From positions 30,529,464 to 30,593,463 of the forward strand of contig OZ020490.1 of the NCBI GenBank assembly GCA_963971405.1: a stretch of 64,000 nucleotides of DNA. Reading direction: 5' to 3'. The notes beneath the pieces were generated by a model. The model ran no database searches. It was given only the letters and a program-made list of their open reading frames with translations, and had not been told where the DNA came from. A program made the translations under genes and the position numbers. How positions within the stretch are numbered: the stretch's first letter is position 1; every line of letters begins with the position of its first letter. The stretch is from Psococerastis gibbosa. Taxonomy: Eukaryota; Arthropoda; Insecta; Psocodea; Psocidae. Shown here piece by piece: positions 1 to 64,000 of this stretch.

Positions 1-575
1 ATTAATGAATTAATGGATAAATTCTTCAAACCATACAGGTTAAAATACACAAAATTTTATTTCGGGGGGGGGGGGTCCGGACCCCATGGACCACCCCCCT
101 GGGCACGACCATGAAACCAAGGGTGCCTTGACAGAATTTGCTAGAGGCCCCCCGCTGACTTAATCCGGCACCGGCGTGCAGTTGTACTCATCATGCCCGG
201 TACATGCACTTTTGTCGATAAATCTACTAAAACTGGATAATATGATTCTGATACTGATAGTGATTCCGAAACAGCTACTGATGCTGAGTCCAGTACTAAC
301 TGGCTTTCCAAACAAAGGGTTATATTTACTTTCATTGCCCGCCGTGTTAAAAGTCATATTGGAAGCCTGATGATGGGAGTAGCACCCACTCCCAAAAAGT
401 CGCCCCCTTCCCCTGAAAATGGGCTCCGCCGTAATTGTTCGATGACTGTGAGGTCACTGCCTCTAATGACTATTAACACAGCAGGCCATGTAAGTTCAAC
501 TAACCCTTTGTTAAATAATACTACACCATTGCCATTAATAGCTTTACCAATAGACCTTATATATATTAATGGCCA
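1..575. other. Left-edge intergenic/intronic stretch, no gene recognised
   Basis: This lies downstream (minus-strand sense) of the second ABCA coding exon, so it should be intron. It holds a run of 13 G near 64 followed by a C-rich block, which resembles the poly-G interior of the short hAT-like elements elsewhere in the window. I see no further ABCA exon and no long reading frame that looks coding. Confidence 0.4.
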
Positions 576-581
576 CCTTAC

Positions 582-909
582 GTGTCAGCGGTTAGATGCC
601 GATTTTGAGTAGTTGTTGCATTTCTCTCCAGTCCACCAAGCAGTGAAGGGCTGCGCTTGACATCCTCCAGGGTGACTCCATTCTTGTCCAGGTGCATCAG
701 CATTTCTGCATTAATTTTCACAATTTCATACGTCACCCCCAACTTGTCAAGTTCTTCCATGATGGTCTCATTTGCACGGGTCTTCTCGAGCCACGCTTGT
801 GTTTCCTCTTTCTCTTCGGCCAATTTCAAAGTTTGAACGTTGTCTGGTAGCGTGTTGTTCAAGGCGTACTCGCAAAGCCATGCGTTTGTGGATAGTGCTT
901 CGTTAGGAA
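582..909 (-). CDS. ABCA transporter, second coding exon (partial gene)
   Basis: Read on the minus strand, an acceptor (..TTTTAAG) precedes 909 and a donor (GTAAGG) follows 582. The 328-nt exon continues the frame of the exon at 1573-1828: the split codon G|TT gives Val. The 109 residues contain several N-x-T sequons and an acidic, helix-like stretch. That fits the large extracellular loop that follows the first membrane helix in ABCA proteins. This loop is poorly conserved, so the assignment rests mainly on splice phase and on its position behind the recognisable first exon. The phase at the donor is 2, and the remaining exons must lie beyond the left edge. Confidence 0.6.
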
Positions 910-954
910 CTTAAAATGAGACAAATTAATATAGAATTAATGTATCGAGTGCTG

Positions 955-1160
955 ATCACCTCGGAAGGAATTCCCCAAGTGGTTCGGAATCCACTATAAT
1001 CGCAGGAGGTCCACCCTGTCAGTCAACTCCCCTTCTTCCGAGGTGAAGGAGTCTGCCCTTAGGGTGCCTCAAGTTAATAAACAGACTCACTCCCCCGCCA
1101 GACTGACAGGGTTGCTTAAAGCAGAAATGCTAAAAGCTGGCGTTGGTAAACAGACAAACA
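955..1160 (+). repeat. 5S-headed SINE, 5'-truncated copy
   Basis: From CCCCAAGTGGTTCGG to the end GCAGAAATGC..GGCGTTGG this matches the 3' two thirds of the SINE seen complete at 12004-12365. The head is missing. It lies in the first ABCA intron. Confidence 0.75.
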
Positions 1161-1213
1161 TACAATATAGAATTAATTAATGCTTTCCTTTTTATATACA
1201 TTAGTAAAAGGAA

Positions 1214-1500
1214 ATGATGGTCCAAATTTTCAAAATTTCAGCGGATTTACAAGTTTTATAAGGTCCCTAGAATAAAAAAAAAGTGTTTTTTTTTACGAAA
1301 TGTCAAGTCTGTCAGTGGAATTGCAGGCAAACTCGGTAAATTGTAGTGAAATTTACAATTTAGCATGAAAATGTATAAAAATCATAATATCTATTCTATA
1401 CATCATATACACGTATAGTATATTTTGGGCTCAAAATTTAACGCCTATATTTGACGGCTCTATACGATTGGTTTCTCCTGTGAGCATTGACTTTTTGAAA
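1214..1500 (+). repeat. Fragment of the Helentron-like repeat
   Basis: A diverged piece shares the block 'AAATTTCA.CGGATTTACAAG..', the 'TTTACGAAATGTC' block and the start of the GTCT microsatellite with the full copies at 27417-28268 and 53786-54592. Confidence 0.5.
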
Positions 1501-1572
1501 AGAAAAAAAAAAAACTCACACACTTCAATTAATTTGCTGTCTAGGTACCGGTAACTATGGGCCTATACATAC

Positions 1573-1828
1573 CTTTACTAGTACTGTTAACTTGCAAGCC
1601 ATCAAGTGGTATTTTTGCACTAAGAGGTGGCAAATAATTAGGTGAAAACGGCTCGAAAGTGGCTGTCTCGTCGATGTGTATAATGTTGACTTGTTGACGA
1701 ATTAGGATCAAAAAAAGGCTAAAGACGAGCGGCGCTACAACTTCCAGTGTAGTTTGGATCCAGTGCCTGCGCTGGGTAGTCCAGTTTTTCCACACCAGGA
1801 GACGGAATTTTCGCCAGGAATTTGACAT
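1573..1828 (-). CDS. ABCA-type ABC transporter, first coding exon (partial gene)
   Basis: The start codon at 1828 opens an 85-codon exon ending at a good donor (AAAG|GTATGT). The protein begins with a short basic segment containing the 'LLVWKNWTTQRR' type signature (cytosolic, just before the first helix). A hydrophobic helix follows at about residues 28-45 ('VVAPLVFSLFLILI'), then a lumenal segment with an N-x-T site. This order is the hallmark of the extreme N terminus of ABCA full transporters (ABCA1/ABCA3 group), which move lipids across membranes. Only the N terminus is in the window; no nucleotide-binding domain is present. The ABCA3-like label is an inference from the 'LLWKN' block. 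Confidence 0.75.
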
Positions 1829-1997
1829 CCTATGTAGGGTAAAAATGTGGTCAATATTGGATGATCAAATCAAATCAAATGTGTTTAATTCTAACTCAAA
1901 GTACATGAACTGCGTCGACTTTTTTTTCTTCTAATTTACAGGGAACGTTCTTGCGTATGCATATCGAATTTGATAATATAAGTTACAGGCTTTATAT

Positions 1998-2136
1998 AAT
2001 TAGAGAAAGGAAAACATGGAAAAATGGACGGAAAACAGATTCCAACCCGTGTCTTACACCTTATATACCGCGGGGCGTTGCTCTGACCGCTAAATCTTGC
2101 TTCCGTCCATTTTTCCATGTTTTCCTTTCTCTAATT
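1998..2136. repeat. Perfect 35-bp inverted repeat around a tRNA-like core
   Basis: Arms 1998-2032 and 2102-2136 are exact reverse complements. The 69-nt loop, read on the minus strand, looks like a degenerate tRNA: an A-box-like TAGCGGTCAGAGC, then a B-box-like GGGTTGGAATC. Two related tRNA-like sequences with flanking inverted arms occur at 27067-27183 and about 50310-50440. Confidence 0.7.
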
Positions 2137-2171
2137 CTCATGCCTGCAAAGGTTTTTCTACAAAGTTACGG

Positions 2172-2600
2172 TAGGCAGTGGCGTAGCCAGGGGGGTGGTC
2201 AACGGGGTCCGGACCTCACCCCAAAATTTAGCAAAATAGCAAAATATTTAGATATTGATCTAAAACAAACTCGCCGGGGAGACCCCGGTCCCCCTTTTCC
2301 CAGTTTTGTTAATAAAGTTATCGTCTGCAAAATCAAAATTTCAGGCCTATCTTTTAAAAAACTATTCTGGGGGGGGGGGGCGCCAAATGAAACACCACCC
2401 CATTCGAAAACCTATCGTAAGTGGGCAAACTTTATGAAAACTGGACCCCCCACGGGTCCAGCCCATTATGGGGGCGGGGGGTTGTTGTGGGTCAAAATAG
2501 GAAAAACATATGCAGTATCAATTAAATCAGAGCGTAATAAGTTAACTTACCAAATTTACCTAATTTGGGGAGGGGCACGGAGGTAGCTGTCCGTCCATGG
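2172..2600 (+). repeat. Short hAT-like element remnant with poly-G interior
   Basis: It begins with GCAGTGGCGTAGCCAGG, a typical hAT-type terminus. It contains a run of 11 G near 2370 and the phrase ACGGGTCCAGCCCATT..GGGGG that recurs at 14855, 24715 and (inverted) 55370. The right end is not clear. The 211-codon open frame through it is not protein-like and is rejected. Confidence 0.5.
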
Positions 2601-2670
2601 TACTCTGTATACCTCTAATTGAATGATGTTATTCGTATTATAACATACAATATTTGATATATAAGCCTAA

Positions 2671-3130
2671 GGCGCCCATGCCACCGACCAGCTAGGGCTA
2701 TTTACAAAAACAGTGATGTGGTAGCAGACATTCAAGACTTAGGCGGGGGTTTCCACCGACCTCGCATTGCAGAATTGACGGAAATGTTTATTTTCCTCTA
2801 TGCCATAGTTAAAATTGATCAATGATCATACAGTAAAATCACAAACAAACAAACTAAAATTAAAAAATGGCGTCATGGGATATGTTAAGTACAAACAGGT
2901 TTCTATAAAAAGAAAAATTCTAATTTCCGTCGATGTCATTTGCATTCTGCAATGCGAGGATTTTGAAATCGTCAGAGCGGCCAAGTCCCCCTGGGCTGAT
3001 CGCGCCTAATTAAGTAGTAAGTAAGTAAGTAGTAATGCGAGGTCAGTGGAAACGCCACCTAAGTCTTGAATGTCTGCTACCACGTCACCGTTTTTGTAAA
3101 TAGCCCCAGCCGGTCGGTGGAATGGGCGCC
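2671..3130. mobile_element. Foldback MITE (GGCGCCC family) with a LINE tail inside
   Basis: The ends GGCGCCCATGCCACCGAC and its complement are flanked by TAA on both sides. The inner part repeats a second terminal-like motif (TTAGGCGGGGGTTTCCACC). The element is self-complementary over most of its length. The right arm is interrupted by a 74-bp LINE tail (2960-3033). No coding capacity. Confidence 0.8.
2960..3033 (+). mobile_element. 74-bp LINE 3' tail insertion
   Basis: The 9-bp AATGCGAGG occurs at 2951-2959 and again at 3034-3042, so it is a target duplication. The insert encodes the tail 'VRAAKSPWADRA*'-like and ends in (GTAA)n. A related tail ('VRAAKSPPGLIAPN*'-like) lies at 55205-55285. 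Confidence 0.75.
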
Positions 3131-3133
3131 TAA

Positions 3134-3494
3134 ATACAAGTCCCATGCACTTAATAAGGTCATTGTGGATTATTTTGGTCCCTGCTGGATATATAACTAC
3201 TATTTATGTGTACTTTGTCCCCCAAGACCCCATTTCCTTAATAATTAAGATCTTGCTGGGTTTCAAATTACACAGATCACAAATATTAACGCCGCCTTTA
3301 ATTTTTTTCTTGGAAGTGAAAGGTCCAAAAAAATGATCCGCTTATGCCCAGCATTAGCAACAGTCAACAGCATTTAAAAAAAAATTATTTTGAACTTTAG
3401 TCTTTACCCCTATATAGTGTTTAAATTTATCGTAATTAATAGCAAGTTATGTTTATTCAGTAGATAGGTAATATCTCCGTATATATACAGCTTT
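3134..3494. other. Spacer between two MITEs
   Basis: AT-rich; I see no gene or clear repeat. Confidence 0.3.
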
Positions 3495-3878
3495 GGTGCC
3501 CATTCCACCGACCGGCTAGGGCTATTTACAAAAACGGTGACGTGGTAGCAGACATTCAAGACTTAGGTGGCATTTCCACCGATCTCGCATTGCAGAATGC
3601 AAATGACATTGACGGAAATTAGAATTTTTCTTTTTATAGAAATCTATTGAAATGTTTGCACTTAACATATCCCATGACGCCACTTTTTAATTTTAGTTTG
3701 TTTGTTTGTGATTTTACTCTATGATCATTGATCAATTTTAACTATGGCATAGAGGAAAATAAACATTTCCGTCAATTCTGCAATGCGAGGTCGGTGGAAA
3801 CCCCGCCTAAGTCTTGAATGTCTGCTACCACGTCACTGTTTTTGTAAATAGCCCTAGCCGGTCGATGGAATGGGCGCC
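3495..3878. mobile_element. Foldback MITE (GGCGCCC family)
   Basis: A 384-bp element with ends GGTGCCCATTCCACCGAC / GGTCGATGGAATGGGCGCC. The internal GTGGTAGCAGAC is in both arms and an inner GGCGG..TTTCCACCGA motif is in each arm. It lies 364 bp from a sister copy at 2671-3130. Confidence 0.8.
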
Positions 3879-4481
3879 TTTTCGTGCAGTTTTCTCGCTA
3901 GACCTACTGTTGGTAGTATAGTGTAATAAGTAATAAGTAAAATAAGTAATTGAACCTACCTGCACTACCCAGCTCTGTACAGGAATACTGCCTCACTCAA
4001 TCTTGATATCGTCCTTTCTATACCGGTTCGTAATAAAACGGTCGAGATAGCGTTGGCTATAATGAGATTTATTAAAATTAATATACTGTAGGTGGCTAAA
4101 TGGCAAAGGTAAATATTGTGCATTATTGCAGGGCCATTAGGCTTTTTGAAGTACGGTATGCTATACAGTAGTTATTACCATTACAGTCTACTATTTCCAA
4201 TAATAACTCTCCTGTTTACAAGGTCTTAATAAAGCGGTCGAGATTACGTTGGTTATAAAGAGATTTATCAAAATTAAGGTACCTAGGTAGCCTACCTATA
4301 ATGGCTAAGGTATACATTGTGTACATTATTGCACTGCCACTAGGCTCTTTTACAATATATGTTGTATATATTACCGTACTATTGTAATATTAACTTCGGA
4401 TTAAATTTACATTTTGAATAATAAAGTCTATTTAAGAGGCTACAGCCTATGAAGGCAATATTTGCATAGTGAATTTTTGTT
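3879..4481. other. Non-coding spacer left of the hAT element
   Basis: It contains a diverged direct repeat: 'GAGATAGCGTTGGCTATAA' near 4041 and a similar phrase near 4241, each followed by 'GAGATTTAT.AAAATTAA'. Nothing else was recognised. The last ~20 bases (4462-4489) look like the tail of the tRNA-SINE split by the hAT element. Confidence 0.4.
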
Positions 4482-4489
4482 GTTCTATT

Positions 4490-7036
4490 TAGGGTTGCCA
4501 GATTCGCAAAACATAAAAACCGGACAGGGAGCTAATGTGGCATTCTATCTAGTGTAAATTTTTATAAAAAAAGGTCATTTTATCTAGTCTAAAATTCAGT
4601 GAATTTTGAGGAACTTGTTATCATAGTAACTGGCAAGCTAGCCTACCGCTTAAATAAAAATAAAAAAATGACAGTACATAGAGTAGACTTTTTTAATTCC
4701 TGTATGCTGTAATTATTTTATTACATTGTATGTAGGCTACCATACATTATTACATACAATACAGTTACAGTAAGACATAATTAGATATGCATTTTAATTT
4801 TTAAGCTCCGTATTTATCACTTGACGCAGTGGCTTTCAGGAGAGCTTTGTTTTCAGCAATGGAAGCTGCGAAATCTGTGCAGCTCTCTTCAATGTTAAAA
4901 AAAACGCATAGTTCACTCTTTACTGTATTTATGGAAAGACGATTTCTTTCGTTGGTCCACAAGTTACCCATGACGCTAAAAATTCGCTCTACGTGAGCGT
5001 TAGATACCGGGACGCTCAGCACATATTGTAGTACTTTCAGTAAGTTCGGTGCACTTTCTTCTTTTTTAAAAAATTCACACCACATTTCCAGAGATGATAC
5101 CTCAAGGGATTTCAGAGACGGTAGAACACTTTCAAGCGCCGACAGCTCACTGTAAATATTGTCTGATGCCAATTTGTCCTTCCAAGGGGAGGCCATCCAT
5201 ATATCAACTATTTCGTTCAAGTTAGGGAAGGTGCGTACTAAATCCAAGCAACTGTAGAGTTTGAATTTGCTTGAATCATATGGGTACCATTTTTCCAAAT
5301 AATTTACAGCTCTGTGATAAGCATTCAAAGCTTCTTCCGTAAATTTGTCAATTTTAGTTTTTTCGATGTGACCTCTCCTGAAAGCCATTTGCACCTTCAT
5401 TCCAAAGAAATTGTCTCTTATTTTTTTCAGAAGTTCATTCCTGAACTTGACCATAACGTAATGTAAGTTGAATGCTGTCGTAGTCTTTTTTTCCAGCATT
5501 AGGAGAACTTCTTGAAATGCTGCCATCAAATTATGAATAAAGTAAAGATATAGTTCATGAATAGTAGGATTTGATTCACTCGCTAACTGATCTTCCTGGT
5601 CTTTCAGGAAGTCCCAAATCACTTTCGGGCAGTTCTCCTCACCCTTCTCCAAAAAATACATTTTTATTGGTTCCCAGCTTGATAGGACCCTGTCAACGGC
5701 ACGAAATAAGCTAAGCCATCTCGTTGGTACATGCCTCAGAACTTCATGGTAGTCACTTTCAAAGAAACTGAAACACTCCTTAAGCTCTTCTCTCCTTTTG
5801 GCTGAACAAGAAAACTCACCAAATATCTTTGATACGAGATTTTCAACATCCAGTGAAATTACTTTTAGTGCATATTTTGCGCAGTTATGAAAAATATGAT
5901 CGTGACAATGTCCAGCAAATATATCAGCATTTTCCTCTGACGCCAGTTTTTGAAAAACGGAATTGTTTACCCCAAAATTTACGGATGTATTGTCCGCACC
6001 GTAGGCTGTCACCATTTTCCAAGACAATTTTGATTTCGTTAGTACTTCACACAACTTTTCTTTAACGGACCTAGAATCCTCAAAGGGATCTTCATAGAAA
6101 TCCAAAATCTTGTGACGAATTCCATTTGGCATAAAATATTGTGCCACAACGGGATAAAATTTTTTGTTTCCCTTATTGGAGGCGTCTGTAGCCACAGAAA
6201 ATGGTATGTTAGTTTTTAAATCTTTTAGAGCAATCTCCATTGCATGCGGGTAAAGGACATGGTTTACAATAGCAGAGCATTTTGTGCGTCCCCCAGTCAT
6301 CTGCTTTACAATATCAGAATCTGTTATAACCATCTTCATAACCTTTGTGTAGCAATCTTGAGCCAGGTAAGAAGTGTGATGTTTCACGCTGTGAAACACT
6401 TCAGTAATTTCGGCTATGCTTACCTTTTCTTTCTGCATGGTATCTTTTTGACGCACAAAAAATTTTTCCATTCTCAGTGATTGTGTTCTAGCGGCTTCAG
6501 CTTCCATGTGTTTTTTTCTATTTCCATGATTTTTAACCGCCTTTAAGCCATCAAACCCAATTGTGAAATTGTTATGACATAACTTACAGAAAGCACTTGT
6601 TTCAACTTTGCTGTCCTTTGCCAGCCACGAAAAGTCTGCCTCCCATTCCACATTGTAGTGGCACATCCTTCTCATTTTTTTGTTGGCATTGCCCTTAACT
6701 TGGAATTCACTATCCCTTTCCCTATCCATTTCTACTTTAAAATGTAATAACTGGAATGATTGTTGTTATTTACTTATTATAAAAGCAGACGAAGTTATGA
6801 AACTGAAGCAGACGCCACTAGCCATTCGCGCGATAAATAGGTTGGCTAACTTGTTTTGGCGGCTAGCATCAGATTTTTAAAATTATTTCGTTCTATCCTC
6901 AAGTAAAAAAAATTTTTTTCACACTCAAACGAAAAAACCGGACAAAGCATTGTCCGGTCAAACATTTATTTTTTCACCGGACAGAGGTACGAAAAACCGG
7001 ACTGTCCGGTCAAAAACCGGACATCTGGCAACCCTA
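4490..7036 (-). mobile_element. Complete hAT DNA transposon
   Basis: The 2547-bp element has identical 14-bp inverted ends, TAGGGTTGCCAGAT at 4490-4503 and its complement at 7023-7036. The 8-bp GTTCTATT at 4482-4489 and 7037-7044 is the target duplication. The right subterminal region (6930-7025) is packed with ACCGGACA/TGTCCGGT motifs, probable transposase binding sites. It inserted into the 3' part of a tRNA-headed SINE, whose body continues from 7037. Intact ends, intact duplication and an intact reading frame together suggest recent insertion. Confidence 0.92.
4801..6729 (-). CDS. hAT transposase
   Basis: A single uninterrupted frame of 642 codons occupies most of the hAT element. A BED-like zinc finger sits at the N terminus (C48, C51, H68, H74). 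The RNase-H-like core shows the expected acidic residues: D182 in 'VATDASNKG', D246 in 'YGADNTS', and E581 in the C-terminal dimerisation (hATC) block 'VPVSNAHVERIFS'. The conserved 'PTRWLS' block is at about 335-340. The protein would bind the element ends in the nucleus and catalyse cut-and-paste movement. The start at 6729 was chosen because it is the first ATG and gives a complete zinc finger. No frameshift or stop is present, so the enzyme may be functional. Confidence 0.93.
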   Translation of the reverse strand: MDRERDSEFQVKGNANKKMRRMCHYNVEWEADFSWLAKDSKVETSAFCKLCHNNFTIGFDGLKAVKNHGNRKKHMEAEAARTQSLRMEKFFVRQKDTMQKEKVSIAEITEVFHSVKHHTSYLAQDCYTKVMKMVITDSDIVKQMTGGRTKCSAIVNHVLYPHAMEIALKDLKTNIPFSVATDASNKGNKKFYPVVAQYFMPNGIRHKILDFYEDPFEDSRSVKEKLCEVLTKSKLSWKMVTAYGADNTSVNFGVNNSVFQKLASEENADIFAGHCHDHIFHNCAKYALKVISLDVENLVSKIFGEFSCSAKRREELKECFSFFESDYHEVLRHVPTRWLSLFRAVDRVLSSWEPIKMYFLEKGEENCPKVIWDFLKDQEDQLASESNPTIHELYLYFIHNLMAAFQEVLLMLEKKTTTAFNLHYVMVKFRNELLKKIRDNFFGMKVQMAFRRGHIEKTKIDKFTEEALNAYHRAVNYLEKWYPYDSSKFKLYSCLDLVRTFPNLNEIVDIWMASPWKDKLASDNIYSELSALESVLPSLKSLEVSSLEMWCEFFKKEESAPNLLKVLQYVLSVPVSNAHVERIFSVMGNLWTNERNRLSINTVKSELCVFFNIEESCTDFAASIAENKALLKATASSDKYGA

Positions 7037-7225
7037 GTTCTATTACTAAGCCAACCTAGCGGAGTTAGGGCTATAAAGCCCTCTCTTACACTCAGCAAGA
7101 ATGACCCGGGACCGCCTGCTTTACATGCCCTCCGAAGCATGGCCAGAAAATGTAGCCAGTGTGGGACTCGAACCAACAACCTTTCGGGTGAAAGTCGGAG
7201 TCTGTACCACTAGTCTACAGGTCTA
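7037..7225 (-). repeat. tRNA-headed SINE, split by the hAT element
   Basis: Minus-strand sense: a tRNA-like head with the B box GGTTCGAGTCCCACACTGG, then the body TTTTCTGGCCATGCTTCGG..GCTTTATAGCCCTAACTCC ending at AATAGAAC. The hAT insertion separates the tail (left of 4482). This is copy A of a family with at least seven members here. Confidence 0.85.
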
Positions 7226-7457
7226 TACTATTCAATATGTCGCAGATACAAAATAAACATTTCACCCTCCATTGAGTAAAGACTCGTATCTGTACTGGGT
7301 TAAGTCACGCTTTCACCTGTTTCATTGCGTCAATGGTAAGCTTGTCTCAGCTTGTCCATTATCGTTTGTTGCCGGTGCACCTGTAGGTTGACATCCAGAA
7401 CGTATACCAGTTTGTCAATGGCTAAAAGTTCATATACGGAAACAATACAAATAAAGT

Positions 7458-7680
7458 CGGGACATGTAGAGTAGTGGAACGGACTCCAACTTTCACTCGA
7501 AAGGTTGTTGATTCGAGTCCCACACTTGCTATATTTTCTGGCCATGCTTCGGAGGGCATGTAAAGCAGGCGGTCCCGGGCTTTCCTAGTTGAGTGTAAGA
7601 GAGGGCTTATAGCTCTAACTCAGGAAGGTTGGCTTTGTAATAGAACAAAAAAGTCGATATTTATTTATTTTATTTATTTA
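7458..7680 (+). repeat. tRNA-headed SINE with ATTT tail
   Basis: It starts GACATGTAGAGTAGTGGAACGG (A box), B box GATTCGAGTCCCACAC, and ends in (TATTTATT)n. It is in opposite orientation to the copy 230 bp away. Confidence 0.85.
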
Positions 7681-9800
7681 TTATTAACATCCGAAATCTA
7701 TGGGGTCGTTGGCATTGGACAAGGGTGAAGGGCCCTATGGTCCATGAAAAGTCCTTCAAAAAAATTTAAATTACAATTCCATTGAGTAGATACGTAACTG
7801 AAGTACAGCAGTATTGATTTCGCGCGACGACCCACTGTTATCATTGCAACAATTTTGATAGTCTCCGGTACGGACATCTTGTATATTGCCCATTATAAAG
7901 CATTTTTGTGGCCACCACCAGCTCGCTAATATTTGGTTGTTGCTTTCCCATTTATGCGTTATTATAAGGAAAGCTTAATGTGTTGGTCGAATTTTTCGAT
8001 TTCGAAATTTCATTGGATTTATACCTTTTGAGGTCCCAGGAACCAAAAAATGTGTTTTATTATGAAATTTAGTCTGTTCGTCGGTCTGTCTGCCTGTCAT
8101 TCTATCGCCTCAACGATCAATGCAGTGCTTTCACGCTTTGGGATAGGAAAAGTCGATGCAACTGAAATTTAACTCTAGAACAATGATTCACTATGGGACT
8201 TCTCATATTATCTATGCTAATTTGAAAATAGGAAAGCATATACAGTGTGTACGGATTCATTCGTGCCGGTTCTTTTCTTTGTTAGGATGTGTGCACATTG
8301 ACTTACTTATTTATCGAATACTTATACGAATACCCCCTTTTATGTAATTTTTCCACAATTGCTTATTCTGAAGATTCAGGTACCGGTACGTATATATATT
8401 CTTGCTGGTCGTCACCCTCCATTTTTTAATATTGTAAATGTTGTTTTGATTTGATTTACTAAAATTTGATTTGATTTGATTTGAATTAGATCGCTATATA
8501 ACATTGTTAGATGGTGGTCAAACGAATTTTTCCCTCTATAGGTCCCCCACCCTCCGGGAAAGAAATTGTTTCTACAATAACTAGTTAAGAATTATTTCTT
8601 CACATAGTTTTTACCAAATTTGATTGCTTCAAAAAGTTTTCACAGAACAATCAGCGCTATATATCATAACCATTGATTCAGGCTACAGTACCCTCTTCGG
8701 TACCTTACTATACAGTAAGTTACTTACCATAGATAAATATATGTACGCCGGCCTTCTACTTTAATATTAACTAAATTACCTATCAATTTTCCAGAGACAT
8801 TGTGTTTCTGCCGAGCACTGTTGTCCGGACTTACAGCTTTATAAAAACACCGAAACAAAAATAAGCCCACTAGCTTGTCAACAGGATATAGCCATAAAAT
8901 TAATGATCGTAAATAGTACATTGGTGGACGTAACGTAACAGTGGGTGTACACTATTTAGTATAGGTAACCTATCAGCTTAAGGTAAGCCACACAGGTGGT
9001 ACGCGTGTAATAGGCTATACAGGCCACGTGGCCTTGTAGGCTGCAGTCACATGAATGGGCAATTACCCGTAATCATTAATAAATTATTTATTTTATTATT
9101 TAATTGGACTATTACTAAAGTCTTTAAAATTTAGAAAAGAAAAGGTTGCTGAGTAGGCCTACTATTTAAGAAAAAAAATCCCTTTCGGCTCTAGCCGATC
9201 AGGTGCAGGGAGATTCCATAAAAGCATCGACCCCGCTTCGCGATTTCTCTTTCCCTTATTAATGATAACATATTGCACAATTAAAGTGCTCTTGAACATA
9301 TTTCGCACAATCTCCAACCCCTCCTTCGCCCTTTTAAAACGCTAAGCAGGCATATGAACTTATATCGGTACCTACCTAATTAAAAAAATATTATTATTAA
9401 TACGAGTATAAAAACACTCTATTCGATTCTATTCCCTAAAAAAATCGTAGGGAGTGGGATAAGAGCTCAACACCAATTACAATACAATAAGTCGAATATT
9501 ACTCACTAAATTAGGATAAGAGAGAATAAATATCGGCCAATATATGAACATCAAAGAATCGGGTTAAATGCTACAGCCAATTAAAAATCCCTCCAAAAAA
9601 ACACGACCAAAAAATCAAATTTGGATTTTTTTTTTAGTAAACAACCGAGAATGAATATAAATAATCCATCACTTAAACTGAAAGTAATAGTAGTGTTGAA
9701 GTACAGTAGTACCAATAACCATCACCATGCCGTATTGACAGTCTAAAGTAACCAAGCTCTTTCTGGGCATTATTCATTAGACTATAATGTATGTAACTGT
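7681..9800. other. Intergenic, no gene recognised
   Basis: AT-rich. 7965-8135 is a diverged Helentron-like fragment (GGTCCCAGGAACC then a GTCT-rich tract). 9175-9230 (ATCCCTTTCGGCTCTAGCCGAT..AGGGAGATTCC) recurs inverted near 20405-20450. No open frame is convincing. Confidence 0.4.
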
Positions 9801-10338
9801 CAGGGCCGGATTTAGGCTTCGGAGGCCCCTAGGCACAGTTCTCTGTGGGGGCCCTCCCAAAAGAACCAGCTCCATTGGCTTTCCCTCACTGTTTCATTGC
9901 AGATGTAGAGTATAGTATAGGATATTTAGAAAGAAAGAAAATTGTCTTTATTTTCAATGTGGGCGAATTTTGGGCCTTTCGGCCCACTCTTACAATTAAC
10001 CCACAATATTTTTACAGAAATATTACAATATTATTATAAAATTAAATAAATAAATAAATACATAACGGTAAAATATTAGGAAAAGAGGGACAATAAAAAT
10101 AAGAGCATAATACTTGGCCTTACATTTCATTTTTGTAACGGTAACGTGTCACTGTCAGGTGAAATTAATGCCACCACACTAAATTTCCCGCCATAATATA
10201 TATATATATTTTTTTTTTACAAAGTTCCTTTTTTTTTCCTTATTAAATTCGTGGTTTTTTTTTAATTTTGTGGGGGCCCCTTTCGTGTGAGGGCCTCTAG
10301 GCAGCTGCCTACTCTGCCTATTTCTAAATCCGGGTCTG
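9801..10338. mobile_element. Non-autonomous hAT-like element
   Basis: Ends CAGGGCCGGATTTAG / TAAATCCGGGTCTG. The flanking 8-mers GTAACTGT (9793-9800) and GTAAATGT (10339-10346) match at 7 of 8. Its 538 bp contain G/C runs and AT simple repeats but no transposase. Confidence 0.8.
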
Positions 10339-10467
10339 GTAAATGTTCTGTTAATACAGGGCAGTCTGGTTCCTCCCTGCGTCCATATTCACCAATTCGC
10401 CAATTTAAGTATGAAGTTTCTACGGGGCGTTTTGCGTGAAATTTCTGTACTTTAGGCTACACGGTAT

Positions 10468-11120
10468 CAGTGCCGGGTTTGGCTATGCGGCCAGAAGGGT
10501 CATGGCCTACACAAAGCCACGAAATACAAAATTACAAGAGATTAAAAAACGAAAGGAAATAAACTGGTCGATATATTTGGCGGGAAATTGGACATTAATG
10601 ATTAATCGCCTTATTCGATTATATCAGAGGCGGAAGCAGCGACCGGCACTGCGGGCAATTGACCCCCCTTTGGACAGCAGTTATATTCTTTGCCTCTAAA
10701 ATCAAAGTGTTACTGCACTCCAAATGTGCAAAACCTCACCATTTCAGCCCTATTTTTCAAAAACTTTCTCCCGGGGGAGACCCCCGAGCCCCCCTTGTCC
10801 ACAATTATATTGATTCTTTGTAATATATAAGCCTTATTGCTCTCAAAATGCGTAAAACCCCAATATTTCGGCCCTCTGGCTCCTGAGCAACTTTTATGAA
10901 AATGAGTGGAGAGGCGCCACATTCGAAAATCTATCGTTACGCCACTGACAAGTGCCTCTCCCTTTTATGAGGTCTGGGACCGCCTCTGGATTTTATAGAT
11001 ATTTTTCATTCTGAGTCTCCATTTTATAATTGATAGTGGAATAGGCCTATTCGTCTAAGGTTGAATTTTCTGCCCCAGAAAGGGCCCCCACGGGCCCCAA
11101 TAAGGCCAAACCCGGCACTG
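10468..11120. mobile_element. Non-autonomous hAT-like element (outer)
   Basis: Ends CAGTGCCGGGTTTGGC / GCCAAACCCGGCACTG are perfect complements. The flanks CACGGTAT (10460-10467) and CACAGTAT (11121-11128) are an 8-bp duplication with one change. A second hAT-like element (10625-10988) is nested inside. Confidence 0.85.
10625..10988. mobile_element. Non-autonomous hAT-like element (nested)
   Basis: Ends CAGAGGCGG / CCGCCTCTG, flanked by GATTATAT (10617-10624) and GATTTTAT (10989-10996). It sits inside the element at 10468-11120, so it is the younger of the two. Confidence 0.8.
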
Positions 11121-11394
11121 CACAGTATTGTACCATTACCTACCATCTCAATGGGTTCCGTCTGCTGAAAAATGGTTATGCAGTCGTGTCAAAAGCGTAT
11201 TGAACTTCTACCATGATTACCATGGCATTACCTACTTGACTTTCAAAATTGCAATTTTGACCTTGCCTTGTACCAACATATAATCGAATGGTCACTCATT
11301 GCACTATTTCAAACACACAATTTGCCAATAATTTTATAATATTCCCAGTAGGCCTACTAAAATTATGTTACAACTGTTTCATACTATTTATTAT

Positions 11395-11990
11395 ACTAAA
11401 CTTCCCTAAATTGCTTCGAGACCATCTCTAAGAGGAAGCTTTCTACACTGTCACTGTGGAACTAGCGAGATGATAATGACAGAGCTAGCTGATTTTTGCG
11501 ATATTTTGACGATTTTACTGTTGATGTTATTGTTGTTTCTAACGCCTGTGTTCAGCATTTCTGCTTTTAAGCAACCCTGTCAGCCTGGCGGGGGGAGTGA
11601 GTCTGTTTGTTAACTTGAGGCACCCTAAGGGCAGACTCTTTCACCTCGGGGAAAGGGGAGTTGACTAACAGGGTGGACCTCCTGATTATAGTGGATTCCG
11701 AACCACTTGGGGAACATGGTAAAGTCACACGATTAAATCGGAGGTGACCAGGACTCGACTTATACTGCCTAAGCGAGTTATCATGTCCCACCAGGTTCCC
11801 CTGCCAACGCTGTGCACACTACCAAGTTGCCGCAGTTTGAAACATGCTCTGCTCTAATGGAATCAACATGGTAAGGCCGTTGGCAAGACGATGTTACTTT
11901 ATAGGCTACTTTCTTGCAGATTACTTGTTGATTACCTACTTGATTGTATAATTTAACAGAAATATTTATTTATTTATTTATTTATTTTTA
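11395..11990 (+). repeat. LINE 3'-UTR-like tail, split by a SINE
   Basis: The parts before 11543 and after 11873 resemble the tail at 14450-14715 (shared 'GAGGAAGCTTTCTACACTGTCACTGTGG' type block, then 'GTATAATTTAA.AGAAATAT'). The 3' end is (TATT)n. A 5S-headed SINE interrupts it. Confidence 0.55.
11543..11873 (-). repeat. 5S-headed SINE
   Basis: A complete minus-strand copy. TAACATC next to both ends is a possible short target duplication. It starts (minus) GCCAACGGCCTTACCATG and ends in an AAC-rich tail. Confidence 0.85.
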
Positions 11991-12003
11991 TGTTTTACTG
12001 AAT

Positions 12004-12365
12004 GCCAACGGCCTTACCATGTTGATTCCATTAGAGCAGAGCATGTTTCAAACTGCGGCAACTTGGTAGTGTGCACAGCGTTGGCAGGGGAACCTGGTGG
12101 GACATGATAACTCGCTTAGGCAGTATAAGTCGAGTCCTGGTCACCTCCGATTTAATCGCGTGACTTTACCATGTTCCCCAAGTGGTTCGGAATCCACTAT
12201 AATCAGGAGATCCACCCTGTTAGTCAACTCCCCTTTCCCCGGGGTGAAAGAATATGCCCTTAGAGTGCCTCAAGTTAGCAAACAGACTCACTCCCCCCGC
12301 CAGGCTGACAGGGTTGCTTAAAAGCAGAAATGCTGAAAGCAGGCGTTTGAAACAACAACAACAAC
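12004..12365 (+). mobile_element. 5S-headed SINE with 14-bp target duplication
   Basis: Reference copy. The head GCCAACGGCCTTACCATGTT resembles the first ~25 nt of animal 5S rRNA. A B-box-like GGTTCGGAATCC lies at mid-element and the tail is (AAC)n. ATGTTTTACTGAAT (11990-12003) and ATGTTTCACTGAAT (12366-12379) flank it, the mark of LINE-driven retroposition. It lies in inverted orientation 130 bp from the copy at 11543-11873. Confidence 0.88.
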
Positions 12366-12379
12366 ATGTTTCACTGAAT

Positions 12380-13024
12380 AAAAGTTGTAGATATATTTAC
12401 CTGCAGATTAACAAAAAATATAATATTGTGCTGTAGCGTGTTTAGCAGTCACTGTTGTACCTAATTGGGACCACCATGACATGTCTGAGGTCATCATCAC
12501 TGGGCGGAAGTTAAAATTGCCATTGGGTGATAAACCATTATAACCGACAGAATTTATTTTTATTTTATCACGCAATGATCATGGAAGAAGCCAAGGCAGT
12601 GGCCTAGTTGCAATGTAAATTACTATTGGTGCCTACCACAGAAATGGGTGAAAACATCAACAACTGGATGACCACCAAATTGAAGATGCGAGCAAATTAA
12701 TCAGGAACCCCCACTACGCGTTTTTTTACAAAGTCGATTTCACGGGATATATCGATCAGATAAAAATATCCGTTAAATTAAAAGAAATGCTCCTCTACAT
12801 ATATATATATATTAATAATCATAACGCAACGTCCTTTGGAGCTTACGCGTTGTATGTTTATGTGTTGCAATGCTGTGGTTCTGAATGGGGTTGGTGTGGT
12901 GTGCACTATTGTTTTTTTCGGCAAACTCGTATAAGCGCGCTGGACAACGAGTTGCCCAGGTACCGTCTACAACAGTTTGCCTTTGTCTATTGTTCGATTT
13001 TTTGATTTAATGGGTTAAGGGTTT
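12380..13024. other. Spacer, no gene recognised
   Basis: Nothing recognised beyond an AT microsatellite near 12797. Confidence 0.3.
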
Positions 13025-13660
13025 TCACATATTTTTAAAGATAGTTGACTGGAGCGTGTGTTGGCGTAAAGTAGTTGTATCTGTAAGAATATTCCTCATA
13101 GAGGAGTTATTAGGGAAGGTGCGGTAGCAAGCATACGTAGGACAGACAAGGAGCAGGTGTTGTACATCCAATAGTACCTGACAGGTTAGACACATGGGGG
13201 GCGGGGAACCCGTCATCAAATGTCCATGGGTCAGCCTCGTGTGCCCAATAAGCAGTCGTGTTATTAATACTTCCTCCGTGCGGCTAAGGCTTATGTCAGC
13301 CGACTCTTTCCCTACATGAGGTTTGATGGCGCTAAGTTTATTATGTGAAAATTCCGGATTTTCCCAGTGATTTTGCCATCTTTGTATCATAATTCGGGAA
13401 GAGTTAGTCTTAAAATCATTAGGAGAAAAATACGGATAAGGTGGAGAGGGGATCGCAGCCGCTGCTTGGGCAGCCCGGTCTGCTCTGTTGTTGCCTGAGA
13501 TTCCTGCATGTCATAGCACATATATATGAGGAGCTTGGTTACAAACGTGGCCAACTCAATTTTTTTTACCTTGCAGAAAATTTTAATGTCCACCTGCACG
13601 TTGTAAAATAAAGTGACAAATGCAGCCAGATTGCGCACAGAAGCGCTGAGAAGTCTAGGG
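13025..13660 (-). pseudogene. LINE ORF2 C-terminal relic (RNase H region, I-clade-like)
   Basis: In two minus-strand frames (13391-13640, then 13025-13390) the translation gives the RNase-H-end motif 'GNNRAD'-like and then '[16 protein letters not shown]' and the knuckle C-x2-C..H..C ('CLTCQVLL..HLLLVC'). That order is typical of the ORF2 end of I/Jockey-type LINEs. At least one frameshift and a stop break it, so it is inactive. A 5S-headed SINE is inserted at its upstream end. Confidence 0.8.
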
Positions 13661-13677
13661 TTACCTATAAACTTAAT

Positions 13678-14037
13678 GCCAACGGCCTTACCATGTTGAT
13701 TCCATTAGAGCAGAGCATGTTTCAAACTGCGGCAACTTGGTAGTGTGCACAGCGTTGGCAGGGGAACCTGGTGGGACATGATAACTCGCTCAGGCAGTAT
13801 AAGTCGAGTCCTGGTCACCTCCGATTTAATCGTGTGACTTTACCATGTTCCCCAAGTGGTTCGGAATCCACTATAATCAGGAGGTCCACCCTGTTAGTCA
13901 ACTCCCCTTTCCCCGAGGTGAAAGAGTCTGCCCTTAGGGTGCCTCAAGTTAACAAACAGACTCACTCCCCCCGCCAGGCTGACAGGGTTGCTTAAAGCAG
14001 AAATGCTGAAAGCAGGCGTTAGAAACACACAACACAC
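13678..14037 (+). mobile_element. 5S-headed SINE with perfect 15-bp target duplication
   Basis: ACCTATAAACTTAAT is repeated exactly at 13663-13677 and 14038-14052. The element is nearly identical to the copy at 12004-12365, so it is young. Confidence 0.92.
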
Positions 14038-14317
14038 ACCTATAAACTTAATGCAATGTTCAACCGAAAATCCGCTCTCCTGAAAAATTCTACAACTTGG
14101 AGTTGGTCATGTTTGTAAACAGCCTCCTCATATATATACTGTACATGTTAATTATTGGCCATAGTTCAAGAACTTCTTCCTTCCTCATTACTACCATTTT
14201 AAGACTTCCATAGCCTAACAATAGTTTTTTGCACGATTCAAATGAAATGTCTAATTGTCACCAATCTGTGTTTACAACTGTGTTAAATAAATAAATAAAT
14301 AAATATTGACTTATTCT

Positions 14318-14768
14318 TTTGTTCTATTACTAAGCCAATCTAGCGGAGTTAGGGCTATAAAGCCCTCTCTTACACTCAACTAGGAAGACCCGGGGCCGCA
14401 TGCTTTAGATGCCCTCCGAGGCATGACCAGAAAATGTAGCAAGTGTGAGCGACTGGATCTTATACTACAAGGTTTCGCCTACCATAGAAAACTCCCGATT
14501 GAACTGAGAGGAGCGAGAAATGCTTCTAACTTTCCTATAAAATGCTTAGAAACCATCTCTTAGAGAAAGCTTTCTACACTGTCACTGTGGCACTAGCACA
14601 ATGACAATGACAGAACTACCTGATTTGGACGACACCCTGACGATTTTATCTTAGTCTATACTTTACATGTATATTGTATAATTTAAAGGAAATATATATT
14701 GTATTGTATTGAGATTCGAACCAACCTTTCGTGTGAAAGTCGGAGTCGTACCAAAACTCTATACATGA
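14318..14768 (-). repeat. tRNA-headed SINE interrupted by a LINE tail
   Basis: The SINE body (14318-14447) and its head (14711-14768, with GATTCGAACC) are separated by 14450-14710. That insert ends in (ATTGT)n and is related to the LINE tail at 11395-11990. Confidence 0.7.
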
Positions 14769-15134
14769 TGTCCTCAACATATTACAGAGAAGTAAATAAT
14801 CATCATGTATCATGCGGAACTACTTATTAAAACTTTCATATGGTGGTCCGGATCAGGGACGGATCCAGCCCATTTGGGGGGGGGGGGGAATTATGAGATT
14901 ATGAGTAGCCTAGACTTTTGGAAGGTACAGATTGACATAGCCTATAATAAAAGAATAAGCCGATTAGGAAAGCAGATGAACTCGATAATGAGGATAAGTA
15001 CTTATTCCGTTCAGGCTGCCTTTTTGAGAAACATAATTCTATTATTCCTACCTATAAAACGAATATTCAAGAATTCATAAAAAAATATTTGGATTTCTAA
15101 AATATATCATAAGTAGAGAGAATTAAATAGGATC
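14769..15134. other. Spacer with a short hAT-like remnant
   Basis: 14850-14890 holds CAGGGACGGATCCAGCCC and a run of 13 G, an end of the hAT-like family also seen at 24715 and (inverted) 55370. Nothing else was recognised. Confidence 0.45.
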
Positions 15135-15298
15135 AGCAGCCTGATCGGGGCGTTTATAATACCGGTATTTATTTCATCCACTGGTAAACAAGATAATTTT
15201 AGAATGGAAAGTGCTATTCAAAATTTGTTTGCTTAAGGTTATAATCCTAAGGTATTTATTTAACCCCGGTATTATAAACGCCTCGATCAGACTGCAGC
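15135..15298. mobile_element. Short MITE with CTGATCGRGGCG ends
   Basis: GCAGCCTGATCGGGGCG..ATAATACCGG on the left mirrors CCGGTATTATAAACGCC..GACTGCAG on the right. A longer relative with the same terminal motif lies at 45427-46126. Confidence 0.7.
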
Positions 15299-16400
15299 TG
15301 TTAGTGTTTCTTTAAAAAATCGTCAAATTTTAAAACAGATGTAAAAGTAATAAAATCAACTTTTTAGAACTGTCGCGGGGTTGCACTTTGGCGCGATAAA
15401 TGTTACTTTCATCTTGAAATTTTGAATGGTTGGCTGCTTGGAATAGATATAAATGGCGTCTTTGTTGATTGTTCCAAGTTGTCATATAGAAAGACAAATT
15501 AATTTATTGTTAATTGCATAAATGTTTAAATATTTCGTTTTACAATTTCTCCTTTGTTCTATTAAAGAAAATAACGTCACTTATTAATGTAAGTTACAAC
15601 TATGCCTGATATTGCAGTTTTATGTCATAGAAAACGTTTTCCTTCCACCTTATGACGATTCCTCAATGAAGATTTTGGCTGCCTGCCATTGTAAGTTTTA
15701 TTTTTCTGTATTAATCCAATGATAACTAGATTTAATGAATAGTGATAGATCAACCAACTGCTTGGAACCAAAATGCACTGGAATATTACCACCGGAATGA
15801 GCCACGCTTACGAAATGCTACCTAAGTCATGTCTAATGTTTAGTAACGTTTTGGGCTCTAAGTATAATAATAATATTATAAATATATTTAGAGGCTTATT
15901 GGCATTAATATAAATCCTTTAAAATTTTCATGCGGTCTGTTCTTTTTGGCGAAGTTAATTAAATTGTCAAGACATGGCTACGAATAGCTATCTAAGTATA
16001 GACTGGAAGAATTATAATAAGACAAACTTTCTTGTGACTCATACTATTTAAGCCCGCAGAGTTACCTACCGCTATTCTATAAAGGGTAAAGTTTCAGTTT
16101 AGCTACCCCGGCTGCGTATATAGAGCCTGACTGTTTTGACGTTAGTCCCCCCGGGACAGGAAAGTGGTGGGACTTTGGGAAGGGCTTGATCGACTTTTAC
16201 AAAAACGTTCAGTTTGGTAGTCCGATTTGCTGCCATTTTGATTTTAAACCTGATAAACATGTAGCAAGCCACCAGTCCGCCGCTCCGGTGAAGCCTCCAT
16301 TTTCGTCTATTTTGTGCCTCGAAAAATTTATTGTATATTATTGGTTTGCAATAAAATATATTTATTGACTATTGAGCCAAATTGATGGATTTTCTTGGTT
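15299..16400. promoter_or_regulatory. Probable MED25 upstream region
   Basis: No coding sequence was seen. The segment just before the first MED25 exon includes a TATA-like TCTATAAAGG near 16076 and a GC-rich patch near 16146. GGTTGCAG ending at 16404, 26 nt before the start codon, looks like a splice acceptor, so a 5'-UTR intron is likely and the true promoter may lie further left. Confidence 0.35.
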
Positions 16401-16430
16401 GCAGAGATTTATTTATTTATTATTTAAAAA

Positions 16431-16589
16431 ATGGTTGGCATGGGGGATCACCAGGCCGACATAATGTTCGTGATAGAGGGGACCGCCATCAACGGGGCCT
16501 ACCTCAACGACCTCAAGTCCAACTACATCATTCCTACGTTGGAGTACTTCAGCCAGGGAACGATTGAGGATCGCGATTATGTTTGCGAG
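16431..16589 (+). CDS. MED25: MED25 exon 1 (VWA start)
   Basis: 53 codons from the first ATG, ending in phase 0 at GAG|GTAACT. '[16 protein letters not shown]' is the first strand of the VWA fold, as in other MED25 proteins, where 'VIEGTA' replaces the metal-binding D-x-S-x-S. Confidence 0.93.
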
Positions 16590-19500
16590 GTAACTAAAAT
16601 AACTACTTACAGTGCTACGGTCCACGGTAAATTACACTAATTTGAACCATGCGTCATAGTTTGTTATGATGTTTTTCTATCCGAACATGAAAAAAAATTT
16701 AGTAACAGTGACGAATATCCTACAATATGGAAGTACAAATGTAAAATTACCCTTTTGCCACGGTTATGTAACTAGCATAACAATTTTCATATAGAACTTA
16801 TAGTTTCTTATAGACCCCAAAAACCCCCTAACAATACGAAAATGTATCATTTGCAAGATTCTGTTGCTGGCATAATTATTGTAGAGTATGCTCAGTGATA
16901 CGTTTGGAGGGCAATTACATTGCTCAATGGTTTGATTGTTTATGAATGCAAAATACAATTTTTATGTTACTATTTTTCTGCTAGACGACAGGTTCAATTT
17001 AGTGTAGTTTACCAATAGTGCTGCGGCAAACTTGGTAGTGTTCACAGCGTTGGCAGGGGAACATGGTGGGACATGATAACGAGGTTAGGCAATCTAAACG
17101 CGTGTCGAGTCCTGGTCACCTCCGCATTAATCGTGTGACTTTACTATGTTCCCCAAGCCAACGGCCTTACCATGTTGATTCCATTAGAGCAGAGCATGTT
17201 TCAAACTGTGGCAACTTGGTAGTGTGCACAGTGTTGGCAGGGGAACCTGGTGGGACATGATAACTCGCTTAGGCAGTATAAGTCGAGTCCTGGTCACCTC
17301 CGATTTAATCGTGTGACTTTACCATGTTCCCCAAGTGGTTCGGAATCCACTATAATCAGGAGGTCCACCCTGTTAGCCAACTCCCCTTTCCCCGAGGTGA
17401 AAGAGTCTGCCCTTAGGGTGCCTCAAGTTAACAAACAGACTCACTCCCCCCGCCAGGCTGACAGGGTTGCTTAAAGCAGAAATGCTGAAAGCAGGCGTTG
17501 GAAACAACAACAACTATGTTCCCCAAGTGGTTCGGAATCCACTATAATCAAGAGGTCCACCCTGTCAGTCAACTTCCCTTCTCCCCGAGGTGAAGGAGTC
17601 TGCCCTTATGGTGCCTCAAGTTATAGTTACAGTCATAAACGGACTCACTCCCCCCGCCAGGCTGACAGGGTTGCTTAAAGCAGAAATGCTGAAAGCAGGC
17701 GTTGGAAAACAAATAAGCAAAACATTCGAGTATAGAAACGAACGGTTTATCAATTTTTTAGTGTTTTTTTAAAAATATCAGCCTACCTAGTTTAGTGATG
17801 GGGAGGGCTTCATAGTTCTAACTCTGCTATGTTGGCTCAGTAATAGAACAAAAGTCATTATTTATTTAAAATGAAACCAGATATTTTGACTTCCTATTTC
17901 AGGAACAGTGAAAGTTCTGCTGCTAAAGAGTAGGCAGCCCCTACGTGAATATAGCTCAACAATCGCATACTTGTATTTCACATCTAAGACTGAATAATTT
18001 TAATTGTAGTCAAAAATGTTTGTTATTTATTTATACCTTTGAGATTTGAGAACTACTAGTAATTGTTGTAAGATTTCCTGCATTGCATAGTACCTTGTGA
18101 TAAATGGTTTATTGGTTTACAGAGCACCAGTACACTCTATGGGCTAGTAGTATACCACGCGGCGGATGTGATGCCCCGAGGTAGCAGTGACTGTTATGGC
18201 CCATATTGCAGCCCGCAGAGACTACTCGCTACCTTAGATAAATTGGAGTAAGTTATTATTATTCTATAATTTCAATCCCCAAAATTGAGCTAGCCCAAAA
18301 TAAAAATAAATGTTCTGAGATCGACTGACAACTTTCCGAAAATTTCTTCACAACTTTTCATTTCATGACCCCCTGATCCTAAAACCACCCTCCTTTCAAA
18401 ATGTTATATTATATACTGTATATACAGTATATGTATGTATGTATATACAGTATGTATATCGATTTTAGGAAACACTAACTTCCGTAAATATTATTCGATT
18501 TTGATTGAACTTGGCACAAAAATTGATCATACAAATGTCTTGATCGAGTTCGTTAACCAGCTAGATCCACTGTTTAGTTTCAAGATGGCGGCCGATTGAA
18601 ACCTTATAAAATTCATAACTCAGTTAATATTGGTCTTACCATTTAAAGTTGGCGTCCAGTCAAAGCATAGCCTGCCAATCGAAATAAGCAGACTGGCATT
18701 CCTATGCTTATACATAGGATGCAGTATTTCAGGGCTTTGTGATTTTTTTCATGAAATCACAGGATTTAAGTTACAAAATATTTGCGTCCCACTTTCGGAT
18801 TTTGGCCACTTGGTAGCGCTTGGGTGTTTCCCGCACAAATTTAAAAATTGAAATGTGGTAGTCAATATCAATTTAATGAGTCATTTCATATTAATAAATC
18901 TATAATGACCGTAATTTAATGAAACCAACTAGTTTATTGTATCATTCGCACACCTAGGCCTATCTACAGTACAATGGTCAATGAATATTAAAAGAAAAAA
19001 AGCTCGTGTATCCTACGCAGTATGTATTAATGTATGGAAATATCACATACAATACTTCAAATTATGTTCCAACATGAGTTTAGAAAGAGTATCTACTGTA
19101 CTTTACGTTACGGCAAGCATTTTAAACCAAAACCCTGTATGGGGAAAGTGGCAAAAAGTCTTTGCGTCGTGTTAGCGTACTGTCACAGTAGACCATGTAG
19201 CCTATTATGAACATTTTCACAACCCCTTTTATTCAGACAGGTAGTTCCTCACTAACGGAATACGGTGACACCCACCATGTTCCCTTCCTTTTTACTCTGC
19301 AAGCCATGGGTGACAAGTGAAAACTCAAGGTGAGGCATTTAAAATACAGCATAATGCAATAACATTAATGTAATAACAAATATACAGTAATTTACAGTGA
19401 AGAGGAAGGAACACAACTAATATTTTTGACTTTTTTCCTTCTGGTAGAAATTGTCTTGCATTCAAAGTTTCCACTCGAATTTCCTTGCTTCAAATTTTCT

Positions 19501-22500
19501 GTGGCGGGACGAGACGTCTCCTCTGCTCCTGTTCCTCAAAATCTGTTGCCCTAAAAATGTCTATAATATTAGTCTACCGATACATGCCAATTAAAATAAG
19601 ACAACATATTTTGTTTTAGTTAATGTATGCTGCAGTGGACCCATAGAGGGAAGTCACTGTCACAAATTATTACTTCGCAAGGCCCATGCATGCAAAGGCT
19701 TAAAAATGCTTCTCGTAGGTTGTACAGTAACTAGTTGCACTTGGTGTGTTTGGGGAGTGTGCTAAGTGACTTAATTTGGCTACAAAACGGCAACAATGCA
19801 ACACTTAAAGAAGAATTAAAGCTATTGTGGGTTTAATATAAATTTCTCACTTACCTTTTAGATGTATTATTGTAGGCCTACTGTACTTTGCATAATGTGT
19901 AGCATAGTTTGCAGTTTTCAATCCAACAACCGAACTTATTTTATTAGTAAAGTAGGTATTGCTGTAGAGATTGAATCAATAAATAATTTTTATCATTTTT
20001 GTTTATCAAAACCCACTCATTTCTGCTGCGTTGTTATTGTTTTGAAAATGAATGTTGACTTCAAAACAGGCAGCCAATAGTAGGCCAAGTTTTATAGAAC
20101 GTTCGAATACACTCACAATTGTTTCTTAATAAATTAATTTGATTGGTTAAAACTGGGACGCAAATATTTTGTGACTCGGCTCATGTGATTTTCCTATTTG
20201 GAATCACAGACGGCCCTATACCGACTAGCATTCTATAGTAAATATTATTCTATGAGTCAAAGTGAAAATAATTTGATAAGTGAAGTGGTTCGAAATTTGG
20301 AACACAAGAGTGTTTTGTGTGTTATGTTGTGGTCGGGAAAATAATGAACTATTATGTTTTATTTTTTATTACATAGCGTAGGTGGCGTAGAGGAAAAGTA
20401 GGGTCTGCGGAATCTCCCTAAACCTTATCGGCCAGAGCCGAAAGGGATTTTTTAATTATTGCATTATGATATCTACTAGTTCTAGTTTTATGACTGTTTG
20501 ATTGCAAGTAATTAGAAAAAGAAAAAAAAAATGTTGTATCATTTGATTTTTTACTGTAAAGCAATATTGGAATAATATAATACTTACTTACTTATCTGCT
20601 TTCAGGCTTGTCGGAGGTAAAGGGGAGAGCCACGCCAACATAGCAGAGGGGCTGGCGACCGCGCTGCAAGCCTTCGAAGACCTGCAGCAGAAGAGAGAAG
20701 GCACCAACATTTTAACACAGAAACACTGCATTCTCGTATGCAACTCACCTCCGTACCTGATGCCTGTCATGGAGTCTTCCACGTACCTGGGAAACACCAC
20801 TGAGCAGCTGGCAGCCACGCTTAATGATGTGCGTATTTTTTATTGTAAAATCCCCCCAGTAACTAATACGACACCAAATTATTGTGCATGTAGGCAGGTG
20901 CCTTGAGCGCCTGAAATTATCAATTCTCTCATTTAATCTCTCATATAATCTGGCTCCCTTCTGGACGGATGAGTTTGAAACTGACCTTGGCGAGTTGGGA
21001 GTCTGTAGATGGTGGAGCGTTGTACAAAACCGAGATGAATGGAGGAGTGTTGGTGAGCAGGCCACAGCTCATCAAGAGCTCTAGAGCCAGAAAAAGAAGA
21101 AGAATCTGGGTCCGTTATTAGGGCAGGTGCACCAAAAAAGAAACCATTACAGCAGAATCTGCTTTTGACTTGTGCACCAACCCATTAGCTGCAATGTATC
21201 TCTACAGGTCTGCTGCGTAACAATTGCCGTACAATCTGATTTATCTGCTTTTGTGCTGCACTGAACTCTAACCTATTCAAATATTTTGCAGAGAAATATT
21301 AACTTGTCGATTCTCTCGCCAAGGAAAATTCCCGCCATCTTTAAATTATTTGAAAAAGCTGGCGGCGACCTGAGTCAATGTCAAAACAAGAACTACGCCA
21401 AAGACCCGCGGCATCTCGTGCTGCTCAAGGGCTTCAGTCTCAAGGAGCGGCCCATCAGTCCGACAGTGTTGCCGATTCCGTCGTTGCCAAGCCCGCTTTC
21501 TAATGTCACAAATGTTGGCTCTCCTATGCCAACACAACCCCCCGTGTTCCGTGCTGCACCGCCTAATAATCCCGTAAGTTATCGCTCTGCAAGGTTCATA
21601 GTTCTATGCACAATAGGAGAGATAAGATAAGAGATAGATTCGCTAGAATTGTTTTTTTAAATTCGGATTGCACCTGCCACCTCTCCTATGACTAGGGTTA
21701 CCAGATGTCTAGGATTCAGACTGCCGTCAGGAACGTCAAGAATTGCCGGGTGAATGTCGGGAATTTCACGAGAAACATGCAAATGGAAAAATGGATTTCG
21801 TAGCGTTAAATTTTTTAATTTAATTTTAATTCAAAATTTGGCGGGAACTTTATTAAAATATAAAATTGCCAATTTGCCAAAATAAAATTTTATTGACTTT
21901 AATTCTGGCATGACAGTTTTTAACTGTGAAATATACAAGTAAATTAAGACTAGATATAAATATTGACTTTTTTTATAGATATAGATATTAGGTATAATGT
22001 GACACTTCAGAAGGACACTTGTCCTGCTATGTCGCATGTTTCCTATGGCCGTGTTCATAAGCGAAATTGTCAGTAACCTGTCAGACTTGATGGTCTGATG
22101 AGATTGTTGTAAGGCGGCTATTGAGTTGCTTATGAAAGCCGTAGGTTAGTGGATAACTATCTGGACTTTCGTAAAGAAAGGCACGGGTCTCATTCTGCCG
22201 CCTATTCACCTCTGTCTAATTATAAAGAACCGGTCCAAGTTTACTCGAACATGCTTTCCAATTTATAAATTAGTAGATAGACGTAATGTTTAATTTCATA
22301 GTAAATAATTTCCCTATGGTTAAATTTAAAATCCCTCGAGGGGGGAGAGGTCCACCTCAATATATTAAAAACCCCTTAAAACTCAATTGCGTATTGTAAC
22401 AGTAGTAACAATGCACATGGCACGTAATGTATTGGAGCGTGAATTTTCTATAATTCAAAAAATAACTTTTGGCACAGAACCAAATATTTTTTTTTGGGAA

Positions 22501-25500
22501 TGCAACCTGTCCGGTTTTGTTACTCTATTAAACACCTAAAACATACCTGAAGGTAGAAATCATCGATAGAAAGGTTCCACAGAAAAATTATTTTTTAGAC
22601 ATATTCATGAAAATTGAGTTATTTTGATTTTTTTTACCCCCCGAAGCAAACTATCAAGGGGCAAGCGACCCCCACATTTTATTTAAATTAATAAGGGCTA
22701 CAATATATGTGAATTTAAAAGAAATCGTTGGGGCCGTTTTTGATAAATAATTTTTTTAGACGTTTTTTTGGAGTTTTTTGAGAATAAAACCCCCCAAATT
22801 GAGTTAGCCCGAAATAAAAATAAATGTCCCGAGGTATGATTTTTGTGAACCTACATGCAAAATTTAATTAAAATCGGCCGAGTAGTTTGCCCGGAAATCG
22901 ATGAACAGACAGAGCGACAGACAGACATTTCGTAAAAACCAGTTTTTTGGGTTCCTGGGACCTGAAAACGTGTAAATCCGTTGAAATCTCCGAATTGAAA
23001 ATTTCGACCATCACAAAGCTTTCCTTATACCGGTACTACGTATAAATTGGAAAGCAATAATTATAAATGTGAGAGGCTCAAGCCAGATGGTTTGGAATCC
23101 GCTATAATCAGGAAATCCCCTTATGCATATCATAGCAAGTTCAAACACGTAGGTTTGGCTCTATATAATTAATATAATCATTTTTACAGCATTATAATAG
23201 GGCATGTTACATTAATAGATGGTAGGGGGGCCCCAAAGGATTAACCCGTGATGGGGCCTTCTATTAATTTAAAACAGTTTTTTAATTTGACGAGTTGATT
23301 TAAAGAAAATGACTAAAAATTTAAAAAGAAAAAGAAGGGAGAAAAAAATACAACAAACATGAATGAGTTGCAAAAAAAACATGCCCAAGTAAAAATCGTG
23401 TGAACGACAGAGATCGTGTTTTGGATGAATTGAAACTCCTTTGAAACCCTAAAGGGGGGTATTAACAAGGTAGATAAAGAAGAAGGCTCTGAATATTAGT
23501 CCCCACTTTGTCCTGTTAATAAAGTACGTAGCCTCGAAACTGCGTTTAAAAATGTTGTGTAACAAGTGTTTCATATCTCCACTCGTGTCTTCAATCAATT
23601 CAATACACAGTCTAAAATAGCTAGTGAATGAGAGAATTTCATGAAATTGTTAATTTCAGGTGCCTGGTCCTCCCGGTTACCCGCAAGGGGGGCTGCGCCC
23701 CCAGGGCCCCCGATGGGCGATGCCCCCACCCGTCCAGCAGCAGCAACAGCAAAGAAATCAGGCGTTTATGGGACAGGCCGTCAGTGCGCAGAACTCTGCA
23801 CTTATCGCGCAGTTGACGCAACCTACGCCTAACCAACAGTTCCCTCCTCACCGCATGGAAGGTAAGATACAAGCATAATATGTTTCAAAGGCCATATGTT
23901 ATATTAATAGTAATATATATATATTGAAAAAGTTTACATTACACATGTCAGCAGTAGCCACAACAGCTACATAGCTGAAAGAGAATCAACGTACAGTACA
24001 CTCAAATTAAAAATAGAAATAAATAAAACACAGCATTACATAATAAATTAATGAATTAATTAAATATTTTTTCTTTAAATAAATAAAATATGTGAAAATA
24101 TGAAGAGCTTGTGGATCTACTTTGCATTGAACCTCGCCCTGCAAACGACTTCATCGATTTTTCCGACAATATTGTTTCCGGATGAATTTTGGCGGCTGAC
24201 AAGTAGTAGTATGAACTTGTAGTCGGGACCCAGGCCACAATTCGGGCCCATAGTTCCCCCAGTCGCACTAGTCGAGCCCCACTGCTTCTGCGAATCTCGC
24301 CGTAGCCGCGAGTTGGAATACTAGATGTAGATCCCAGCCGTCTCGCCGCTGGCAAAGTAGTACAAGTCCTTATTGTCAACCCACACCGGCTACAAGCGAC
24401 AATATACAAGCTTAGACATGCTTATCTTCTGCGCAATGTATTAGACCTGTCAGAGTGGCTTAATCAAGTTTCGGTACTAGTCAAGGGTCAAAATACAGTT
24501 ATAGTTATGTATTTGTTTTACGTCAATGCGTAGAACGCAGCCTATGTCTAATCAATAGTTCACTCTACATCGCTTTGGAAGGTAGGATACAATTTAATAA
24601 AAATTTAATACATAATATGTATTTTGTTGGGAAAACAATTTTATGTGTATATGATAATTTGATTGTATTCAATGTTTACAGCGTACAATAGACAGTAATT
24701 AGAGTGTCAGTCAGGGACGGATGCAGCCCGTTTGGGGGGGTAGTTGTTTAAAATCGAAAAAACATACGTAGTAAAATTATAGCGTAATAAATCAACTTAC
24801 AATAGATTTTCTGAATTGGGGGGGGGGGGGGGGGCAAGGGTGGTAGCTGCCCCCCATGGATCTGGCCATGTGTCAGTAATAAGACGGTAACGCCATTGAA
24901 TATAGGAGGTATATAACTTCACAGCCATTCCATTTTCCTTTCCATTCACCAGAAAATGCCTCCCGTGGAGCTTCCAATTGTTTTGCTACCCGTGTTGGGG
25001 TTGCAAGCCCACCCATATCTTCTAAACTTCCCTATTGGCTATTTGACTATTTCTTCAGACTGTGGTAGTGTGGTATTTAAAAATAAGACTACGGGCTTGG
25101 TTCGTACCTGAATGTTACACAATATGTGATTTTTTTCTTTGGCATCTGTGTAATAAGGTCATTAGTATCTATTTTGTACTAATAGACAGGGCGAAGACCC
25201 AGCGAAGTTCAAAACTGTTATTTTACCTAGTGTCATTTTTTTTTTTTTTAAACTCCAATTTTTCCTGAGACTCCAATTTTACCATGTTTAATATCGGTCT
25301 TCGTGTGTTTACTATTTTTTAAATCTGCCTTAAAGTGAACAGTAAATATTACGTGACTATTTACGAGGCCTTTACCTAAAGAGCTCAGATAACAATTATA
25401 GAGGCTTATGTTACCGGGGCTTGTTCGCTAGAGAGCCTTCTCTGTGAATAATAAGCCTCCGAGGTAAAAGGTATTCTTTGTAGTCTGCCCAAAATGCTGT

Positions 25501-28500
25501 AGGTTATATCGTTATAAATAAATAAATATTGACTTTTTTGTTCTATTGCTAAGCCAACCTAGCGGAGTTAGGGCTATAAATACCTCTCTTACACTCAACT
25601 AGGAAGACCCGGAACCGCCTGCTTTACATGCCCTTCGTAGCATGGCCAGAAAATGTAGCAAGTGTAGGACTCGAACCAACAACCTTTTGGGTGAAAGTCG
25701 GAGTCTGTACCACTACTCTCCATGTCCTGCGAGTCATAAGGAAAAATCCTCTCTCTTGGCAATTTTTGGTTTTAATGAGTACATTTCCTTATAAAACAAA
25801 AACACTCTCTGGGGCCTGGATGACCCGAAAAAGAGTACGTCGGATCAGCCTAACCAACATATTTTAAGTTGATCCCGTGTGGCCAAAAAAAAGCTTTCTC
25901 TTAAAGAAATTATACTAATATGTACAAAATGTAAAGCAGGTAACTAAAGGCCTTAAAAAGCCAGCAAGAATTACAATCGCGCCAACGACCATACCAAGTT
26001 GAATCCACCAAAACAGAGCCTCAGATCCTGTTCCAAACTGCGTAGTGTGCCCTCTGAGCTTCTGCCAGCGTTGTTAGGGGTTGACTGCTTATGTGCTTCA
26101 CCTCGGCGGGGAGAAGAGGGGTTGACTGACAGGGTGGACCTCCTAATTATAGTGGATTCCGAACAACTTGGGGAACTTAGTAAAGCCAGATGATTCATTC
26201 GGAGGTGACCAGGACTCGACACGTACTCAGTCAGACTGTCAGACTTGTCAGAGTCAGACTGACTAGTATAGTCTCAGGCCCCTAAGGTACCTCAAGTTAA
26301 TAAACAGACTCACTATCCCCGCCAGGCTGAGAGGGTTGCTGAAAGCAGAAATGCTGAAAACAGGCGTTGGAGAACAAAGAATACAATCCGGAATCGTCTT
26401 ATAGAGCAAAACGACGCAGAAGTCAGAACGCTGGTGGCTGGACGCTAGTATGGAGGTATGGTCATTGGTCACGCCAGACTTGACCGTGGCGAAGCAATTC
26501 CAACTTCAAAGAAATATTCAAAGCCTGAAAAGAATGGAAAAGAATTCTTTTATTGTTTCCGCGACCTTCTGAGATGTTGTCGTCGGACAACCTTTTTTTT
26601 CGCAATGGTCCCACAGGAGGGTGATGATCATAATTAACAACTCACATGTTCTGCCTATACTTATCATTTGGATTTGGAGTGGGTACAACAAAAAATCCAC
26701 CCCTACTGGAGTGAGTGGAGTACTGGTCCATTTCCCATAACAGAAGAGTGCAGACATTTGACTATTTTGAGTTTTTAGTTTTTGACTTGTCTTGTTTTGT
26801 AACGTTGGGGTGGGGCGTATGCCGTACATATAGAACCGTTCCGTTAGTATTTTCTATTTTCCGAATCCGAGATTCGGGCGAGACGGGCGTGCTGGCGTGC
26901 TTCCGTCATCCGTGCACATCACTGCAGTACTGCACATGGTTTGTTTGTACAATATGTACAACATGTATTCCGGAATATCTTGTAAGTTTGTTATTCGTAC
27001 TGGTAGAGCTGTTAATAAAATATATAATATATTTAATTCAAAATTCAAATTAGAATATAATTAAAACATCCGAAAATATAGAATCGAGATAAATCTATAC
27101 TGTAGTGGTAAGACAATGGCCCGGTAAGACATGGGTTCGAGTCCCGCCAGTTGTTTTTTTCTTTATTCTCTATCTTCGGATATAATGTCCTAAGGGGGTT
27201 GCATCTTCAACCTAAAGTACATGTAGTATTAAACAATTGATAAATTAATTCGAAGAGGAAAGACATTTTGAATTACATATGGTAGGGAAAATTTTTATGT
27301 GTGACCACGTGACCTTACAATAGGCTGCATCCGTTACATGACAATTTTTTTAAAACCTATTTTAAGAGTAGACATCCCGTAGGAAATTGGCACCCCGAAA
27401 TATAATGCTTCTTATTGCTTTCCAATTTATACGTAGTATAAGGAAAGCTTTGTGATGGTCGAAATTTTCGATTTCGAGATTTCAACGGATTTACACGTTT
27501 TGAGGTCCCAGGAACCCAAAAAAGTGAATTTTACGAAATGTCTGTCTGTCTGTATGTCTGTCTGTTCGTCGATTTCCAGGCAAACTACTCTGTCGATTTT
27601 GATGAAATTCGGCATTTAGGTTCACAAAAATCATTCCTCGGGACCATTTATTTTATTTTGGGCTAACTCAATTTGGGGGGGGGGGGGGTTTATTCTCAAA
27701 AAACTCATAAAAAATGTCTTAAAAAAATTTAATTTTAATTTCTCACAAACGGCTCCAACGATTTCGTTTAAATTCTCATATATTGTAGTCGTTATTAATG
27801 TTGACAAAAATGCGGGGGATCGCTTGCCTCTTGATAGTTTGCTTCTGGGGGTAAAAAATAAAAATAACTCAATTTTCATGAAAAATGACTAAAAAATAAT
27901 TTATCTGCTAAACCTTTCGATCGCTGATTTCTACCTTCAGTCAAGTTTTAGGTGTTAAATTGAGTAACGAAACCGGACAGGTTGTTTTCGCAAAAAGCAT
28001 TTTGGTTTTGGTGAAATATTTTTATTTTTAAAATATAAAATTCACGTTCAAATGCATTGCCTGCCCTGCCATTATTACTGTATGGTAATATGTTGGTCTG
28101 ACCTATCTGGAATTTACCTCACCTCCAGTGACGTCAGGTAGATAACCCCCCCCCCCAGATATCGAAAATTTAGCCATAGGAAAATTATTTACCACGAAAT
28201 TACTAATTTTCTCTAACTACTAATTGATAAATTGGAAAGCATGTTCGAGTAAACTCGGACCGGTTCTTTAGTTAACGAAGCAAGTTATTAAATATTTGGC
28301 TCATTTAAGTTGTAGAAGTCTACTTCCTGCATCATATAATCGGGAATTTTTACTTTTTGGTTTTGTAGTTCTTCCAAAAATCCCAGAATACGTGAAATTT
28401 TAGTCCTTTCCTGTCTGTGCTGGTATTTACGGGAGAACTAAGTTACCAAAAAATTTATATTTCCTATTATATGATGCATGAAGTAGTCTTCTACAACTTC

Positions 28501-31500
28501 CATGAGCAAAATCTTTAATGACTTGCTTTGTTAATTAAATACAAAAATAAAAAGTCAATAAAAACAACAAATTTGGAGGTGCTCATTTTCTACGTAGCAT
28601 GTCCTCTTAAGAGTAGACATCTCGTAGGAAATTGGCAGCCCGAAATATAATGCTTCTTATTTAATTAACGAAACAAGTTATTAAATATTTGGCTCATTTA
28701 AGTTGTAGAAGACTACTTCATGCATCATTTTTAATTTAAGTTTTTGTAGTTTTTTCATGGTACATATTTTACGTAAAATTATATTGTTTATAAATTATTA
28801 TAATTTTTATGAAAAAGCTATGGTACCAAAAATTAAAAATACCTATTATAAGGTGCATGAAGTAGTCTTCTACAACTTTAATGAGTCAAATCTTTAGTAA
28901 CTTGCTAACTTACTAAATAAAAAATAAGTATTAAATTTCGGGCTACCAATATCCTACGGGACTTACACTCTTAAAGCATTAGCAGGTTTATTTTATACCC
29001 CTTATAATAATTTTTTTTTCCTAAAGATATGTTTTCCCCATGAATTTAAGTTTGATAGCTAAAAAGGGTCACATACTTTATATAGAATGCGACGTCATCT
29101 GTGGACTGTAATGGCCCATCGCGGAGTAGCCGCCAGATGCCCGAAGCACGTGGCACGTCCTGCAGTACATTTTCATTACAAAAAAACATTGCACTAATGT
29201 TATTGTTAACCTATAACCTACCTTATCTAACTTATTTAAGTTATTTTTTATTGTATTGGTACAACTGACAAGTAGGCTAGCCTCTTATTGTGTGGACATT
29301 TGCTTGTTTGTTCGATACAGCTTTAATTACTCAATTACTTAATTATATGCGTTGTTATGAAGAACCAGTAGATTGGCAGCTCTCCGATCGCATGGTGTGT
29401 TGAGACTCTTACAAGGACGAGCTATGGCGCTATGCCAACCCGAATTTGATGTTGTAGTGTTGTACTTGTTAGGCGGCAATTCCACCGGTGATTTACTTCA
29501 TTTGTAATTTGAAATTTTTTGTTTTGTTTCAAGGAGACTATTATGTAGATACTTAACTTATCTATTATAAACCGGCCGCCATACCAAGTTGAATCCAGCG
29601 GACCAGAGCAGGTTCAAAGCTGCAGATAACTTGGTCGTGTGCACAGTGCCGGTAGGGACTTACTTACTTTTTCGTGTCCAAGCGCGTCCAAAACTGGGCA
29701 AAATTCATAGCCGCCACATTGGCCTCCCACAGGTCTTCAGGTGGGCAGCGGTGGGGGCAAAGGCTGCACAGGAACAGATGTTCTAAATCTTGGCGCTGGC
29801 CGCATGCGCAGAGGGTGTCATTTTCATCGAGCTGACCCCATCTAGCCCTGTTGGTCTTCGTACGGGCCGCACCAGAGCGTATTTGGTTTAGGGTCGCCCA
29901 TGTCCGCCAGTCGAGATTGGTACCTGTCGTTTGAGGCGGCCGTAGAGGGTACCAGGCTGGAGGCTCCGGTAGGGAAACATGGTAGGACTTGTCCTGGTCA
30001 CCTCCGAACTAATCGTGTGACTTCACTGTATTTCAGGAAGTGGTTCGGAACCACTATAATCAGGAGGTCCACTGTCCTATGGGCTGGCGTAGGACAGTCA
30101 AGTCGGGGCCGCTCTATGGGCCCAAATATGAGGCCTAAGTCGTTATTAACCCGACGAACACTACTACTATTATAAATTAAGTTATAAGATGGTAGCAGAC
30201 ATCATTAATAAGTCTCTACCATATTATAACTTAATTAATAATAGATAAGTTAAGTATGTACATAATAGTCTCCTTAAAACAAAACAAACAAAAAATCTCA
30301 AATGATGTAAAATCGCCGGTGGAATTGCAGCCTAGGGTTTTCCCCAATCCCCATCCGCTCCGATTGACCCTTAATGCTTAATTATTATGATTGCAGGGCC
30401 GCCAATGTCCCAACAGATGAGTCCCATGCAGCAGCACGCGCAGCAGCAGCAGCAAGCTCAGGCCCAGCAACAGGCCCAACAAGCTCAGGCTCAGGCGCAG
30501 GCCCAGCAACAGCAGCAGATGAGGATGGCTGCGAGCATGGGCATGCAAGGCCCTATGATGGGCCAGCAGCCCACTATCAACCAGGTAATAACATATTTTA
30601 TCAATGAATATTCGGCAGACCGAGGACAACCCTCGAGGAAAGGTTGGAACAACTCGCCGGAGCAAGAGGGAAAGCAATGGCCGAGTTCAAGGCCTTAGCG
30701 TCTGACCGGGGCGAGTTCATGTTCCTGGGTGACCCCCCCCCCCCCCCCCCCCCCCCGTGCTGTACATGCCAGTAAGTAAAAGTTAGTAAAAATGTATTCC
30801 TCCACATTACAGAATATTTTCATTGATACCAATTTTCAATGCAACGACAATAGAATAGAATACAGCCGTAGCCCTTATGTGTATAAATATTACATAATGT
30901 AAAGCGAAAAAACAACAACAACAAAAATTCCTACTGTTTATAGCCTATTATAACTTCTTATTAAATAATTTAAATTTATAAAAAAAACCTACCTATATAT
31001 GTAATATATGTATGACTGCTTGATAGGCCATCCACCCTGTGCAATGAGAAACTGGTGTCTGCACGGATGGATGGCATATCAAGCAGGGCAAAGAAAACAA
31101 ATCAATGATAATTTAAAAGAATTGCGGAGAGCCCCCACACTATAAGAACTCTTGTCAAAGTGGAGGGCTAGAGTAACGATTGTAAAGCTATCTGTGCGAG
31201 AAAAAAAAAAAATATATATATATATATATATATTTATGTAAACAAATTGAATGACATAATTATGTACTTATTTAGATCGCACAGGTATCAATACGATACT
31301 AGGGTTAGTAATAATAAACGGTTAGTAATGGTTAGTAAAGGTTAGTAAAAAAAAAAAAAAAAATAGTAATATAGAATATAGAATTAGCCTACCTACTTAA
31401 TAGAATAAATAAACGTTTATTTGCAAACATACAAAGTCCAATAATATGCAAATTAACTTAATATACTTAACTATGCTTATCATTATATACATGTGTGATA

Positions 31501-34500
31501 CAAAACTATTGTACAATTATAATGATGAATAAGTAAGGGTAAACAGTAAGGGGCAGAGAAAGAAGGATCAGTGAATATACCTTTTTTATCGTATAACTTT
31601 GAATGCATTTCTTCAGTCATATTTTTTTGTTATACTATAAATACAATATAATTACAAAGGCTTTCACGGCTGGAGTTACGTGACAAAGCAGTAGAACCCG
31701 GGATAATAGGCGGTGGTCGTTCTGAAACGTTCCAAGTGTTTCGTCAACATCTACGGTTGACATCTTTAGTGGAAATAATTAGATTACTCGTGACTTCGTG
31801 GTATTTAATTTAAAAAACAAAAAATAACAAAAACTTTTAGTTTTAGAAAAACTTGTTATAACAACCCATTTGTATCTTCTCCTCGAGTTGAGCAAGTCTC
31901 AAATCGCAGATAAGGTGTAACTGTGCTAGTGGGGTTACCCTCTGTAGATGGCAGTTCTTGCCGAAAGCGCTCAGGGTTTTTTACTAACACAAGTGGGTTT
32001 CTTAGACAAAGTTAATTTCTTAACGATTATTTGGGTTTTACTAATTCGGGTTGTTATAACAAGTTTTTCTAAAACTGTGTAGGTTTACAAAAATCATACC
32101 TCGGGACCATTTTTTTTATTTTGGGCTAACTCAATTTGGGGTGTTTTATTCTCAAAAAACTCCGGGAAAAAAACGTCTAAAATCATTATTTCTAAAAAAA
32201 CGGCTCCAACTGTGTGGTAATGTGTTGGTCTGACCTATGGCGCCCATTCCATTGACCGGCTAGGGCTATTTCCAACAACGGTGACGTGGTAGCAGACATT
32301 CAAAACTTAGGTAGCGTTTCCACAGACCTCGCATTGCAGATTGCAAATGACATTGACGGAAATGTTTGTTTTTCTTTTTATAGAAATCTATTAAAATGTT
32401 TGTAATTAACATATCCCATGACGCCATTTTTTAATTTTAGTTTGTTTGTGATTTTACTGTATGATCATTGATCAATTTTAACTATTGCATAGAGGAAAAT
32501 AAACATTTCCGTCAATTCTGCAATGCGAGGTCGATGGAAACGCCACCTAAGTCTTGAATGTCTGCTACCACGTCACCGTTGTTGGAAATAGCCCTAGCCG
32601 GTCAATGGAATGGGCACCTATCTAGAATTTATCTCACCTCCAGTGACGTCAAGGACCGCCCCCCCTTACCATGAAGTGGATAACTAGTGTTTGGCTAAAT
32701 TTAAGTTATGACCATTTTTATGACTAGAGCGGGATAACAACAAACATTATTTTGCAAAAGCTTGTTAAGGCGCCCATTCCACATACGTACAACGTCAATG
32801 GGAAATTATGAAATTGAAGGACATTTCAATTTCTCATTGATGGGGGCCATTCCATATGTTTTTTCAAAAATTGACAATTTTCAATTGAAGCGTATGCGCC
32901 AAATTTTTGAAATTTGTTTGGATTTGTTTCTTGAAATTGTATTTGTTTTCTTCGTCGCCTCATTATTTAAACCTTATTATAATTTTTATACAGAAATGCT
33001 TTTTTTTTAGAGATCAATTAAAATAGTTGTACTTGTCATATCCCATGACGCCATTTTTTAATTTTAGATTGTTTGTTTCATTGTTTGTGATTTTACTCTA
33101 TTATCAATTGATCATTGATCAATTTTAACAATGGCATAGAGTAAAATTGAAATGTCCTTCAATTTCATAATTTTCATTGACGTTGTACGTATGTGGAATG
33201 GGCGCCTAAGCAGAAAGCACTGAGCTTCGAAAATTTTCATTCGTTTTAAATCCATCCAAAGTTTTCCCAAGTTAGCAACTACAAAAGATTTATTATTACT
33301 TAACTTGAATTAATGAGCATTATGATTTTACAAAGTATCTTCTAGAACTTTAAACTTTTAATCGTATACAGTATGTACCTATCTCGAAGTAGGTCGTCAT
33401 AGAATTAGCTTACAGCGGAACCGGTAAGACAAAATGGGCATTGTGACCGTATTTTATTTATTGATGTAAAACTTTGTGATTGAACAAAACACGGGAAATG
33501 CTGTAGCCTAAATACCTACTTGATCATCCATACATTTTTAAAGTCAAATTTGCAATAGGCCTACATAAAAGGAAAAACTGCTGAACATTCAGATAAGTTC
33601 AATTATTATTATTATTTTTTTTTTTTAAGGCGCGGGACTCTTTCGAGTATTTGCGCTGGTCGGTGTGTGTGTGAGTGTGCGGAAGTCATGGGTGGTTTAG
33701 AATGGTTTTTTCTACAGTCTACAGGTGGGGCATGACTCCGGTCTTGCTTAGAAAGCTTAATGTTGCCGTGACCGGCCCATGCTTGTCCCCTATTAAGTTT
33801 GGCAGGGTGTGTGGTTTCGGTAACGAAAATCTGCCCGCTGCGTATATAGGGCATTCGGTAATTATGTGTTCCACTGATTGTAGGACTCCGCACCTGCTGC
33901 ATGTAGGGGGCTGGTCACCAGACATCAAATGTCCATGGGTAAGGCGGGTGTGCCCTATGCGCAATCTGGCAAGAGCAGTCTCTTCTGATTATTATTATAC
34001 TATTTTTATTATTCATGAATTGTTTATGTACTGCAAATACACGAGTCTTCTTCTTTTTCTTCAAGTTACAGCCGGATGGCTGGCTGGAAGCAACATGTGG
34101 CATCGATGCCTCCACTCCCCTCGATCCTGGCACGCCCTCTTCAGCTCCACGTATGTCTTGGCCCCTAAATCCTCCATAACTTGCTGCAGATACTCGTTTC
34201 TTGGGCGCCCAGGTCGGTTGATGCGTTCTATTGTTCCCTCTATGATGCAGCTTACGAAGTTCTCGCGTCGAAGCAAATGTCCAATCCAGTGAGCTCTTCT
34301 TGTACTTATCGATGCGACCAGAGTTTTTATTGTGCTTACTCTGTTTAGCACCTCCTCATTTGTAAGATGGGCTTGCTAGGGTATTCGTAGCATGCATGCG
34401 GCGATAGCACCACATCTCAAATTCTTCGAGTTTCTTTAGTTATTTCTCAAGTATACACGAGTTGACTTATTAAATAGCACGTAGACAATAAAATGACAAT

Positions 34501-37500
34501 AGCCTAACTGCTGGTCGGCAATCGCCAGACAATTTTATTCTATATTTGGAAACTCTACTGAGTTGATTTATGTATAGGTACCGTACATCTACCATGATTG
34601 AACAATATGATGTGACAACACTAGTAGTTACCTCGGAAAAGGTTAAAAAATAAAATAAAAAACGCCATGGTCATACCGAACACTCATAAAGGGCATTTTG
34701 TCTTTAAGCTAAGTTAGTTAAGAGCTATGAATAACTCCTGGTATTCCGCTCGCAATGGTGTATTTTTTTGTGAGATTCCACAGAAGTCATGACAATAATT
34801 ACCGTAATTTTTGACAAAATGCACGATTTATTTATTAAGTATTTATATTTATATCTTTCCTGCCCTCAACTCTCCTACTCAACAATTAAAACACAATACC
34901 ACCGTTTCTAACCAAAATTTTTAATTAAATACAGCAAAGTGCCTATTTAAATAAAATCTATTTAAAATTAAAATCTATTTAAACAAAAAGTTGCCAAAAT
35001 CATTCTGCCTCTTGAAGAAATCTCCAAAGTCACCATAGTTGTTGGAAGCCTTCAGCCCGTAGAAGAAATGAAATGAGAATGATTTCGGCAACTTTGGTGA
35101 TTTTTTCAAGAACCCCCGAAGTCCCTAACTTTGTTGGGGCCCTGTGCAAAATGAATGTGTCCCTGTTGGCCGATACATGTAGTCACCTATATAGGTGAAT
35201 ACATGTATCGGCCAACAGGGACACATTCATTTTGCCCAGGGCCCCAACAAAGTTAGGGACTTCGGGGGTTCTTGAAGAAATCACCAAAGTTGCCGAAATC
35301 ATTCTGCCTCTTGAAGAAATCACCAATGTTGCCGAAATATTTCTGCCGTATGTAAAAGCCTGTAAATAGGAGATTGTTCAATGTTAGGTTCTATTTGTTG
35401 TCGGGAATGGGGTTCATTTGTGGCGTCATTTTGTAGATGGCAGCACCAGTTGCAATGATATCAAAGCGTTGTTTTTTTCCATAAGCCTCAATACTATTTT
35501 AAAATGATTTTTAATTACGTATTATTTTAAAGTGATATTTTTCTATAAATCATGGAGGATATATATATTAAATTATATGCAGCGAAATAAGGTCCAGGCA
35601 TAGTAAAAATATTATAAAAAATATTAAAATAATTAATTAGATGCTAAGAGTTTAGTTTTCGCATGCAAACGGCGGCCATTTTGAATAATATGGATATCGG
35701 TTTGTCGTCAGCGAACCTAGTGACCAAAACTGTCCCTACAGAACCTCATTACGGATGACTGTAGTAATTCAAGCAATTACCTGTTATGCACGAGTGAGAG
35801 TCAGTAATGTTCTACTTTTAATAGGGAGTAATTATGTATATAGTATATATCCGGAGATTTCTGTGGATGATAGTTTTGAACGTATTATTTCTAATTATCT
35901 AGATTATAATGTGAGAGAGAGTCAGTTCTACTTTCAATAGGGAGACAATTATGTTTATTATGAACATCGACGCCCAGAGCCAGAGTATTTCTCCCAAATA
36001 AATTTGCGCACAAAAAAACTTACCTGGAGCCGGAGTGGCTGAGTGTTGGCCATTAACGGCAACGACGAAAGCAGCCAGGGATACCAAACACAATTGGAAG
36101 TGGAACATGTTTAGGCAACAGATTGTTCTAGTGTGCTGTTCACGGATTCAGAATCCGCTTTTATACCCAGCTCATTAAAAATTATCAGTGCAATAACACT
36201 GTGACATTTTAAAATTGGTTGTATAAACAGTATATATTGGTAATATTAATATCATAACAAGAAATAATGAGGTCTATTATTAGGGTTTTTATGGGCCTAT
36301 TATTATAGCAACTCATATAACTTATGTACATTCTGCTTATTAATAATAATTACATTGGTTGTAAAAGGGCAATTTGGCCATATAATGACATTGTTACCAG
36401 AAATTAAAATGCCTAATATTTGGTTATTATGTGCTTTGGCCTTGAATTTAATGAGGACCTATGAAATATTAAATTTGTGTGCGTTCAACACTTTATGATT
36501 ATACAGGGTTTCTTCATTCAAATTTAGGCTTAAGTGAGGCCTAAAGAGGGCCGTGTTCTTTTGCAAATCACATTTAACAGCTATTTCGGTGATATCTTTA
36601 TTATCATATAAGAGAAAAACCATCAGAAACGTAATATGTAAGAAGCACAACGAGTCAGCCCGTACAGTATATACAGGACATGTACCGTGGTGGTACGGAC
36701 TCTGACATTCACCCGAAAGGTTGTTGGTTCGAGTCCCACACTGGCTACATTTTCTGGCTATGCTTCGGAGGGCATGTAAAGCAGGCGGTCCCGGGTCATC
36801 CTAGTTGAGTGTAAGAAAGGGCTTTATAGCCCTAACTCGGCTAGCTTGGCTTAGTAATAGAAACAATAGAAAGTCCTTATTTATTTATATATCTCGAAGT
36901 AGGTCGTTATAGAATTAGCTTATAGCAAAACCGGTAAGACTAAAGGGGAATTGTGACCGTATTTTATTTATTGATGCAAAACTTTGAGATTGAACAATAA
37001 TGAAGCTTGTACGAGTTAACACGGGAAATGCTTTTTGTTATCTTTGGTTTATCTTCAGTGGAACTGCGTACACTCCTTAGATTGTATCTCGGAGGCTGAG
37101 TTGTTGCTGAGGCGGGGATTCCACCGACCTGCTAGTGCTAAATACAAATACGGTGACGTGGTAACAGACATTCAACACTTAGGCGGGGTTTCCACCGACC
37201 TCGCATTGCAAAATGCAAATGACATTGACGGAAATGTTTGTTTTACTCTATGCCATAGTTAAAATTGATCAATGATCATAGAGTAAAATCACAAACAAAC
37301 TAAAATTAAAAAATGGCTTCATGGGATATGTTAATGTTAATTTTAATAGATTTCTATAAAAAGAAAAATTCAAATTTCCGTCAATGTCATTTGCATTCTT
37401 CAATGCGAGGTCGGTGGAAACCCCGCCTAAGTTTTGAAAGTCTGTTACCACGTCACCGTATTTGTATTTAGCACTAGCAGGTCTGTGGAATCCCCGCCTT

Positions 37501-40500
37501 TACTAATTGATAAATAGGAAAGCATGTACGGGTTGACTCGCACCATACTTCCGTATGTCCTCTGTCTCTCATATGTACTTTTATGTCCTCTGCGACCAGC
37601 AGCCATTTCTTTGCTGTTGTAAGGCGGGGTTTCCACATGCGTCAATCGTCAATGAAAAATATGAAATTGTATGGACATTTCAATTTTTCATTGATACACT
37701 ACGTTCCACATGTTTTTTCAACTATTGACACTTTTCGTCTATTGAAACGTATGCGCCAAATTTGTGAAATTTGTTTGCATTTGTTTTTTGAAATTTTGTT
37801 TGTATTTGTTTTCTTCGTACACTTATTATTTTTAATAAAACCTAATGATAGTAGGAGATCCGATTCGAATCATCCGAAGTAAGATCGATCTTCACCGATC
37901 TGTTTAATGGATGAAAACTGTTTTATAAACAATCTATTAAAATGTTTGTACTTAACATATTTCATGACGTCATTTTAGTTTGTTATTGTTTGCAGCGCGT
38001 GATTTTACTCTGTGATCATTGATCAATTTTAACAATGGCATAGAGTAAAATTGAAATGTCCTTCAATTTCATATTTCTCATTGACGATTGACGTATGTGG
38101 AAACCAACCCCGCCTAATCCATTCTCTTTAATTCTAATCGTTAGTCCGTCTGTCAATATCCGAAACACTAGATCTGATGCATACGAAACACTCCCTCTGC
38201 CCTTATGGTCTCTTTCGCGCACAAGGAACAGGAATTGGCAATATCAACATTCAACATATGCTCTAAGCACATCTATAACAAACCAGAATATGATGCCAAA
38301 AGCAGTTTTAAATCAAAAATAAACTTATACGTAAATAACAAATTGAAAGCACTCACTTAAGCACTACGAAACAACACAAAACGCAATAATGGGTTGCTTT
38401 TTTAAGTTGTGTAAGTAATTGTAAACTTTGAAGGCTGTATCCTACCACTTCTTCTTCGAGTCACAGCCGGATGGCTGGTTAGCAGCAACATGCGACTTGG
38501 ATGCCTCGAATTATACATGGTTGCTGGTTCTTGGGATGCCACTTGGGCCTATAATGCGGTGGTTTCCCCTTGCCTTCCGCATCCTATGCCGTTGACCGTC
38601 ACCTGTTGCCAGGATCCAGTTCGTCCGCCTTTAAGGAGCTTTTCGTCTCCCATGGACAAGAGGGTGCCCATGCCCTAACTCCACGGAGTTAGGCGGGGGG
38701 TCTTTGACCGAACCCCACTCGGTACCTGCCTGTGTTAGTCGTCATTGAATGTTGACGTTGTCCGCTCCTCACGGCGAGGAGGTATAGGTCAGGAGTTTGC
38801 TGAGGGGCCACCACTTAGACAATAGACTGAGGATTTCCAGTGTAATAGCCGCCCAAGATAATGCGTGACCCTCACGGTACGAGGGAGCGCATCTATTACA
38901 AAAATTGTAAGGATTGGATATTATTACGTGACTCAGCCATCGTAATCTTCTCCTCACTACCTTCTCTAAGGCTCTTCCATGTTATATTAACCAAAATAAA
39001 AACAAGTTTTGCTCTCGTAATGGTTGCAGGGTGTGATGGCTGGGCAAGGAGGAATGATGCAGCAAGGGCCGCCGGGCCAGCAGATGCAGAGCGGGAACCC
39101 AAACCAGGGGGGCCCGCAGCCTGGCCAACAGCAAAGTCAGCAACAACCCAAAAATTTGCCATGAGGTTGCTCAATAAAACAGGTACAATGTTAGTACGAG
39201 GATAATTTTTGAGGAGTTAGTCATTTGAACTATTGTTCAAGAAAATTTTACTAACAATGGTTGTAAGTAACTTCCAAGGTGACAGAATTTCTGCTAATAA
39301 CATAGGCATTAGGCAAATAGGATGTGGTTTCCGCACGGTTCCTAATTACAAATTAACACACAGCAGAAATTCTGTCAACTACAGAGGTTTGAGCTACTGC
39401 AATGAAATGTTCTGGGACGAATACCATGAAAATATTACATTGTCTGTAATTAAGAACTTTATTTTAAGTCTACTCACAGGTACAGATTAAAAAGTAATGT
39501 TAGTGTGATGAACTATTAAATAATATATTACTACGGTACAGTAAATTGTGGCACCGGTTTTTTAGAAAAATGTGTAATGGTTTTTTGATAAATACACGCA
39601 TTATTATTGGTTTGTGAACTGGCTACGGCCCGGTCCCCCCGACGCTTGGAAAGTATCTATAAGTAATACTGGACGGCACAGCTATCCACCAATGTATGAC
39701 TGTGCCGTGCAGTTTCTCCTACTGGAACTTTTCAAAGGATGTTGGGAGTCGCCCTTATTCGTAACGCATGTAACCCGCATAGTTGACCCGGTTTTTAGAC
39801 GAAATTAGTTATTTCCTAGTTTCATAGGTGAGTCATTTCTCTATCTAGTGAGTTGCCTGACCGACAAGGGCTACTACTTAGTTTAGTTAGGCGGCTATTC
39901 CACCGGCGATATTACTTCATATTTGATTTTGTCATTTACATTTGTTTTGTTTTAAGGAGACTAGATACTTAGCTTATCTATTATAAATTAAATTATGATA
40001 TGGTAGCAGGCTCTTTTTAATCACATTTGACGTCTGCTACCATATTATAACGTAAAATAGATAAGTTAAGTATCTACATAATATACTCCTTTGGCGTGGT
40101 TTCCACCGACCTGCTAGTGCTAAATACAAATACGGTGACGTGGTAACAGACATTCAAGACTTAGGCAGGGTTTCCACCGACCTCGCATTGCACAATGCAA
40201 ATGACATTGACAGAAATGTTTATTTTACTCTATGCCATAGTTAATATTGATCAATGATCATAGAGTAAAATCACAAACTAAAATTAAAAAATGGCTTCAT
40301 GGGATATGTTACGTACAAACATTTTAATAGATTTCTATAAAAAGAAAAACAAAAATTTCCGTCAATGTCATTTGCATTCTACAATGCGAGGTCGGTGGAA
40401 CCCCCCCCCCCCCCCCCCCAAGTCTTGAATGTCTGTTACCACGTCACCGTATTTGTATTTAGCACTAGCAGGTCGGTGGAAACCCCGCCTTAAAACAAAA

Positions 40501-40995
40501 CAAACGTCAATGACAAAATCAAATATGAAGTAAGAGCCAATGAGAGTGCACCCAATCAGGTGTTTTTTGTACAAATTCTATTTTCACAGGAAATATCGAT
40601 TGTAGAGCCGTCAAAAATGACCGTTATATTAGCAAAAGTGGTCTTCTACATTTTGATACATAATATCTAAGGCGCCCATTCCACATACGTCAATCGTCAA
40701 TGAAAAATTGAAAAATGACGTTTTAGCAGACATTATAGACATACTAAAAATTCTGCTACCACGTCAATTTACGTCATTTTTCAATTTTTCATTGACGATT
40801 GACGTATGTGGAATGGGCGCCTAACACTTACACCAATTAGCCACAGTTCTTTAACTCCCTCCTCGGGACTACAACACCTATCGTACTTTGTAGAAATCAA
40901 CAAATTATAGGGAAGTTGTTCATTCATTCATCGGTTAATTGTAAGAGTGGACCGAAAGGCCCAATATTCGCCCTTATGGAAATTAAAGACAATTT

Positions 40996-41028
<33 letters not shown>

Positions 41029-44000
41029 ATTCCATATAGGAGAGATGGTACATTCGAGCGCACCAAAAATATTTTTCTAGGCCTGGGCCTACTAGATGCC
41101 ACCTCTCCTATGACCAGCTATTGAACGTAGCAGACCTCAAAAAATACTTTTGGCACACTCGAACGTCCCACCTCTCCTATATAAAACTCTAGTTCATTGG
41201 ATGATTGATTTGTTTTGCAGGCGGGTGCCGCTGGTATGGTGGTGCGTGAGAGACAGACCATCTGGCAAGGCGTGCTGGAGTGGACTGAGAAGGGTAAGAC
41301 TCCCAACGAGAACCACAAGATTACGAAACAGGTGCCCTGTCAAGTGTCCTGTGCCAAGGTCGGCGAACCAGACCTGTAAGTTATTGATTTTGTTTAAAAG
41401 TAAGTTATTATGTAAGCGATGAATCACGAGTCGGTCAGCGTCACACGGGTAATTCAACATCGTTTGCACTGCGCATGCTCGTGGACTGCGCACGTAAATC
41501 GTACCACAGAACATCGTATATCTATTAGAGTACTCATCGTAGCCTACCATTATTAGTACAATTAGTTTTTTTCTACGTCTGCACCTAATATGGCGGGGAT
41601 TCCACCGACCGGCTAGGGCTAATAAATACAAAAACGGTGACGTGGTAGCAGATATTCAAGACTTAGGCGGTGTTTCCACCGACCTCGCATTGCAGAATGC
41701 AAATGACATTGACTGAAATGTTTGTTTTCCTGTATGCCATAGTTAAAATTGATCAATGATCATACAGTAAAATTCAGAATGCGCTTTTATACCCAGCTTA
41801 TTAAAAATTATCAGTGCAATAACACTGTGACATTTTAAAATTGGTTGTATAAACAGTATATATTGGTAATATTAATGTCGTAACAAGAAATAATGAGGTC
41901 TATTATTCGGGTTTTTATGGGCCTATTATGTACATTCTGCTTATTAATAATAATTGCCGTTTAATTTTGGCATTGGTTGTAAAAGGGCAATTTGGCCATA
42001 TAATGACATTGTTACTAGAAATTAAAATGCCTAATATTTGGCCTTGAATTTAATGCTTAGGCTTTAAGTGGCTAGCTCTTATTTATACTAAAATAATGAA
42101 TTGTTATATTGCAGAAAAGCGGATTCGTGGCCCCAGAAGTTGCTAATGCAGTTAATGCCGAAACAGTTGATCGGCAACATTGGAGGCGCGCACCTAAAGA
42201 ACTCTACCTCTGTGCTGTTCCATCCACAGCCGTGTGAGGCCCTGGATTCGCTTACTAGAGTTATGAGCTCCGGATTTGTAAGTAGATAGTAGTAACATTT
42301 GGTTCAAAAGTGTGGTGTTTGTATTTTAACATTGGGAAAATCGCACGCAGCCCCGATTGGTCTCGTATCTTCACCGGTAGGGGATCAACACGGCTGGCGG
42401 CCATGTTGCCGAGCACAACATCCCAAAGAAGGGGTGGCTACGTGAAAGTTTCCTCTATCAGTTGTTTTTTTCTGCGATGTGTGGGACGTTACTACTGTCG
42501 CATTTTTAAATTACTGCAGCAATTGTGTTGAGCGAAACACCGAGTTTTTTCGTTTTATTAATGTATGCTTATGGAATAAACTGTGTTTCGTTCGTTTCAA
42601 TTTTTACTGGTCCAGCAGTAAGCTGCCGTATACGTGCAAACTTGGTTACAGTCAGTTTCGATAAATTAATGATAATGCATTTTATATTTAAAATAATTAT
42701 TTATTATAATATACTAGAAATATATAACTAATAATTAAAGATTTATGAGTAAGACGACTCCAGTAAATAGTAGTAGTAGTAGTAGTAGTGTTCGTCGGGT
42801 TAATAACGACTTAGGCCTCATATTTGGGCCCATAGAGCGACCCCGACTTGACTGTCCTATGCCAGCCCATAGGACAGTGGACCTCCTGATTATAGTGGAT
42901 TCCGAACCACTTGGGAAACACAGTGAAGTCACACGATTAGTTCGGAGGGGACCAGGACAAGTCCTACCATGTTTCCCGACCGGCACTGTGCACACGACCA
43001 AGTTATCTGCAGCTTTGAACCTGTTCTGGTCCGCTGGATTCAGCTTGGTATGGCGGCCGGCCCTCCAGTAAATAAAAATATTTATGGAAATGTATATACC
43101 GGTGTAATTTTTATACATATGTTCCTGCCACGGCCCTTATAGCACTCGCACAACAACGCGCGTTAGTGTATTGTCCTTTTCATGCCCTCTGCAATACTTA
43201 ATTCTCCTAAGAGGTATGACACGTTCCCCTATGGGATAATTAGGAAAGGCGTTATATAAGGAGATGAATTGGGTCAGACGGCTTGACTAACTTACTTATA
43301 AATGTGCCTAGTATGCTTATCTTTATTAAAATACTACTAATGGGATGGCAGACTATACTACATGATCGGGAAGTTATGTAAACATGGTGACGGAAATTCT
43401 TCTAATCTGAACAACTTGTCGGTAAAGTTGTAAAGTCTTCTCTGATTATATGCGCCTGAAATGGTGAGGTAAAATGGGCTAAGGCGCTCTTTCCATTGAC
43501 CGGCTAGGGCTATTTCCCAAAACGGTGACGTGGTAGCAGACATTCAAGACTTAGGTGGCGTTTCCACTGACCTCGCATTGCAGAATGCAAATGACATTGA
43601 CGGAAATTAAAATTTTTCTTTTTATAGAAATCTATTAAAATGTTTGTACTTAACATATCCCATGACGCCATTTTTTAATTTTAGTTTGTTTGTTTGTGAT
43701 TTTACTGTATGATCATTGATCAATTTTAACTATGGCATCGAGGAAAATAAACCTTTCCGTCAATTCTGCAATGCGAGATCGGTGGAAACGCAACTTAAGT
43801 CTTGAATGTCTGCTACCACGTCACTGTTTTTGGAAATAGCCTAGCCGGTCAATGGAATGGGCGCCTAAGGGTCCCTGTTTCATATGCTATAAATATATGC
43901 CATTTTCTCTTTGATATGTACGGTTGAAAGAAGTAATTGGAATACTTTGGCGTCTGGCCGCCATCTTGGATTTTACCTGCCTCGGATAGTGACGGAGAAT

Positions 44001-47000
44001 AGGCCTATGTCTAGTTGACTCATTTTGATTGTAGTGAAAAGTCATTATTTATTTATTTATTCTTTTTTTTAGACAGCCGAAATTTAACAGCAGGACTATT
44101 GTATTATTTACCATTGATACTAATAATTCTTAATTTCGGTGCCTACCTATCTTCTTCTGAGGTCTCAATCTTAAAGATTGGTTAGCAGCAACTCCCTACA
44201 TCTTCCTCCAGCTCTCTCAGTCCTACGCCTTCGTCAGTTCTTGGTACGTTCGAGCTCCTGCGTCCTCCTTCAGTTGATCCATGAATTCTTTCTGTTGGTT
44301 TCTTCCTGTTCTCAGTGGTGGTGTGTACCTATACAGATAAATGCTGTATTGTAATGAATAAATAAGAAAGCATGTAGCAATTCTTTGCACTTGAACGGCA
44401 CTTTGCTGCTGGGTTGAGTGGGAAATAACGATATATGTTTTTAGGTTAGTCTTAATTTAACATTGGGGCGCCTATGTATTACTGTATGATTGGCAGGCCG
44501 GATGTGTCCACTTCACGTCGCCCAGTCTCTCGTCATGTGATATCAAAGTCCTAATTCTGTTGTACACGGTTGAGAAGCAAGCCTACCTGGGATTCATACC
44601 CAATGACCAAACCATGTTCGTTGACCGTCTCAGAAAGGTTATTCAGGCACAGAAGAACAGCCAAGCAATGATACGACAAAACCAGGTAAGTAGTCAATGT
44701 TTTATGTTTATTTAAATGTTCATACGGGTGTGAGAATGACTCGTTCCCATACTTTGCTAACACCTGTTACAATGTCAATGGTAAACATGTCTGAGCTTGC
44801 CCATTGGCACTTGTAGTCGGTGTGGGCTAACATCGAGGAATCAACAGTTTGCCAATGGCTACAAAAAATTCATTCGGAACCAATACCAATAGTGTCCTAA
44901 AACCATTGGTTGTTGGTAGGGCATAATTCTATGGGCCACACTATAAGTAGGCCTAAGTCCATAAAAATCACATCCATAATTATAATTATCAAAAAAATGA
45001 GATGAGAAACCTACTTGGAACTCAAGAGAAGGGTCAAGAACGGAGAAGATGTTGGGAAGAATTGCTGCAAGCCTGTGCCTTAGAGTAAATTGACTGCTTA
45101 TGTTGCGTGATCGACTCAACGATATTAAAATAGCATAGATGGAGCCAAGCCGTGAGATAAACATCGCTGAAAGAAGTGAAAGGTAGGGGAAATCGGTCAA
45201 CATGGGTTAAAGCGCTTCTTCGTTGTAGTGTTCCCAAAAAAAGGAAACAGTGAAATGAAATGAGTAACATCTTTTCATCTTTATATTAGGCGAGCTTTAG
45301 CCCCGAAGGGCTACTCTACCAGCTAACCTATTTTAGTTTAAAAATTATTTTTCTTCAAATTAATAATATACCATTTTTTTCCTTAAAAAATAAAAATGAA
45401 AATAAAAAATAGGGATAATAATGGAACTGTAGCCCGATCAGACGATTTTAATACCGGGGTTAATATAATTACATGTCACGTGCTGGTATTAATTCAATTA
45501 TTTAAAATAAATTAACAGTAAATTTCAGAATATTTTTAATTTTTGATGTTGGTAATCGTCGCATGAGTGCCAAACGCAGAAAATTCAAATTGTGTCTATT
45601 TAAACAATTAAATGGTCTTCGGCTACATTTTTGGTGAGTTTCTTAATTTTTTCTGTTATAGATTTAGACAAATTATTTATAATTCTTAATATGTATGTAT
45701 GTATGACTTTCAAGGTTGTTAGTTCGAGTCTCACACTGGCTACATTTTCTGGCCATGCTTCGGAGGGCATGTAAAGCAGGCGGTCCCTGCTCATCCTAAT
45801 TAAGTGTAAGAGAAGGCTTTATAGCCCTAACTCCGTTAGTTGGCTTAGGAATAGAACAACAAAAAGTCAAGATTTATTTATTTATTTTATTCATATTAAT
45901 TCAAAATTAAAACTTTTTTTTTATTTCTAGGGCGATATGTGTTTATATTTGCTATTTATATTTGCTACCACAGCGTCGCGACAGTTCAGTTCTTCAGTAT
46001 TGCCAACATCACAATTTAAAAAATTCTGAAATTTACTGTTCATTTATTTTTAAACAATTGAATTACCATCACGTGACATGGCATTATATTAACCCCGGTA
46101 TTAAAGCCTCCATGATTGGACTGCAGGGATAGTGGCAAATAAAAAACAAAAGAACAATTTAACAGGCGCAGTATGTTTCAGCGCATTTAACCAGTAATCT
46201 TAATAACTGACTTTTGGCTGCATTAGGCTTATGGTGAGTACCGCCTGCTTACAATAGGAAACTATTGTTAAGTGACTGAGCTCCGGATGACGATCCAGCC
46301 CGCCTGGTCGGTCTGATTTGGCGTCGCGTCTGTACCCCTATATTGTCATGGCAACTAAGAATCTCTGCCTGGTAGAGATTTCCATAATTAAATATTACTA
46401 ATATAAAAATAATTTGTTATATTTCTTTCGATAATATAAAAAAATATTGTATTTTAGAATTAAAAAAGAAAAATTAGTAAGCAAAATATGTCATGGACGA
46501 AACCGAACGAAACACGTTTGTCGGTGCTATTATTAATTTTGTTTTGTGAAAATAGTCAAGTAGTACTTAATGCTGTAAGTCATCGCTGCAAGATTGTGAA
46601 TAAAGAGAGAGGTACTGACGGATGCTAACTGTTCAGGTGCCTACATCTCAACCCGGAGCAACGCCGAGCATTCCCTCTGACGGTGGGGCACCGTCAGGTG
46701 TCATCATGTCGCAGACCAACACTATGGCAATGGGAGGGGGCCAAATCTCACAGGTACAGTTAGAATTATATATAGGAGAGATAGGACATTTGAGCGTGCC
46801 AAAAATAGTTTTTTAATCCTGGTACGTTTTTTCAATGGTTGGTCATAGGAAACGTGGGATCAGGTGGTCCCAGCATTAGAACAGCCATCTATTTTATTAT
46901 ACATATATACCCACGAGGTGAGCCCTATCGCTGTCTAGTAAGTTTCCTAGCCGACAAGGGTTGCCACTCAGTTTAGTTAAGAGCCAATCGGAGTACAAAG

Positions 47001-49543
47001 ACGATTGTAGAGCCATCTAAAATATCCGGTAAATTAGCCCAAATTCTCTACGTTTCGATATATTACTGTGGCCTTTATTGACACCAATTGACCGCTTTCT
47101 TGTACTCCTTCCTCAGGACTACCAATGTTGAATGTTCTTGCCCTGGCCACTTTTGAGTTTTGATACTGAGAAATCCTATGCAAGTGGTGTCTCATCAAAC
47201 CAATCTCCTAAGTCTTGTTTTGCGTGGTGGGCTTGAAGTAGGTTGAAGTCCTTGAGCACTTTAAGCCCGGTACGGTCTACTTCTTAATAATTCGATTTCT
47301 TGTGCATTCCCTAGCCGCAAGATATGGGCCAGGGAATGGGCCCTGGCCAGGCCCAGCAGGGACAAAATCGCGGTGGTGGCAACATGATGGGTGGCCCAGC
47401 AGCGCGACCTCCCTTCAATCAGATTGAGGCGGCGCGGCAGCAGAATCTGGTCAACATACGGCAGCTACAGCAAACGCTTGAGGCTGCACAACAGCAGGAA
47501 ATGCAGTACAAGTCACAGCTAGAGGTAATACCGGCATAAACTATTGATGCAACTACTAATCTTCTTCTTCTGACTCAACAGCCCTTGATGAACTTTGGTC
47601 TGCTAGACAACACTCCTCCAGTCATCTCGGTGTTGCACCACGCTTCTTCATCTTATGGACTCCAAACTGGTGGAGGTCCATTTGTAATTCGGTCTTCCAG
47701 CGGTTTCGTAGGCTTCCCAGCAGTGACAGCGCATTAACCAGAAGATACAAGAACGCTCTTTTAATCAGCGCATCAGGACAGCCATGGGAGACTTTGGAAA
47801 AAAATCCATTGCCACATGACCTACGAAGAGCTGCTTTTATCACCCGTTTTCGCTGCACAACTGGCCACGACTACCTGCAGGCTCATCTGTTTCGCCTAGG
47901 CCTGCTTCACACCAATGCCCACTCTGCCTCAGCGCACGCATGTATGCTGCCCACTTTCTAACGTGTCAATCGATCCAGAGCCCAAACAAAGATATTACCT
48001 CACTATAATGGCAGGCGCGGCACTAGATGCATGGCGTTGGATAAAGTAAAGGTAGTTGGATGGCTACGCTACGGAATGGATATCCGGATCATAGCGAAGT
48101 AGAAATACGATTTCGTTCAACATACCCAACAAACTACAGCCACCATCTTTGGTTTCAATCGAAAAGAGAAATTTTATTTTAACCTCACAGCAGTTGCAGA
48201 ACGTGCATGTAAGGTGGGCAATGCCGCAGTTGAAATCTATAAGAAGCTGCGAGCAAATAAGATTGTAAGAGCATGATGTTATCAACGCAGTCTAAGAAAA
48301 TTAAGAATCACGTTAGAATTCAAATGTTTACTTTTTAAGAAAATAGAACATACTATACAAAATGATGCATGTTTTCTTCTTTTTTTAAACTTAAATATTT
48401 GCAAGCAATTTGAGCGACTTCGGTGGTAAGGTGGTAGCGTGCTTGTACTTATGTGAGTATCTGCACACCCTGCGGTCGGAGACACAAGTACCTATTAGGG
48501 GACCTAGTGAGGTGATTGAAGAGGTGAATCGGATGCATTCATGAAATTGATTGTATGCGATTTAACATTTTTTATTTAAAAAAAAAAAAAAAATCCCACA
48601 CCGCCACTGACCCACAGCAATATTTGGTTACAGATAATAAATCACATGAAGATTCAGCAGTTACAGCAGAATCTCGAGCAAGCTCAGCAGCAGGAGGTCC
48701 ACTTTCAAGCTCAAATAGAGGTAATAAAACTAGAACACGTATACCTACTAAGCAGTAGAGCTAATTCAACTTGTGAGTCAATGTTATCAACGTGCAGTCC
48801 ACTGTTAAGGCAGAGATTTCCAAAGATTTTGTAAACAAGGGATGCCTCAGGGTACTAAAATTTCGCGTAGTCTGGGATTTTTGGAGGCACTACAAAACCG
48901 ATAAGTAAAAAATACCCGATTATATGATGCACGAAATAGTCTTACACAACTTAAATGAGCCAACTTTTTAATAACTTGCTGAGTTAATGAAATAAAAAAT
49001 GAAAAGTATTTAATTTTGGGGTGCCAGTTGTCTACGTAGCATATCCTCTTAAAGATAATTTACTTTGCTGCAATAACATATCGCTCATGCACGAGAAAAG
49101 TGACACATTTCTAAATATTGACTTTTGAGATACGGTAGTTCAAATTTTAGTTCTGACCATTTTTTAGTTTTTACTTGTAGTACTATCGAGGCACTTAATG
49201 CTTTTGAGATGTGACAGTTTACTTGAAAGAGAAGTGTAATTACCACGTCAAGGCCTGGAGCACATTTCGAATTATGTCAGTATTGCCAAACCCGAAGTAG
49301 TCAAACTTGACAATGGATCAGTGATAAAACGCAATCTTATGGAAACAAATTGAACTAGATATGTGACACTACATTCATAAAATTCGCTATATTTTCCTCG
49401 ACATTTTTGTATAAATAACTCAATTTTGCAATTTTTTTAAATGTGTCACTTTTCTCGTGTATGAGCGATATGTATATTTTTTTACGTTGCAGCAAGAACA
49501 AAAGAATCAGTTGCGCGCGCAACTTCAGCAGATGCAGCAACAA

Positions 49544-49596
<53 letters not shown>

Positions 49597-49774
49597 GCAG
49601 CAGAGATTAGTACGACCGCAGATGGGCGGGAACCCCGGGCTTCGGCATTTACTCCAGCAACAGAATACCGGAAACTTCCGTCAGCAAATGATGGGGATGG
49701 GAATGCGACAAAATCAGCCTAACCAGCAGCAACAGCAGTATGATGATGTGTCTAATTTTGATTTTATGAATTAA
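16431..49774 (+). CDS. MED25: Mediator complex subunit 25, 14 coding exons (overall span)
   Basis: Joined exons: 16431-16589, 18123-18247, 20606-20828, 21292-21573, 23660-23861, 30397-30584, 39030-39182 (exon 7), 41221-41375, 42115-42277, 44497-44685, 46637-46753, 47315-47524, 48634-48720, 49493-49774. All borders are GT..AG and all phases agree. The full join has 845 codons with one internal TGA at codon 438; skipping exon 7 keeps frame (793 residues). The order matches MED25: an N-terminal VWA domain (about 5-225) that holds the protein in Mediator, Q/P/G-rich linkers, the ACID/PTOV domain (about 450-605) that binds transcription activators, and a Gln-rich tail. It acts in the nucleus, linking activators to RNA polymerase II. 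A decayed piece of exon 5 and many transposons lie in the introns. Confidence 0.93.
17018..17715 (+). repeat. Older 5S-headed SINE split by a younger copy of itself
   Basis: The outer copy occupies 17018-17143 and 17527-17715. The younger full copy is inserted in its middle. In MED25 intron 1. Confidence 0.85.
17157..17513 (+). mobile_element. 5S-headed SINE inserted in a SINE of the same family
   Basis: CTATGTTCCCCAA at 17144-17156 and 17514-17526 is an exact 13-bp target duplication, itself part of the host SINE. The tail is (AAC)n. Confidence 0.9.
17805..17872 (+). repeat. tRNA-headed SINE, 3' fragment
   Basis: AGGGCTTCATAGTTCTAAC..GTAATAGAACAAAAGTCATTATTTATTT matches the tail of the full copies. 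Confidence 0.65.
18123..18247 (+). CDS. MED25: MED25 exon 2 (VWA)
   Basis: Acceptor TTGGTTTACAG, donor GGA|GTAAGT. It encodes '[14 protein letters not shown]', the second VWA strand, and 'RLLATLDKL' before the split Glu codon. Phase 0 in, phase 2 out. Confidence 0.9.
18248..20605. other. MED25 intron 2
   Basis: No gene seen. It includes a TATG/TATA microsatellite near 18412-18460. A diverged inverted pair is present: ATCACAGGATTTAAG..AAAATATTTGCGTCCCA near 18766 against TGGGACGCAAATATTTTGTGAC near 20150. The phrase GGCCAGAGCCGAAAGGGATT near 20430 mirrors one at 9180. Confidence 0.4.
20606..20828 (+). CDS. MED25: MED25 exon 3 (VWA)
   Basis: It completes the split Glu and reads '[20 protein letters not shown]', then '[14 protein letters not shown]', the most conserved VWA blocks of MED25. 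Donor AATGAT|GTGCGT. Confidence 0.95.
20890..21105 (+). pseudogene. LINE tail relic in MED25 intron 3
   Basis: A plus-strand frame ends '[18 protein letters not shown]' and is followed by AGCCAGAAAAAGAAGAAGAA, the classic 3' end of an RTE/CR1/Jockey-type LINE. A sister piece is inverted at 47565-47700. Confidence 0.7.
21292..21573 (+). CDS. MED25: MED25 exon 4 (VWA end and linker)
   Basis: '[20 protein letters not shown]' is the last VWA strand and helix, then '[10 protein letters not shown]' as in MED25 of other animals, then a Pro-rich linker. 94 codons, phase 0 both ends, donor CCC|GTAAGT. Confidence 0.95.
21574..22224. other. MED25 intron 4, left part
   Basis: TAGGGTTACCAGATGTC at 21693 resembles one end of the hAT element at 4490-7036 (a solo end). 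Otherwise AT-rich sequence without a gene. Confidence 0.4.
22225..23055 (-). mobile_element. Helentron-like repeat, full copy (minus)
   Basis: Minus-strand sense: starts GCTTTCCAATTTATACG, has the inverse ATAAATTGGAAAGC near the 3' end, then the hairpin CGAGTAAACTTGG and ends ACCGGTTCTT. It holds a GTCT-type microsatellite. No open frame. Confidence 0.65.
23660..23861 (+). CDS. MED25: MED25 exon 5 (P/Q-rich linker)
   Basis: Acceptor TTAATTTCAG, donor GAAG|GTAAGA, phase 0 in and 1 out. It codes a Pro/Gln-rich segment with '[14 protein letters not shown]' and '[11 protein letters not shown]'. A decayed partial copy lies about 700 bp downstream. Confidence 0.9.
24056..24409 (-). other. Unrecognised GC-richer segment with a 117-codon open frame
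   Basis: In MED25 intron 5. The open frame is Ser/Arg-rich without a motif I know; it may be part of an unknown repeat. I do not call it a gene. Confidence 0.2.
24519..24586 (+). pseudogene. Decayed duplicate of the 3' part of MED25 exon 5
   Basis: CAATGCGTAGAACGCAGCC..ATGTCTAATCAATAG..CGCTTTGGAAGGTAGGATAC follows exon 5 (about 23780-23870) base by base, with one ~23-bp deletion and several changes, one of which makes a stop. The match runs through the donor into the intron (GATACAA, then ATAATATGT). Confidence 0.75.
24710..24860 (+). repeat. Short hAT-like element remnant
   Basis: It starts CAGGGACGGATGCAGCCCG, has a run of about 17 G near 24819 and ends CCCATGGATCTGGCC. Same family as 14855 and 55370. 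Confidence 0.5.
25505..25735 (-). repeat. tRNA-headed SINE
   Basis: A complete minus-strand copy with an ATTT tail at the left and a tRNA-like head (GACTCGAACC, complement of the B box) at the right. In MED25 intron 5. Confidence 0.85.
25981..26375 (+). repeat. 5S-headed SINE with an inverted middle
   Basis: The head GCCAACGACCATACCAAG and the tail CTCAAGTTAATAAACAGAC..GGCGTTGG are in plus orientation. The middle (about 26090-26225) reads in the opposite orientation (GACAGGGTGGACCTCC..GACCAGGACTCGAC). Confidence 0.7.
26376..27066. other. MED25 intron 5, unrecognised part
   Basis: Several short open frames, none with a recognisable motif. Nothing to annotate. Confidence 0.3.
27067..27183 (+). 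repeat. tRNA-like sequence between imperfect inverted arms
   Basis: The core TGTAGTGGTAAGAC (A box) and GGGTTCGAGTCCCGCC (B box) are ~40 nt apart. Arms ATCCGAAAATATAGAAT (left) and the complement of ATCCGAAGATAGAGAAT (right) enclose ~70 nt. The cloverleaf is incomplete, so it is not called a tRNA gene. Confidence 0.6.
27364..28615. mobile_element. Foldback element interrupted by a Helentron-like repeat
   Basis: AGTAGACATCCCGTAGG..GAAATATAATGCTTCTTAT is the left arm up to 27416. It continues after 28268 (TTAACGAAGCAAGTTATTAAAT..) and the right arm mirrors it (GCATGAAGTAGTCTTCTAC..). The uninterrupted sister is at 28608-28975. Confidence 0.7.
27417..28268 (+). mobile_element. Helentron-like repeat, full copy with empty-site proof
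   Basis: An 852-bp unit: GCTTTCCAATTTATACG at the start; (GTCT)n at 27539-27570; the inverse ATAAATTGGAAAGC near 28230; the hairpin CGAGTAAACTCG; end ACCGGTTCTT. Comparison with the sister host copy at 28608-28975 shows insertion inside a run of T without any target duplication. Confidence 0.75.
28608..28975. mobile_element. Foldback element (empty-site sister)
   Basis: About 370 bp with inverted arms of ~130 bp: AGAGTAGACATCTCGTAGG..CTTCATGCATC on the left, GCATGAAGTAGTCTTCTAC..CCTACGGGA..ACTCT on the right. Family member also near 48895-49055 (partial). Confidence 0.65.
29572..30166 (+). mobile_element. 5S-headed SINE, second subfamily, inside the MITE
   Basis: The head GCCGCCATACCAAGTTGAAT is 5S-like and the tail is (ACT)n. 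CTATTATAAA at 29562-29571 and 30167-30176 is the target duplication. It is itself interrupted by a LINE tail. Confidence 0.8.
29659..29965 (-). pseudogene. LINE ORF2 C-terminal fragment inside the SINE
   Basis: CCGGTAGGGA at 29649-29658 and 29966-29975 is a 10-bp target duplication. The minus strand encodes '[15 protein letters not shown]', then the knuckle '[14 protein letters not shown]' and ends '..WTRLDTKK*' with an (AAGT)n tail: a 5'-truncated LINE insertion. Confidence 0.85.
30397..30584 (+). CDS. MED25: MED25 exon 6 (Q/A/M-rich linker)
   Basis: Acceptor TATGATTGCAG, donor CAG|GTAATA. It completes the split Gly and codes a Gln/Ala/Met-rich low-complexity segment ending '[12 protein letters not shown]'. 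Phase 0 out. Confidence 0.9.
30585..31660. other. MED25 intron 6, left part
   Basis: It contains a run of about 27 C near 30729, TA and A simple repeats near 31200 and 31345, and a short inverted pair near 31022-31084 (TGATAGGCCATCCA..TGGATGGCATATCA). No gene seen. Confidence 0.4.
31661..31790 (-). repeat. Possible Penelope-like terminal fragment
   Basis: The minus strand reads CTAAAGAT, then a perfect 6-bp stem GTCAAC/GTTGAC with a 7-nt loop, then CGAAAC, followed by GGAACGTTTC. The layout resembles a decayed hammerhead ribozyme of the kind found in Penelope-type elements, but the CTGATGA core is not intact. Confidence 0.3.
31838..32076. repeat. Inverted-repeat element, ~28-bp ends
   Basis: TTTTAGAAAAACTTGTTATAA at the left and its complement at the right enclose about 180 bp without coding potential. 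It sits beside a Helentron-like fragment (32078-32238). Confidence 0.6.
32239..32618. mobile_element. Foldback MITE (GGCGCCC family) inside a Helentron-like fragment
   Basis: Ends GGCGCCCATTCCATTGACC / GGTCAATGGAATGGGCACC. Uninterrupted Helentron-like sequence at 28083 (GACCTATCTGG) shows the empty site; here TAT flanks both sides, giving a 3-bp target duplication. Confidence 0.82.
32769..33206. mobile_element. Foldback MITE (GGCGCCC..ACATACGT subfamily)
   Basis: Ends GGCGCCCATTCCACATACG / CGTATGTGGAATGGGCGCC flanked by TAA on both sides. 438 bp with no open frame of interest. Confidence 0.82.
33600..33965 (-). pseudogene. LINE ORF2 C-terminal relic (I-clade-like)
   Basis: The minus strand encodes '[15 protein letters not shown]', then the knuckle '[17 protein letters not shown]', and ends in an A-rich, (TAA)n tail at 33603-33628. 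It is related to the fragment at 13025-13660. The 205-codon plus-strand frame across here is its antisense. Confidence 0.82.
34060..34362 (-). pseudogene. LINE C-terminal relic (second clade)
   Basis: The minus strand encodes '[15 protein letters not shown]', '[16 protein letters not shown]' and '[20 protein letters not shown]' followed by A-rich AAGAAG. This is the conserved end of RTE/CR1-type reverse transcriptases. It lies head to tail with the I-like relic and shares its 3' ~65 bp with the SINE-like repeat at 38455-38900. Confidence 0.8.
34363..34826. other. MED25 intron 6, unrecognised
   Basis: Nothing identified. Confidence 0.3.
34827..34836 (-). terminator. Candidate polyadenylation signals for the secreted-peptide gene
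   Basis: TTTATT on the plus strand at 34827-34832, and again overlapping at 34831, gives AATAAA on the minus strand, about 420 nt after the stop at 35253. Confidence 0.35.
34975..35064 (-). pseudogene. Second copy of the peptide gene's last exon
   Basis: The minus strand encodes '[20 protein letters not shown]' then 'NDFGNFLFK*'. This aligns with the second exon at 35253-35359 (shared '[13 protein letters not shown]'). The reading frame is open but I see no acceptor directly before it; the palindrome boundary lies at 35077. It could be a further exon of the same gene or a duplicate. Confidence 0.55.
35077..35303. repeat. Near-perfect ~227-bp palindrome
   Basis: Arms 35077-35180 and 35200-35303 (104 bp each) differ at about two positions. 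The 19-bp centre is itself almost palindromic (TCACCTATATAGGTGA). Each arm contains the '[16 protein letters not shown]' coding end, in opposite orientations. Confidence 0.92.
35253..35359 (-). CDS. Secreted peptide, exon 2
   Basis: Acceptor CTCCTATTTACAG (minus); 34 residues then TAA. Phase 1 in, matching exon 1. Its 3' half (up to 35303) is part of the palindrome. Confidence 0.65.
35253..36108 (-). CDS. Small secreted peptide gene, two exons (overall span)
   Basis: Exons 36024-36108 and 35253-35359 on the minus strand, intron 664 bp, split Gly codon G|GC. The joined product has 63 residues. It has a hydrophobic signal peptide (about 1-20, '[15 protein letters not shown]'), a short spacer 'QHSATPAP', then an aromatic, Gly-rich region with a repeat: '[10 protein letters not shown]' and '[10 protein letters not shown]'. 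KR between the repeats is a possible dibasic processing site. A TATA box lies 50 nt upstream of the ATG. The gene is antisense inside MED25 intron 6. It resembles a precursor of short secreted peptides (neuropeptide-like, antimicrobial or structural), but I do not recognise the family and cannot choose. The intron holds a 341-bp repeat (35408-35748). Confidence 0.65.
35408..35748. mobile_element. Repeat with GGGGTTC/GAACCTC ends
   Basis: A second copy, inverted and shorter by ~60 bp, is at 56489-56755 inside a MITE. The shared interior reads ..GTAGATGGCAGCACCAG... No open frame. Confidence 0.65.
36024..36108 (-). CDS. Secreted peptide, exon 1 (signal peptide)
   Basis: 28 codons plus one base from the first ATG after the TATA box, ending CCAG|GTAAGT. 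It encodes the signal peptide and the start of the mature part. Confidence 0.72.
36150..36450 (-). promoter_or_regulatory. TATA promoter region of the peptide gene (duplicated)
   Basis: The minus strand has TATAAAAG at 36158-36165, ~50 nt before the ATG, in the context CTGGGTATAAAAGCGG. The ~300 bp upstream recur at 41774-42056 with about 95% identity by eye. Confidence 0.7.
36451..36671. other. MED25 intron 6, unrecognised
   Basis: Nothing identified. Confidence 0.3.
36672..36890 (+). repeat. tRNA-headed SINE
   Basis: A full-length copy; B box GGTTCGAGTCCCACACTGG; tail TTATTTATTTATA. In MED25 intron 6. Confidence 0.85.
37111..37498. mobile_element. Foldback MITE (GGCGGGG family)
   Basis: Ends GGCGGGGATTCCACCGACC / TCTGTGGAATCCCCGCC. 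Internal GACGTGGTAACAGAC in both arms, with the inner TTAGGCGGGGTTTCCACC motif. Confidence 0.78.
37623..38114. mobile_element. Foldback MITE (GGCGGGG..ACATGCGT subfamily)
   Basis: Ends GGCGGGGTTTCCACATG / CATATGTGG-like right arm ending CCCCGCC, flanked by TAA on both sides. Close relative of 56248-56983, and supplies the empty site for the insertion found there. Confidence 0.8.
38115..38454. other. MED25 intron 6, unrecognised
   Basis: Nothing identified. Confidence 0.3.
38455..38900 (-). repeat. SINE-like repeat sharing a LINE 3' tail
   Basis: Minus strand: a GC-rich body (..GTGGAGTTAGGGCATGGG..) ending ..AACCAGCCATCCGGCTGTGA..GAAGAAGAAG. The last ~65 bp match the end of the LINE relic at 34060-34120 (about 85% by eye), as for a SINE that borrows a partner LINE's tail. 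Confidence 0.55.
39030..39182 (+). CDS. MED25: MED25 exon 7 with in-frame TGA (possible terminal exon)
   Basis: Acceptor ATGGTTGCAG, phase 0. The frame codes 44 residues of Gln/Gly/Pro/Met-rich sequence ('[18 protein letters not shown]'..'QQQPKNLP') in the style of exons 6 and 12, then TGA at 39162-39164. AATAAA follows at 39173-39178. A good donor (CAG|GTACAA) at 39182 would also close the exon in phase 0, matching exon 8. So it can be a terminal exon (437-residue product without the ACID domain), a skipped cassette, a nonsense allele or a sequence error. Confidence 0.75.
39173..39178 (+). terminator. AATAAA 9 nt after the exon 7 stop
   Basis: Canonical polyadenylation hexamer inside exon 7. 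Whether it is used cannot be seen from DNA. Confidence 0.4.
39183..39889. other. MED25 intron 7, left part
   Basis: No gene recognised. The stretch 39830-39889 (CTAGTGAGTTGCCTGACCGACAAGGG) recurs at 46935-46980 as part of a larger repeat. Confidence 0.4.
39890..40530. mobile_element. MITE (GGCGGCTATTCC) with a nested MITE, right end lost
   Basis: Left end GGCGGCTATTCCACCGGCG preceded by TTA; the arms match 29472-30332. A GGCGGGG-family MITE (40093-40489) is inserted. The right arm breaks off at GAAG|TAAGAGCC. The related sequence TTTAGTTAAGAGCC at 46974 looks like the empty target. Confidence 0.65.
40093..40489. mobile_element. Foldback MITE (GGCGGGG family), nested
   Basis: Ends GGCGTGGTTTCCACCGACC / GGTCGGTGGAAACCCCGCC; flanks TTT and TTA. 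The uninterrupted host CTCCTTAAAACAAAAC is seen at 30268. A run of 18 C lies at 40400. Confidence 0.8.
40671..40821. mobile_element. 151-bp hairpin MITE
   Basis: Ends GGCGCCCATTCCACATACG and its complement, with TAA on both sides. Arms are almost perfectly complementary along ~65 bp around a loop containing TTAGCAGACATTATAGACAT. It is the smallest complete member of the group. Confidence 0.88.
40990..41026 (+). repeat. (TTTC)n microsatellite
   Basis: About nine tandem TTTC units in MED25 intron 7. Confidence 0.85.
41221..41375 (+). CDS. MED25: MED25 exon 8 (start of ACID domain)
   Basis: Acceptor TTGTTTTGCAG. '[11 protein letters not shown]' and 'KQVPCQVSC' are the first conserved strands of the MED25 activator-interacting domain (human 'WSGVLEW..' and 'SLPCQVY'). 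Phase 0 in, 2 out at CCT|GTAAGT. Confidence 0.95.
41592..41773. repeat. Half MITE (GGCGGGG end only)
   Basis: The left arm of a foldback MITE, cut at CATACAGTAAAA where the duplicated promoter block begins. Confidence 0.7.
41774..42056 (-). promoter_or_regulatory. Orphan duplicate of the peptide-gene promoter
   Basis: Copy of 36150-36450, including CTGGGTATAAAAGCGC on the minus strand, but without the signal-peptide exon downstream: the TATA box now points into a half MITE. It ends 58 bp before MED25 exon 9. Confidence 0.75.
42115..42277 (+). CDS. MED25: MED25 exon 9 (ACID)
   Basis: '[16 protein letters not shown]' and '[12 protein letters not shown]' match the central ACID helices. It completes the split Leu codon; phase 0 out at TTT|GTAAGT. 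Confidence 0.95.
42278..42744. other. MED25 intron 9, left part
   Basis: No gene recognised. Confidence 0.3.
42745..43071 (-). repeat. 5S-headed SINE, second subfamily
   Basis: Minus orientation: head GGCCGCCATACCAAGCTGAAT, body with CCAAGTGGTTCGGAATCC, tail (ACT)n visible as (AGT)n at 42770-42790. Close match to 29572-30166 without the LINE insert. Confidence 0.85.
43483..43865. mobile_element. Foldback MITE (GGCGCCC family)
   Basis: Ends GGCGCTCTTTCCATTGACC / GGTCAATGGAATGGGCGCC, TAA on both sides. 383 bp, close to the copy at 32239-32618. Confidence 0.82.
44150..44330 (-). pseudogene. LINE tail relic
   Basis: The minus strand gives a broken 'ENRKK..RIHGST' type stretch and ends near AGAAGAAG. 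It resembles the tail of the LINE at 34060-34362 ('GATTGGTTAGCAGCAAC' shared with 38485). Confidence 0.45.
44497..44685 (+). CDS. MED25: MED25 exon 10 (end of ACID domain)
   Basis: 'AGCVHFTSP', '[20 protein letters not shown]' and '[10 protein letters not shown]' are the last conserved ACID strands and helix. 63 codons, phase 0 both ends, donor CAG|GTAAGT. Confidence 0.95.
44686..45426. other. MED25 intron 10, left part
   Basis: No gene or known repeat recognised. Confidence 0.3.
45427..46126. mobile_element. MITE with ~70-bp ends (CTGTAGYCCGATCA)
   Basis: Left CTGTAGCCCGATCAG..AATACCGGGGTTAATATAA..CATGTCACGTG; right is the diverged complement ending CTGCAG. It contains a tRNA-headed SINE (45706-45890). 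Related to 15135-15298. Confidence 0.7.
45706..45890 (+). repeat. tRNA-headed SINE, head partly lost
   Basis: Starts TTTCAAGGTTGTTAGTTCGAG; body and ATTT tail as in other copies. Nested in the MITE at 45427-46126. Confidence 0.78.
46637..46753 (+). CDS. MED25: MED25 exon 11 (S/P/G-rich linker)
   Basis: 39 codons in frame between GTTCAG and CAG|GTACAG, phase 0 both ends: '[17 protein letters not shown]'..'[10 protein letters not shown]'. No conserved domain; assigned by phase and composition. Confidence 0.8.
46754..47314. other. MED25 intron 11
   Basis: 46900-47140 is a diverged copy of the repeat that surrounds 39830-40930 (shared CGACAAGGG, TTTAGTTAAGAGCCAAT, CTCCTTCCTCAGGACTAC). No gene. 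Confidence 0.4.
47315..47524 (+). CDS. MED25: MED25 exon 12 (Q/G-rich, coiled-coil-like)
   Basis: Acceptor TTCCCTAG; donor GAG|GTAATA; 70 codons. A Gly/Gln/Met-rich part is followed by a probable amphipathic helix '[19 protein letters not shown]'. The helix is repeated in exon 13. Confidence 0.88.
47565..47700 (-). pseudogene. LINE tail relic in MED25 intron 12
   Basis: The minus strand encodes '[11 protein letters not shown]', then 'RDDWRSVV' and 'QTKVHQGL', ending CAGAAGAAGAAG. Same family as 20890-21105. Confidence 0.65.
47756..47970 (+). pseudogene. LINE ORF2 C-terminal relic
   Basis: The plus strand encodes '[20 protein letters not shown]' then '[12 protein letters not shown]' and a Cys/His-rich remnant, a typical LINE ORF2 end. 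It lies tail to tail with the relic at 47565-47700. Confidence 0.7.
48420..48597 (+). repeat. Poly-A-tailed SINE (third family)
   Basis: GACTTCGGTGGTAAGGTGGTAGC..GTATGCGATT..A(16). The copy at 50647-50832 aligns with it (ACTTCGATGGGATAGTGGTCGC..GTATGCGAAT..A(13)). Confidence 0.6.
48634..48720 (+). CDS. MED25: MED25 exon 13 (repeat of the exon 12 helix)
   Basis: 29 codons; acceptor TTTGGTTACAG, donor GAG|GTAATA identical to that of exon 12. '[19 protein letters not shown]' matches exon 12 residue by residue at most positions. Confidence 0.85.
48721..49492. other. MED25 intron 13
   Basis: 48895-49055 is part of the foldback family at 28608-28975 (..ATGATGCACGAAATAGTCTTACACAAC..). No gene. Confidence 0.4.
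49493..49774 (+). CDS. MED25: MED25 exon 14 (poly-Q and C terminus)
   Basis: Acceptor TTTACGTTGCAG, phase 0. A Gln run of about 30 residues in mixed CAG/CAA codons (49523-49605) is followed by '[14 protein letters not shown]', and the protein ends in an acidic/aromatic tail '[11 protein letters not shown]' before TAA. Confidence 0.92.
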
Positions 49775-50201
49775 AAATTACTCAATGAAAGAGTATAACT
49801 TGTGATAGTATACAGTCTGTATAAGATATTACTGTGTTGAGAACGCATACATGTCAGAGATTGTTTAAACCTGTCAGGAAGCAAACACTTTCTGGTCTGA
49901 TGGAAGTGACAGTGTAAAGAGGTTGTTGAGGAAGATCTTTCATGAGAAATTCGACTGCTCAAAAACTGGAAAGTGGGGGACTCCATTAAGGAAAAATTAG
50001 TAGCCTAGTATTTTTTTGCAGGGGGCGCAATAGGCCACAAGGTTAACTTGCATACTAAAAACGCTACTACCATGATAAGGCGGGGATTCCACCGACGTCA
50101 ATAGTGATAGTAATTACATTGTAGTATTATATGGTATATATAAGACTGACATTAAATTAACTTTGGTTGAAGAGGTAACCTCCTCGTTATTACATGTAAT
50201 G

Positions 50202-50207
50202 AATAAA
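50202..50207 (+). terminator. Probable MED25 polyadenylation signal inside a MITE
   Basis: First AATAAA after the stop at 49774, apart from an ATTAAA overlapping the stop codon. It lies within the MITE at 50079-50544. Confidence 0.5.
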
Positions 50208-50343
50208 GCATTGCCTTTATGCAATTAAGTCAGCTCACAGACCTGTTCGGTTAGATAGTTGTGTAGTTGTGCTAACCTGTCTAGCAACACGAATCATGTC
50301 AATTAGAGCATAAGTAGAGGATTTGGCATTTACTAGACTTGTC

Positions 50344-50418
50344 GGGGCTTGTGGTCCAGCGGTTAAGACGACGCCCCGGTTAGGCGTAGATCGTGGGTTC
50401 GAATCCCGCCAAGGCCAG
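50344..50418 (+). repeat. tRNA-like sequence (cloverleaf nearly complete)
   Basis: Acceptor stem GGGCTTG/CAAGGCC with one mismatch, D stem GTC/GAC, anticodon stem ACGCC/GGCGT with loop CCGGTTA, T arm GTGGG-TTCGAAT-CCCGC. Position 33 is C rather than T, and no stop tract follows other than TTTTTT. Its setting in a MITE and its relatives at 2033 and 27099 argue for a repeat, not a working tRNA. Confidence 0.55.
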
Positions 50419-50646
50419 TTTTTTCCATATCCTCTAATTTCGGTGATAGTAATGGTGGTATTGACGTGGTAGCAGACATTAAAGACAGTCTAAAAATGTC
50501 AATACCACCATTACTATCACTATTGACGTCGGTGGAATCCCCGCCTAAGTAAATAAATATAAAGACTTTCTTTTCAATGCTTAGTAACAAATACAATCTT
50601 TACTTATTTACAGTACATAATAATAGCCCAATAGCCAATGTAATAA

Positions 50647-50832
50647 GGACTTCGATGGGATAGTGGTCGCTTGTTCGTACTTGAGCGAGTCTCTACACAT
50701 CATGCTCATGCGATCGGTGACCTGTCGTAACTCAACACAGGTATTACCTACAGAGGCGACTTAAGAGGTTATTTGGATACATTCATTGAATTGTTTGTAT
50801 GCGAATAATCTTTATTAAAAAAAAAAAAAGTT
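50647..50832 (+). repeat. Poly-A-tailed SINE (third family)
   Basis: Second copy of the family described at 48420-48597, with an A(13) tail. Confidence 0.55.
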
Positions 50833-50892
50833 ATTCACAATCATTTATACATAAAATGGTAATTATGTAACACTTGTCTACAGCATTATGGT

Positions 50893-51478
50893 CAGGACAT
50901 GTAGAGTAGTGGAACGGACTCCAATTTTCACCCGAAAGGTTGTTGGTTCGAGTCCCACACTTGCTATATTTTCTGGCCATGCTTCGGAGGGCATATAAAG
51001 TTAGTTAGTTTCTAACGCCTGCATTCAGCATTTCTGCTTTAAGCAACCCTGTTAGCCTGGCGGGGGGAGTGAGTCTGTTTGTTAACTTGAGGCACCCTAA
51101 GGGCAGACTCTTTCACCTCGGGGAAAGGGGAGTTGACTAACAGGGTGGACCTCCTGATTATAGTGGATTCCGAACCACTTGGGGAACATGGTAAAGTCAC
51201 ACGATTAAATCGGAGGTGACCAGGACTCGATTAATAGTGCCTAAGCGCGTTATCATGTCCCACCATGTTCCCCTGCCAACGCTGTGCACACTACCAAGTT
51301 GCCGCAGTTTGAAACATGCTCTGCTCTAATGGAATCAACATGGTAAGGCCGTTGGCACATATAAAGTAGGCGGTCGCGGGCTTTCCTAGTTGAGTGTAAG
51401 AGAGGGCTTATAGCCCTAACTCCGCTAGGTTGGCTTAGTAATAGAACCCAAAAAAGTCGATATTTATTTATTTTTACA
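50893..51478 (+). repeat. tRNA-headed SINE split by a 5S-headed SINE
   Basis: Head and body 50893-51001, resumed at 51358-51478 with an ATTT tail. Confidence 0.88.
51002..51357 (-). mobile_element. 5S-headed SINE inserted in a tRNA-headed SINE
   Basis: CATATAAAGT at 50992-51001 and 51358-51367 is the exact target duplication. Minus orientation, nearly identical to the other young copies. Confidence 0.92.
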
Positions 51479-52003
51479 ACAATGAACTTGTACTATATCT
51501 TAGTAGGTACAGTTTTTCGTCATACTTGACATGACGTCATTATACGACGTTTAACAGTACCAAGGTATAAAGGGTTACTATGGATTTACTTCACTTTATC
51601 CAACGCCTGTCATTCGCTATTCCGCCATCAATGGCCTAAGGCCCGTTTATAGCAAGTGCGGCAAAAATAAAATGTAAACTTATTGTTCTGTGTTTACTTA
51701 ATAAGTCACTGCTTCCTTGTTAAGAGTCTGTAGAAAATTCTTCTTCACCATATATAAATAATCAAACAGCAAGCTTATCTTAAATTGATCATTTGTTTTT
51801 GCCGCGACGCAAACCACCTGCTACAAAAGGGCTCTAAGTTAACTGCATATATTAAAAAAATATCTGCGCCCAAATAACAGAAAGAAAAGACTTGATTATT
51901 TATAAGCTGATGGTAGATGGATAATTATTAGGCAACTTGTTTTCTATTTTAAAATTATTTTTAATTTTTATGGGTTTCAATGTCTTTGAGTACTGCACTT
52001 TTG
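51479..52003. other. Intergenic spacer
   Basis: Nothing recognised. Confidence 0.3.
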
Positions 52004-52011
52004 ATTTATAC

Positions 52012-52342
52012 CAGGGGTTCCCAAACTTTTTTATCCGTGGACCACTAGATTATTTTATGATTTTCCGTGGACCGCCATGGCAGTGACAGGAAAATCTTCA
52101 AATTCTAGGACCAAGATCAAGTAGTTTGTGCGTACAATTAGGATACGTGCTAATATTTGATTAAAGTTTAGGACTGGTCTCGGTTGGATTTTATAGGTCA
52201 GTGCCAAGACTTATTGTGTTTTACTTCAAATTTCCAATAACTCAGCTGTTTTATTTTCTTATTTCTTACTTTGGTCTGTGGACCACCTGATGTATGCCTG
52301 TAGACCACCGGTGGTCCATGCACCACAGTTTGGGAACCACTG
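52012..52342. mobile_element. hAT-like MITE
   Basis: Ends CAGGGGTTCCCAAACTTTTT / AGTTTGGGAACCACTG; ATTTATAC at 52004-52011 and 52343-52350 is a perfect 8-bp duplication. Interior repeats CCGTGGACC. Confidence 0.9.
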
Positions 52343-52740
52343 ATTTATACAATAGCATAGATAGGGTATAGGCCTATAATATAAATAAATTATAAAAATT
52401 TATTCAACGTGCTCTAGCCTTTAGTCAACCATAGCCAGTATTTAGTAAAAGGTTACACGCCCGTAAAGTTAAATTTTATGTAGTGTAAAACCATGACATT
52501 TCGGAGTAGCCCCCCTCCCCCCTACTAGCAACTCCGGACCAATGGCGGCTGTGCATTAAGTACGCTCGTGCGCTGAACTACCAATTCAAAAGTTTGAGAA
52601 ATTTCTAAATATGATTCATCTTTATTTTTAACTTGCCATTTTATTAGTAATTTTTTAAACATACAAAAACATAATAAGAAAGAAAATTTCCAGTTGAGTG
52701 CTTTGCTGAACTATTGAGGCACGTCATGTTCCCTGTACAG
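52343..52740. other. Spacer between two hAT-like MITEs
   Basis: Nothing recognised. Confidence 0.3.
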
Positions 52741-53054
52741 CAGGGGTTCCCAAACTTTTTGGTCCGTGGACCACTAGATTATTTTATGCTTTTCTGTGGA
52801 CCCCCAAAAATGCCCCGTGGCTATGATAGGAAAATCGTTCAATTCTAGGACCACGATCAAGTAGCCTGTACCTTCAATTACGTGCTAATATTTGATGTTT
52901 AGAACTGGTATCGGGCGGATTTTGTAGTTCAGTGCCAAGACTTGTATTTTATTTCAAATTTCTAATAACTCAGCTGTTTTATTTTCTTATCACTTACTTT
53001 GACCCGTGGACCACCTGATATATATGCCTGTGGACCACAGGTTAGGAACCCCTG
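52741..53054. mobile_element. hAT-like MITE, second copy
   Basis: Same ends as 52012-52342; flanks CTGTACAG (52733-52740) and CTGTAAAG (53055-53062), 7 of 8. Confidence 0.88.
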
Positions 53055-53062
53055 CTGTAAAG

Positions 53063-53785
53063 TAAAATTCTCTTGCACTTCGGCGAGTGCACAAATACTA
53101 CTAATATACCTTGTATGGGACGGTCCTGACGCGTGAAACGATAAAAATATACCGGCATCTCAAGCAAGAAGTCGATTTTACTTCGAATCTTATAAGAATA
53201 CAATTTTATTCGCCTTGTTCTGCTTCAGCGCATAAAGAACTTTTGTTTAGCAATGCGTTCCTCTGATTGGCGCGGTGCAACATCCCCTCACTTAGCTGAT
53301 GGCAGAAGATTGGTACTAACCGGCATCAGCTTAAACTTTATGAAAATGACGTGTTCTATCGAGGAAAAACAAATTGCCCCTTTCTATGAGTACAATAATG
53401 TGTCATCCAATTTAAGAATGCACTAAATATATATATTTGAAGGACTGTGCATAAAACTCAGTACAGGAATTCATGGAGCACTCTTCATATTCATAGACAA
53501 TAGGGCTTATCATATGTGTGTTAATTTATATGACGACATCCTATACTGTAATTGTCTTATGGATAATATGATTTGATTTGACTTACGACTCACTACAAGG
53601 CAAAAGCGATACGATACTCGTCCCTCTATAACATACAGTATATATGGGGATGCACCAAGCCAATTACAATTGGGCCTGCGTTTTGAATTATCCTATAGGA
53701 AAGTTCTCTATTGAGCAATCATGGTACTTCGTGGTAGGTATATATTTAAATGTCAAATTGTTTATTTACATAAGTGGATTTTATT
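53063..53785. other. Intergenic spacer
   Basis: Nothing recognised. Confidence 0.3.
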
Positions 53786-54592
53786 GCTTTCCAATTTATA
53801 CGTAGCATAAGGAAAGCATTGTGACGGTCGAAATTTTCGATTCCGAGATTTCAATGGATTTACAAGTTTTAAGGTCCCAGGAACCCAAAAAAGTGGTTTT
53901 TACGAAATGTCTGTCTGTCTGTCTGTTCGTTGATTTCCGGGCAAACTACTCGGTCGATTTTGATGAAATTCGGTATGTAGGTTCACAAAAATCATACCTC
54001 GGGATCATTTTTTTTTATTTGACGCTAACTCAATTTCGGGGGGTTTTATTCTCAAAAAACTTCAAAAAAATGTCTAAAAAAATCATTTCCGGAAAACGGC
54101 TCCAACGATTTCTTTTAAATTCGCATATATTGTAGTTGTTATTAATGTTGATAAAATGCGGGGGGTCGCTTGCCCCTTGATAGTTTGCTTCGGGGGGCAA
54201 AAAAATATGTAAATTTTAATGAAAAATGACTAAAAAAAAAAAATTCTGCGAAACATTTCTATCGATGATTTCTACCTTCAGGTATGTTTTAGGTGTTAAA
54301 TTGAGTTACTAAACCGGATAGGTTGCTTTCCCAAAAAATATTTGGCTCTGCACAAAAAATTATTTTCTCCAGTGACGTCAGGTGGACAACCCCCCCCCCC
54401 CCCCCCCCCCGAAATAACGGAAATTTAGCCACTGGAAAATTATTTACCATGAAATTACTCATATTCTCTACTAATGTGCGTCAAATGGCCTACCAGCCAA
54501 GGACGGGCGTTGGCTCATGGCTGACGAAGAACAAGATCTACTAATATGGATAAATTGGAAAGCATGTTCGAGTAAACTCGGACCGGTTCTTT
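53786..54592 (+). mobile_element. Helentron-like repeat, full copy
   Basis: Start GCTTTCCAATTTATACG, (GTCT)n near 53909, a run of ~20 C at 54390, a 54-bp unrelated stretch near 54487, subterminal ATAAATTGGAAAGC, hairpin CGAGTAAACTCG, end ACCGGTTCTT. Confidence 0.72.
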
Positions 54593-55204
54593 TAAAAGTG
54601 TCGCCAACTCAGAAATTAGCGGGAAAATTTCCACGTTTTTGATATTGAAATGTTGGCAATTACAACGGTAGTAAAAAAGACAAAAGTAAATATACAATAA
54701 TAATAACTAATAAGGTAAAGATGGAGGATTGAAGAATAAAGTAAATTTTAATCATGCATAATTTAATGGATAAAAATGAGTTTTATGATTTATGAACAAA
54801 TAAAATGTTTGATAGGATTCATTGATGTAATTATAAAATTGAAGTAGGTAATTCCTACAATTATATTAAGGGAAGAAAATTTGTTCCGAATATATGCCAA
54901 TCACACATCATTCAAAATTCTAAATACTGTGGCACGAAGAATCTATGGGCAGGAGGATGTTCTGTCATGACAGTTTGCTGACTACTGTCTACTTTATAAG
55001 GGGTATTCACTGTGTTGATAGAAAAGGGAATAGGAAAATAGAGAAATAGCTCTACGTGAGGATACCTTCTCCAGCCATAGAAACAGAAAAACCTGGCCTA
55101 ACCTACCTCCAAAGTGTCTTTGCCTTTTACTATTAACTTATGAACATCTGTTGTAGCCCACCTTTTGCCACATGTTTCCTTTTGTTGTTTTTGTTAATGT
55201 CTGC
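54593..55204. other. Intergenic spacer
   Basis: Nothing recognised. Confidence 0.3.
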
Positions 55205-55285
55205 CAGATACCTCAGATGGAAGGAAATTGTCCGAGCGGCCAAAAGTCCCCCTGGGCTGATTGCGCCAAATTAAGTAAGAGAGCT
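55205..55285 (+). pseudogene. LINE tail relic
   Basis: GAAATTGTCCGAGCGGCC..CCCCCTGGGCTGATTGCGCC..TTAAGTAAG encodes an 'VRAAKSPPGLIAPN*'-type end with one base change; same family as 2960-3033. Confidence 0.55.
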
Positions 55286-55339
55286 CATTTTCTGATTCCC
55301 CAAAAAAACAGTAAATCGGTTGTAAGTTAATTTATTCGA

Positions 55340-55707
55340 TACTACATATTATGTTTGGTCTATTTCGACCCACAACTACCCCTCCCCCAAACGGGCTGGA
55401 TCCGTCCCTGGCCACCATTCTCAATCTTTTTGCCAAAACGCAGCAATTTCTCTTTATTTTCCAGGAATTGTCCGGAATGAAACTGATCACAGCAGTTCAG
55501 AAGATTCTTTTCTTTTATTTGCTTGATCCGATTCATGCGAGAGAGGCTGCCTCTGACCCACTTGCTACATGTTTGCTCCACAACTGTTGTGAGTCTGCCG
55601 ATCGATTTTCCAACCTAGTTGAGAATACGAGATGACAGCTCCTACTCTTTTAATAGCGTTAATTGTCGCGGCCGGTCAGAATTAGGCTATTTCTATAGGT
55701 ACTGAAA
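55340..55707. other. Upstream region of the THAP gene
   Basis: 55370-55412 is an inverted hAT-like end (CCCAAACGGGCTGGATCCG). No clear promoter motif. Confidence 0.35.
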
Positions 55708-56218
55708 ATGAGCCATAGGTGCGTTGTGGCCCGTTGCCGGACACTTGAAGGCATGGGAATAGTTCTGCACCGCGTTCCGCATAATCCCCGAATTATCGCT
55801 GAGTGGGCTCTTCTATGTGGTTTGCCGAAATATCACAGCAATCATTTCCTTGTGTGTGCCAAACATTTTTCATCCTCGGAATACACCAATGGACATTTTA
55901 AAAAGCTTAAGAGTGGTGCTAGGCCATCACTGTTACTGCCCGTAGACCCTAGCCGCGTCTTTCCACGTCGTACTACCCGTTACATCCCTATTGCTCCCAT
56001 ACCTAGCCCTGAAGATAGCAGCAGATCATTGAAGGCACTCAAGTCAGGCATTTCCAACCACGCACATTACAAAGACCATAGGATATATTTCAAACCGGTG
56101 TCCGCCAATGAAGACTTGGCTACGAAACTTCAGCAGGATGAATGTGTTTTAAAGAGAAATCTGATACTGGGAGTTGACGATGTGCTGAACAAAACTCTGA
56201 CAAAGAAGCCTCCTAATG
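55708..56218 (+). CDS. THAP-DDE gene, exon 1 (THAP finger)
   Basis: First ATG after an in-frame stop; 170 codons plus one base, donor AATG|GTATGT. Contains the complete C2CH finger and a basic linker. Confidence 0.88.
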
Positions 56219-59200
56219 GTATGTTGTTATTTTCTTCCCTTTGCCAAGGCGGTGTTTCCACATACGTCAATCGTCAATGAGAAATATGAAATTGAAGGAC
56301 ATTTCAATTTTCAATTGTTAAAATTCATCAATGATCATAGAGTAAAATCACGCGTGCAAACAATAACAAACTAAAATGGCGTCATGGGATATGTTAAGTA
56401 CATACATTTTATATTTTATTGTTTATAAAACAATTTTCTTCCATTAAACAGATCGGTGAAGGTCGATCTTACTTCGGATCTCCTACTATGAGGTTCTGTA
56501 GGGACAGTTTTGGTCACTAGGTTCGCTGACGACATCTAATTAATTCTTTTAATATTTTTACTATGCCTGGACCTTATTTCGCTGCATATAATTTAATATA
56601 TATATTCTCCATGATTTATAGAAAAATATCACTTTAAAATAATACGTAATTAAAAATAATTTTAAAATAGTATTGAGGCTTATGGAAAAATCAACGCTTT
56701 GATATCATTGCAACTGGTGCTGCCATCTACAAAATGACGTCACAAATGAACCCCATTATTAGGTTTTATTAAAAATAATAAATGTACGAAGAAAACAAAT
56801 ACAAACAAAATTTCAAAAAACAAATGCAAACAAATTTCAAAAATTTGGCGCATACGCTTCAATAGAAGAAAAGTGTCTATAGTTGAAAAAAAAACATGTG
56901 GAAACACCGCCATCAATGAAAAATTGAAATGTCCTTCAATTTCATATTTCTCATTGACAATTGACGTATGTGGAAACCCCGCCCAAAACAGGCACTAATG
57001 ATTGTTGATGGTTGATTCTCTCCAAGAGACGTTGCCGCTTCTCCTGACAAAAATGGCAAAAGTTAATGGGGCCTTCGGAAGGCCCATTGTGGCTATCGAT
57101 GGATGCCCACTGTTTCTGATTGGTTGTACTTCAAGTTTCTGCAAGTCAAGTTCCGATAAGAAGCTATGGCCAATGGCTCCAAAAAAGTTATGAAATGAAA
57201 TCTTTCAAAGAACGGACGGTCAAGACTAATTTAGAATTTTTTATGGCCAATTGAGATGCCTATTTTCAAATGGGTCTATCTCAATTTTTTTCGAATATGA
57301 GTTTTTGATGACATTGGATTACTATACATAGACATAACATAAAATTCCCATGTTAAGTGCTCCTCTAAAGTTAGACTTATTTTTAAGTCAATCAGCGTCC
57401 GCCATTGTGATCACGTCTGTTACGCCCTAGGCCTAACACAAGAGCATATGCTCTTCTTGGCCTAGGCTCAGGGCTGAGGACAGACGGCAAACCTCTGTTG
57501 TGTAAATGTTATATCGGTCGTCACGTATGTCCTTAGCCATAATGTATAAATCACGAGCCTTGGGTTCGAAGAATTAGAGAGTTTGGAGACTATGGATAGA
57601 GTCTATAGAGTCTAGTGAGACAGAACTGATTCACCATGTGAGTTGATACACGGTGCAAGTAGGAGTAAGCTCCTATGGATGTATGAGTAAGTACGTTATC
57701 ATGTAGCCCTTATGTAACTAAGTTGCCCCCCCCCCCCAATTCATTATGTTGTCCCTTGTCCCTTAAGTGCTTAAGTTGTCCCTAAGTTATTATGTGGTAT
57801 TAATGTTAAGTGTATTAATATAATATAAGGTATTTGGTACCATCCTATAAGCTTATATATAATTCCCCTCTTATAAGTCCACTCTGAATACTCTAATCTA
57901 TAGAAGGTCCCAATTAGTGGTATTCGGAGTGTGACAACGTCATTCACGTGCGGCGTGCCAACAATAACAAACATGGCTTCCACATATTAGTTGCGAGTTA
58001 AGGGGGATAAGGAATTGAGAGAATTGGATTTCTAGTTATCCTGAAAAGTAACGTCAAACGGAGATAGACCCATTTGAAAGTAGGCAACTTAATTGTAGTA
58101 TTATGAAAGTTACGGATTTTTTAGGGGAATGGGTGGAACCTGAAAATTATGTCACAGTGAAGATGGAGGAGGTTGACATGACTGATGGCGTCATCCTAAG
58201 TGACGATGATTTCCACCAACAGACAGTTGAAAAGAGCTGGCCTGAGGGCGTTGATCCTGAGGGTTATTGTAAACAAAAGACTGACGGTCTCTCAACAAGT
58301 TTTACATCCAAAGAAAATGGTGAGCATAATTAATTGTTTCCACAGTATTATTTCGATACTTGCGGTACTCAGTGTGGGCCTAATCTCAAGTTGTATTGTT
58401 ATAAACATGATGTTTCTATATATATATATTATATCTCTACTTCGGAAGAAAAATGACACAACTCTAAATTATCCATCAATTTACAGAAATTGAATTTTTT
58501 TAAATAATGAATTACCTGACAGTTCCGTCCAGGCGTCCAATAAAAAACGGCACAACTGCCTTCGCGCGGAAAATATACATTAACTCCGTTTTTCTAGCAA
58601 AATAAAATATTTTAGCGTTATTAAGTCGAAATCGACAAGTTTTGAGCTGTCTTTTTTCTTCTGAAGTAGCGATACATCGTCACCCTAAAATCAGAAGGGA
58701 GTAACCAAAATTTTTGGCGAAATTGAGTTTTGATCAGATTTAGTGACCTTTTGAGCTCTACCTTTGCAATTTGCATATGCAGAAATAAAAACCAGACGTG
58801 AACTATAACTTATAAGGCTGAAATTTTTGATTTGGAGGGCGTATCTGACTGTTTGTAAGAGCAAAAGCATCTTTAAACGCTACTATTTCAAAATGCCTTT
58901 TTTTATGGTACGCCCTTCTGACTTTATGGTGAATATATGCTGTACGCTACTTCATGATGATGGCTTTGTTATCTTCCATACTATTCTGCTAAAGCCGCTG
59001 GGCGGTTAGTACCGAAAATACACATTTTTAGTATCCTTAGATCCCCGTACTCATGTCCTATTTAAAGGATTTTAATTGAATGTGATTACATGCCCGTCAG
59101 CCGCGTCGTTCCTCTGCTAATGGAGGTAAGGTACTCCATAGGTGCACCAACGTCAGGGAAAATATTTCTTATTAGTCTATGTCGACTTTGGAACCTTATC

Positions 59201-62200
59201 TTATCAATTTTTTAAATTGACTCCGGTTGAATATAAATTATATTCAAAATTTGAAATTTTTCTTGATTCTCTAATTTTGGCTTTACCTTTCTTCCTTCCT
59301 CTTCATCAACAACTGAACTGTTCCGAATTCCTCATTTAATGCGTAAAAAAATTGCAAGTGTTTAATGCATGATTTTCTTTCTGCAGGCACTCGTCGAGGT
59401 TCCATTAAGTCAGAACAAAGAGGATGCGTTGTGAATACCCTAGCAGAAAATACCAATGAAAGCATCATCAAGCCCTTAAACCACGTAGTAAAAGGAACTG
59501 TGCAAGTGCGTGGCATCAGCGAACTCACCGCCATCAAGATACCCAATGAAGTCTACAGCAACGCCACCTCTGGCGAAAGAAGGCCCCGAAAAGAAGAATA
59601 TTCCGTAGACGCGATTAGGCAACACATCCATGACTACTACATACGCAAAAAGTTCCCAACTATAAAAAAACTAATGTTGTCTTTATTCAAAGCCTGTCTG
59701 TTCAGGGGGCAAGCGCCTTCTTTATGTACTGTTCTGAATCAGTTAGGTTTCGAATTTAAGAAAATTAATGGAAGAGACTTTCTTTTGGAGAAACCGGAAG
59801 TTGTGAGCACGAGGTGTGAGTTTTTACGGCAATTTAGAACTATGAATTGGGAAAATATTGTTTTTCTTGGTGAAACATGGATTGATGTCGGTCAATGTAC
59901 AGGAAGCGGTGGTGGTGTTACAAAAGCGGTCATAATTTGTCATGCGGGGTCCACACATGGATTTGTTCCTGGAGCTCTCTCACTGTTTAGTTCCAAAACG
60001 TTCGGTGACGAAGAGATGAACCCAGGGGCTTTTAAAGAGTGGTTTCAGAACACATTGCTGCCAAATATCCCGGCTAATTCTTTTATAGCAATGGATTGTG
60101 CTTCCCATCATTCGGTTGAGTGGAATAAGGTGCCATCGGAGGCTAGTAGGAAAGATGAGATTGTGGCGTGGCTTGCTGCAAATGGAATCAAGTATCCGGA
60201 TGACTGTTTGAAAGCTGAAATGTTGGCGTTGGTTAATTTGAACAAGCCGAGTCAACGTGCATGTGAAGTTGATGAAATAGCAAAAGGCGCTGGTAAGTGT
60301 TAGACATATTTCTGCTGCACTAGCATCAGTTTGTTTTGTTAACTTCATTCTTCATTTCTTTCTTGTTTAAAAAAAAACATGATGGTTCTACATATCGCTG
60401 CTTCGGAAGAAATAGGACACAACTCTAAATCTATCAATGTACAGAAATAAAATTGAAGTTAAAGTTTTTTTTTTAATGAATCATCTGATAGTTCCCGTCA
60501 AATAGAAAACGACACTACTGCCCTCGCGCGGAAAATATACACACTATATTAACGCCAACATCTTTAATTGTGTTGACTCGTAATATCTTCATTTGTTTCT
60601 TGTTAAAAAAAAAAACGGGAGCACTCTGGGAGTGCCGGCAGAAGTGAAAACATGAACATTGACTTTTGACATTGACTGAATTTTTTTATATTTTGGAATG
60701 GTTACGAATTATTTTCGCTGGAATTGCTTTATTGTTTATCAGTATAGAAGTACTCATGGCCGTCCACAGCTATGGGCAGATGGGTCATCTGACCCACCTC
60801 GATTGGCCCGAAAAAAATGGTACTAATTAGGCACAAAACATATTTACTATGAATTGTTTTTTTTTTTTTTAATAAAAATCAAGAAATTAAAAAAAGGAAT
60901 GAAAAATTAACTTTTCTATACTTTTAAATAAAAACGTGCGAAAACTACAGCAAAACTCGAATCTCGTTCTCGAAACTTAATTTCTCTAAAATCGAGGCGT
61001 TGTTTCAGGTTCATGTTCATATCTCCCCCCCCCCGCCCCCCCCCCCCCATAGAAAGAAATACATTAACTGGAGTGGCGGGAGCCATAATATGCCTTACGA
61101 GACACCCGTTATTCATAAGCCAACTATCAGAGATAAAAACTATAAGAGATAAAAAAAAAAAAAAAGTACCAACGCAAAAAATATCAAAGTCTTACACATT
61201 GCAGCATAGCAGAACGGATACCTGGACCCGGTCAAAAACTCTGTACTTAGCTTGTGCAGGCTACACTTATCACTGGGTTTCCCCGCCAAATTACGTACTT
61301 CCCTTGTGCAGGCTACACTAGCAGTCATATTGATAACGGTCTCCAGCCCCGGGATGCCCCCCCCCCCTTAACAAAAAACCGGAATTTTCAATTTTTTTCA
61401 TTCGCCCTTGACCCACCCCATATTTCATCCTGCGGGCGGCCATGGAAGTACTATCATTTATGTGGTTAAATACAATAGGCCTATACGACCCCTGGCACTA
61501 CGCGCCAGACGACAGGTAGGTCTTATGAACTCTGTATCCTATTTTTCTCTAGAAACGGCTAAAATGAGCATTCAAAAATATATAATTGATTCTTTTAATA
61601 GTCAGGTTTATTTTCCAAAGAAAAAACAATAGAAATCCGTTGAAGACAAGTCTTAATAAAATAAAACAGGTTGAGTGTCAATTCGAGCACATACAGTATA
61701 TTCGGCAATGTAGCTGTTCACGGCAAGAAACATTTCTCAGACCCAGAAATAGAAGGTTTGTTCTTAGTCACTGAGGAAAACGCAAGGGCAAACTGGAAAT
61801 TTCATCATGGCAGACAAGGAAACGCACAGGTGGAAGAATCAAACGCAACAAAAAAATCAAAAGAGATCAACAGCCTCACCTAACGAAGCCTAACCTGACC
61901 TGTATTAAATTAAATAATTAGTAAGGGCTCTATCTATAATGTGAAGCTACACTATACCCTGCTAAAAATTTTAAAAACGCGATGAAACCTAACCTGGCCT
62001 AGTGTGTATCTGCCTAAATTTTGATTAGAATATCTAGAATCACCCTAGATGCCTTGTCTTCATACATTGAATCATCTCAAGGCGGTTTTGGATTCTCCTT
62101 TTTATCCCTCATCTAAAGTGCTCAGCGTCCCATAAGAAGTTTTCACTTCAAAAAGCTTCTATACCTTATACTGGGCCTATAACTTTTTTGCAGGTCATCA

Positions 62201-62516
62201 AGTTATTCGTTTTCCACCCAACCATTGTCAGTATAACCCCATCGAACTAATTTGGGCCCAAGTGAAGGATTACGTGGCAGTGAGAAACAATGACAAAGCT
62301 ACAGAAAACCTGGTTCTGGAGGGCCTTGAGACCATAACAACAGCAGACTGGAGGATCGCGGTTGAGAATTGTAAGCAGCTATACGTGGAGGACTGGGAGA
62401 GGGAGGTGACTATGGAAGGTAACGTTGAGCAGATGATTGCTAATATGAGACCAGGTTCCTCCAGTGATGAGGAAACTTCCAGCGATGGGGACTCTTGGAG
62501 CGAATACGACGATTGA
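55708..62516 (+). CDS. THAP zinc-finger / Tc1-like DDE protein, four exons (overall span)
   Basis: Exons 55708-56218, 58125-58319, 59387-60292, 62194-62516; every intron is phase 1 and splits a Gly codon (G|GN). The product has 644 residues. The N-terminal THAP finger has C5-x4-C10..W33..C50-x2-H53 and should bind DNA. An acidic linker (172-235) follows. The C-terminal half is a Tc1/IS630-type (DDE_3) nuclease fold: 'VFLGETWIDVG' where the family has 'LDETW', then 'FIAMDCASHHS' (D472), then 'NPIELIWAQVK' (E555). The first catalytic Asp position is Gly397, so cut-and-paste activity is doubtful. It may be an inactivated transposase or a host gene keeping DNA binding. I see no inverted ends around the whole unit. 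Confidence 0.88.
56248..56983. mobile_element. Foldback MITE in intron 1, carrying another repeat
   Basis: Ends GGCGGTGTTTCCACATACG / CGTATGTGGAAACCCCGCC. It starts 30 bp after the exon 1 donor. The repeat at 56489-56755 is inserted where the sister MITE at 37623-38114 reads CTACTATCATTAGG. Confidence 0.78.
56489..56755. mobile_element. Repeat with GAGGTTC/GAACCCC ends, nested
   Basis: Inverted, internally shortened copy of 35408-35748. Confidence 0.65.
56984..58124. other. THAP-DDE gene intron 1, right part
   Basis: A 63-codon open frame at 57002-57193 is not recognised and has no splice signals that fit. C(14) at 57727. Nothing else. Confidence 0.35.
58125..58319 (+). CDS. THAP-DDE gene, exon 2 (acidic linker)
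   Basis: Acceptor GGATTTTTTAG, donor AATG|GTGAGC. 'EWVEPENYVTVKMEEVDMTD' and an Asp-rich stretch. An acceptor slightly upstream (TTGTAG) would bring a stop into frame and is rejected. Confidence 0.78.
58437..58600 (+). repeat. Intronic repeat, copy 1
   Basis: TACTTCGGAAGAAAAATGAC..GACAGTTCCGTCC..TTCGCGCGGAAAATATAC aligns with 60403-60560 in intron 3. Confidence 0.65.
58601..59386. other. THAP-DDE gene intron 2, right part
   Basis: Nothing recognised. Confidence 0.3.
59387..60292 (+). CDS. THAP-DDE gene, exon 3 (helix-turn-helix and DDE core)
   Basis: Acceptor TTCTTTCTGCAG, donor GCTG|GTAAGT. A helical DNA-binding-like part (about 310-360), then the RNase-H-like core with 'CHAGSTHGFVPGAL' and 'NPGAFKEWFQNTLLP'. 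GGT at 59869-59871 encodes Gly397 in place of the usual Asp. Confidence 0.9.
60403..60560 (+). repeat. Intronic repeat, copy 2
   Basis: GCTTCGGAAGAAATAGGACAC..GATAGTTCCCGTC..CTCGCGCGGAAAATATAC, direct repeat of 58437-58600. Confidence 0.65.
60561..62193. other. THAP-DDE gene intron 3, right part
   Basis: A C/G tract near 61024-61048, a short direct repeat (CTTGTGCAGGCTACACTT at about 61252 and again at 61302), no gene recognised. Confidence 0.35.
62194..62516 (+). CDS. THAP-DDE gene, exon 4 (last DDE motif, acidic tail)
   Basis: Acceptor AACTTTTTTGCAG. 'FPPNHCQYNPIELIWAQVKD' carries the final catalytic Glu. The protein ends in Ser/Glu/Asp-rich 'SSDEETSSDGDSWSEYDD'. The DNA for this tail is repeated downstream. 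Confidence 0.9.
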
Positions 62517-62850
62517 GCGAGCAACCAGCTGTGGACTTGACGAACGTCTTCCTGTATAGCAAGCAGTTGGGCGAGGCGGAGTGGGGAGTGAGATGACAAT
62601 GGAAGGTAACGTTGAGCAGATGATTGCTTATATGAGACCAGGTTCCTCTAGTGATGAGGAAACTTCCTGCAATGGGAACTCTTCGAGCGAATACGACGAT
62701 TGAGCGAGCAACCAGCTGTGGCGGAGTGCGAGAGAGGTGACAATGGACGGGAACATAGAGCGGTTGATAGCTGATGGGACCGGGACAACAACTCTTCGAG
62801 CGACGACGGCGACGACGGCGGCGATTAAGCTAGAATCCAGCTGTAGACTA
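62403..62850 (+). repeat. Tandem decaying copies of the gene's 3' end
   Basis: Unit 1 (62403-62533) is the coding end plus GCGAGCAACCAGCTGTGG. Unit 2 (62591-62722) is ~93% similar by eye. Unit 3 (62736-62850) is diverged (GTGACAATGGACGGGAAC..). A faint fourth follows near 62895. Confidence 0.85.
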
Positions 62851-63284
62851 GATGAATTCTGTCCAGTACCGTGTGCAGTTCTGCAAGGTGGGCTGAGACA
62901 ATGGACGCATAGAGCAGAAGCCAGCTAGTGTGGGACCAGGCAGCTCCAGCCTTCAGTGATGTGAAAACATTCGAGGGAAGCCGACATTTGAGCTTGTAGG
63001 TCCGGTATTAGTACTGTAGATAGAGATAAGATATAATTTTTGCGTATACATTGCAAAGGCAATTGTATTGTGAAAACAGTTTGTAACATGTTATGGTTTT
63101 TGAAAGTTTTTCCATGACTAGAAATATTGTTATTATATTATATAATATAATTAATTATAGAATGTTATAATATATTTTCCGGAAGTCGAAAATTGGTCGC
63201 CGTCTCAATAGGTAGAGGGATCTCCCTAAAATGTGGAGAAGTATAAAAGTACCCGTACACTCCACATTAAACAGGCCATAATTA
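62851..63284. other. Probable 3' flank of the THAP-DDE gene
   Basis: AT-rich with TATAAT runs near 63130; no AATAAA seen here. Confidence 0.3.
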
Positions 63285-63480
63285 CATGATTAATACTTCT
63301 TTGGGAAGCCTTTTGCATTTATTACTGCTTCTAAGTGACCGGGCATGGAATCCAACATGGCACAGCGGGAAAGGTGGAGAATCCGTTTCAGCTGTTCGCA
63401 GCTGTTAATTTTAGGATTTCTCAGTTGACTCCCTTAAATTTTCAATGGGGTTGAGGTCAGGTGATTGAGGGGGAGTGGCA
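63285..63480 (-). pseudogene. Tc1/mariner transposase C-terminal relic
   Basis: The minus strand encodes 'PPQSPDLNPIENL' (last catalytic block) and, 50 codons on with stops and frame slips, 'DSMPGHLEAVINAKG..KKY*', the standard Tc1 end. Inactive. Confidence 0.82.
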
Positions 63481-64000
63481 AAAAAAATGATTACTGATAG
63501 GTACCTTCCTAAATAAAGACAAGTCTTTGTTGAACTGTGCTACTGCTGGAGGTACTGTACTGCACATGTAATTAATATTGATGAGCCGCCGGTATCCAGC
63601 TATGCCGGATTATAAAAAAAATCGAAATATATCATTAGTTCAGTTTATTATTTGTAATCCACGACAAATACCTAACCAGTAGTTTCAAAATGTTAATTTT
63701 ACAACTTAGAAAAAATAGTACCGCACTTTTACTGCACTAAGGGTCTATTATTGTGAACGAACACGGTTTATGCATTGTGTGGTAAAATTCGCGTTTCTCC
63801 TGTCTTCATAAACAAGGCCAGCTTCAGAGAAAAGTTCGACCGGACATCCGGTAGCTGGCCAAGCAGCTTCCCTTTCATCTTTATTTTAAAGTTTGTATTT
63901 CCCGCCAATATTTGGTTGTCGCAAGCATCTCAATAAAATGTTATTGATTTTTTGTCGGCTGCTACTGGAAAAATGAGAAAACAAATAAAATGAAACTACA
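63481..64000. other. Right-edge spacer
   Basis: Nothing recognised. Confidence 0.3.

Follow-up and report, generated by a model that had tools for sequence, protein, structure and literature searches.

A rearranged member of a large gene family for predicted secreted repeat proteins, nested in MED25 of the barkfly Psococerastis gibbosa

A spliced reading frame antisense to MED25

The question raised by this locus is whether a short, spliced reading frame on the strand opposite to a host gene is itself a gene and, if so, of what kind. The window analyzed here is a stretch of 64,000 nucleotides from chromosome 7 of Psococerastis gibbosa (C15:30529464-30593463), and coordinates given without a contig name refer to it. 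An earlier note had proposed that an undescribed secreted-peptide gene lies antisense in an intron of MED25. The nesting is borne out by profile matches to the VWA and PF11232 domains of MED25, which lie on either side of the locus on the plus strand; stop codons are run over by two of these seven matches. The features of the host gene and of the nested locus are as follows:

16449-44655, plus strand: host gene MED25, overall extent
16449-16691, 18111-18248, 20580-20837 and 21283-21435, plus strand: profile matches to the MED25 VWA domain
41248-41376, 42086-42334 and 44497-44655, plus strand: profile matches to MED25 PF11232
36158-36165, minus strand: TATA box (TATAAAAG), located from the sequence, at -57 relative to the ATG (36108)
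36024-36108, minus strand: coding part of exon 1, with 28 signal-peptide-like residues and the first base of a Gly codon that is completed in exon 2
35360-36023, minus strand: intron of 664 bases (GTAAGT...CAG), with the donor from 36023 and the acceptor CAG ending at 35360
35409-35747, minus strand: insertion of ∼340 bases in the intron, skipped by the paralogue alignments listed
35253-35359, minus strand: coding part of exon 2 including the stop, Gly and 34 residues
35191-35305, minus strand: left palindrome arm, the end of a sense repeat unit followed by the inverted insert (17 residues in X paralogues)
35076-35190, minus strand: right palindrome arm, with the 23-residue insert in sense and, behind it, the repeat unit in inverted orientation
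34975-35075, minus strand: stranded exon tail (27 residues) behind the stop and the palindrome, placed by sequence comparison
41772-41926, minus strand: further copy of the promoter stretch (36146-36300) at 96.8% identity, with the TATA box but no exon 1

The TATA box, ATG, donor, and acceptor were all found on the minus strand, and splicing in frame gives the 63 residues that had been described, in which one KR separates two FGNxGDFFK units. The exon 1 product is hydrophobic and signal-peptide-like by direct reading of the models, and the signal peptide claimed for it stands as a candidate. In a genome search, relatives were recovered for exon 1 (E value 7.6e-13, chromosome 1) and for exon 2 (5.7e-10, X chromosome), and the first 30 codons of exon 2 have 92-93% DNA identity to X paralogues. 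A chance open frame is ruled out by the existence of this gene family, and the window locus belongs, as a genuine though rearranged member, to a large family of predicted secreted repeat proteins. Elsewhere in the window, a 654-aa open frame (4804-6765, minus strand) carries the hAT dimerization domain PF05699 of a transposase, and another open frame (55699-56277, plus strand) carries a THAP domain (PF05485).

Size, structure, and constraint of the family

The genome searched comprises 409,210,807 bases in 68 contigs, and chromosomes 1, 2, 3, 7, 8, and X correspond to C1, C2, C3, C15, C19, and C20. Relatives were recovered for both exons, and family members occur on all six of these chromosomes. 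A composite repeat query gave at least 122 matches, which were merged by hand across gaps of up to about 300 bases into at least ∼52 repeat-type exon-2 places, some of them degenerate. Among the matches listed, these fall on chromosome 7 (20 places, window included), X (17), chromosome 1 (9), chromosomes 2 and 3 (2 each), chromosome 8 (1), and contig C41 (1), and 18 of the 20 on chromosome 7 form one cluster at 31.82-31.90 Mb. This cluster (C15:31819000-31897100, ∼18 repeat-type places listed on one strand) is 1.25 Mb from the window, and the first units bear a Cys in two of its members (FYMRLNELCNNNTVNDRDFF).

A cysteine-rich sister type, which has a related exon 1 and one recognizable MRQNDFAHSRDYFK stretch, accounts for at least 86 further exon-2 places, 74 on X and 12 on chromosome 8. 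Its X array (15.61-15.72 Mb; C20:15610000-15722000) consists mostly of two opposed runs with steps of ∼1457 bases. No more than 150 candidates were scored in either exon-2 search, which makes these counts lower bounds. Among the matches listed, 91 of the 138 places of the two types are on X, and the family is limited to contigs C1, C2, C3, C15, C19, C20, and C41. Stellate and Slx are X-amplified gene arrays, and the barkfly family is like them in having tens of similar X copies, as in the cysteine-type array; unlike them, the barkfly arrays encode predicted secreted proteins.

Mitochondrial sequences were noted separately. The mitochondrion is contig C68 (17,084 bases), with the order M-C-I-Q-nad2 ..., cox3-G-A-R-F-nad5-nad3-N-S-E-H, which fits the translocations of nad3 and trnN, S1, E, M, and C in two Psocomorpha barklice (PMC3632521). 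Nuclear copies of COX1 are present at C14:11085363-11086704 and elsewhere, with 43 matches in total, one being the mitochondrion itself.

One search pattern applied to the fetched loci gave 24 gene models (that of the window copy included), a few of which have a frameshift, run off the end of the locus, or were assigned an incorrect acceptor. TATAAA stands exactly at -57 from the ATG in 21 of the 24, the exon structure is shared, exon 1 ends in a common codon phase, and complete precursors are 98-237 aa long. With a broader exon-1 search, 54 matches were obtained, 32 of them with TATAA at -57. No complete exon-1 model could be made for 23 of the 54: 14 on chromosome 1, through a stop or a lost start or donor, and 9 in the X array, which were missed because their donor, GTTAGT, lies outside the pattern used. 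In the fetched cysteine-type copies of that array, the donor is GTTAGT in 9 of 12 and GTAAGT in 3.

Exon 2 varies in length and in how it ends. One chromosome 7 member has ten consecutive units, nine of the 16-residue type, and each of two chromosome 2 copies has several. Among 34 exon-2 ORFs, three, all on chromosome 7, finish naturally at the unit's own end (...QKGFGDFGNFGN, then Y or F, then F and the stop), with a last unit that has no KR. In ten others, TAG replaces the Lys codon of a KR, and RQ continues in frame behind it (C1:14319771, 14325160, and 14344659, and seven X copies near C20:5.78-5.81M). The remainder have other tails or frameshifts; with these and the TAG stops, truncation is common in the family.

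The repeat units are under purifying selection. The pN/pS ratio is 0.29 among 34 distinct 11-residue units and 0.35 among 34 distinct 14-residue units, in pairwise comparisons that share ancestry and hence are not independent. Differences are commonest at the third codon position (first, second, and third positions: 758/337/1212 for 11-mers and 748/802/1287 for 14-mers), against 122/151/115 in an intron control read in arbitrary phase. Constraint on exon 1 is mild (pN/pS 0.62 over 11 representatives), and between the window copy and a copy at 3.58 Mb on chromosome 7, pN exceeds pS. The cysteine type has a pN/pS of 0.94 (10 distinct sequences of 13 full-length, 14 fetched) and looks neutral, though an internal stop breaks only 2 of its 86 frames; it may represent a second fate of the repeat-type precursor.

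The repeat had been put forward as belonging to no recognized family. Three of four family proteins had no match in Pfam, and the fourth had three, all below the cut-off; among PDB chains, the repeat type had no match and the cysteine type had one, at E 0.98. No relative of the repeat family was found in viral contigs, nor any relative in papers searched for eleven motif strings, nor such a family in the literature on psocid neuropeptides and on silk or gland secretion (both literature searches covering openly accessible papers). The family is apparently undescribed. The window gene is not unique, and the discovery is the family rather than the window copy.

Predicted processing of the precursors

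Our favored account, which we give somewhat better than an even chance, is that this barkfly gene family specifies precursors of secreted, tandemly repeated peptides and that the window locus is a member of it that has been rearranged and truncated. In intact members, a TATA promoter precedes a signal-peptide-like exon, which a single intron separates from an exon made of units such as those of 13 or 16 residues. The precursor would enter the secretory pathway and be cut after the basic pair, and many acidic, aromatic peptides of 11-14 residues would be released, with Gln first and -GDFF last (predicted product, pGlu-QGSNNFGDFGDFF). In the window copy, an inverted duplication in exon 2 introduced a premature stop, so that a single KR site and two units remain. 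The many gene copies would make secretion by a gland or into a body fluid likelier than a role as a brain neuropeptide.

FMRFamide-like and apidaecin-like animal precursors have a signal peptide and tandem similar units with basic pairs, and their unit number varies. The barkfly family is like them in its tandem units, basic pairs, and varying unit number, and its first exon may encode a signal peptide. It differs in that the common barkfly units have no amidation Gly before KR, and in that it occupies at least ∼52 gene places, vs. one or few for known multi-copy precursors.

The units themselves bear on cleavage. The relatives carry KR-delimited units, of which 174 were picked from the 34 ORFs; 24 are the insert (QTTYIDENGHIH) and were dropped, leaving 150. 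With a unit pattern that itself required a preceding R and Q, K, H, or P as the first residue, a basic residue is at the cleavage position in 142 of the 150 and a dibasic KR or RR follows the unit in 124, and Gln comes next after the basic site in 134. Variants at the cleavage position (MR, MK, YR, and QR) also occur, and the putative site is thus not invariant.

It is possible, if rather doubtful, that the repeats are left uncut and form short structural secretion proteins (of silk, egg cement, or mouth fluid), in which the alternation of acidic-aromatic and basic stretches would drive self-assembly. The blocks are regular and of low complexity; F, G, D, and N abound in them, and K or R recurs at intervals. 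Many tandem gene copies with TATA promoters would suit a heavy gland output. The monobasic MR and MK variants show that KR is not essential, the unit's own end is not the terminus in most precursors (31 of the 34 ORFs), and the sequence of a structural repeat protein that is never cleaved would be much alike. The frequency of Gln directly after the basic site, however, suits an N-terminal pyroglutamate, and both the three chromosome 7 precursors that finish in a unit without KR and the shortness of the complete precursors argue against a structural protein.

Origin and state of the window copy

Exon 2 of the window copy is interrupted by a palindrome of 230 bp (35076-35305), with 115-nt arms that are 97% complementary and no spacer. 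Each arm holds one orientation of a 12-residue unit, and the left arm supplies the NPRSP and stop with which the reading frame ends. In the right arm, the insert has 75% DNA identity over 73 bases to X paralogue sequence coding for 24 residues. Most of the tail stranded behind the palindrome is 77-94% identical to paralogue exons, with the highest values on X among the matches listed. The presence of insert and unit in both orientations within the arms indicates that the exon was once a longer repeat exon, and comparison with the paralogues points to an inverted duplication that brought the stop and stranded the tail. This origin corrects the earlier note. What had been taken for a second exon copy does repeat the 13-residue core (34987-35043), but it is the tail of the same ancestral exon, and the early end of the 63-residue frame is due to the stop brought by the inverted duplication.

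A transposon hairpin was considered for the palindrome and ruled out, as its content matches X paralogue coding sequence and it was therefore made from the gene. A genome search with 75 bases of the palindrome core returned only the two window arms, a weak result given that the coarse first stage missed the 75%-identical X copies. In a scan of 313,600 fetched bases, one other near-perfect palindrome was found (C3:46580079-46580387); it has 154-base arms, and a degenerate exon 1 of the family follows closely downstream.

When the remaining exon-2 coding sequence is compared with four X copies, each comparison gives five non-synonymous and one synonymous codon differences, and three of the amino-acid changes fall in the FYMRQND motif. 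Constraint on it appears relaxed, and the window copy is probably a truncated, decaying paralogue. It keeps its TATA, ATG, splice sites, and open frame, and may still work.

Still, we judge it unlikely that it works as a gene whose short product carries a single KR site and yields two peptides. In favor of this reading, besides these intact signals, exon 1 is 96-98% identical to three chromosome 1 copies, while the introns are only 88-91% identical. Compared with the four X copies, the order is reversed: the upstream stretch has 83-94% identity and the intron 91-93%, with exon 1 at only 74-81%. This mosaic is most simply explained by gene conversion between members of the family, which may also account for the excess identity of exon 1. 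Against a working copy also stand the stop made by the inverted duplication, with the exon tail stranded, the three residues changed within the best-conserved motif, and a first-unit pN/pS of 0.57 between the window copy and other copies, compared with 0.37 among the other 17 (two of them frameshifted).

Traces of other rearrangements are found around the gene. The paralogue alignments listed reach ∼35748 and resume at 35399-35408, on either side of the intron insertion, and the inserted repeat is also present at 56488-56757. The second copy of the promoter stretch sits between the PF11232 exons of MED25 and is probably the remnant of another family copy. Among the matches listed in the X clusters, the promoter stretch also occurs beside intron sequence without exon 1, an arrangement that suits decayed copies; the stretch may alternatively be a dispersed repeat.

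It is improbable, in our estimate, that the palindrome acts at the RNA level, with the 115-bp stem of a transcript from this locus diced into small RNAs that silence a family much of which is X-linked. The predicted transcript folds strongly (385 nt, -239 kcal/mol, z -26, with none of 100 shuffles as good), of the 210 21-mers in the palindrome, 14 have perfect matches in other fetched loci of the family (∼29 sites), and X carries 108 of the 136 21-mer matches. In Drosophila simulans, autosomal hairpin loci (Nmy/Tmy) silence the related X-linked Dox genes (PMC10292708), and the window locus is like them in being an autosomal inverted repeat related to an X-amplified family. It is unlike Nmy/Tmy in lying inside a gene-like unit and in that close similarity to its relatives spans just 36 bases of each arm (the insert part being 75% identical to X). 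Perfect 21-mers in the same loci were, moreover, obtained for ∼105 of 300 random window segments, and such matches are expected from any inverted duplication within this family.

Chimeric reads can produce back-to-back inverted repeats, but an assembly artefact is scarcely credible here, since mismatches at 3 of 115 positions show that the arms diverged after the event. The assembly has ∼55x HiFi coverage and a QV of about 60, according to its published description (PMC12559846).

For the biology of these insects, a self-silencing hairpin, if this were true, would extend to another insect lineage what is known from flies for X-linked families; a gene family would be kept in check by an inverted copy of itself, and X-linked conflict might have a part in this. 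With the favored reading, in which the window copy is a truncated member of a family of secreted peptide precursors, the finding is a large orphan family of predicted secreted repeat peptides, mainly amplified on X, in an insect order that has seen little molecular work. Its cysteine-rich sister type keeps one recognizable repeat, and the family offers a natural series of precursor expansion, diversification, and decay.
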